DNA of 35,932 nt. It comes from a virus. Positions 1 through 35,932 of this stretch are shown here, one piece after another. The stretch covers positions 1-35,932 of IMG/VR virus record IMGVR_UViG_3300035181_000769; one strand, written 5' to 3'. Below the pieces are notes generated by a model. That model did no database searches. It was not told the DNA's origin and saw only the letters and a list, made by a program, of their open reading frames with translations. Position 1 is the stretch's first letter; every line of letters begins with the position of its first letter. Made by a program: the position numbers and the translations under genes.

Positions 1-2
1 CA

Positions 3-3000
3 GAACGAACCGTATCAAAGGCAAGGAAAGGGCTATCGTATTCTCAGATTGCAAAAAAAATTGTCCCAAAGCGGTATTTGCCTTCTGTTGGAATTATGAA
101 TGGGGACACTCCGATAAGCACTGATCAGCTGGATACAATTCCGCCCGATGGATCTACTGTCTATATACGGGTGATGCCAGGACAAAAGGTTGCTCAGGCT
201 GTTGCGGATGTAGCCGCGGTTGTTACAGCTGTGGGTATTGCTGTTATGGGGGTTGGTATCGCTATTGCGGCCGCGCCTGTTATTTTTGCTGGGTTTCTTA
301 TAGCTGGAATTGCTTTGTCCGTAGCCGTTGCTGCAGGTATAACTATTTCAGCGATGAACGCCTACGAAGCACTGATACCTGATTTGACTAAGGGTGGGGG
401 TGGTGGTGGGGCTTCTGATACATTGCCCGGAGTAAGAGGCGGAAGTAATAGGATGAACCCATGGGGGGCGGTCCCTGTGATTCTAGGGGAAATGCTTGTC
501 ACCCCATCGTATGCCGCAGGCCCGTATACTGAAATAAGCGGGGCTGATGGGGTCGATCAGTATCTGATGATGCTATTTGTTGTCGGTTATGCACCCCTAA
601 AAATCACTAATATCAAAATAGGCGATTCGTTGATAGCGACTAACTCCGCAGATCAGCGGAATGGGACCATTGTGAGCGATGGGATATTTTCCGGAGTAGA
701 ACTGGAAATCCGCGAATCGGCCGGCTCAATGACTTTATATCCGTATATATGCGTGGAAGAACAGCCTAATGCTGAGCTACAATGCCCTTCGGGCTCTCCG
801 TCGGTTATGGTTAGGACTACACCCCCAAATACTACGAATATTTCCGTTGATATTGCTTTCAATTATGGATTGATAGGATATGGGGATGGCAATACCCCAA
901 AAAATGCCACAGTGGAAGTTTATGCTGAGTATAAATTAAGCAGTGATACCACGTGGAATTCACTCGGTGTTTGGGATGGGGTCGGTTCGACTGTAATTAC
1001 AAAACAAAGTTCGAAAACAATCCGGTACACGATGTCAAAATCCGTGACCGCTGGTCAATATGATGTAAGGCTTAAGCGGGTAACTGCGGATTCAACCGAT
1101 GTTTCGGTTAGGGACAAAGTTTCGTGGCTATCGTTTAGGTCCTTCAAATCAGAAGATCCCGTTGTCAACCAATCCGATGTTGTTAGGCTTGCTTTGAAGA
1201 TAAAGGCTACAGATCAGTTGAACGGGGTTCTTAATAAGGTTTCGATGATCGCCGAATCTGTTGTCCCTGTTTACTCTGGAAGCGGGAGCGGCGCGAGTAG
1301 TTGGACAAGCACCGCGGTCAGCAGGAACCCCGCGGCGTTGCTAATGAGCGTTTTACGCGGGGTTTTCAATCCAAGGGTTGTCCCTGATAGTAAAATGGAC
1401 TGGTCCACGCTTGAATCATGGTACACTTATTGCGCCGCGAAACCTTTTAATTGCGACTCAATAATTGACAGAGCCGCTACCATGAAAGACATTCTCACAA
1501 GGATTGCCGGCGTCGGACGCGCGACCCTTGCAATGCGTGATGGGAAATATTCTGTAGTAGTAGATGATGTGAGACCCTCTCCGGTCCAAGTATTTACACC
1601 GAGAAACTCTAGAGATTTTAAGGGGACAAAATCATATCCTGAAGTCCCCCATTGCTTAAAGCTGTCATTCGTCAACGCTGCAAAAGATTATGCACAGGAC
1701 GAGTGCCTGGTTTATGACGATGGCTATAATGAGGGAAACGCTACCAAGTTTGAATCGTTTGATTTGTGGGGAGTAACGTCATACGAACAGGCTTGGAGGC
1801 AGGGCCGGTATATGATTGCCGCATACAGACTTCGGCCGGAAGTATTCGAGATCACCGTTGACGTTGAACATATCGTCTGCACCAGGGGGGATTGGGTTCT
1901 TGTTACCCACGATATTCCAATGTGGGGCATAGGGTCGGGAAGAATTAAGGCGCTGACTGTTGATGGGTCAAATAACGTAACAAGTATCACAACCGATGAA
2001 GCGTTTTTGATGGAAAATGGGAAATCCTATTCTGCAACGATCCGGACTGATGCCGCTTTAATTCTAACAATTCCTGTAGTCACCAATATTGGGACTCAAA
2101 CGACGCTAGTATTTTCTTCGCCTATATCCGCGGCGAGCGGGGTGAAGGTTGGCGATATGGTAGCGTTCGGTGAAACGATGTCGGTGACAACTGACTGCAT
2201 TATTGTCGGGATATCGATTCAAGATGATTTATCTGCAAATGTTTCACTTGTTGAATATGCTCCAGCTATTTTTACAAGTGACACAGGGACTATCCCTTCG
2301 TTTGACTCAAAAATAACCAAGCGCGTTCCGCCGATAACTGATGGCTATTCGATTATACCCCCAGTCGCTCCACAAATGGGGGATCCGTTACCGTTCAACG
2401 ATCCGAAAATCTTAAGTCTATCTGTGACCTCAGCCTTACGGTCAAGAATGAATGCTATAACTCCGGACACCCTTACAATAACGGCAATGAACCAAGACAA
2501 AAGTGCGTATAGTGGTCGCTTTACGATTGAATTGTCCCATGATGGCATGTCATTCCAAAGCCCGGTATATACTTCATCGTCTGACCAGTCAAGTTATACA
2601 TATACGATTCCCGCGACAATGGTGGTTTCTTCTGTTACCTATTTCGTCATGGCAATTCGTGTGAAGCTTTATATGGCTGGGGGAACGACAACCTTATGTA
2701 ACCAAGGCGTTTGCTCAGTTTCGGCGGATCCGCTTTTATCGCCATGTTATTGGGGCGCGCTAACGTCAGCCCCGGCTTCTGGATTTATTTCCGGCGATTA
2801 TTACTGGGATAATAACACTCCGGCGTCGGACGGCGGCAAGATAAGATATTACAACGGGACGTCGTGGGCTGAAATGCTATCGTCCAATCCTTTATATTAT
2901 ACGGCATGGTCTTCGGCTATGATTGACGCCCGATTATGGGCCGTGGCGAATTCGACAGCAATTCCAGAGGCTGTCAAAATGGCGACGGCAACCGCTCAGG

Positions 3001-5570
3001 CAATGGCCCAGAAACAGATCGTTGACGCCTTGCCGGCTAATCCATATACGGGTTATTCTATCGGTGATTTCGTAGTGCTTACCACGGACAAAAAGCTATA
3101 CAGGCTGACATCCACTTCCTTGCCAGGGGCTACCGGGTGGACGGCGGCAGTCGATGGAAATGACGTTTCAAACCTTCCTATTACTTCACTAGCTTCAGGC
3201 CTTAGACCACCCCGGGTGGTTTCATCGTTGCCGGTATCACCGTTTACCGGGTACGCGGCTGGAGATACGGTGGTCCTTACCACTGACAATAAGCTCTATC
3301 GGTTTACTGGGACCGATTTCACTAAAGCGGTGGATGGTTCCGATATTGTCGCGGATTCAATCACTGCGGCCCAAATTGCTACCGGTGCAATTACGGCTGA
3401 TGAGCTTGCGGCGAATGCCGTGACGGCTGTAAAGATTCTTGCAGGAGCTATATCGGCAGATAAGCTCGACGTCCTTGTCCGTAACAGGGTAAATAGTTTT
3501 GTTAATTCACTCGATGGAACAAACGGGTGGTCGCTTGATTCTGGGTGCACTATAGTCACCGTAGACGGCCTTCGGACCCTTCGGGCAGAAGCGCCGAACT
3601 GTAACTTCTCCTCTTCGCCGATAGAGGTTTTGCCGGATGAAATCCTAGCCTTCACTTTCGCGTTACAATGTCCAAATTACACCACGGGTTCAGGGCTTTT
3701 CCTTGGGTTGACGGACGCAGATACCTATGAGGGTTTCTATTATAACTGGCCGACAATGCAATGGATAAGCGACGGAAGTGGAATAAACCGTTATTTTGTT
3801 AATGATTTTAAGTCTACGGGAAAAGTCAAATATAAGACCTATATTCTCGGGAGCAACGTCGATATATCGCTCGTGCCGGCCCCGGATGCCCCAAGCGGAA
3901 CTACAATTTACTGTCTAAAGCTCCAGGCTGGAAAAACGTCTACGACGATACACACTGGGTATAATACGACAATGTCGGGGACATACTGGTATTTCTTCCA
4001 GCCCCAAGTTAAAAACATTGACGGCGGAAAGGTTATCGCGTCAAATATCATGGCGGGTTCCATTACCGCGGCACAGATCAATGTTGGCGACCTTGCAGCT
4101 AACGCAGGATTTTACAATGCGCTAACCGCTACAAATGCCTTCATTCAAAGCCTAATGGCGAAATATCTTCAATTGCAAACTGGCGGGGCAATCTATTCCG
4201 GCGGTTATGATCAATCTGGTAATAATCCAAATAACCTACCTGGTGTCTATATCAACGCCGGTGGAACCATGATGGCAAACCAGATATCTGTAAAAAACTC
4301 GACGGTGCAAGGAACAAGCGTGAATATAAACTTTGCAGGTTCATGGATATACGGAACCTGGGGGAGTGAAAGTGTAGTTAATAGTGCAAACTATGATTAC
4401 ACCAGTCTTGCCGTACTACCTGATGGCAGAGTTCTGTGTTTGTATAGAAGAGGTTCTGATGGATATCAAGTTCAGCGCATTCGTGATACCAGCGGGACTT
4501 GGGGTAGCGAGACATTAGTTACTAGTGTAGCCTTGACTTACTCCAGTCTTGCCGTACTGCCTGATGGCAGGGTTTTATTTGTGTATAGAAGAAATTCTAC
4601 TGGCTATCTAGTCCAGATAATCCGTGATACCAGCGGGATATGGGGTGGTGAGAGTGTAGTTAATGATGAAGGCTCTTATACCCCTAGCCTTGCCGTACTA
4701 CCTGATGGCAGGGTTTTGTGTGTGTATAGAAGGAGTCCTGATAACTATCTAGTCCAGATCATTCGTGATACCAGCGGCACCTGGGGCAGTAAAAGTGTAG
4801 TTAATAGTGCAAGCTCTGATTACAGCAGCCTTGCCGTACTAACTGATGGCAGTGTTTTGTGTGTGTATAAAAGGAATTCCGATTCCTATATGGTTCAGCG
4901 CATTCGTGATACCAGCGGAACCTGGGGGAGTGAAAGTGTAGTTAATGGTGCAAGCTCTGATTACAGCAGTCTTGCCGTACTACCTGACGGAAGGGCTTTA
5001 TTTGTGTATAGAAGGAATTCCGATTCCTATATAGTTCAGCGCATTCGTGATACCAGCGGAACCTGGGGCAGTGAAAGTGTAGTTAATAGTTCAAACGCTT
5101 GGTACCCTAGCCTTGCCGTACTACTTAACGGCAGTGTTTTATTTGTGTATAGAAGATCTTCTGATAACTATCTAGTCCAAAGACTCGACACATCCCACTA
5201 CACATCCGTACCAATAGGTTCCTTCCCCGTGCAACTTGGCGCGGGACTCATTGAGGTAGGGGAAAACTCCAATGGTATCTGGATTAAGATTAGCGATGGG
5301 ACTATGGTGTGTTTTGGTACAATTACATATAGCTCTACAGCGGCTCGCTTTACAAGTATTACCAAAACACTTCCTACGTCTTATATAAAATCATCGTCTT
5401 TTATAGTACATACATGGCTTAATATTGATATATCAGTCAATTCTACGATTAACTGGTCCCAGCCTGTAAGTGTGAACACATGGAACTTCCAGGAAACAGC
5501 TCTCGATGCCGTTAATTTGACAGCTGTAACAAAGACAGCATATTACATTGCAATAGGGAGGTACCAATGA
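3..5570 (+). CDS. Tail tip / host-specificity protein (lambda J-like), 5' end cut by window edge
   Basis: Very large tail-tip protein expected to form the central tip and contact the host receptor. The frame is open from base 3 with no start, so the N-terminus lies across the window edge (see 35912). A hydrophobic Ala/Val/Gly-rich stretch at about 190-360 is followed by a Gly run and the segment [19 protein letters not shown], typical of J/TipJ-type proteins. Middle parts look like fibronectin-type or beta domains, with two similar segments near 3010-3330 and ITAAQI-type repeats near 3360 and 4060. Six 47-aa repeats (4353-5198) look like propeller blades. The final 120 residues, with the motif [15 protein letters not shown], resemble tail-fibre C-terminal domains. 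It overlaps the next gene by ATGA. J-like identity is confident; domain edges are inferred. Confidence 0.88.
4353..5198 (+). repeat. Six tandem 141-bp units in the tail-tip gene (47-aa propeller-like blades)
   Basis: The marker CTTGCCGTACTACCTGATGG, or a close variant, recurs at 4407, 4548, 4689, 4830, 4971 and 5112, a period of exactly 141 bp. Each unit encodes a hydrophobic strand ([16 protein letters not shown]), a second strand ([11 protein letters not shown]) and a WGSESVVN turn. Units four and five are nearly identical at DNA level, and the last unit diverges at its end. Six such blades fit a six-bladed beta-propeller of sialidase/BNR type. That is a fold inference; no catalytic function is claimed. 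Confidence 0.9.
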
Positions 5571-5833
5571 AAATTAAATATAGTCCAGTACATACTGATA
5601 ATCAAAATACGGCTATTGAATACGTTGACGAAAACACCATTATGATTGACGGTGAGCTTTACGAGTTTGACCCGGATTCTGTTGTTTGGGAAGACATTGA
5701 CGTGCAAACCGGGTATCTAATCATAGGGGCCAAGCGGGTTGATGGTGAATTATGGTTTGAAGTAGTCCGATATTATACAGACATACGGCGACCAGATTGG
5801 GACACGGGGGACTACCATGATATTAAAGGGTAA
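5567..5833 (+). CDS. Small tail-region protein (phage hypothetical)
   Basis: An 88-aa acidic protein starting inside the tail-tip stop (ATGA overlap), so it is translationally coupled to it. The opening [19 protein letters not shown] and the later [13 protein letters not shown] match the style of a small protein often found just after tail-fibre genes in Gram-negative phages, which begins MKIKLSP and has an INGE-F-F segment. Its function is unknown; a tail-fibre accessory role is inferred from position. No membrane segment or signal peptide is visible. Confidence 0.75.
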
Positions 5834-6077
5834 GACACAGGCGCAGGTGGACAAGGAGAAACAGATAGCCGATTGGAATATGGTTATTGCGGACTCAAAA
5901 AAGGACCTGGCTGAAACCGATTGGGTGGTTATCAAGTTAAACGAATATCAAATAACGAATCCAGAAGAGTACGAAGTAATGCTCGAAAAATACAAGCCAG
6001 TCCTTGACGCCCGGGAAAAGATGCGCCAAGATATAAACCAGGCTGAAGAGGCGCTACGAAATGCAGGGGCTTTATGA
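5817..6077 (+). CDS. Putative tail-fibre assembly / XkdW-like small protein
   Basis: An 86-aa charged, helix-rich protein overlapping the previous gene by 17 nt. It contains a lysine/glutamine-rich helix, then the segment [22 protein letters not shown], then a long helix with [21 protein letters not shown]-(A/V)IK core followed by a helix ending in an ALR-type segment is common in small proteins downstream of tail fibres (XkdW or tail-fibre-assembly style). The role is inferred from this pattern and position. It may equally be an uncharacterised tail accessory protein. Confidence 0.65.
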
Positions 6078-6119
6078 TTGGCATTGCAAAGCCGCGAGTA
6101 ATAAGCAACGGAGAAGGAA

Positions 6120-6494
6120 ATGACTGAAAGAGACGCTCAGCTTGAGGTTCAAATCCGCGAGATTCGGACAGCACTCGTTGGGATTGATGGGCAGAATGGA
6201 CTTCGTGGTGAATTACGGGAGTTCCTTAAGCGATATGAATCTCGTGATGGGGAAGTTAGGGAATGGCAAAAAGCTGTCGAAGATAGGTGGAATAACTACA
6301 TTCAAACAGAACGCGAGGAAACTTGCTACGGATCCGCGCAATTGAACGAGTATCTTAAGGAAGAGGAGAAACAGCATAATGAACGGAGGCAAACTAACAT
6401 AACGGCTGTTGATTTTAGGAAAGCCGTGAGTGTGGCATTGATTACGTCGATGGCGAGCGTGATAGTCGCAGTTTTGTCAATTCTTTCAAAATAA
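6120..6494 (+). CDS. Coiled-coil protein with C-terminal membrane anchor (possible lysis accessory, XhlA-like)
   Basis: A 124-aa protein preceded by a good ribosome site (GGAGAAGG, 5-6 nt before ATG). The first 95 residues are charged and helical (EVQIREIRTAL, GELREFLKRYESRDGEV, KEEEKQHNERRQ). The last 25 (AVSVALITSMASVIVAVLSILSK) form one hydrophobic segment. A cytoplasmic coil with a C-terminal anchor fits XhlA-type holin accessory proteins, and the endolysin and holin candidate lie just downstream. The function is inferred from topology and place. A shorter alternative reading frame inside it is a shadow. Confidence 0.7.
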   Translation: MTERDAQLEVQIREIRTALVGIDGQNGLRGELREFLKRYESRDGEVREWQKAVEDRWNNYIQTEREETCYGSAQLNEYLKEEEKQHNERRQTNITAVDFRKAVSVALITSMASVIVAVLSILSK

Positions 6495-6497
6495 CTT

Positions 6498-6525
6498 TTG
6501 ACAAATCTAAGAACTATGATATAAT
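6498..6525 (+). promoter_or_regulatory. Sigma70-type promoter, consensus -35 and -10
   Basis: TTGACA at 6498-6503 and TATAAT at 6520-6525, 16 bp apart. Both hexamers match the consensus. It sits just after the stop at 6494, in the only gap between the tail-accessory genes and the lysis cassette, so it probably drives the lysis genes. The expected start of transcription, about 6532, coincides with an ATG. Confidence 0.85.
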
Positions 6526-6531
6526 CCAAGT

Positions 6532-6711
6532 ATGGATAAAATAAAAATACGAGTTAATTCAGACTTAAGAGCTGAAGAAATCGTGGTGGTCCGAAGGAAG
6601 AAGCGGGTCACTATTTATGCTGAGAGTAAAGCGGTCGCGAGGCGCTTGACTCAAATGGTTTCTGAAATGTTTGAAGATGAACCGAGAGCTATTGGATTCA
6701 AAGATGAATGA
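6532..6711 (+). CDS. Small basic/acidic hypothetical protein, possibly translated from a leaderless mRNA
   Basis: A 59-aa frame: MDKIKIRVNSDLRAEEIVVV, then a basic patch RRKKRVTIY, then a helix (ESKAVARRLTQMVSEMFEDE). It starts 7 nt after the TATAAT box, so the predicted transcript would begin at or next to its ATG. No Shine-Dalgarno sequence is seen before it. Its end overlaps the start of the Cys-rich gene that follows. The beta-hairpin-then-helix pattern and sensible composition support coding, but I recognise no family. Confidence 0.6.
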   Translation: MDKIKIRVNSDLRAEEIVVVRRKKRVTIYAESKAVARRLTQMVSEMFEDEPRAIGFKDE

Positions 6712-6907
6712 TGAAGAATATCATCTGCGGGGTATGACTGGCGATGACCCATATTTAACCTTGCCGCCATGCCACTATTGTAAGCATGTTATGCAAAATG
6801 GTGGAATATATTTGGACAGGTATACATGCAAAGCTTTTCCTGATGGGGTACCAGCGCGTATTACCTTTCGAAGGGAGGTGTGTCAATGCCGTTATGTCGA
6901 GACTTGA
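6704..6907 (+). CDS. Small Cys-rich phage protein, copy 1 (paralogue of 26421)
   Basis: About 67 aa. The core LPPCHYCKHVMQNGG, a later Cys and KAFPDGVPARITF closely match the protein at 26421-26699 in both residues and DNA. The two CxxC cysteines plus the third (YTCKAFPDGVP) suggest a small metal-binding knuckle. Proteins with this C-x2-C...C-x-AFPDG-P pattern are common hypothetical genes near phage head genes. This copy is shorter: it ends REVCQCRYVET and overlaps the endolysin gene. Start chosen at ATG 6704; ATG 6677 in the same frame is an alternative. Function unknown. Confidence 0.7.
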   Translation: MNDEEYHLRGMTGDDPYLTLPPCHYCKHVMQNGGIYLDRYTCKAFPDGVPARITFRREVCQCRYVET

Positions 6908-7344
6908 AGGAACTCTTGCCAGATGTCCAAGAGAGGGTCTATTCGGCTATTAAAGAATTAAATTCAAAAGATATAGCTTTTGTCGTTTTGGAAACATATC
7001 GCGACCAAATGGTCCAAGATGCTTACTATGCCCAGGGGCGAGAGCCTCTTGATGTAGTAAACGCCCTACGTTTGAAAGCAGAAATTCAACCGCTTACCGA
7101 AGAAGAAAACCGGCAAATAATAACGAAAGCGAGATATTCCTACCACACCAAACGACGTGCGATTGATATTGTCCCGGCGTTGTCTAACGGGAATATACCA
7201 TGGAGTGTTCGAGATGCGTCTACCGCGGCGTTGTGGTTAAGCTTGGCAGAAGTGATGAAAGCTAATGGTTTTGAATGGGGCGGTGATTGGGATCCTAAGA
7301 ACGAATGGGGAATTGGCTGGGATTCAAGCCATTATCAGGTCTAG
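6886..7344 (+). CDS. Endolysin, M15-type peptidase (L-Ala-D-Glu / D-Ala-D-Ala peptidase family)
   Basis: A 152-aa peptidoglycan peptidase. The zinc-site pattern is visible: SYHTKRRAIDI gives His87 and Asp94, EWGGDW gives Glu130, and SSHYQ near the C-terminus gives His149. This is the usual layout and size of VanY/M15 phage endolysins such as the T5 type. There is no signal peptide, so it needs a holin to reach the wall. Start set at ATG 6886, 8 nt after GGGAGG; an upstream in-frame GTG at 6880 is less likely. A probable holin follows at once. Confidence 0.9.
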   Translation: MPLCRDLKELLPDVQERVYSAIKELNSKDIAFVVLETYRDQMVQDAYYAQGREPLDVVNALRLKAEIQPLTEEENRQIITKARYSYHTKRRAIDIVPALSNGNIPWSVRDASTAALWLSLAEVMKANGFEWGGDWDPKNEWGIGWDSSHYQV

Positions 7345-7353
7345 GAGTGATGT

Positions 7354-7566
7354 ATGAGCCTTAAGAAATCACAAGCCTATACGTTGGCCATTGCATGTAC
7401 CTTGGGAGTGTATGGGACGGCTTTATTGGCAAAGGCCGATTTGTCTGTAATATATGGTCCCACGCTAACAGCAATCGTTGGTTTGACAGTCGCCTATATT
7501 GGTGGAAATGTAGTAGACAACGGGGTTAAGGGGCGATTTTATAACCCCGCTTTGGATGGGAAATAA
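7354..7566 (+). CDS. Holin candidate, small two-helix membrane protein
   Basis: A 70-aa protein with two hydrophobic segments (about residues 9-27, TLAIACTLGVYGTALLA, and 35-53, LTAIVGLTVAYIGGNVV) and a short basic tail. It starts 9 nt after the endolysin stop, with GGAGTG before the ATG. Size, two membrane helices and position fit a class II holin, though similar small proteins ending in GNVVDNGVKGRF also occur as phage membrane proteins of unknown role. A terminator hairpin begins at its stop codon. Confidence 0.65.
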   Translation: MSLKKSQAYTLAIACTLGVYGTALLAKADLSVIYGPTLTAIVGLTVAYIGGNVVDNGVKGRFYNPALDGK

Positions 7567-7590
7567 GGCCGTTGGCCTTTTAGTATTTTA
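7565..7590 (+). terminator. Rho-independent terminator after the holin candidate
   Basis: AAGGCC (7565-7570), loop GTT, GGCCTT (7574-7579), followed by a T-rich run to about 7596. The hairpin starts within the TAA stop of the upstream gene. The stem is short (6 bp), so read-through toward the spanin-like genes is likely. Confidence 0.6.
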
Positions 7591-7602
7591 TCTTTTATGA
7601 AG

Positions 7603-7802
7603 CCCTGATCGGGTCTTGCTGGGAGACTGGTCCCAGCAAATCGAAGGAGCGCCTTCGGACAAGGTTTCAGTGTGTCGAGTGGCCATGAGGCACGCTGGGG
7701 CGTATGAAAGTGCAGGGGTTGCAGCCTGGATGAGTAATACGAGAAGGGGCAAGGGCCTCTTTAGTTGGTTCAACTCCAACCGTTCCTAAATTGTTTTTTT
7801 TT
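7603..7802 (+). ncRNA. Structured RNA candidate with tRNA-like T-arm and acceptor helix
   Basis: No credible gene lies between 7567 and 8042. A 9-bp perfect hairpin (7616-7624 with 7631-7639) is followed by a tRNA-like set. AGGAGCG (7645-7651) can pair along all 7 bp, with one G-U, with CGTTCCT (7781-7787). CCTT/AAGG (7652-7664) forms a D-arm-like hairpin directly after it. GTTGG-TTCAACT-CCAAC (7764-7780) is a textbook T-stem and T-loop directly before the 3' acceptor strand. AAGGGGC/GCCTCTT (7744-7761) makes another 7-bp helix. A T-run follows at 7791-7801. It is too long for a tRNA, has no encoded CCA and shows no tmRNA tag. Identity unknown. Confidence 0.5.
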
Positions 7803-8042
7803 AGAATGGAGGGCCACTATCCCACCGTATAAGCATGTTTTTGAGTTTGTACAGCATTCATTGAAAATCGTCGATGATGGTAATAAGGTTTCTATGGTCC
7901 TTAAGATGCAATATATGATGGTTTATATGGGAAAATGGATACAGAGGGGGTGCCTTCTTAGAGTGGTTTAATTAAAACCGCCCAAGAAGAGGCGAGTTTT
8001 GTATATCGTGATACATGCGGGGTCCGCATGAAAGGAGCTGGG
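7803..8042 (+). other. Gene-poor stretch before the spanin-like genes, ending in two hairpins
   Basis: A 69-codon open frame from TTG 7765 crosses this stretch but has no ribosome site and I do not support it. GGTTT/AAACC with a short AT loop lies near 7965. GTAT/ATAC (8001-8014) and the perfect 7-bp hairpin CATGCGG-GGT-CCGCATG (8014-8030) lie directly against the AAAGGAG ribosome site (8031-8037) of the overlapping gene pair. Such a hairpin could tune translation of both genes; that is inference. Confidence 0.5.
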
Positions 8043-8534
8043 ATGTGTCAAAAATTAAAATTGTGGCTATCGCTTTTGGGCTTGCTTTTATTTTTATCGG
8101 GTTCGGTTTCATTATGGGCCGAAGATACGACGAGCAACGACACCAGCTTGAAATCCGACAGCTCTATTACGAATACGCCGGAAGGATCGCCGAATCTGAT
8201 TCAAAGCGGGTCGAGCTTGAACGAAGCTTGGACGATGCTAAAAAACGAATTGATGGAATCAGCGAAAGACTCGGAAGCGCAGTTGAACTTGCTCGAAAAG
8301 CTACAGACCGAAACCGAAGAATTGAGATACTCGTATCAGTCATTGATGGGATCATACGAGAAGGAGAAGCAAGCGCGGGACGCTGAGCGGGCGGCTTCTG
8401 AGGCTTTAACTGGAAAACTTGAATCGGATGTGGCCCGCTTAAACCGCTCAATATCAATATGGAAGCCGGTTGCGATATTTTCAAGCTGTGCATTTGTTTC
8501 ATTGGGTGCAATCATGCTGGCATATTCTCACTAA
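8043..8534 (+). CDS. Signal-peptide coiled-coil protein with C-terminal membrane anchor (spanin partner candidate)
   Basis: A 163-aa protein. Residues 2-26 form a signal peptide (MCQKLKLWLSLLGLLLFLSG, then SVSLWA with a likely cut before EDTT). A Ser/Thr/Asn-rich linker follows, then a coiled coil with LLEKLQTETEELRYSYQSL and KQARDAERAASEAL, then a C-terminal membrane helix near residues 137-160. It shares its first 342 nt with the gene starting 2 nt later in another frame. The export signal and coil suggest a periplasmic partner in outer-membrane disruption. Unlike Rz1 it is not an obvious lipoprotein. Start ATG 8043 lies 5 nt after AAAGGAG. Confidence 0.65.
   Translation: MCQKLKLWLSLLGLLLFLSGSVSLWAEDTTSNDTSLKSDSSITNTPEGSPNLIQSGSSLNEAWTMLKNELMESAKDSEAQLNLLEKLQTETEELRYSYQSLMGSYEKEKQARDAERAASEALTGKLESDVARLNRSISIWKPVAIFSSCAFVSLGAIMLAYSH
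8045..8386 (+). CDS. i-spanin candidate (Rz-like), embedded in another frame of the previous gene
   Basis: A 113-aa protein starting at GTG 8045, overlapping the ATG at 8043 (ATGTG). It has an N-terminal membrane helix (VAIAFGLAFIFIGFGFIMG), then a charged coiled coil (EQRHQLEIRQLYYEYAGRIA, ERSLDDAKKRIDGISERL), and ends with IIREGEASAGR. N-anchored, periplasmic coil and about 110-150 aa is the classic Rz inner-membrane spanin plan. Both frames show sensible protein features over the same bases, so both are probably real. The location after endolysin and holin supports the lysis role. Confidence 0.7.
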   Translation: MSKIKIVAIAFGLAFIFIGFGFIMGRRYDEQRHQLEIRQLYYEYAGRIAESDSKRVELERSLDDAKKRIDGISERLGSAVELARKATDRNRRIEILVSVIDGIIREGEASAGR

Positions 8535-8579
8535 GCCCTGGTAATTTACTAAGACTTGAGCGATTCATAGGTACAGGGG

Positions 8580-8611
8580 AAAGCTCCGGATGAATCCGGG
8601 GCTTTTTTTTG
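8580..8611 (+). terminator. Strong rho-independent terminator closing the lysis region
   Basis: AAAGC-T-CCGGAT pairs with ATCCGG-G-GCTTT around a GA-containing turn, followed by a run of eight T. The stem is about 11 bp with one mismatch. It separates the late/lysis transcripts from the early promoter at 8655. Confidence 0.9.
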
Positions 8612-8654
8612 CTTAAAAATCATAAAAAAAACATGAAAAAACTTAAAAAAACGC

Positions 8655-8683
8655 TTGCTTTTCTAACAAAGGGGTGCTATACT
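8655..8683 (+). promoter_or_regulatory. Sigma70-type early promoter
   Basis: TTGCTT (8655-8660), a 17-bp spacer and TATACT (8678-8683), with TGC directly before the -10 (extended -10 character). It lies in an AT-rich stretch after the terminator and is the first promoter of the replication/recombination region. Predicted transcription start about 8690, giving a leader of about 210 nt before the ATG at 8903. Confidence 0.8.
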
Positions 8684-8689
8684 TAAAAC

Positions 8690-8832
8690 ATAACATAAGG
8701 GCGAGCAACGGGATGGCAACCGCGAGCGCCCTTACCGCAGGGGATGCGGGCACGGAGGGGTCAGTACGAGCCCCGAGAAAGTCCACCATGCGGCCCACGG
8801 GCGAGGGATAGAGCCCCGGTTTTAAGACCGAT
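8690..8832 (+). other. Structured, GC-rich mRNA leader upstream of the ribozyme
   Basis: No gene is supported between 8535 and 8902. After the promoter the leader folds locally: AAGGGCG (8697-8703) with CGCCCTT (8727-8733), GGGG (8757-8760) with CCCC (8771-8774), and CGGT/ACCG (8817-8830). GGTTTT (8818-8823) can alternatively pair with GAAACC (8874-8879) in the ribozyme core, a possible competing fold. I recognise no known riboswitch. Confidence 0.55.
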
Positions 8833-8879
8833 GGTCTACGGCTTGACGCCGTACTGATGAGGCCCAGTAGGCCGAAACC
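8833..8879 (+). ncRNA. Type III hammerhead ribozyme
   Basis: All core positions are present in order. Stem III 5' strand GGT (8833-8835); cleavage triplet GTC ending at C8836; stem I TACGGC/GCCGTA (8837-8842 with 8848-8853, 6 bp, loop TTGAC); conserved CTGATGA (8854-8860); stem II GGCC/GGCC (8861-8864 with 8870-8873, loop CAGTA); conserved GAAA (8874-8877); stem III 3' strand ACC (8877-8879). Helix III is the open one, hence type III. It is only 3 bp as drawn, the weak point. Self-cleavage would fall after 8836, leaving a 5'-OH RNA with 66 nt before the ATG at 8903. The match is by known hammerhead consensus, read directly from the sequence. Confidence 0.88.
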
Positions 8880-8902
8880 TAGGAAATCCAAAGGAGCATT
8901 TT

Positions 8903-9133
8903 ATGACTACCAATGAAATCAACACTATCTTAGAAAAACGCTACGCAATCGCAGTTGATGAGGTCTACCACGGCCTGGATCATATTCTTTACAACTCCGA
9001 TGTTAAGAGTGGGGCCCAAGCGCGGGCTACTATTGACGCGATGTTTAGATACTTCGGCGATGATCTAATGGCCGAGTCAATCGATTATGCGACCCACCGG
9101 CTAAAAGTAAACCGCGCGGTTCCAAGGTTTTAA
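8903..9133 (+). CDS. Small hypothetical protein, first gene after the ribozyme
   Basis: A 76-aa helix-rich protein with AAAGGAG 7 nt before the ATG. The sequence has two helices (TTNEINTILEKRYAIAVDEV, and RATIDAMFRYFGDDLMAES) and a basic end (HRLKVNRAVPRF). It is the first gene of the early transcript from the 8655 promoter, translated downstream of the hammerhead cleavage point. I do not recognise a family. No membrane segment, Cys motif or enzyme motif is visible. Confidence 0.75.
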   Translation: MTTNEINTILEKRYAIAVDEVYHGLDHILYNSDVKSGAQARATIDAMFRYFGDDLMAESIDYATHRLKVNRAVPRF

Positions 9134-9274
9134 TCGGGATGGGGGCTTCCCCTATGATCGATAAGGCGGGCCGACCCCGCCAAGGCCACAAAACGGAGGC
9201 CTCCACCCGAACAGGGACGGCGTGGCCGGGTACGGCAGAATCCGAAAATACGGCGAAAGCCGGAAGGAGTCTTT
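9134..9274 (+). other. Structured intergenic leader before the DUF932 gene
   Basis: 141 nt without a supported gene but dense in hairpins: GGGG-GCTT-CCCC (9141-9152), GGCGGG/CCCGCC (9165-9170 with 9176-9181), GGAGGCCTCC (9195-9204) and CGGC-GAAA-GCCG (9251-9262), a GNRA tetraloop hairpin set directly against AAGGAG (9264-9269). No hammerhead core is present here. The last hairpin may stabilise the transcript or control access to the ribosome site. Confidence 0.6.
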
Positions 9275-10324
9275 ATGAAAACCGGTATGAAGGTTGACCA
9301 GTTCTTGGCCGAGATCGCCCGGCGCGATCAGGCTAAAATGGACTACGTGGCACCGCAGGCCGCGATGAGCATGGCCCCCGACGGGGAGCATTTAGAGGTT
9401 AAAGGCCTGGGGGCGTTCAGTTTAACTAACATTGCCCATGGGCAGATCGCTGAGCGGATGCGAATTCCGCGGAGCTATTATGAACGGTGTGGGGATGTCC
9501 CGGGGCTTAGGGCTCAGAACGTCAATGGGTGGCTACACAATGGGGACGAGAACGCCGTTCGCCGAACTATACGAACCATGGACGGCAGGGCCAGGGCGAT
9601 CCTGAGCGATCGATACAGGCCGCTGGATAACATTCTAATAGTTGGGGCCGCGCTCCCGGTATTGGCCGCGAACCCTGACCTAATCGTAACGGCCGCCGAC
9701 ATCGGCGAGGCTCGAATGTATCTCCAGGTAGTTCTACCGAAGCTACATGCTGAAATTCAGGTCGGGGATGCAGTTCAGTACGGGTTCACCATTACCAACT
9801 CGGAAGTGGGGATGGGTGCAGTCGATGTAAAAAGTTTTGTTTACCGGCTGGTATGCAAGAACGGGATGATTGGCGAAAGCGTTACCCGGCGCTACCACGT
9901 AGGCCGCAGGGTCGGGAATGACGAAGAGGACTACTCGATATTCAGCGATGAAACTATCGAGGCGGAGCTAAAAAGCTTCCAGCTACGGCTTCGAGATACA
10001 CTCATCGCAACGTTAAACCAAACAGCCTTTGAGGCGCTGGTTGAACGGATGCGGAAGGGTGTCGAAGATAAAGTGGCGCCGATAAGTGTTCAGGACACGG
10101 TTCTAAATATCACAAAGCGGTATTCCATGAGTGAGGCTGAGATGTCGGCGATTTTCAACCGTATCATGGGTGACGGGGGGTTCAATAGATGGCATATAGC
10201 CAACGCAATTACGGCTCAAGCGCATGATACCGAAAATCCAGATCGTCAGTATGATCTTGAGCGAATCGGCTACGAGTTGGCGGTTATGCCTTCAAAAGAA
10301 TTTGCGACGATGGTCGCGGCATAA
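9275..10324 (+). CDS. DUF932 family phage/plasmid protein
   Basis: A 349-aa protein matching the DUF932 (phage/plasmid-like TIGR03299) pattern: IAHGQIAERMRIPRSYYERC near residues 50-69, then VNGWLHNGD, RTMDGRARAILSDRYRPLDN, and later VVDV-type strands and CKNGMIG. Family members are common in phages and plasmids. Their biochemical role is not established; association with DNA recombination or replication genes is typical, and here Cas4-like and Rad52-like genes follow. The start has AAGGAG 5 nt upstream. No metal-ligand cluster is obvious. Confidence 0.85.
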   Translation: MKTGMKVDQFLAEIARRDQAKMDYVAPQAAMSMAPDGEHLEVKGLGAFSLTNIAHGQIAERMRIPRSYYERCGDVPGLRAQNVNGWLHNGDENAVRRTIRTMDGRARAILSDRYRPLDNILIVGAALPVLAANPDLIVTAADIGEARMYLQVVLPKLHAEIQVGDAVQYGFTITNSEVGMGAVDVKSFVYRLVCKNGMIGESVTRRYHVGRRVGNDEEDYSIFSDETIEAELKSFQLRLRDTLIATLNQTAFEALVERMRKGVEDKVAPISVQDTVLNITKRYSMSEAEMSAIFNRIMGDGGFNRWHIANAITAQAHDTENPDRQYDLERIGYELAVMPSKEFATMVAA

Positions 10325-10465
10325 AGGAGGTGAAAACGATAAAAGAAGCCCCGGGGGAGGACCTCCGGGGCGGGGGAGCCCGAGCAAGGGGTAACAAGTT
10401 CGGGCTTAAGGGTCGGCGGGGTAGCCGACATGGATCTATAGTATATCAGATTGAAGGGGAAGTCA
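10325..10465 (+). other. Structured intergenic leader with an unused-looking Shine-Dalgarno site
   Basis: AAAGGAGGTG right after the DUF932 stop is a near-perfect ribosome site without an ATG at the proper distance. A 10-bp hairpin follows, GCCCCGGGGG/CCTCCGGGGC (10348-10357 with 10362-10371, loop AGGA). Then GCCCGA/TCGGGC (10378-10383 with 10400-10405) and GTCGGC/GCCGAC (10412-10417 with 10424-10429). A 53-codon frame from GTG 10330 to 10491 exists, but its composition is unconvincing. Confidence 0.6.
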
Positions 10466-11308
10466 ATGACAAATTTGCTAGACAGGATTGATGCTTACTT
10501 GTTAGATAAGGAGGCTGTAGCACGAAAGCGCGAGTCTCACTGGGCTTCTGATGCGGCCGCTTGCCGCCGTCAGTTGTTTTATAAGTGGACTGGGGCCACC
10601 ATTACAAATCCGGTAACAGCCGGCGGTTTATGGAAAATGCGCATGGGCGATGGGGTCCACGCAATGGTCCACGAGTTCATAACCCAGTCCGGGTTGCAGG
10701 TCATGAATGAGCTCAGCTTGAGGTTGAGCCCAGAGATCACAGGATTGAAGCGGCCTTTGAGCGGCCGCATTGATAATGTTTTCGAGGACCCGGAAACGGA
10801 CGAGCTTGTAGAGATCGAGATCAAATCGGGTTACGGGGCCGGGATCCGGGCGATAAAGTCCGGGGGCCCAAAGCTTGAGCACCTTGTTCAAGCCCTTGTT
10901 TACCTCAAATGGGGCAACCTGAAAAGATGCCATTTAATCTATGTGGCACGGGACGATGGGTATAGGTGCGAATTCGTAATGGAATACGATTCGGCCCATG
11001 ATGTGCTTTATCTCCACGATGGGGACCGAAAATGGGCGTCAGATTTAACCTACGCCGAAATCCACGCCCGCTTGGCGGAGGTTGAAACCGCAGTTGAATC
11101 CGGAAAGATGCCAGAACGAGACTTCTGGCAGGCAATAAAAAACGGCGAATATCGTGATGATTTCCAGAAGGATAAGGTCAAATACCGAAGTAATTGGCAA
11201 TGTTCTTACTGCGGGTTTCGGGACCTGTGCTGGGATGAGGTTAAGGCGGTGACTCAAGAGGGCGATAACCTAGCAATGAAGAGTCAAGTTAATGATTTTG
11301 ATGAGTGA
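10466..11308 (+). CDS. Cas4/RecB-like PD-(D/E)XK exonuclease with Fe-S-type cysteine cluster
   Basis: A 280-aa nuclease. The active-site strand LVEIEIKSG gives the E-x-K pair (Glu118, Lys120) of the PD-(D/E)XK fold. Four cysteines match the Cas4/AddB-type 4Fe-4S arrangement: Cys33 (in AACRRQLFYKW) and Cys246, Cys249, Cys255 near the C-terminus (CSYCGFRDLC). Likely role: processing DNA ends to single strands for the annealing protein encoded next. No CRISPR genes are present, so this is the phage recombination type. Start chosen at ATG 10466 after AAGGGG; an in-frame TTG 15 nt earlier is less likely. Confidence 0.85.
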   Translation: MTNLLDRIDAYLLDKEAVARKRESHWASDAAACRRQLFYKWTGATITNPVTAGGLWKMRMGDGVHAMVHEFITQSGLQVMNELSLRLSPEITGLKRPLSGRIDNVFEDPETDELVEIEIKSGYGAGIRAIKSGGPKLEHLVQALVYLKWGNLKRCHLIYVARDDGYRCEFVMEYDSAHDVLYLHDGDRKWASDLTYAEIHARLAEVETAVESGKMPERDFWQAIKNGEYRDDFQKDKVKYRSNWQCSYCGFRDLCWDEVKAVTQEGDNLAMKSQVNDFDE

Positions 11309-11320
11309 TGGAGGGGAAGT

Positions 11321-12181
11321 ATGAATGATATGGAGAATCTGGAGAAGGCGCTATGCGAGCCTTTCGATGAATCGGAACTTGAATATCGGATCCAGCAATC
11401 CGGGGTCAAGAATGGGCGCGTGTGGGCGCGTGTCTTCACCTACGTCGCTAACCGGGCGATTATGAACCGCCTTGACGCCGTATTCGGGGTTGGGGGCTGG
11501 CAGAATCGATTTGAAGTAGTGAATGGCGGGATCTTATGCGGGATTGGTGCAAAGCTTCCCGGTATAGATGAGTGGGTATGGAAATGGGATGGCGCCCAAG
11601 AAACGGATTTTGAGCCGTTTAAGGGGGGAGTATCAGGGGCCATGAAGCGGGCCGCGGTACATTGGGGGATCGGCCGATACCTTTATAACCTAGAAGCGAC
11701 CTGGGCTACAGTGACGGAAGATGGTCGCTATAGTGACAAGGTTAAAGGCGATGATGGTAAAACGATATGGTTTAAGTGGAACCCCCCACCGATGCCGGAT
11801 TGGGCATTACCGGGTGGGTCTGGGGTTCCACAAAATGGCCGCAATGCGTTGCCAGGGGCCCAAAAATCAACGCAAAAGCCCTTGGGCGGCCCAGGATACG
11901 GCCAAGCCAATTCCAGCCCCGTGGCGGGGCAGAATGGCCCGGTGACGGTAACGATGATGGATGAGGCGTGGGGACGAGCGGTCGGGGCTGGGCTAACTTC
12001 CGGGCAGTTCAAGGCATTATTCGCGGCGCTTACTGGTAAGGTTGGGAAGAATGGAAAAGTCGAATATGAACGGCTTACCAAAGAGGAATACGATGCAGTA
12101 TGGGACGCGTTGCATAGCAAAGAAACTTACAACGCGGCATTGGCAAAAGCTTCATCGGCCCAAGAGGCCGAAATCTTTTAG
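11321..12181 (+). CDS. Rad52/Rad22-type single-strand annealing protein
   Basis: A 286-aa protein. The N-terminal 140 residues carry the Rad52 pattern: VFTYVANRAIMNRLDAVFG with GGWQNRF, ICGIGAKLP-type strands, and GVSGAMKRAAVHWGIGRYLY, the most diagnostic segment. A Pro/Gly/Gln-rich linker (about residues 150-205) leads to a C-terminal helical domain that may bind other replication proteins. It anneals complementary single strands in phage recombination and pairs with the upstream Cas4-like nuclease. The gene starts 12 nt after that gene, with GGAGGGG upstream. Confidence 0.88.
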   Translation: MNDMENLEKALCEPFDESELEYRIQQSGVKNGRVWARVFTYVANRAIMNRLDAVFGVGGWQNRFEVVNGGILCGIGAKLPGIDEWVWKWDGAQETDFEPFKGGVSGAMKRAAVHWGIGRYLYNLEATWATVTEDGRYSDKVKGDDGKTIWFKWNPPPMPDWALPGGSGVPQNGRNALPGAQKSTQKPLGGPGYGQANSSPVAGQNGPVTVTMMDEAWGRAVGAGLTSGQFKALFAALTGKVGKNGKVEYERLTKEEYDAVWDALHSKETYNAALAKASSAQEAEIF

Positions 12182-12192
12182 GGGGTAATGAT

Positions 12193-12438
12193 ATGAAAAT
12201 GAGTATGTATGGGTATAATGGACAAATCCCAATCGATGATTTTATGGGTTTGGTAAAAAAGGCTGTAGATACCATAAAGGCCGCGGGTGTGGATGAGGAC
12301 TCTGAAATCAGCGTAAGTTGGTACGAAAGCAACTGGGATGATGATTCTTCCCATAAAGAGGGGAGGTACTGGACCATGAATATATCGGCAAGTTGGCCGA
12401 TCGCCGATCCCTCCGAGCAAATTAAGGGGGATTTGTAA
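12193..12438 (+). CDS. Small acidic hypothetical protein
   Basis: An 81-aa acidic protein lying between the annealing protein and the HNH nuclease. A helix (IDDFMGLVKKAVDTIKAAGV) is followed by strands (SEISVSWYESNWDDDSSHKE, YWTMNISASW). GGGGGTAATG precedes the start; ATG 12193 and an internal ATG two codons later are both possible. I recognise no family. Its place within a tight recombination operon suggests an accessory role in DNA metabolism. Confidence 0.7.
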   Translation: MKMSMYGYNGQIPIDDFMGLVKKAVDTIKAAGVDEDSEISVSWYESNWDDDSSHKEGRYWTMNISASWPIADPSEQIKGDL

Positions 12439-12439
12439 A

Positions 12440-13336
12440 ATGGCTGTTGCCGCTATGACCGGGACTATGCTTGAAGAGCGGTTCGGGCATGGCGGCCAGG
12501 GCCGTGAGATTGTGCTGGCCATCCCGCCTCACTATGAGAAGATGGCCGATAATCTTGGGGCCAAGTTGGCCGCGTATGCCGAACGTAAAGGGAAGCCGGC
12601 AGAGCTTGATATCAGGATTGAATGGCATTATGGGAAACGCAGCTTCGATCAGCTTAAACTATTATGGAGCTTACTGGGGAAGGCCGCGGCAATCGCCGGG
12701 TGCCAGGCTCAAGAATTGTATGAGTCGTACTTGGAGGACTACGGGCCGAGGGTTGAGGTCCTTATATCACCGGAGGCCGAAGGGCCTTTTAGAGAACAGT
12801 TTTACCGGGTTATTGCACGGGAGGTGCGTGGGCAATGGGTATACCTCAAGGCAATCGCTGGGGCTTCCGTATGGAATACCAAGCAGGCTTCTGAGGCGAT
12901 TGATTACTGGTTTCAGCAACTCGCAGAGCTTGGTGTTGATACCGAATCAGCGGCCGAATTGGCCCACGATTGGAAGCAGTGGAGGTTGGCGATGTCGGCC
13001 GAGGGCGTGGATGTATCACCTTCCGAGGCTGGGATTACTCAGCAGGAATACAAGCTCAGAACGCCACTATGCGAAGGCTGTGGAGACTGGGTAGGTGCCG
13101 GCGGCGAGCTAGCCCATATTGTAGCAAGAGGCATGGGCGGAAACGAAACCGGCATTGCAAACAGTCCCCGGGGATGGGTGCACTTCTGCACGAAGTGCCA
13201 CCGGGCTATCCAGCACCAGAAGGGATGGGAGGCGCTACTAAAGCGAGCTCCATGGTTGCGGGCGAAAGTCGAGCGGGCTTTAGCTGGGGGGTATAAGGAT
13301 GAAGCCAATGGTAATGAATTGGAATCCCTTTATTAA
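12440..13336 (+). CDS. NinB-like / HNHc nuclease
   Basis: A 298-aa two-part protein. The middle section (RSFDQLKLLWSLLGKAAAIA, then KQASEAIDYWFQQLAELGV and DWKQWR) resembles NinB and the N-terminal part of phage HNHc nucleases. The C-terminal part has a zinc-HNH pattern: Cys211, Cys214, the AHI-ARG-GG segment (His226), Cys250, Cys253 and His254. Likely a structure-specific or recombination nuclease. The combined architecture is known in phage 'putative HNHc nuclease' proteins, so the fusion itself is not new. A shorter internal frame is a shadow. The start overlaps nothing and lies 2 nt after the upstream stop. Confidence 0.78.
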   Translation: MAVAAMTGTMLEERFGHGGQGREIVLAIPPHYEKMADNLGAKLAAYAERKGKPAELDIRIEWHYGKRSFDQLKLLWSLLGKAAAIAGCQAQELYESYLEDYGPRVEVLISPEAEGPFREQFYRVIAREVRGQWVYLKAIAGASVWNTKQASEAIDYWFQQLAELGVDTESAAELAHDWKQWRLAMSAEGVDVSPSEAGITQQEYKLRTPLCEGCGDWVGAGGELAHIVARGMGGNETGIANSPRGWVHFCTKCHRAIQHQKGWEALLKRAPWLRAKVERALAGGYKDEANGNELESLY

Positions 13337-13369
13337 GGGGTTTGAAAATTAAAGGATGGAGGTATTGAT

Positions 13370-13711
13370 ATGAAAGTGCTACTGAAAAAAGCTCCGTATG
13401 TAGTGCAAAAGCTTGGCGTATCGTTAGGGCTTCGGCTTAGTCCGAGAACTGGACTCACGATAGGGGATTTGGTAGATGTTTACGTCAACCATGGGAACCT
13501 TGCAGTAGTGCCAGTCGGAGAAGAAAAGAAACTACGCGGAACGTGGGTAAGAATTGGGGAAGCCCAAAGGATTTTCAATCTTAATGGTTCCACCTTGATA
13601 TTAAAGGCTGGCTCCGCGGCAAATCCGGGCGATAGATTTAGGCAATACAAAGATGGAAATGTGATTTATCTTGATCGCGTTGAAGGAGTGGAAAATGTGG
13701 ATCGCGAGTAA
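13370..13711 (+). CDS. Small protein with AbrB/MazE-like DNA-binding segment
   Basis: A 113-aa protein. Residues 15-50 (SLGLRLSPR, TGLTIGDLVDVYVNHGNLAV) follow the swapped-hairpin pattern of AbrB/MazE domains: a basic strand, 'G-GD-V-V' and a closing 'G-L-V-P'. The rest is beta-rich (KLRGTWVRIGEAQRIFNL; DRFRQYKDGNVIYL). It may regulate transcription, but no partner toxin is recognised. GGAGG lies 8 nt before the ATG, and its end overlaps the next gene by 17 nt. The domain call is by eye and moderate only. Confidence 0.6.
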   Translation: MKVLLKKAPYVVQKLGVSLGLRLSPRTGLTIGDLVDVYVNHGNLAVVPVGEEKKLRGTWVRIGEAQRIFNLNGSTLILKAGSAANPGDRFRQYKDGNVIYLDRVEGVENVDRE

Positions 13712-14084
13712 GTACGGGTTTTATTCGATAGTAAAAAAAGCGGGGACCGATGGGGTCGCATACCATATCAGGGCTAGGACAGTTGAAGATTTGGAACGTT
13801 TACGGGAGGCCGCAAAAATAACAAATCCAATATTATATTGGGCGCCGGCTGACTATAAGTTTCGGATTCTGGTATCAAAGAAGGAATTTGGTTTAATTAT
13901 GAAGGCGCTAGCTAATGGGGTAACATATCCGAATTTCAAGAATGAAATAGCGTTGACACCTCACCAGAGTCAAAAATTACCGTTATACCACCGCCTTTGG
14001 GAAGGGCTTGCAGCAATGTTTGACCCACTCAGCGATGAAGATGAAGAAAACGGTGATGGTTATTTCAAGGGATGGGGGAAGTAA
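13695..14084 (+). CDS. Conserved phage/plasmid hypothetical protein (MWI-KYGFYS type)
   Basis: A 129-aa protein. The opening MWIASKYGFYSIVKKAG, then RARTVEDLERLREA, then the centre DYKFRILVSKKEFGLIMKAL and NGVTYPNFKNEIA, match a protein family seen widely in phages and plasmids that begins MWIFTK-GF-S. Its function is unknown. An acidic patch follows near the C-terminus (DEDEENGDG). Start at ATG 13695 after GAAGGAG; an upstream in-frame TTG is less likely. It overlaps both neighbours, so it is co-translated with them. Confidence 0.78.
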   Translation: MWIASKYGFYSIVKKAGTDGVAYHIRARTVEDLERLREAAKITNPILYWAPADYKFRILVSKKEFGLIMKALANGVTYPNFKNEIALTPHQSQKLPLYHRLWEGLAAMFDPLSDEDEENGDGYFKGWGK

Positions 14085-14353
14085 TGGATGCGGATTACAT
14101 TGGTAGTGATGATACTACAGGATTACGGGGGACTATAAGATCCGTGGATCATGCAAGGGCTTTGGCCGTTCGAGCCCGATATATGGCGGTACTCCGCTAC
14201 TTGTTTAACGATGATCCGGATTTAGATGGTATGGATCCAGCTTATAGCAACGAAAAAAAGGTTGCGCATAGCTCAATTCATGGTATAATACAGAGAGGGG
14301 AGCAGGGGGTAATATGGACAAGGTCACACGATCCAATTGGACCTTCACGATAG
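14084..14353 (+). CDS. Small hypothetical protein upstream of the replication initiator
   Basis: An 89-aa protein whose ATG overlaps the preceding TAA by one base. The middle is helical and basic (IRSVDHARALAVRARYMAVL), then acidic (FNDDPDLDGMDPAY). It overlaps the next gene by 40 nt, and a promoter for that gene lies within its coding end. No known domain is recognised. Reading-frame continuity, GGGGGAAG upstream and tight packing support it as real. Confidence 0.6.
   Translation: MDADYIGSDDTTGLRGTIRSVDHARALAVRARYMAVLRYLFNDDPDLDGMDPAYSNEKKVAHSSIHGIIQRGEQGVIWTRSHDPIGPSR
14262..14289 (+). promoter_or_regulatory. Internal promoter for the replication genes
   Basis: TTGCGC (14262-14267), 16-bp spacer, TATAAT (14284-14289), inside the end of the preceding small gene. 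Predicted start about 14296, 18 nt before the ATG at 14314, leaving room for the GGGGG ribosome site. The perfect -10 supports it; the -35 is a partial match. Confidence 0.6.
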
Positions 14354-15117
14354 TTGAGAACAGTATTTTAGATTCAAACCTCAGCCCATGGGCTAAATTA
14401 GTTTATGTGATGCTATGTCGATATGCTGACCGGGAAGGGTTATGCTTCCCGGGCATAAAGACAATCGCCGAGAAGTGCGGGTGTTCTGAGAATACCGTTA
14501 GGACATCCCTTAAGGAGCTACAAAAATGGGGCGCCTTGACTATCGAACGTCGGAGGGAAGGGCGTACATATAAAAGCAATCTTTACATGCTACACGCCCC
14601 TCAAACGCCGGATGAAATAGGGGGGGTACTTCAACAGGTGAAGGGGGGTACTTCACCAGGTGAAGGAGAACTATATCCATTTAACTATAATAATGATCAT
14701 AAAGAAACTCCAGAAGAGCCTGAAACTAATCCGCTTCCCCCTCATAAAAATGACCCAGTTCCGGGGCTTGTCCAAGCAGAAGCGGCATATTTTGAGGCGT
14801 GGGCGGGATTATATCGGGCTGGGAAAGTCCAGACCGAGACTCCGATTTATGATTACCCAAAGAACAGGAAGCTACTAAAAAGACGGCTGAGCCAGGTCCC
14901 GATTGAGAGATTAAAAATTATAATTGATGCGGCTACTCGCGATGAGTGGATTGTGGACAAGGGTTTCTCACTATCATTGATCCTTTCGGATTCAATAATA
15001 AATAGGCTCGCAAAGCGGGTTACTTCGGGAATGAAAGAGGGAATAGGATCAGAGTTTCACGATGATTTGGCCGATGAGATTTTGGCTACGAGAAGGAGTC
15101 AGGAATGCAAGGGGTAG
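14314..15117 (+). CDS. Replication initiation protein with winged-helix N-terminus (DnaD/O-like)
   Basis: A 267-aa protein. Residues 15-85 form a helix-turn-helix of the phage replication type: NLSPWAKLVYVMLCRYADRE, CFPGIKTIAEKCGCSENTVR, TSLKELQKWGALTIERR. An unstructured acidic/Pro linker (about 105-145) leads to a C-terminal helical segment, as in replisome organisers that load the helicase. The DnaB-like helicase gene follows with a 13-nt overlap, supporting an initiator/loader role at the origin. The origin itself is not located; the linker-coding region with two GGGGGGTACTTC-type repeats near 14622 and 14644 is a candidate. Confidence 0.8.
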   Translation: MDKVTRSNWTFTIVENSILDSNLSPWAKLVYVMLCRYADREGLCFPGIKTIAEKCGCSENTVRTSLKELQKWGALTIERRREGRTYKSNLYMLHAPQTPDEIGGVLQQVKGGTSPGEGELYPFNYNNDHKETPEEPETNPLPPHKNDPVPGLVQAEAAYFEAWAGLYRAGKVQTETPIYDYPKNRKLLKRRLSQVPIERLKIIIDAATRDEWIVDKGFSLSLILSDSIINRLAKRVTSGMKEGIGSEFHDDLADEILATRRSQECKG

Positions 15118-16403
15118 ATAGGGGCGAAATTGAGCGGGGATTGCTCGGGGCTATGATGCTCCGGCCTTCCATAATCGATGAAAGCGAAGCCGAGCCAGAA
15201 TGGTTCCATTGCGAAAATAATCGGCGGGTGTTTGAAGCAATCCGGGGGCTCAGCGATGCGGGGTATAAACCGGACATACTAAGCGTAGGGAATAAGCTCC
15301 CAGCCATGAAAATTGAACTAGGAACCATGTTTGACGGCGTTTCGTCGGCTTCAAATTGGCGGTATTACAACGACAAATTGAAGGAGGCGTGGGTTGATGA
15401 CGGGCTTTTCCAAGCCGGGGTCAAGCTATGCGATCGAAGCGTGAGCGTCGAAACCCGGCTATCAGAATATGAATCCGAGGTTCTAAAATATGCCGTATCG
15501 GGGAAGCGGAGCGCGGTTCTTGCCCCCCGTGACATTGTACCGCGCATGACTCAAATGATTCGGGATCGGTACGAAGCGCGGGGACGGGCTATTGGACCAG
15601 TTACCGGCGTTGAGCGGTTGGATGCGATGATCGTGGGTCTTGAGCCTAGGTTGTTTTACGCGGTGGGGGGTCGGCCCTCAGCCGGTAAGTCAGCGTTTGG
15701 CCAAAGTGTAGCCGTAAACTTGGCGGTGTACCAAAAAGTCCCAACCGGGCTAATATCAATCGAATCGTCGGCCGAAGAGGTCTATGGGCGGTTTTATTCG
15801 AATCTTGCAAGGGTTGAAGGCCGGCGAATACGATCCGGCTTTTTATCAAATAAAGATTTCGAGGCGATTCGGACTGCAGAGGCCGCTATAGCTTCGGCCC
15901 CGTTATATCTATGGGACAAGCCGAACGCGAGTTTTAGGGAGATCCGGGGCATAGCTCGGTACATGGTCAGAACTCACGGGATAAAGGTTTTGATAGTCGA
16001 TTACCTTCAAATCGTGAAATGGCCTGGGGCTAAAGACCGGATTGAAGCGGCGGCGAATGTATCAACGGGGTTAAAGGAAATTGCCCGGGAGTTCAATATC
16101 GCGGTTTTAGCTTTGGCACAGCTCGGGCGGCAAGTGGATGAACGGAAACCAGGAATGGGCGATTTTCAATGGGCTTCGCAAATTGAACAGGATGCGGACG
16201 TAGGGCTTTTATTATGGCACACCGATTCGGCCGATTCGAACAGTTCAAAGTCCTATATCATCGTAGCGAAAGCCCGGGAAGGGCGAACTGGGACGGTTCC
16301 GGTTTTATTTGAGCGGGATTTTATCAGGTACTGCGACATTCCAGATCAAAGCTCAATGGACCAGAGCCCGGGGAAGGAATCGCCGATGATGTACCGAGAT
16401 TAA
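15105..16403 (+). CDS. DnaB-like replicative helicase
   Basis: A 432-aa helicase that unwinds DNA at the phage replication fork. The N-terminal domain (ERGLLGAMMLRPSIIDE) is the DnaB primase-interaction domain, here short. The ATPase has Walker A GRPSAGKS with Lys195 and Walker B LIVDYLQIV with Asp299. Later motifs include LALAQLGRQVDER and IEQDADVGLLLWH. Length is typical of phage DnaB. It overlaps the initiator gene upstream. No primase or polymerase gene is seen nearby, so host enzymes are probably recruited. Confidence 0.92.
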   Translation: MQGVDRGEIERGLLGAMMLRPSIIDESEAEPEWFHCENNRRVFEAIRGLSDAGYKPDILSVGNKLPAMKIELGTMFDGVSSASNWRYYNDKLKEAWVDDGLFQAGVKLCDRSVSVETRLSEYESEVLKYAVSGKRSAVLAPRDIVPRMTQMIRDRYEARGRAIGPVTGVERLDAMIVGLEPRLFYAVGGRPSAGKSAFGQSVAVNLAVYQKVPTGLISIESSAEEVYGRFYSNLARVEGRRIRSGFLSNKDFEAIRTAEAAIASAPLYLWDKPNASFREIRGIARYMVRTHGIKVLIVDYLQIVKWPGAKDRIEAAANVSTGLKEIAREFNIAVLALAQLGRQVDERKPGMGDFQWASQIEQDADVGLLLWHTDSADSNSSKSYIIVAKAREGRTGTVPVLFERDFIRYCDIPDQSSMDQSPGKESPMMYRD

Positions 16404-16417
16404 AAGGGGGTAGATGT

Positions 16418-16603
16418 ATGGATTTTCGCGGGAAGCAATTCGTACGGGAACGGGCGCTCAGCCAGTTCACGAATGCGGACACGGCGATGGCAAGGGACAT
16501 TCTGGCCGAGGAGGTAAAACGTTTGGCCGGGGTAGTCGAAAGGCTTGTTCTTCCGTGGGATAAATTAGATGATTTAGACAAGGAGACGAGCGATGGATGT
16601 TAA
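16418..16603 (+). CDS. Small hypothetical protein
   Basis: A 61-aa charged helical protein after the helicase, with AAGGGGG before the ATG. It contains FRGKQFVRERALSQF, a helix MARDILAEEVKRLAGVVERL and an acidic end (KLDDLDKETSD). It overlaps the next gene by 11 nt. No family is recognised. It is kept because of the good ribosome site and operon packing. Confidence 0.6.
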   Translation: MDFRGKQFVRERALSQFTNADTAMARDILAEEVKRLAGVVERLVLPWDKLDDLDKETSDGC

Positions 16604-16832
16604 AGTCTTAGCACACGTTGAAGAGGTCAAGCCTTTGATCCGGCAGAAGGGTGACTTGATAAAGGTTACGATGACCCTTCCGTTTACCACAAAAGATTGG
16701 ACTGCGTTTGGGCCCCTTATAGGGGAATCTGCCGAAGTTGAGCTAACAAAGCTTACTAAAAATGAAGCGGAAGCCCGGGCTAACGGTCAGGGTGAGTTGC
16801 CGATCGATGACGAGGAGGAAGAGAATGCCTGA
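16593..16832 (+). CDS. Small beta-rich protein with acidic tail
   Basis: A 79-aa protein with AAGGAG 8 nt before the ATG. The core is strand-rich (VKVLAHVEEVKPLIRQKGD, IKVTMTLPFTTKDW, AEVELTKL) and the C-terminus is strongly acidic (PIDDEEEENA). The acidic tail recalls single-strand-binding proteins, and the replication position fits. But the core is shorter than an OB-fold SSB and I see no clear motif, so the SSB idea is only a suggestion. It overlaps the next gene by 8 nt. Confidence 0.65.
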   Translation: MDVKVLAHVEEVKPLIRQKGDLIKVTMTLPFTTKDWTAFGPLIGESAEVELTKLTKNEAEARANGQGELPIDDEEEENA

Positions 16833-17133
16833 AATTGGGGCCGGATGGTGGAGAGCAAAAAAGGACCGTAATGGCGAAATAGTAAAAGATGATAGAGGGA
16901 ACCAGGTTTACCAGCTAAGTGTGAATTTGCGGATCCCGTTTCTGGGCGAGATAAACCTTACGTTAAGCCCGAATCCGGAGAAGAAGAATGTTGATGCAAA
17001 ACAGTCAATACCAGATTACATAGTTTATTGGTGGCCGCCACGTACCCAGCCAAATTCGCCTAGCAAAAACGGCCCGATGGGTCCGATAAATGGGCCGTCG
17101 GAGGGGCCCGAGTTTGGAGAAGATGCGTACTGA
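16825..17133 (+). CDS. Small protein resembling DUF736
   Basis: A 102-aa protein starting at ATG 16825 after GAGGAGG. The pattern IGAGWWRAKKDRNGEIV, then YQLSVNLRIPFLGEINLTL, then KNVDAKQSIPDYIVYW, recalls DUF736: a GALW-K opening, beta-rich core and final PDYRI-(Y/F) strand. A Pro/Gly/Asn-rich tail follows. DUF736 proteins are small and of unknown function. An in-frame ATG 63 nt earlier would overlap the upstream gene far more and has no ribosome site. Overlaps the next gene by 11 nt. Confidence 0.62.
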   Translation: MPEIGAGWWRAKKDRNGEIVKDDRGNQVYQLSVNLRIPFLGEINLTLSPNPEKKNVDAKQSIPDYIVYWWPPRTQPNSPSKNGPMGPINGPSEGPEFGEDAY

Positions 17134-17752
17134 TTTATGGCACGGGCTGGAAGATTCTAAAATACTCCAGCAGGATGGAATTAAGCTCAGCCCAAAGTCT
17201 AAGCTGATTGGGGTTGACCCATCCTTAAGGTCTACCGGAGTTGTATTATATGACCCGAGTGACAACTGTCCAGAATGGTTCGTTATAAAGTCCAAGCCCG
17301 ATGGGGACGGAACAGTTCATTCAAGGGTTATGGCAATTATGATGGAGGCTATTGAACGGTTTGGCCCGGCGGTTATGGTTATCGAGGGGTACAATTTCGG
17401 GAAAAGCGTGGCTAGTGGATTCAGCCCGGTCATTGAAATCGGTGGAGTTATGAAGGCGGTCGGTGGCTTATCTGGATGGATTCAGGTTCCACCAACAACG
17501 TGGAAATCGATAGTGATGGGGTCTAGGTGGGTACGGGCCGGGAAGCACACGAGGGGCGAAAAAGCCGCATACCTCAATAGATTTTACGCAGTCGGAGGTC
17601 CGCGGGGTATAAACCAAGTGGATGCGGCGGATGCGTGGATGATAGCGAGATCGGTAAACTGGATCCTCTTGGGGATGGTTCCCCCAACGCCGGGGGTGTT
17701 GCAAATAAAAACCCAAATAGAAAAGCTTGCTATTTCACCGAGAATGTTGTAA
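17123..17752 (+). CDS. RuvC-like Holliday junction resolvase (RNase H fold)
   Basis: A 209-aa nuclease that probably cuts branched DNA made by recombination before packaging. Catalytic acids of the RuvC fold are visible: Asp32 in IGVDPSLRSTGVVLYD, Glu88 in MVIEGYNFG, and Asp167 with Asp170 in VDAADAWMIA. The order D-E-D-xx-D and spacing are right for the family. Start set at ATG 17123, shortly after GGAG; an upstream ATG in the same frame at 17090 would only add residues before the fold. The promoter at 17727 lies within its end. Confidence 0.85.
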   Translation: MRTDLWHGLEDSKILQQDGIKLSPKSKLIGVDPSLRSTGVVLYDPSDNCPEWFVIKSKPDGDGTVHSRVMAIMMEAIERFGPAVMVIEGYNFGKSVASGFSPVIEIGGVMKAVGGLSGWIQVPPTTWKSIVMGSRWVRAGKHTRGEKAAYLNRFYAVGGPRGINQVDAADAWMIARSVNWILLGMVPPTPGVLQIKTQIEKLAISPRML

Positions 17753-17755
17753 AAT
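17727..17755 (+). promoter_or_regulatory. Sigma70-type promoter
   Basis: TTGCTA (17727-17732), 17-bp spacer, TAAAAT (17750-17755). It resembles the early promoter at 8655 in the TTGCT -35. It overlaps the stop of the resolvase gene and would start transcription near 17762, at the foot of the two hairpins that follow, upstream of the ParB/radical SAM genes. Confidence 0.6.
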
Positions 17756-17767
17756 AGAAGATGTAAA

Positions 17768-17824
17768 AAGCCGCAGTATAGCGGCTTACCGGCCCCAGGG
17801 TGGCAAAAATCAATCACCCTGGGG
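17768..17824 (+). promoter_or_regulatory. Two strong hairpins in a short leader
   Basis: AAGCCGC/GCGGCTT (17768-17774 with 17781-17787, loop AGTATA) and CCCCAGGGTG/CACCCTGGGG (17793-17802 with 17815-17824, 12-nt loop). Neither is followed by a T-run, so they are not simple terminators. They sit at the expected 5' end of the transcript from the 17727 promoter and may protect or regulate it. Confidence 0.7.
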
Positions 17825-17848
17825 TATCAATGGGGCAAGGGGTAAAAT

Positions 17849-18091
17849 ATGGCAGGGGCGTCAACTCCGTATCAAAAGGATGTCGAGGATCGGATCGCAA
17901 AAATCGCGGATGAAAAGGTCCGCGATATTATGAGGGCAGGAACTAGAGGTGGGCAGGCCTTGCATTTGGTTTACTTAGATTCAAGTATCGATGCAATCGT
18001 AGACCATATCGTAGAGCTTCAAAGGAAGGCCGGGATCCCCGATCGGGAAGGACCGCTTCCGGAAGGGTATCCGGCGCGGTTTGTGAAATAA
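17849..18091 (+). CDS. Small hypothetical protein
   Basis: An 80-aa protein with AAGGGG 7 nt before the ATG. It is mostly helical (YQKDVEDRIAKIADEKVRDI, SIDAIVDHIVELQRKAG) with a C-terminal segment EGPLPEGYPARFVK. It is the first gene after the 17727 promoter and hairpins. No domain or catalytic motif is recognised. A short gap of 53 nt follows before the ParB-like gene. Confidence 0.68.
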   Translation: MAGASTPYQKDVEDRIAKIADEKVRDIMRAGTRGGQALHLVYLDSSIDAIVDHIVELQRKAGIPDREGPLPEGYPARFVK

Positions 18092-18110
18092 GCAGAGGTT
18101 CAATCCATTT

Positions 18111-18130
18111 TAGGGCGAGCCTATTTTATT
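18111..18130 (+). terminator. Weak terminator-like hairpin
   Basis: TAGG (18111-18114), loop GCGAG, CCTA (18120-18123), followed by TTTTATT. The stem is only 4 bp, so this is tentative. It would partly separate the small gene upstream from the ParB/radical SAM pair. Confidence 0.3.
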
Positions 18131-18144
18131 CAGAAGGTTGGTTT

Positions 18145-18810
18145 ATGGAAATTGAACAAAAAGCGAACGAAATAGTCGAGCTTGAGTTGTCCGAACTGAT
18201 TGAGTTACAGGGAGGACTTAAGACCACCAATGATGAGTATTATGAGAAATTCAAAAATCGAGTAGCGTCAGTAGGGTTCAAGTATGCGTTTTATGGATGG
18301 AGGGATCCGGAAACTGGGAAGATTTATATACTCGATGGCCACCATAGAAAAAAATATCTGAAACGGATGGCTTCGGAAGGGTACACTATTCCGTCAAAAT
18401 ATCAATGTCTGCTAATCCAAGCCGATTCCATGAAAGATGCGATGGAAGAGCTTTTGTACATAAACTCGAAATATTCAGATATTACTACTGATGGGATTCT
18501 TGAATATATCAGAGACAAGGGTTTAGATTTGGGGCGCCTGGCAAATATCAATATCAAAGAACTGGTTGTCGGTGAAATGGAAGTCCCGATGATTGCGAAT
18601 GAAAAGCTCACGGATTCGCAGAATAAACGATTTGCCCAGCTGATCACTCCATGCAGGGTAATAGCCGTCGGATGTATAGCGGTTCAGATTTGGGATGATG
18701 CGGGGATCGGTGCGGTTAAGCAGTTCGAAGCCGCTTACAAAGAAGGAAAGATTCAAGACTCCGTGATGATTGAAAAGATAGTCGGGGCAATAAATGAAAT
18801 ACTATCTTGA
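18145..18810 (+). CDS. ParB/Srx-fold domain protein
   Basis: A 221-aa protein. The N-terminal 100 residues match the ParB/sulfiredoxin (ParB N-terminal) fold: a first strand-helix VELELSELIEL, then YILDGHHRKKYLKRM, where Asp64-Gly65-His66-His67-Arg68 is the signature GHHR motif, then a strand CLLIQADSMKDAMEELL. The rest is helical. Phage ParB-like proteins may bind nucleotides or DNA; many sit beside DNA-modification genes. Here it overlaps the radical SAM gene by 17 nt and stands just upstream of the terminase. The role is unknown; it is not a partition system because no ParA is present. Confidence 0.8.
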   Translation: MEIEQKANEIVELELSELIELQGGLKTTNDEYYEKFKNRVASVGFKYAFYGWRDPETGKIYILDGHHRKKYLKRMASEGYTIPSKYQCLLIQADSMKDAMEELLYINSKYSDITTDGILEYIRDKGLDLGRLANINIKELVVGEMEVPMIANEKLTDSQNKRFAQLITPCRVIAVGCIAVQIWDDAGIGAVKQFEAAYKEGKIQDSVMIEKIVGAINEILS

Positions 18811-20047
18811 AGAGGTCACAGATAAGGGAAACGTATTTTATACCTATCAGATCCTTAAGGCGCTGATTGCCGTTAATGGCCACACACTTGAAGAGCGCCC
18901 AGAAGATGCCGATGTCTTGCTTATTTCGCTTGTAGCGATTTGGGATGTGTCCCGGATTAAGAAGATGAGGTCCAGATATCCGATGGCAAAAATCGTTGCC
19001 GGCGGCGCGATGAGTTTTATGATTGAGCCCCTTACCATTTGGGCTGATGCGGTAAATGTCGGGCAAGGGTTTGAATTCTTCAAGCTTAAGACGTGGGATC
19101 AGATTTTATCGGCCCCATTTGTTTATGTTCGGGGCAAGGACGCGGTATATCCGAGCAATTACATTGATTGGCAGAGTGTCCCGCTTGTGCAATGCGCGGC
19201 TCGGAAGTGGTACTATTGGGCCGGGGTTGGATGCAAAAATAAATGCTCGTTTTGCCTTACTTCATGGACTAATAAAGAACAGAGGAACCAATTAGAACGG
19301 GTTCAGCAAGCGTGGTTGACGCTAAAAAAACATGACAAAAAAGCGAACCTTATACTGGTAGCGAATGAGACCCAAAGTTTCGATCTGAAAAATAAAGTCA
19401 GGGATTACATGGTTAAGGATTATATTAAGCCAATTCGGGTTCCATCGGGTTTGGTGAGGTTAGGGATAGAATTCCCATCCGAAGAGACTCGGCGCAAAAT
19501 GGGAAAGCCTATGTCGGAGGCCGATATTGTAACGGCGTTCGACCTTGCGGCAATGAGGCGAAATGATTTGCACTGCTTTTATATCGCCGGGCTTAATTCT
19601 AAAGATGAATGGCGGGAGCATTTTGAAAACGTGCTACTTCCCACCAGTGAGAAGCAACCAAAGATAATGATAAAAATTACTAATTTGGTTATCGAGCCGC
19701 ACACCCCGCTATATCGGATCCGCAAAAAGATTGACTACACCCGGCTTCTTCCCGATACTTTTAGGGAGGATCTGAGAGTCTGGTGTCGTATGAATAACCG
19801 CAAGCGGTTCGCGTTCCCTATAGGGTCGCCACGTAGAGCCATGGCCGATTCTTACTATACTTGGATGAGCACGGCGGAGGAATACGAAAAGATTCGCGGT
19901 TTTCTTAAGGATCCAAAAGGCCCGATTGAGCCGATGGTAGAATGGGGCATGGAAGCCGGGCTGTTTGACAAAGACTGGCCCGAAAAGGTGAAGCTATGGT
20001 GGAGGGTAAAAATGGAAGAAGTAAAGGCGGCAAGCCATGAGGCCTGA
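18794..20047 (+). CDS. Radical SAM enzyme (Elp3/B12-binding-type superfamily layout)
   Basis: A 417-aa enzyme. The CX3CX2C cluster that binds the 4Fe-4S centre and SAM is plain: Cys147, Cys151 and Cys154 in GVGCKNKCSFCLTSW. Before it lies a Rossmann-like domain (DADVLLISLVAIWDVSRI, KIVAGGAMSFM) like the N-terminal domains of B12-binding or MiaB-type radical SAM enzymes, but without an obvious DxHxxG cobalamin motif. After it, the Elp3-type strands appear (VRLGIEFPSEETRRKMGKPM, LHCFYIAGLNSKDEW). The substrate is unknown; DNA base, nucleotide, tRNA or protein modification are all possible. It is coupled to the ParB-like gene. Confidence 0.85.
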   Translation: MKYYLEEVTDKGNVFYTYQILKALIAVNGHTLEERPEDADVLLISLVAIWDVSRIKKMRSRYPMAKIVAGGAMSFMIEPLTIWADAVNVGQGFEFFKLKTWDQILSAPFVYVRGKDAVYPSNYIDWQSVPLVQCAARKWYYWAGVGCKNKCSFCLTSWTNKEQRNQLERVQQAWLTLKKHDKKANLILVANETQSFDLKNKVRDYMVKDYIKPIRVPSGLVRLGIEFPSEETRRKMGKPMSEADIVTAFDLAAMRRNDLHCFYIAGLNSKDEWREHFENVLLPTSEKQPKIMIKITNLVIEPHTPLYRIRKKIDYTRLLPDTFREDLRVWCRMNNRKRFAFPIGSPRRAMADSYYTWMSTAEEYEKIRGFLKDPKGPIEPMVEWGMEAGLFDKDWPEKVKLWWRVKMEEVKAASHEA

Positions 20048-20243
20048 AATATTCAGAGAATTGTACAAAAAGGCAAAGGATGGGACCATAAGTCCAAAAG
20101 AGTTGCAAGATTTTGCCGATGAGGCTATGGTATGCAGAAACTTAGGGCTAAAGGCCGAAGTTTGTGTCCATGACCTCATTAAGAAGCTTGAGGGGGTATT
20201 AAATGCTTCAAAAGCCGAAAAGTTCCAAGGGGACAAAGGCTAA
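20037..20243 (+). CDS. Small hypothetical protein between the radical SAM and terminase genes
   Basis: A 68-aa helical protein (IFRELYKKAKDGTISPKELQ, DFADEAMVCRNLGLKAEVCV, HDLIKKLEGVLNA). Its ATG overlaps the radical SAM stop and its end overlaps the terminase small subunit by 41 nt. No family is recognised. Two cysteines are present without a metal pattern. It may belong functionally with either neighbour. Confidence 0.62.
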   Translation: MRPEIFRELYKKAKDGTISPKELQDFADEAMVCRNLGLKAEVCVHDLIKKLEGVLNASKAEKFQGDKG

Positions 20244-20754
20244 AGAGCCAGGCGCCAAGGGAACGGGCTCAAATGCTGGAAGGAATTCAATGTTTACTCC
20301 GGACCGACAAAGCAGGATTATTGAAGCAATCACTGCAGGCAATTACAATGAAGTGGCGGCCCGATATGCGGGGATTAGTGAAAAGACTTTTTATAACTGG
20401 CTAGCCCGAGGGGAGGCTGGGGAAGATGGGTATGTTCAATTCTTACAGTCTGTAAAAAATGCGCAAGCCCAAGCTGAAGTCCGGGATGTCGCGCTTATAG
20501 CACGGGCGGCAGAAACGAACTGGCAGGCGGCCGCCTGGAAGCTGGAACGGAAGTATTACCAGCGCTGGGGGAGGAAGGACCGTATGATGCTAGAAGGGGG
20601 CGATCCTGAGCACCCGATAAGGACTGAAACAAAGCTTGATCTTTCGGTGCTTACGGATGAGGAGCTTTCACTTTTGGAAGGCATTACTGGCAAAGTGTTG
20701 GGTGTTCCTTCGGGTACGGAACCGGATGATACCTTAGATGCTAGCACTAACTGA
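20203..20754 (+). CDS. Terminase small subunit
   Basis: A 183-aa DNA-recognition subunit of the packaging motor. A basic N-terminal tail (KPKSSKGTKAKEPGAKG) precedes a helix-turn-helix: RIIEAITAGNYNEVAARYAG, ISEKTFYNWLARGEAG. The next segment (AWKLERKYYQRWGRKD) is typical of this TerS type, as is an acidic C-terminal helix that would bind the large subunit. GGGGG lies before the ATG. It overlaps the large subunit by 17 nt. The cos or pac site is expected in or near this gene but is not recognised. Confidence 0.85.
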   Translation: MLQKPKSSKGTKAKEPGAKGTGSNAGRNSMFTPDRQSRIIEAITAGNYNEVAARYAGISEKTFYNWLARGEAGEDGYVQFLQSVKNAQAQAEVRDVALIARAAETNWQAAAWKLERKYYQRWGRKDRMMLEGGDPEHPIRTETKLDLSVLTDEELSLLEGITGKVLGVPSGTEPDDTLDASTN

Positions 20755-22180
20755 ATCCACACGAGAGGAAATTAAGTATGAGAGGGCGCGGCGTTCGCTA
20801 GCGGCGTATGCGAAGCTGGTAACCTTTGAGAAGTGGCGATCGGCGCCGCACCTGGACCTTATCATTTCAGCGCTAGAGCGGATTGAGCGCGGCGAATTAA
20901 AGCGCTTGATAGTAAACACCCCACCGCGGCACGGGAAATCAATGCTGGTATCGGAGATATTCCCGGCCTGGTTCCTTGGAAGAAACCCCGTCGATTTTGT
21001 TATCGATACGTCGTATTCTGACGCGCTAGCTCGGACATTTTCGGAGCGGGCGAGGGAACACTTCCGAACCTTCAACGGAACATTATGGGACGTCGGAGTG
21101 TCGCGATCGTCGGCTTCCAAGAGCCGTTGGACTATCCAGCAATACGGGGGTGGATATATCGCGGCAGGCGCCGGCGGTCCTATATCCGGGTTTGGCGCGC
21201 GGGTAGCTATAATCGACGATCCGGTTAAGAACTGGCAACAGGCCCAGTCCGTCACCGTTAGGGATACGATCTGGGACTGGTTCAGATCGACGCTGAGAAC
21301 GCGTCTTACTCCCGACGGGGCAATTATCCTTATAACCACCCGGTGGCATAGCGACGATTTGGTAGGCCGGGCGATTCAAGCGATGAACGAAGGCGGGGAA
21401 GATGCGGACCAATGGGAGATTTTGAATCTTCCAGCAGTAGCCGAAGAGAATGATATTTTAGGGCGGAAGCCAGGGGATCCGCTATGGCCCGAACGGTACG
21501 GGTCTGAATTCTTACGAAAAACACAGGTTGCGCTCGGTCCCAGCATTTGGATGGCTCTATTCCAGGGGCGGCCGCACCATAAAGAAGGGGCGATGTTTAA
21601 CGTGGATAAGGTCCACGTTCATCAAAGCATTGATGAGTTCCCGGATGGGCTTCATTGGGCGCGCGTTTGGGATTATGCTCATACGGAAAAACAACGGGCG
21701 TCAGATGATCCGGACTATACGTCAGGAACCTTGCTCGCGTTTAAGCGGGAAGAGGTGACTGGGGGCGCGGTACGGTTTAGCCTATGGATTAAAGATGTAT
21801 GGAGATGCCGTGAGGCCGCACCAGTGCGAGATACGGGGATCCGGCGTATTATGGCCCAGGATGGGGTTTATGTACGCGTGGGGGTCGAGGATTCGATCGA
21901 TTCGCGGGATGGGTACGAGAGCATGCGGACCATGGTGGGAAACCAATATAACCTTGAGCGGATTACCCTAAAAGGGGATAAGGTTGTCCGGGCCACCCCG
22001 CTGGAGGCAATCTTTGATTCCGGGGATGTCCATATCCTAGCCGGGGCATGGAACCAGGCATGGTTTGCAGAGCTTGCAGATTTTCCGTTTTCGGCGCATG
22101 ATGATCAGGTGGATAATCTCTCAGCTGGATACCGCATGATGGCTTTAGGTCCAGCCGTTCAAAGGGTTAGGATGATGTAG
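20738..22180 (+). CDS. Terminase large subunit
   Basis: A 480-aa packaging ATPase and nuclease. The ATPase has Walker A TPPRHGKS with Lys67 and Walker B VAIIDDP with Asp160, plus the coupling motif TTRWH. The nuclease part (RNase H fold) has Asp312 in RVWDYAHTEK and the closing acids Asp455, Asp456 and Asp459 in HDDQVDNLSAGYRM. Length and motif order are standard. It follows the small subunit with overlap, and the portal gene begins 9 nt after its stop. Confidence 0.95.
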   Translation: MLALTESTREEIKYERARRSLAAYAKLVTFEKWRSAPHLDLIISALERIERGELKRLIVNTPPRHGKSMLVSEIFPAWFLGRNPVDFVIDTSYSDALARTFSERAREHFRTFNGTLWDVGVSRSSASKSRWTIQQYGGGYIAAGAGGPISGFGARVAIIDDPVKNWQQAQSVTVRDTIWDWFRSTLRTRLTPDGAIILITTRWHSDDLVGRAIQAMNEGGEDADQWEILNLPAVAEENDILGRKPGDPLWPERYGSEFLRKTQVALGPSIWMALFQGRPHHKEGAMFNVDKVHVHQSIDEFPDGLHWARVWDYAHTEKQRASDDPDYTSGTLLAFKREEVTGGAVRFSLWIKDVWRCREAAPVRDTGIRRIMAQDGVYVRVGVEDSIDSRDGYESMRTMVGNQYNLERITLKGDKVVRATPLEAIFDSGDVHILAGAWNQAWFAELADFPFSAHDDQVDNLSAGYRMMALGPAVQRVRMM

Positions 22181-22189
22181 GGGGTCTAT

Positions 22190-23695
22190 ATGAAAGGCAT
22201 TGATTCCACTCGGCATGGGGCTTACACGCAAAGGATTACAGAATGGCGGGCGTGCAGGGCGGCCACCTCTGGGGGTGTTGCGATAAAAGAAGGTGGGTTT
22301 CTAGTTAAGCCGACCCGAAGGACGTGGACCCCCGAAGATGATGATGACTGGAAACTTTACAATGCACTCGCCATTTACTACAACGGAACAGGGCGGACTG
22401 TGGAAGGATTAGTCGGGCTAGTCTTTAAGGTCCCGCCTTCAATCGAAGCGCCGGCAGGGGCGGAGAACTTGATCGATGAGGTTACGTCGGATTTGCAAAG
22501 TCTTGTAGATGTGGCGAGAACGTGTGTTACCGAAATCGTTATAGTGGGGCGTGTCGGGGTCCTGGTCGATTATCCGGAAGGGGACGAACGAGGTTTGACA
22601 GTTGCAGATCGGCTACGGCTTGGCCGGAGACCGATGATAGCGGTTTATCTTGCAGAGTCAATCATGGACTGGCGCGTAGAGAATATCAATAATAAGGCCC
22701 AGCTAGCCTTTGTTAAGCTCAAAGAAACCGTGGTGGTACCCGATCCGATTGATGAGTTCAGCCATTTATCCGTTGAACAATATCGGGTTTTGGATATGGT
22801 GGCGGTCAATCCGCCTGATCGGGGACGGCCCGGGGTTGCGCGAGTCTATCGTCAGCGTGTGTTTAGGAAAAACGAAAAACAGGAATGGGTGCAAATATCA
22901 GAAGTTTTCCCGCTTACATTGGGGCAATATTTCGATTTTATCCCGTTTACATTTATAGGGGCAGAAGGAACCCAGACAGATCCGACGGATTCTCCTATAG
23001 CTGACCTTGCAAGGCTGAATATTGCGCATTATCAAAACTCAGCAGATTATGAATGGGGGCTTCATTATGCCGGAAGTCCTACTGCGATATTCTCCGGGGC
23101 GTTCGCTCCGGGGGGCGATGGAAATGATGACGTGCTGGAAATAAGGCTCGGCTCAAGGTCCGGGATCCATTTTCAGGATCCTACGGGTAGCGCTAAGTAC
23201 CTTGAATTTACCGGGCAGGGGCTTGATGCGATAGCAAAAGCAATGGATACCAAATGGGACGCGATGGCGGCTCTCGGGGCGAGGTTACTAGCTCCGGAAA
23301 GACGACAAGTTGAATCGGCTGAAACGGCATTGATTCACCGCGGTGGCGAAACGTCAGTTCTTGCAAATATCGCGAATGTTGTCAGTGACGCGCTGTCCTG
23401 GTGCATGAATATTCTTATACGATGGGCCGGGGTATCCACAGCGGGTGAATTCAAGCTACGGCTGAATACTGAGTACGTACCTATGGCGCTAGATGCAGGA
23501 GTCCTTGATTCCTTGGTTAAGTCTTGGATGGCGAACGCGCTTACGATTAAGGACCTTTATTATAATTTCCACCGTTCTGGGGCAATCTCACCGGATCAGA
23601 GTTATGAGGAATGGAAAGAGTCCCTTGAAAGCGCCGCTCCACCCCAGCTGATAAATAATCCGATGTCGGGTAACGCCCAGAATGGAAATGGCTAA
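22190..23695 (+). CDS. Portal protein (DUF4055-like)
   Basis: A 501-aa portal that forms the DNA entry ring of the head. Its opening (SGGVAIKEGGFLVKP, LYNALAIYYNGTGRTVEGLVG, LVFKVPPSIEAP) and later IVIVGRVGVLVDYPEG are typical of DUF4055 portals. The conserved centre has FIPFTFIGAEGTQ and SADYEWGLHYAGSPTAIFSG, then ALGARLLAPERRQVESAETA. Position between the terminase and the MuF head protein confirms the assignment. GGGGG lies 8 nt before the ATG. Confidence 0.9.
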   Translation: MKGIDSTRHGAYTQRITEWRACRAATSGGVAIKEGGFLVKPTRRTWTPEDDDDWKLYNALAIYYNGTGRTVEGLVGLVFKVPPSIEAPAGAENLIDEVTSDLQSLVDVARTCVTEIVIVGRVGVLVDYPEGDERGLTVADRLRLGRRPMIAVYLAESIMDWRVENINNKAQLAFVKLKETVVVPDPIDEFSHLSVEQYRVLDMVAVNPPDRGRPGVARVYRQRVFRKNEKQEWVQISEVFPLTLGQYFDFIPFTFIGAEGTQTDPTDSPIADLARLNIAHYQNSADYEWGLHYAGSPTAIFSGAFAPGGDGNDDVLEIRLGSRSGIHFQDPTGSAKYLEFTGQGLDAIAKAMDTKWDAMAALGARLLAPERRQVESAETALIHRGGETSVLANIANVVSDALSWCMNILIRWAGVSTAGEFKLRLNTEYVPMALDAGVLDSLVKSWMANALTIKDLYYNFHRSGAISPDQSYEEWKESLESAAPPQLINNPMSGNAQNGNG

Positions 23696-23697
23696 AA

Positions 23698-26409
23698 ATG
23701 AAAGGCGATAATTCCGCTTCAAAGCTGGTATTCGATGAGATTATAAACCTTGAAGCGCTCTTATTCCGCTATAATGCTCTAGAAGCGCAGAAGATAGCGT
23801 CGAAAGCGTTTGATGTTTCCTTAATTGCTAAGATTATTCAGATGGATGCAACCACTCCGGCAAGCAAGGATCGCTATAACAAAATCCGTGAGACCTTCCT
23901 TGATTACTACAATACGGCTTCTGCGAAAGCTCACAATTCCACGATGCAATCGGGTAAAGATGTCGCTGGTATGGCGGCGGGTGGGGTTGCCGGGGCGCTT
24001 GAAAAAGGCATTCCGGTTGTGATTACCGCCAAGGTTCCTTCACCCCAACAGATCCTTACCGCGGCCGAAACCGATCCGATGACTGAACAGGGCTGGCTTG
24101 TTAAGGATTCCTTTATTCAATGGGGGAAAGCGTCGGGGCAATATATCGCGACGTCGGTTGTTAACGGGTATTTAATGGGCCAAACAGCGGACGAGATTAA
24201 GGCGAGGCTTGTGGGACAGTCGAAAAACGGATTGCTTACCGGGGAAATTGCAAAACAGCAAAAAAGCCTAGAGCGGCTTATTCGGACAACGCTCCAACAT
24301 ATAGAATCCAAAGCTCGGGATATGACATATTCCGAGAATGAGGATTTGATAAAAGGTTGGCAATACGTTGCCACGCTTGATACTCGGACGTGTCCTGAAT
24401 GCGGGGCGCTTGATGGGAATGTATATGACCTTGGGGTGGGGTTAAAACCGCCGATTCATTGGAATTGCCGATGTACCACGGTTCCAGTTGTCAAAGGCTG
24501 GAATGAGTTAGGGGCGTCGTTTAACCCTGGGAAATGGGGCGATGAACAACGGGCGTCGATGGATGGACAGGTTCCTGGGACCCTAACATGGAAAGAATGG
24601 ATCGCTAAAAAAGAAGCTGCGGAGCCTGGGTTTGCTAAAGCGGCGCTAGGCCCGGCCAAGTATGCGATGTGGAAATCTGGCGCTTGGGAGCCGGGGGAAT
24701 TTGCTCCGAATGATGGGGCGTATACGGCTGACCAGCTAAAAGCGATGTTGGCTACGAAAGGGTCTAATGCGGCTCAAGAAATAGCGAAACAGAAGGCCGA
24801 AGAGGAAGCTAAAGCCAAGGCCGAAGAGGAAGCGGCTAAGGCCGCAGAGGCGGCGGCGCTTAAGGCCCAGGCTCAAGAAGCGGAACTTAAAGCCTACGCT
24901 AAAGAACAGCTTGCAAAGGCGGAGTCGGAAGCTAAAGCGCGGCTGGTAAATGAGCCAGGAGTCGCAGGAGCTAAAGCCTTCGGGGATACGCTAACAGAAA
25001 AGTCAGCCGTGGTTGGGGGTTCTACCGGGGCGAAAATGTACGTTGACCCCTCTGGTGAAAAATGGTTTGTGAAAATGTACTCGGGCAACGTTACTCAAGC
25101 CCAGAATGAGTACATTGCGGCGAATATTTATAGGACGCTAGGAATTAGGGTTCCCGAGGTTCGAATGGTCGAAATAAACGGGCAACTCGGGATCGCGTCA
25201 AAGAATGTCGGTACTGGATATGTTGAGCTTAATTCCGTACCGCTAAAAACCGCTCAAAGTAGCTCATTCATAAAGAATGGGTATGTCGCGGATGCGTACC
25301 TAGCTAATTGGGATGTGGCCGGCTTGTCAATGGACAATATCATGGTCAAATTGTCCGCGAACAAAAAGCTGGCCGATGCTGTCCGGATCGATACGGGCGG
25401 GGCGCTTTTATACCGGGCCCAGGGGACTCCGAAAGGATCCGCGTTTGGGGCCACTATTAAGGAATTCGACACGCTACTCGATCCGAGTATCAACCAAAAT
25501 ACGGCGAAGTTGTTTTCAAAGCTAACCAAGCAGGAAATAATAAAGCAATGCAATGATTTGTTAAAAGTCCCGCATAGCGAAATCCGGGAGATTATCCTAA
25601 ATTCGGGAATAAGCAAATCTGAGGCTATACTCCTAGACAAAACATTGGCCGATCGTCGCGAATCCGTTCTTGATTATAAGCTAAAACTTGAAAAGGAATT
25701 AAAGGCGGAGCGGAAGGCCGCGAAGTCAATAGAGCCGGTCCCGGGTGTTACCGATTCGATATGGAATGGAAACCCGGTCCGATATGGGTTGCCGGACGGG
25801 GCGAAGGTCTATTCGGCTGATGAAGGAACTAAGGCATTGGATGCTGTTAAGCAAATGTTTGATGACCTCCCGTATGAACAGCAATCCGCGTTGAAAAACT
25901 ATACCGGATCCGGCTATCACGACATCAACGCTTCGGCAATGAGGGGGATGACGACGGAGCCGCTTGACAAGGCTTTAGATGGGGGACTTCCAAGACTGGA
26001 TTGTGTTGTGTTTCGCGGGGTTGGAGATGGCGGCGCAATGTATGATAACTTTGATAAGTTTGTTTCCGGGGAATGGGCCGGGGTTCACTTTTCGGCGTAT
26101 ACTTCAACCGCATATCAGAAGACTGGGTTTTATGGGGGATCGCGGCTTCGTCTAGTAATTGACCAGCACGGGATGCAGAGCGGCGGGCTTATAGAGGGGC
26201 GGTCCTCTTATAATGGGGAACATGAATATATCATTGGCCGCAATGCCGTGTTCCACGTAAAAGGGTGGGCCGCAAAAGAAGGAATGAAAGTCTTGTATTT
26301 GGAGGAAGTCCCGCCTGATCAAATCCCGAATTCTCAGGACAAGCCACAACAATGGGACTATGACGTGCTGATGAATTACCTGGATGAAAGGAAGCTTAAG
26401 ACAAATTAA
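23698..26409 (+). CDS. MuF minor head protein fused to kinase-like and ADP-ribosyltransferase-like domains
   Basis: A 903-aa three-part protein. Residues 1 to about 330: Mu gpF-like head morphogenesis domain with Cys232, Cys235, His254, Cys257 and Cys259 (CPECGALDG ... PPIHWNCRC). An Ala/Glu/Lys coiled linker follows (about 355-425). About 430-640: kinase-like, with Lys459 and Glu471, the NWDV...DN segment (Asp539, Asp546, Asn547) and IDTGG (Asp565). About 680-895: ART-like of R-S-E type, with Arg773 in VFRGVG, YTST at about 801-804 and the E-x-E pair Glu841/Glu843 in GEHEYI. MuF-linked polymorphic toxins are known. An injected effector role is inferred. Confidence 0.85.
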   Translation: MKGDNSASKLVFDEIINLEALLFRYNALEAQKIASKAFDVSLIAKIIQMDATTPASKDRYNKIRETFLDYYNTASAKAHNSTMQSGKDVAGMAAGGVAGALEKGIPVVITAKVPSPQQILTAAETDPMTEQGWLVKDSFIQWGKASGQYIATSVVNGYLMGQTADEIKARLVGQSKNGLLTGEIAKQQKSLERLIRTTLQHIESKARDMTYSENEDLIKGWQYVATLDTRTCPECGALDGNVYDLGVGLKPPIHWNCRCTTVPVVKGWNELGASFNPGKWGDEQRASMDGQVPGTLTWKEWIAKKEAAEPGFAKAALGPAKYAMWKSGAWEPGEFAPNDGAYTADQLKAMLATKGSNAAQEIAKQKAEEEAKAKAEEEAAKAAEAAALKAQAQEAELKAYAKEQLAKAESEAKARLVNEPGVAGAKAFGDTLTEKSAVVGGSTGAKMYVDPSGEKWFVKMYSGNVTQAQNEYIAANIYRTLGIRVPEVRMVEINGQLGIASKNVGTGYVELNSVPLKTAQSSSFIKNGYVADAYLANWDVAGLSMDNIMVKLSANKKLADAVRIDTGGALLYRAQGTPKGSAFGATIKEFDTLLDPSINQNTAKLFSKLTKQEIIKQCNDLLKVPHSEIREIILNSGISKSEAILLDKTLADRRESVLDYKLKLEKELKAERKAAKSIEPVPGVTDSIWNGNPVRYGLPDGAKVYSADEGTKALDAVKQMFDDLPYEQQSALKNYTGSGYHDINASAMRGMTTEPLDKALDGGLPRLDCVVFRGVGDGGAMYDNFDKFVSGEWAGVHFSAYTSTAYQKTGFYGGSRLRLVIDQHGMQSGGLIEGRSSYNGEHEYIIGRNAVFHVKGWAAKEGMKVLYLEEVPPDQIPNSQDKPQQWDYDVLMNYLDERKLKTN

Positions 26410-26420
26410 GGGGGTGTTCT

Positions 26421-26699
26421 ATGAGAGATCCAACGGTTGATGAATCTTACATGACTTTGCCACCATGCTTCCATTGTAAACATGTTATACAGAATGGGGG
26501 ACAAAGTTTTGATAAATACACTTGTGAGGCCTTTCCCGATGGGGTTCCGTCTAGGATTACGCTTCGGTATGATAGGCATGACAAGGTGGACGTTTACTTC
26601 GGGGATACCATAGTATATGAACCAACGCAGGAGTATGATGACGGCGGTCCGTACTATTACAGTTATGAAGGCATGAAAATTCGTGGAAGGGTGCCTTGA
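26421..26699 (+). CDS. Small Cys-rich phage protein, copy 2 (paralogue of 6704)
   Basis: A 92-aa protein starting 12 nt after the MuF gene, with AAGGGGG upstream. The core LPPCFHCKHVIQNGG, then KYTCEAFPDGVPSRITL, matches the 6704-6907 protein closely. It carries an extra acidic, Tyr-rich tail (VDVYFGDTIVYEPTQEYDDG) lacking in that copy. The cysteines may bind a metal. Proteins of this pattern near phage head genes are common and unassigned. The next promoter overlaps its final codons. Confidence 0.75.
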   Translation: MRDPTVDESYMTLPPCFHCKHVIQNGGQSFDKYTCEAFPDGVPSRITLRYDRHDKVDVYFGDTIVYEPTQEYDDGGPYYYSYEGMKIRGRVP

Positions 26700-26723
26700 C
26701 TTCATCGTATGATGGAGTATAAT
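26696..26723 (+). promoter_or_regulatory. Sigma70-type promoter for the capsid/tail genes
   Basis: TTGACT (26696-26701), 16-bp spacer, TATAAT (26718-26723). A near-consensus promoter at the end of the Cys-rich gene, just before the scaffold gene. TAGCT/AGCTA forms a small hairpin at the expected 5' end. It gives the abundant coat genes their own transcript. Confidence 0.8.
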
Positions 26724-26752
26724 TAGCTAGTGAGCTAGGCTCATGGGGGAGA

Positions 26753-27448
26753 ATGATGAAAGCATTGTTGGCACTTCTCAAGGAGAAGTTCAAAGACAAG
26801 TTAACGGATGATATTCGAGGCGAGATTGAAGCGGCTTACGAACAGGATGTTACGGAAGAAGTAAGCGGGCTAAAGAGCAAAAACGGCGAACTGATAGCGG
26901 CGAACAAAACACTGCGTCAGCAATTAGCTAGTGGCGGAGGTGCGGATGCGGCCAAGCTGGCGAATGAGCTTGAAGAGATAAAAGAGCGGTCCGCGGCAGA
27001 AAAGAATACTTATGACCGGGAGTTGGCGAGGCTGACCCGGGAGTTAGATAAGGCAACGAAGGCGGCCCAGGTTGAATCCCAGGCTGTGGCTCAGCTGGTT
27101 GCCGACAATGGGTTGCATGAGGCTTTAGTGGGGGTAGGGGTGAAGCCCGAATTTATCCCCGCGGTAAAAGCAATGCTACGATCCGATGTTAAAGTGAGCG
27201 CCGAGGGCGACAAGAGGGTGGCACTCATGGGCGATAAACCTTTGGGTGAAGCAATCAAAGCATGGGCGGCGACGGACGCGGGCAAGGTCTACGTTCTGAC
27301 TCCACCAAATGGCGGGGGTGGGTCTGGAGGATCCGGCCCCAACGTATCAAGTGGCGGCAAGGTGGTCAAGCGAGCCGATTTTGAGCGGATGACCCCGGCT
27401 GACCAGCAGGCTTTCATCGTCAAGGATGGTGGAACTGTCACTGATTAA
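26753..27448 (+). CDS. Capsid scaffolding-type protein
   Basis: A 231-aa protein. The first 125 residues are a charged coiled coil (VSGLKSKNGELIAANKTLRQ, LANELEEIKERSAAEKNTY, TRELDKATKAAQVESQAV). A conserved-looking segment follows (LHEALVGVGVKPEFIPAVKA). A Gly/Ser linker leads to a C-terminal helix-turn (ADFERMTPADQQAFIVKDGG). Coiled coil plus position just before the coat gene fits a scaffold. No protease motif is seen. ATG 26753 and ATG 26756 are adjacent; the latter has better spacing from GGGGGAG. Confidence 0.8.
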   Translation: MMKALLALLKEKFKDKLTDDIRGEIEAAYEQDVTEEVSGLKSKNGELIAANKTLRQQLASGGGADAAKLANELEEIKERSAAEKNTYDRELARLTRELDKATKAAQVESQAVAQLVADNGLHEALVGVGVKPEFIPAVKAMLRSDVKVSAEGDKRVALMGDKPLGEAIKAWAATDAGKVYVLTPPNGGGGSGGSGPNVSSGGKVVKRADFERMTPADQQAFIVKDGGTVTD

Positions 27449-27459
27449 AGGAGTTTGAA

Positions 27460-28608
27460 ATGACTAATACTATCACTGATCTGATTCCTATTATGTACCA
27501 AGGGCTCGATATTGTGGCCCGTGAAATGGTTGGGTTTATTCCGGCGGTAGCAAAAGATGTTTCCGCGGATATGGTCCCGATGGGCGCGTTTATCAACGTT
27601 CCCATTGTTCCGAAAAACACTGCTCAGGATATTACTCCGGCGGCGACTCCGAGTGAAGCGAGTGGCCAAGCGATCCCGTACGCGCAGATGGCAATAACGA
27701 AATCGAGGAAGGCCATGATTGGGTGGAACGGCGAGCAGATGAAGGCGTACAAGACCAATGGAACCTACGATAAAACGCTGGCGAACCAATTTGCCCAGGC
27801 GCTCCGGGCCCTTGTCGGAGAGGTTGAGAATGACCTGGCAGGGCTTTCAATCTACGCCAGCCGGGCTTATGGTACGGCTAGTACCGACCCGTTTGGAACC
27901 GCTACGGATATGAGTGATTTTGCGGGTATACGTAAAGTCCTTGAGGATAACGGCGCGCCTACGTCTGATTTGCACCTTGTCCTTGGTTCCGGTCCTATTG
28001 CTAACCTTCGGGGCAAGATGTCAAACTTGTTTAAGGCGAACGAAGCTGGGACTGATGCAGTATTAAAAACTGGCCGGCTCTTTGATGTAAACGGCATGGC
28101 GATTCATCAGAGCGCATACGTCAATTCTCCAGCTATCGGTAGCCTTGTAGCGTCTGTGAACGCTACTGGGTATCCGGTAGGGGCGACTGACCTGACCTGT
28201 ACTTATACCTCTGGATCCTCTGCGATTGGTGATATTATTACCATCGGAACGGACCCAAACAAGTACGTTGTCCAGAATGTGCTTTCGGGCGCCGGGGTCC
28301 TAAAGATTGCGGCTCCGGGGCTCCGGCAGGCGATTCCTGCGTCGGCTCAGACTATTACCACCCTAGCCAAAAGCACTCAAAACATGGCCTTTCATTCTAG
28401 TGCAATTCAGTTGCTGACTCGCCAGCCTGCAATGCCGGATGGTGGGGATATTGCCGATGATGTGTTTGTGCTAACCGACCCTAATTCTGGAATAACATTC
28501 CAAATTGCTAGGTATAAACAGTACCGGCAGGTATCGTACGAAGTAGGACTCGCGTGGGGTGTCAAGCTGATAAAGCCTGATTTCGCCGCTATCCTTCTTG
28601 GAAAATAA
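27460..28608 (+). CDS. Major capsid protein (P22 coat-like)
   Basis: A 382-aa coat protein. The opening IMYQGLDIVAREMVGFIPAV, then the strand-rich INVPIVPKNTAQDITPAATP and ITKSRKAMIGWNGEQMKAY, follow the P22 coat-type pattern. So do SDLHLVLGSGPIANLRGKMS and the C-terminal segment (FHSSAIQLLTRQPAMPDGG, KQYRQVSYEVGLAWGVKLI). An inserted beta segment near residues 225-285 (TDLTCTYTSGSSAIGDIITI) resembles an accessory domain. AAAGGAG precedes the ATG. A hairpin with weak T-run follows the gene. Confidence 0.9.
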   Translation: MTNTITDLIPIMYQGLDIVAREMVGFIPAVAKDVSADMVPMGAFINVPIVPKNTAQDITPAATPSEASGQAIPYAQMAITKSRKAMIGWNGEQMKAYKTNGTYDKTLANQFAQALRALVGEVENDLAGLSIYASRAYGTASTDPFGTATDMSDFAGIRKVLEDNGAPTSDLHLVLGSGPIANLRGKMSNLFKANEAGTDAVLKTGRLFDVNGMAIHQSAYVNSPAIGSLVASVNATGYPVGATDLTCTYTSGSSAIGDIITIGTDPNKYVVQNVLSGAGVLKIAAPGLRQAIPASAQTITTLAKSTQNMAFHSSAIQLLTRQPAMPDGGDIADDVFVLTDPNSGITFQIARYKQYRQVSYEVGLAWGVKLIKPDFAAILLGK

Positions 28609-28611
28609 GAT

Positions 28612-28640
28612 ATAGCGGGGGTATATGAAACCCCCGCTAT
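28612..28640 (+). terminator. Hairpin after the coat gene (partial terminator)
   Basis: ATAGCGGGGG (28612-28621) pairs perfectly with CCCCCGCTAT (28631-28640) around a 9-nt loop, then TTATAG. The 10-bp stem is strong but the T-tract is weak, so partial termination is likely. This would give the coat and scaffold genes more mRNA than the tail genes. Confidence 0.75.
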
Positions 28641-28739
28641 TTATAGATAACACGTTCCGGGCAACGTGCAGCGTGTTCCGGGCTGTTTCTGGTGCCCGAT
28701 GGCTTGCCCATTGGGCTTTTCCATTAGAGGGGGAAATCG
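28641..28739 (+). other. Structured intergenic region after the coat gene
   Basis: No gene. CACGTT/AACGTG (28651-28656 with 28663-28668), CGGGC/GCCCG (28679-28683 with 28694-28698) and GCCC-ATT-GGGC (28706-28716), the last followed by TTTT. CGTGTT at 28672-28677 can compete for the first hairpin. I recognise no known RNA family. Confidence 0.55.
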
Positions 28740-29234
28740 GTGGGCCTTATAGTAGAAACGGGCGAAGGGCTTCCTGACGCCAACTCTTATGCGACGGCTA
28801 CCGAAGCCGATGCGTACTTTGATGGCATGATGGAAACAGTCTGGGAAACCGCAACCAGCGTGGCTAAAGATGCGGCGCTGATAAAAGCAACCATATACAT
28901 TGACGGCACCTATCAAAATAGGTTCAATGGCTTGAAAAAGACTAACACCCAGGCGCTTGAATGGCCGCGGGTTGGGGCTACGGAGCATGGTTATGCCATT
29001 GAAGACTATATCATACCAAAAAGACTCAAGTGGGCTACATTCCAAGCGGCACTCCGGGCTTTATCGGGGGAGCTCGCGCCTGATATTAAAGATGTTGTTA
29101 CAGAGATTCAGGTGGGGCCAATTAGGAAGGTTGTTGCGCCTGGGAGTGGTTCTCCTAAGTATCCTGTAGTTGAGCAATTACTCCGTCCGATTCTTAATGA
29201 ATCGTCGGCCGGCCAGATTCTTGTGGGGCGCTGA
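28740..29234 (+). CDS. Head-tail connector/adaptor protein (DnaT-like phage family)
   Basis: A 164-aa protein starting at GTG 28740 after AGAGGGGG. The pattern VETGEGLPDANSYATATEAD, with AYFDG, ALIKATIYIDGTYQNRF, LEWPRVGA and LKWATFQAALRAL, is typical of the first connector after siphovirus coat genes. Databases often label it 'putative DnaT-like ssDNA-binding'. The structural adaptor role follows from position and family habit. It lies directly before the head-closure gene. Confidence 0.8.
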   Translation: MGLIVETGEGLPDANSYATATEADAYFDGMMETVWETATSVAKDAALIKATIYIDGTYQNRFNGLKKTNTQALEWPRVGATEHGYAIEDYIIPKRLKWATFQAALRALSGELAPDIKDVVTEIQVGPIRKVVAPGSGSPKYPVVEQLLRPILNESSAGQILVGR

Positions 29235-29235
29235 T

Positions 29236-29571
29236 ATGGACTACAAAGAACTTATAGATTCGGTCCTTATTCCAGCTTTCAAAGAATACGGGCTTGACGT
29301 TACGCTTACCCCGATAGATTCCAGCGATGGGGAGACGGTCACGCCGGGGGAGCCTGTAACAGCGTATGCGGTTGATTTGGGCACCTACGAAAACTGGAAG
29401 CCTGGAACCAGTGTGCGAGAAGGCTCGAAAAAGCTTATAATCGCGGGGTTATCATGCCGGCCGAGGCCTGGGGATAAGGTCACGATTGATTCTACAACCA
29501 TGATGATTGTTGATGTTGAGGCGATTCAGCCGGGCGGAGAGGTTCTGTACTATGAGGTGTATGTCAAATGA
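29236..29571 (+). CDS. Head-closure / neck protein candidate
   Basis: A 111-aa protein whose ATG lies one base after the preceding TGA (TGATATG). An N-terminal helix (YKELIDSVLIPAFKEYGLDV) is followed by beta strands (VTLTPIDSSD, KLIIAGLSCRPRPGDKVTID, VDVEAIQPGGEVLYYEVYV). Size and beta-rich content fit the stopper/head-closure class, and it lies between the adaptor and the gp10-like gene. No specific motif is decisive. The start at 29236 avoids an upstream frame that would overlap the adaptor. Confidence 0.7.
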   Translation: MDYKELIDSVLIPAFKEYGLDVTLTPIDSSDGETVTPGEPVTAYAVDLGTYENWKPGTSVREGSKKLIIAGLSCRPRPGDKVTIDSTTMMIVDVEAIQPGGEVLYYEVYVK

Positions 29572-29969
29572 GCTTCTCGATTGATGTGGGTAAATTCGCC
29601 GAAGCAGTAAACCTAAAAACGACGATAGTGGTAAGGAAGATCGCCTTGGATATTCTCCGGTCCGTTGTCCTGAAAACTCCGGTTGATACAGGGCGAGCCC
29701 GGGGTAATTGGTTCGTAAGTGTAGGAGACCCGGTCGCAAAAACAACGGAGAGCGTCGATACTACGGGGGGAACTACTATCAACGCTGGGGCTGTGGAAAT
29801 AAATAGCGCTTCCGGGGATAATTCGATATTTATCACGAATAACCTACCTTACATTGGACGGCTGGAGAACGGTTATTCAAAGCAAGCTCCGGCCGGCATG
29901 GTCGCGGTTACTATGGCGTCACTCCAGGCCTATATAGATAAGGCAGTAGATGATGCCAAATTGGACTAA
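29568..29969 (+). CDS. HK97 gp10-like minor head/tail protein
   Basis: A 133-aa protein overlapping the previous gene by ATGA. The mark of this family is visible: ALDILRSVVLKTPVDTGRARGNW, then FITNNLPYIGRLENGYSKQAP and GMVAVTMASLQAYI. These proteins sit at the head-tail junction of siphoviruses. Order after the head-closure gene and before the tail terminator is as expected. Length is typical. Confidence 0.85.
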   Translation: MSFSIDVGKFAEAVNLKTTIVVRKIALDILRSVVLKTPVDTGRARGNWFVSVGDPVAKTTESVDTTGGTTINAGAVEINSASGDNSIFITNNLPYIGRLENGYSKQAPAGMVAVTMASLQAYIDKAVDDAKLD

Positions 29970-29980
29970 TAGGGGGCGTT

Positions 29981-30382
29981 ATGGATGATTCATCAGTTGA
30001 ATCAGCTATGATAGCAAAAGCAAAAACTGTTGTTGGTATAACTTTTGTTACGGCGAACGTCCCTAATCCGAAACCGTCTGGGATATGGGCGCGGATTACC
30101 TACGGGCCGGGCGAGGTCCAGGCTGACGGTTTAGGAGTCCAAGCTCGCGAGCGGTTGTTCGGGGTTTTGATGGTGGATGTGTTCGGACCCAAAGGGGATG
30201 GACGGGCCGCTTGCACGGCGGCGGCTGTTAATGTTATGCAAAACTTTAAGCGCGGTGATGCCGTGCTTATTCCCGGGGGAGCTGTGATAGTGATCAGAGC
30301 CTACCGGGGGGTGGCACTCGAAGAGGATAGTTGGTATCATATTCCTGTTCGGATTGAGTTCCGGGCAGAACTAGATCGCTGA
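29981..30382 (+). CDS. Tail terminator protein (DUF4128-like)
   Basis: A 133-aa protein. Segments IWARITYGPGEVQADGLG, ERLFGVLMVDVFGPKGDG and WYHIPVRIEFRAELDR are typical of phage tail terminator (minor tail U/DUF4128-type) proteins, which cap the tail tube at the head end. The gene starts 12 nt after the gp10-like gene with GGGGGCG upstream, and the tail tube gene follows. Confidence 0.78.
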   Translation: MDDSSVESAMIAKAKTVVGITFVTANVPNPKPSGIWARITYGPGEVQADGLGVQARERLFGVLMVDVFGPKGDGRAACTAAAVNVMQNFKRGDAVLIPGGAVIVIRAYRGVALEEDSWYHIPVRIEFRAELDR

Positions 30383-30422
30383 TGGCAAGGCCTCGGCGTA
30401 ATGACTCAAAAGGAGTAATAAC

Positions 30423-31601
30423 ATGGCCGAAGGATCAAAGCGCAGGATTGCGCACGTAAAAGAATCTTCATGGGGCGTACCCAGTGGTACAGCGTTTCAA
30501 ATTGACAGGGTATTAGCGGATGCGGGGATCGCGATCGACCGCAATTCATTTGTATCGAACGAATTTCGATCCGATCGAGCAATAGGTGGGCACAAGCTCG
30601 GGGTGAAAAAGGCGAGCGTAAAGTTTCCGTTTGAGCTGAGCTATGGTTCATTCGACGATTTTATTGAATCCGCAATGTGTGATTCATGGGTTACCGCCGG
30701 AACTCCCACTACCGGGTTATCGGTGACTGTAGTCGCGGGTTCTACAAATACAATGGCTGCAACCGGGATTGGATCCGGAGTCGCCGCTGGGGACTGGGTA
30801 AAAGTTTCCGGATTTACCGCCGGCAATGTGGGAAATAATGGGTATTGGAAGGTTACCGTATCCACGGCTAATCTACTGACACTTGGAGAGGCTAAGGACG
30901 CGTCTGGAACCTCATTATTGACTGCGTGTGGGCCGATTTCCTCAATTACCGTTACGCGTATGGGGGCGATTAAGACAGGTATTACGCTTAAGTCTTTGAC
31001 GATTGAGGAAGCGTTTACTGACATCAATGTTTACAATGAAGCTTTGGGCTGCGCGGTCGATCAGTTTTCGCTATCGCTAGCTCCGGATTCGATTGTGACC
31101 GGCAGTTTTGACCTAGCCTCTAAAGGGTTGGCCAGCGATTCGCCGAAAGTCACGCCGTATGGAGTTACATACCCAGCCGCTGACACAAACAACAAGATCG
31201 ATACGTTTAGCGGTTTTCTGCGGGTGGATGGCCAAATCTGCGCTGTTATCACTACGGGTGAACTAACGCTTAAAAACTCCATAGAAGCAATGTTCCCACT
31301 ATTCCAGACCAGCGCTTATAGAATGGGTATGGGACGGTCAAACCTAACTGGAAGCATATCGGTTTATTTTCTTGACGCTACATATCCCACAAAATATCTC
31401 AACGAAACTCCGATGGCGCTCAGTATTATGCTAATGGAGGCCGACCTATCGCGCGGGTATGCAATCGATGTTCCTGTAGCAAAAATTACAAGTCAAAGCA
31501 AATCTGTTGCCGAGAACAACATTGTGCTCACAATGCCATTCCAAAGCTTGCCCGATAGCGTTTCGGGGCTAGTAAACTGGAAGATCTCAAAGCTCGCATA
31601 A
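30423..31601 (+). CDS. Major tail (tube) protein
   Basis: A 392-aa protein beginning GSKRRIAHVKESSWGVPSGT, the usual opening of the phage tail tube type 2 family, with NEFRSDRAIGGHKLGVKKAS and FELSYGSFDDFIESA following. An inserted Ig-like segment (residues about 95-160, VTVVAGSTNTMAATGIGSG) precedes the second tube half. AAAAGGAG lies upstream. Its place between the terminator protein and the tail chaperones confirms it. Confidence 0.87.
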   Translation: MAEGSKRRIAHVKESSWGVPSGTAFQIDRVLADAGIAIDRNSFVSNEFRSDRAIGGHKLGVKKASVKFPFELSYGSFDDFIESAMCDSWVTAGTPTTGLSVTVVAGSTNTMAATGIGSGVAAGDWVKVSGFTAGNVGNNGYWKVTVSTANLLTLGEAKDASGTSLLTACGPISSITVTRMGAIKTGITLKSLTIEEAFTDINVYNEALGCAVDQFSLSLAPDSIVTGSFDLASKGLASDSPKVTPYGVTYPAADTNNKIDTFSGFLRVDGQICAVITTGELTLKNSIEAMFPLFQTSAYRMGMGRSNLTGSISVYFLDATYPTKYLNETPMALSIMLMEADLSRGYAIDVPVAKITSQSKSVAENNIVLTMPFQSLPDSVSGLVNWKISKLA

Positions 31602-31612
31602 GGAGAAAATAC

Positions 31613-32038
31613 ATGGAATTGTCAAGATTTGATACTGCAACCGGATCGGAAGAAGGTCGATGGATTGAGCCCGTAGGATTTGATGGAAAGCCTATAGGTA
31701 TCCGGATCAAGGTTGCGGGGCCGGACTCTCGACGGTATGCCGAACTAAAAGATGCGTTGCAAAGAGAACTTTACAATAGCCTTGCAACCATTTCTAACGG
31801 TTTGGAGCCAAAGAAGGAGGAAACCGAGAGTGTTAAGGAGTCAAGGTTTTATGCCGGGCTGACGCTGGATTGGGAACCATGTGATGAAAAGGATCCTATC
31901 ATGTGGAATGGGAAGCCGTTCCCGTTTAGCGAAAAGAATGCCAATACTTTGTACTTGTCCGTCGCAATAATCAGAAATCAGGTAAAGGCGTTCTGTGAGT
32001 CCCGCAAAAATTTCATAACGCCCGAACGCGCGGGTTGA
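31613..32038 (+). CDS. Tail assembly chaperone (gpG-like)
   Basis: A 141-aa protein with GGAG before the ATG. It contains FDGKPIGIRIKVAGPDSRRY, helix AELKDALQRELYNSL, and TLDWEPCDEKDPIMWNGKPF ahead of FCESRKNF. Tail chaperones of lambda G type bind the tape measure. The end overlaps a second frame that starts only at a TTG without a ribosome site, the usual picture for a -1 frameshifted G/GT pair. See the slippery site at 32008. Confidence 0.8.
   Translation: MELSRFDTATGSEEGRWIEPVGFDGKPIGIRIKVAGPDSRRYAELKDALQRELYNSLATISNGLEPKKEETESVKESRFYAGLTLDWEPCDEKDPIMWNGKPFPFSEKNANTLYLSVAIIRNQVKAFCESRKNFITPERAG
32008..32014 (+). other. -1 ribosomal frameshift site candidate (A AAT TTC)
   Basis: The heptamer AAATTTC fits X-XXY-YYZ with codons AAT TTC in the upstream frame, 24 nt before its TGA. 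A -1 slip leads without stops into the frame at 32035-32364, giving a fusion of about 250 aa spanning 31613-32364. It parallels the lambda G/GT frameshift. A downstream stimulatory structure was not identified. Confidence 0.65.
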
Positions 32039-32364
32039 AGCGTGCAGTTCGGGCGCTCCTTATTCTTGAGATGAAGGATAGTAGTGGGCAATCTTTGCGG
32101 AAGCAGCTTGAGCAGGTTGAGAATAGTATAGGAACAAGGGATCCGCGGCTTGATTCTGTTGTGATCCCCCGTGGCGTAGAGTACCTATGGGATAGGTTCT
32201 GGATGATGTGCAACGGTCAGGCTCCTGGGATAGCAGAGATTAAAGCGTTTGCCGATTTGACGCACTGGAATATGACAGCGTTTGAGTTTGAGACCATGCT
32301 AGCAATGAGTCGGGAATTTGCTATCGTGATAGGAGAGCGGTCTAGCGAGAGGCTGAAGGAGTGA
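32035..32364 (+). CDS. C-terminal part of the tail assembly chaperone (gpT-like), reached by frameshift
   Basis: A 109-codon frame overlapping the preceding stop, beginning at TTG with no ribosome site; most likely translated as an extension of the 31613 gene by -1 frameshift. It is helical (ALLILEMKDSSGQSLRKQLE, VEYLWDRFWMMCNGQAPGIA, MTAFEFETMLAMSREFAIVI). The corresponding T domain recruits the tail tube protein during assembly. The tape measure gene follows at once. Confidence 0.75.
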   Translation: MKRAVRALLILEMKDSSGQSLRKQLEQVENSIGTRDPRLDSVVIPRGVEYLWDRFWMMCNGQAPGIAEIKAFADLTHWNMTAFEFETMLAMSREFAIVIGERSSERLKE

Positions 32365-32367
32365 ATC

Positions 32368-34707
32368 ATGCCTGATATGGCGAAACTTGTTATTGAAGTA
32401 ACTCCGAAAGGTATTGCAGAAGCAAGAAAACAGCTTGATGAACTCGCGGCGTCCGCTGGAATCAGTGAGAAAAAAACTGTTACATTGATGGACAGGTTCC
32501 GAAGTATGCAGTCCGTAATGCAGGGGCCTGTTGCCGCCTTGAACGAGGTCGGCAACATGATGAAGTCTGTTTATGCGGCTGGTAAAGAGCTTGTTGACAT
32601 ATACGGGGTTCAAGAACGAGCGGTATCAAATCTGGAAGCGGTTCTGAAGTCAACCGGGGGGACGGTAGGGAAAACTTCAAAAGAATTGCAGGATATGGCC
32701 GCCAGATTGCAGGATGCCACGACATTTGGCGACGAAGCAATTATAAACATGAACGCGGTCCTTCTTGGGTTTAGAAACATTTCCGGGGATCAATTCGAAC
32801 GAACTACTAAAGCCGTATTGGACATGTCCACCGTCATGGGGACTGATTTGACCTCTGCGGCTAACATGCTTGGAAAAGCATTGGATTCGCCGATAGAAGG
32901 GATGAGCACGCTGTCCAGGGTCGGGTTCATTTTTACAGAAGATCAGAAAAATCTGGTAGAAGAACTTCAACAAAGTGGTGATTTGCTTGGGGCTCAGAAT
33001 GTTATTCTAGGGGAGGTGGAAAAAGCCTTTGGCGGGGCTTCAACCGCGGCCGGCCAGCTTGCCACGGGGGCTATTAAAAAACTAGAAAACTCTGTTGGTG
33101 ATTTTAAGGAACAGCTTGGCAGGGCGATTGCTGAGGGCATGATGCCGTTTAATGTTGCACTGCGAGGCATGGTTGATAACGCTACTGCGGCGCTCAAAGC
33201 CCAAAACGATTTGAATGACGCTTACAAGGCCAATGACCGCGGGACCGCGACATTACAGCAACAACTGTTGATTTTACAAGCTCACCGGGATGTACAAAAG
33301 CAGACACTCGATTATCTTAATCAAATGGCTTCGACATCGGGTCCTAGAACTGTACCCAAAGAAGCATTACAAGCCTTTGATAAAGAGGTGTCGGAAGAGA
33401 ACGCGCAGATTGCGCTTATGGCTCGGGCTATTGCTATGAACGCTCAAGGCCAAAAAGCTGCGAGTGAAGCGGAAGCCAAGAGGCTTAAAGACGAACAAGC
33501 CGCTAACGAATGGAGGTTAAAGGCCGCCGAGGTTATGAAGGTTAAGACCGATACAGCGAACGGGAAAGATATCGCCGATTCTTATCTGGATAACCTCATG
33601 AAGGAAGTGGAGCGTGCAGCATGGCTCGGCGATGATATTTCCGGCGCCCTTGAAAAGTCCCACAATGAAATTAGAAGCACCATTTATACATTGCTTGATT
33701 CTGGGCTGTTTAGTGAAAAAGACATGATGATAACGCGGCTCCGTGAGAATTATGAAATAGTTGGAAAACTTATTGATGAGAATTCAAAGAAAGACCAAGC
33801 TGCGACTGAGATTGAGGTCTCTGGGAATAAAGCTAAGACAGAGGCCATTAAAGACACGACGTCGGCGCGAGAGGCTAAAACTGAGGCGGATGAAAGGGCA
33901 AAAGAAGAAGCTGCGAGGCTGAAACTTGCTGAGGCCGAAGAAAACGAAAGTTTAAGAGAAAAGTATCAGATACTCCAAGAGCTCGAATCAAGGCTTAAGG
34001 CCGTTACCAATGCAATAGATCAATCGGCAATGGATGCGTATGTTACTTCATTCTCTGAAATTGGAAAAGCATTAGAAAAGGGATCCCTAAGTGGGGAATC
34101 GTTCAGTTTGGCTATGGAAAAGATCGGGTTAGATTTGCTCAATTTGTTGCCACGATTATTTTTAGCGGCTGGATTGCAGGCCTTAGTAGCTCAGCAATGG
34201 GAGCTGGGTATAGGGTTGATTGTAGCGTCTGGGTTTACTGCGATTTTTGCTGGCTATGCGACGAGTGCGTATGATGAAAAAACTTCAAAAAGTCAAGCAA
34301 CCAAGAGCGCGATGGGAAATATTTTTGGATGGGAGGGTATGCAGACCTTTGCCCAGGGTGGGGCTTTTACTAATACCATTGTGACGAGGCCGACCTTATT
34401 TTCTTATGGTGGGAAATTCTTGGGGGAGATGGGGGAAGCGGGTCCCGAGGCGGTGGTTCCTTTAACAAGGATGAGCAATGGGAATCTTGGGGTCGATGCA
34501 AAGCCTTCCAATGTTGTCGTTCAAATTATTGATCAAACAAGCAAGGGTACTCAGAAGGAAACACAGGAAACGACAAGCCCCGACGGTACGAAGGTTCTGA
34601 CTGTGTTTATAAGAGATATTGTCACTGACCAGTTGTCTAACGGAGGTCTTGACCTCCCGATGAGGTCTAGATACGGGCTTAATGCCGTCGGTGTGAGGAG
34701 GTCTTAA
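32368..34707 (+). CDS. Tail tape measure protein
   Basis: A 779-aa protein that sets tail length. It is mostly helical with long coiled coils (residues about 455-560, rich in Ala/Glu/Lys). An N-terminal region has SNLEAVLKSTGGTVGKTSKE, DMSTVMGTDLTSAANMLGKA and MSTLSRVGF, common in tape measures. A hydrophobic segment lies near 590-635 (LLNLLPRLFLAAGLQALVAQ, IVASGFTAIFAGYATSA). The C-terminal QGGAFTNTIVTRPTLFSYGG is a known tape-measure ending. By the usual rule of about 0.15 nm per residue, the tail would be near 115 nm. Confidence 0.92.
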   Translation: MPDMAKLVIEVTPKGIAEARKQLDELAASAGISEKKTVTLMDRFRSMQSVMQGPVAALNEVGNMMKSVYAAGKELVDIYGVQERAVSNLEAVLKSTGGTVGKTSKELQDMAARLQDATTFGDEAIINMNAVLLGFRNISGDQFERTTKAVLDMSTVMGTDLTSAANMLGKALDSPIEGMSTLSRVGFIFTEDQKNLVEELQQSGDLLGAQNVILGEVEKAFGGASTAAGQLATGAIKKLENSVGDFKEQLGRAIAEGMMPFNVALRGMVDNATAALKAQNDLNDAYKANDRGTATLQQQLLILQAHRDVQKQTLDYLNQMASTSGPRTVPKEALQAFDKEVSEENAQIALMARAIAMNAQGQKAASEAEAKRLKDEQAANEWRLKAAEVMKVKTDTANGKDIADSYLDNLMKEVERAAWLGDDISGALEKSHNEIRSTIYTLLDSGLFSEKDMMITRLRENYEIVGKLIDENSKKDQAATEIEVSGNKAKTEAIKDTTSAREAKTEADERAKEEAARLKLAEAEENESLREKYQILQELESRLKAVTNAIDQSAMDAYVTSFSEIGKALEKGSLSGESFSLAMEKIGLDLLNLLPRLFLAAGLQALVAQQWELGIGLIVASGFTAIFAGYATSAYDEKTSKSQATKSAMGNIFGWEGMQTFAQGGAFTNTIVTRPTLFSYGGKFLGEMGEAGPEAVVPLTRMSNGNLGVDAKPSNVVVQIIDQTSKGTQKETQETTSPDGTKVLTVFIRDIVTDQLSNGGLDLPMRSRYGLNAVGVRRS

Positions 34708-35048
34708 TGATAGCATGGCCAACGCTTCCCGCGGTAGATCAGAGTGATTATAGGGAAACCCCGGCTGATACGACCATAAGGTCCGAAGTTGATGCGGGGA
34801 TCCCGAAAGTTCGGAGACGGTTCACGGCCGGGATTGATGTGATTGACGTCACGTATAATTTAACGATGGCCGAGCTTGCTACGCTCGATGATTTTTACCG
34901 ATCAACGACAAAGAACGGATCCTTACCGTTTACTTATACGCACCCCCGATTGGGGACCACCGTTGTTTGTCGGTTCAAGGGTGCGCCACAATATTCATCG
35001 TTCGATTATATGGCTCAAGCGCATGTGGAGCTGGAGGTGTTACCGTGA
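34707..35048 (+). CDS. Minor tail protein (tail tip, M-like position)
   Basis: A 113-aa protein overlapping the tape measure stop (TAATG). The sequence is beta-rich: IAWPTLPAVDQSDYRET, VTYNLTMAELATLDDFYRST, LPFTYTHPRLGTTVVCRFKG and YMAQAHVELEVLP. It sits where lambda has gpM, between the tape measure and the L-like gene, and so probably joins the tube to the tip. The ending L-V-L is typical of phage minor tail proteins. Confidence 0.8.
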   Translation: MIAWPTLPAVDQSDYRETPADTTIRSEVDAGIPKVRRRFTAGIDVIDVTYNLTMAELATLDDFYRSTTKNGSLPFTYTHPRLGTTVVCRFKGAPQYSSFDYMAQAHVELEVLP

Positions 35049-35524
35049 GGACCATTTCTTCCGCCGCTACAAAAGCCTTGATGGCAGAATCGACGTCATC
35101 CATATTCCCACTTTTGATAGAGATCAGTCACCCGTCGCTTACGGAGCCGTTTAGGCTTGTTAATAATACCGTCGATTTGACCTATAATGGAAATGTGTAC
35201 ACGGCTTACCCTTTCCGAATTGACCCGCCGGATGAATCGCGGGAAGAGATTGGAAACGCTTCAATAACCATAGACAATATTGAAGGTCAGATCCTTGTAG
35301 CTCTTAGGTCTTACTCAGAAGCCTTTACGGTGAAGTTGATAGCGATGTTTTGGAATGATGATAGCGGAACACTGTTTGAAGAGATTGCCCAGTGGGAGTT
35401 TCAGCTTACAAATATCACTTATAATTCAAAAACGATTACCGGGCAGTTGTTATATGAGGACCGGCTGATGAATAAATTGCCGAAGCTAACATTTGACCCC
35501 CAGTCTTTCCCTGGAGTGCACTAA
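35045..35524 (+). CDS. DUF1833-like minor tail protein (L-like position)
   Basis: A 159-aa protein starting at GTG 35045 inside the previous stop (GTGA). The sequence SIFPLLIEISHPSLTEPFRL, then DLTYNGNVYTAYPFRIDPPD, then ASITIDNIEGQILVALRS, follows the DUF1833 pattern of phage tail-tip proteins. It lacks the Cys cluster of lambda L. The NlpC/P60 gene follows with a one-base overlap of its ATG. No in-frame start with a better ribosome site exists. Confidence 0.83.
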   Translation: MRTISSAATKALMAESTSSIFPLLIEISHPSLTEPFRLVNNTVDLTYNGNVYTAYPFRIDPPDESREEIGNASITIDNIEGQILVALRSYSEAFTVKLIAMFWNDDSGTLFEEIAQWEFQLTNITYNSKTITGQLLYEDRLMNKLPKLTFDPQSFPGVH

Positions 35525-35922
35525 TGGCAAAGGCTGAAAAGTATGTGGGGATTGAATACGCGGAAGGGGTTAGAGATGGGGAAGGGCCTCTTGACTGTTG
35601 GGGATTGGTGAGACTTGTGATGAGGAAGGAATACAGGAAAGAATTACCGGGGTTTGAGGAAGTGGTATTTGTAAAAGAGCGGAAACATGAAATGGTCGAT
35701 GGCTTTTCCAAGGCGATGCCTTTAATTGATTCTGTAAAAGTTGAAACACCCGAACCTGGGGATATTATAGTGATGAAAACTGCCGGGTTGCCAATACATA
35801 CCGGTATTATGATGGACGATGGGCTAGTATTGCATTGCGAGCCGCATATTGGGGCTGTCGCAGTGCGGTTTGATTCGGTTGATATTCAGAAAAGGTTGTC
35901 GGGGGTGTATCGTGTCAATTAA
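35524..35922 (+). CDS. NlpC/P60-family tail peptidoglycan hydrolase (lambda K-like position)
   Basis: A 132-aa cysteine peptidase. The catalytic Cys25 lies in GPLDCWGLVRL, the catalytic His92 in PIHTGIMMDDG, and His104 or His108 in LHCEPHIGA may be the third residue. The EPGDIIVMK strand is also typical. Tail-tip proteases of this kind open the peptidoglycan during DNA entry. It lies between the L-like gene and J, as K does in lambda. The next gene's GTG start lies inside its end. Confidence 0.88.
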   Translation: MAKAEKYVGIEYAEGVRDGEGPLDCWGLVRLVMRKEYRKELPGFEEVVFVKERKHEMVDGFSKAMPLIDSVKVETPEPGDIIVMKTAGLPIHTGIMMDDGLVLHCEPHIGAVAVRFDSVDIQKRLSGVYRVN

Positions 35923-35932
35923 AATCATATCC
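35912..35932 (+). CDS. First codons of the tail-tip gene (J-like), cut by window edge
   Basis: GTG 35912 follows GGGGG by 6-8 nt and opens MSIKIIS before the window ends. Tail-tip J proteins begin with a short basic beta strand of this kind, and the J-like frame at the window's start lacks its N-terminus. The reading frames of the two pieces do not join directly: one base (or 1 mod 3) would have to be inserted between them. Confidence 0.55.

Follow-up and report, generated by a model that had tools for sequence, protein, structure and literature searches.

The viral record IMGVR_UViG_3300035181_000769 (35,932 nucleotides, positions 1 to 35,932, analysed at full length and referred to here as the window) is best explained as carrying a type III hammerhead ribozyme in the 5′ leader of its early operon. 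Judged from the sequence, it is likely that this ribozyme would cleave itself during transcription and in this way process the operon mRNA. The parts of this explanation differ in certainty. The identification of the element at 8833-8879 as a hammerhead ribozyme is close to certain, and the element is very likely able to cleave. Processing of the 5′ end of this operon is its probable function, although this is somewhat less certain than the explanation as a whole.

Anatomy of the ribozyme

A type III hammerhead at 8833-8879 had been proposed in a preliminary description, in which both the site and the strand were correctly given. The core and the three helices can be drawn without exception, and consist of the following features.

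8833..8879, + strand: type III hammerhead ribozyme, supported by RF00008, by the phage model R1, and by a random-sequence control
8834..8836, + strand: cleavage triplet GUC, with the predicted cut after C8836, between 8836 and 8837
8837..8853, + strand: stem-loop I, UACGGC-UUGAC-GCCGUA, the predicted 5′ end of the cut mRNA
8854..8860, + strand: core CUGAUGA
8861..8873, + strand: stem-loop II, GGCC-CAGUA-GGCC
8874..8879, + strand: GAAA of the core (8874-8877) and the 3′ strand of the 3-bp stem III

Stem I joins 8837-8842 to 8848-8853 through 6 bp, all Watson-Crick, around the loop UUGAC, while stem II joins 8861-8864 to 8870-8873 through 4 bp around the loop CAGUA. Stem III consists of the 3 bp U8835-A8877, G8834-C8878, and G8833-C8879. 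Helices I and II are thus closed by loops and helix III is open, with 6, 4, and 3 pairs, respectively, all of which are standard. CUGANGA, GAAA, and the NUH triplet occur in the correct order with no departure from the consensus core; the ordered core elements, stems I and II, and the 3-bp helix III described earlier are all present.

A contact between loops I and II, which the preliminary description had suggested, is possible in the window through UUG and CAG (3 bases, one G-U). Across 41 phage ribozymes, Watson-Crick complementarity between the two loops lies above that of shuffled pairings (reached by 3 of 500 shuffles), an excess that comes mainly from the GCU/AGC class, to which the window hammerhead does not belong. 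Watson-Crick pairing of the two loops into a pseudoknot is rejected as a general feature, since it is confined to one subclass of phage ribozymes.

Statistical support

The Rfam family RF00008 matches the window hammerhead with 34.0 bits and a rough E-value of 1.9e-5 (701 bases, 4227 families), by far the top match. The search with a hammerhead covariance model, proposed earlier as a check, is therefore in favour of the element, though the score lies below the RF00008 gathering score of 48.5 bits, which is a curation threshold and corresponds to no structural feature. Because 34.0 bits does not reach this cut-off, a default Rfam scan of the window is blind to the hammerhead and does not list it. 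The cut-off is likewise reached in none of 18 phage loci with type III hammerheads, and scores in six type III phage loci range from 32.5 to 46.7 bits. Since the phage type III members tested generally miss the RF00008 cut-off, the threshold is left out of the features that define the ribozyme, and default Rfam annotation overlooks this group in phages.

A second covariance model, R1, is based on 38 hammerheads that all come from other phages; the window does not contribute to it. R1 matches the window hammerhead with 54.3 bits and an E-value, also rough, of 2.4e-16 when the whole window is searched. Among the 38 phage ribozymes behind R1, 96.5% of helix cells are paired and both sides are changed in 169 cells. 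This covariation is strong but arises partly by construction, since inclusion demanded at least 4 pairs in stem I and at least 3 in stem III. A minimal type III descriptor finds one match in the window. First-order random sequence of the same composition yields 2 in 36 Mb, and 547 kb of DNA from other phages yields none.

R1 also matches 20088-20146 (+) with 20.1 bits, with stems I and III perfect at 5 bp each; no R1 match above 15.2 bits occurs in 523 kb of other phage DNA. The stretch is rejected as a second hammerhead because it carries the core change U4C, lacks a G-C pair at the base of stem II, has no Rfam match, and is contained in a plausible ORF of 68 aa that closely precedes the gene for the small terminase. 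The match is probably due to chance and possibly a decayed copy.

The leader and the operon

The ribozyme is set in the following surroundings.

8582..8610, + strand: terminator-like hairpin recognised by eye, with 9 pairs, a UGAA loop, and a T run, ending the preceding lysis/tail block
8655..8683, + strand: candidate promoter recognised from sequence, TTGCTT, 17 nt, and extended -10 TGc-TATACT (8678-8683), with a weak -35
8690..8836, + strand: G+C-rich 5′ leader of ~147 nt, released by the predicted cut
8891..8896, + strand: Shine-Dalgarno sequence AAGGAG, recognised from sequence
8903..9133, + strand: first ORF of the early operon, 76 aa, examined by family search
9275..10324, + strand: DUF932/phrog_1362 protein, the second gene of the operon

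The hairpin at 8582-8610 is not listed by a pattern scan. From the candidate promoter, transcription is expected to start at ~8690. The preliminary description called this promoter clear; a promoter is plausible given TATACT with the extended -10 TG, but the wording is overstated, as the -35 TTGCTT agrees with the consensus at 3 of 6 positions and the promoter is for that reason absent from a consensus scan. The folding signal of the whole leader to the start codon (8690-8902) is modest (z -1.4), and 8600-9300 contains no Rfam match other than the hammerhead. The latter result speaks against excision or circularisation through a second ribozyme close to where the small ORF ends, and this reading is rejected.

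Between the ribozyme and the ATG at 8903 lie 23 nt, and the distance from the predicted cut to this ATG is 66 nt. The predicted accessibility of the Shine-Dalgarno sequence is 0.54 before cleavage and 0.54 after it. Unmasking of the Shine-Dalgarno sequence by cleavage is rejected since its accessibility is unchanged by the cut; no direct translational effect is predicted, and RNA processing with altered stability is preferred over a translational switch.

No known family is found for the 76-aa first ORF. The DUF932 gene is followed by genes for a Cas4/PD-(D/E)XK nuclease, an Erf/Rad52 annealing protein, an HNH/NinB protein, an O-like replication protein, and a DnaB helicase, a gene content that bears out the earlier naming of an early replication/recombination operon. 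The main genes of the window all run in one direction. Elsewhere in the window, two ORFs at 8015-8386 and 8028-8534 (+) overlap in different frames behind an endolysin-like gene, a layout that resembles that of i-spanin and o-spanin. The 1830-aa tail protein at 78-5570 (+) contains several near-identical repeats close to its C-terminus.

Occurrence before phage genes

A search pattern consisting of the hammerhead core with the window's stem II retrieves at least 120 stretches from viral contigs, and 18 from bacterial and archaeal genomes totalling 257 Gb. Among the matches listed in viral loci together with the window, 53 are type III (the window included) and 74 are type I. In these pattern-selected loci, from phages that are partly related, an ATG-started ORF of at least 50 aa is found within 80 nt 3′ of 41 of the 44 distinct type III hammerheads among the matches listed, compared with 31% at random positions and 3/44 on the antisense side. 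When a Shine-Dalgarno sequence is also required, the count among the matches listed is 36/44 (6.6% at random positions, 0/44 antisense). A second type III class, with stem II GUCC/GGAC, was retrieved separately and has an ORF within 80 nt 3′ in 27 of 33 cases (random 34%, antisense 5/33), or in 10/33 with a Shine-Dalgarno sequence (random 4.8%, antisense 1/33). Many leaders of this class are A-rich and devoid of a Shine-Dalgarno sequence, as leaders are in Bacteroidota.

The distance from cut to ATG is also regular. It spans 54-88 nt, with a median of 68 nt, in type III hammerheads with the window's stem II among the matches listed, a range that includes the 66 nt of the window, and the median in the GUCC/GGAC class is 67 nt. 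In the window as well, a sense-strand hammerhead stands directly before a ribosome-binding site and start codon. Phage hammerheads of type I are also found directly before ATGs, with the cut at a median of 26-27 nt upstream. In these, the body of the ribozyme departs with the 5′ piece, leaving a new leader of ~27 nt, and this rules out a protective 5′ stem-loop as the purpose common to both types. Types I and III share the position of the cut relative to the gene and not the RNA that remains on the message.

Because the intergenic spaces of phages are short, any intergenic element will lie near some start codon. Orientation bias and serial arrangement are stronger evidence than proximity to an ATG. 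In three loci (L342, L343, and L344), consecutive genes each have their own type III hammerhead, forming hammerhead-RBS-ORF units. Where a terminase is detected in the pattern-selected loci, 30 of the 33 distinct hammerheads occupy the strand opposite to it, in divergent orientation, as expected for a location in the non-structural arm. At 526-580 (-) of another locus (L105), a stem III of 10 bp overlaps the Shine-Dalgarno sequence of the next gene, so cleavage there, unlike in the window, might expose the ribosome-binding site. Type II hammerhead matches (RF02276) also occur near type III ones, at 5832-5895 and 6817-6878 of locus L034 and at 220-284 of L105. In the cultivated strain Rhizobium lusitanum JHI1118, a type III-like match (locus L132) precedes an ORF.

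Conservation, which had been proposed as a check, has a mixed outcome. The core recurs at the same position in many phages; however, searches with its DNA, with exact protein patterns, and with the stem I of the hammerhead find no close relative of this phage. The stem I sequence is common only to the window and one other locus (L115) that has no match to the window's proteins. Phages that share the DUF932 gene are distant and have no hammerhead in 50 whole records or 80 loci, and a linkage of the hammerhead with DUF932 is rejected on this basis. It is thus the arrangement that is conserved and not the locus.

Proposed mechanism and alternatives

As read from the anatomy of the element, transcription would begin at ~8690, and once the RNA had been made to ~8879, the hammerhead would fold and make a single cut between C8836 and U8837. 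The 3-bp helix III would then come apart and the ~147-nt leader would depart carrying a 2′,3′-cyclic phosphate, leaving the operon mRNA with a 5′-OH on the fully paired stem-loop I, 66 nt ahead of the start codon. Such processing would be constitutive: the cistrons downstream would acquire a defined 5′ end of their own that lacks a triphosphate, and would become independent of the upstream RNA. A base-paired 5′-OH end is a poor substrate for the route through pyrophosphohydrolase and 5′-monophosphate-dependent RNase in many bacteria, and for this reason the benefit would most plausibly be a changed mRNA lifetime. This is the least certain step, and a benefit through mRNA stability is regarded as less likely than not.

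The ribozyme might instead serve the piece upstream of the cut (8690-8836), a structured phage RNA of ~147 nt whose 3′ end it would form, any effect on the mRNA being secondary. The leader is long and G+C-rich, contains no good sense ORF, and is served by a candidate promoter of its own; its release would give it a defined 3′ end. However, its fold is unexceptional, with the z of -1.4 obtained for the whole leader, and it has neither an Rfam family match nor a relative in the phage collection. In many other phages, moreover, the upstream gene stops 14-43 nt before the cut, which leaves no such leader RNA in those phages, and this explanation is considered unlikely. The absence of a comparable leader from many other phages also argues against a switched ribozyme, in which the hammerhead would alternate with another fold and cut only upon a signal. 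In the alternative fold, GAAACC (8874-8879) is engaged by GGUUUU (8818-8823), and the cleavage site is concealed by a GACC/GGUC hairpin. This fold is the computed minimum, at -23.7 kcal/mol against -20.4 kcal/mol for the hammerhead with an upstream hairpin, a result that also stands against the preferred explanation, but these energies omit tertiary contacts and Mg2+, and no relatives exist to show both folds conserved. A switch is given a smaller probability than an upstream RNA.

Slightly less probable again is an inactive relic, or an element with no function for this operon. Stem III is short, and a published in vitro test found no activity in 4 of 18 consensus hammerheads (PMC3088659), but the core bases are all unchanged, stems I and II are perfect, and a 3-pair stem III is also found in several other phage type III members. 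Core motifs alone do recur by chance, as in a second CTGATGA..GAAA at 26368 that has no helices. Given the rough E-values for RF00008 (1.9e-5) and R1 (2.4e-16) and the 2 matches in 36 Mb of random sequence, chance resemblance is excluded for practical purposes. Self-cleavage that would process the early-operon mRNA is preferred to each of these alternatives.

Comparison with known systems

RF00008 (Hammerhead_3) has the same core, helix order, open helix III, and GUC cut as the window element. The family is known from the circular RNA of plant viroids and satellite RNAs, whereas the window element lies in a phage mRNA leader and scores under the gathering score, at 34.0 bits. In the haloviruses HF1 and HF2, an early helicase gene is preceded by a hammerhead variant termed HHphage at a distance of 13 nt from the start codon, and a mapped mRNA 5′ end falls within 3 nt of the HHphage cut (PMC3088659). 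HHphage resembles the window element in standing at the head of an early viral operon, directly in front of the first start codon. It differs in its core, which is altered and contains an insertion of 2 nt where the window element has the consensus, and in its host, which is archaeal (Perreault et al., 2011; PMC3088659). Hammerheads also flank genes in prophages, where they are clustered and have been proposed to divide long phage transcripts into mRNAs that span an operon or a single gene (Perreault et al., 2011; PMC3088659); in the window, in contrast, a single ribozyme stands at the operon head. A 2017 review treats the role of hammerheads in prokaryotes as open and associates them with small non-conserved ORFs and phages (PMC6155905). 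No later study of hammerhead leader placement in phages was found in the literature, of which few subscription papers were covered.

Since gene-flanking phage hammerheads and HHphage were described in 2011, the window element belongs to a known kind and adds one more to the hammerheads already reported before phage genes. From the sequences compared here, a hammerhead before a gene is probably a standard phage means of trimming the fronts of messages. More tentatively still than the stability benefit, hammerheads of different types that cut just upstream of start codons may constitute a widespread phage strategy, in which cutting at a fixed short distance to the ribosome-binding site would place a 5′-OH on early messages or single cistrons and set their turnover apart from host decay through 5′-triphosphate and monophosphate ends. 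The regular spacing in distant counterparts, together with the window member, leads to the testable hypothesis that the cut resets the 5′ end of early mRNA before the ribosome-binding site. What is added here to the systems described in 2011 is the quantified spacing, the divergence from terminase, the contrast between types I and III, and the finding that the RF00008 cut-off misses phage type III hammerheads.
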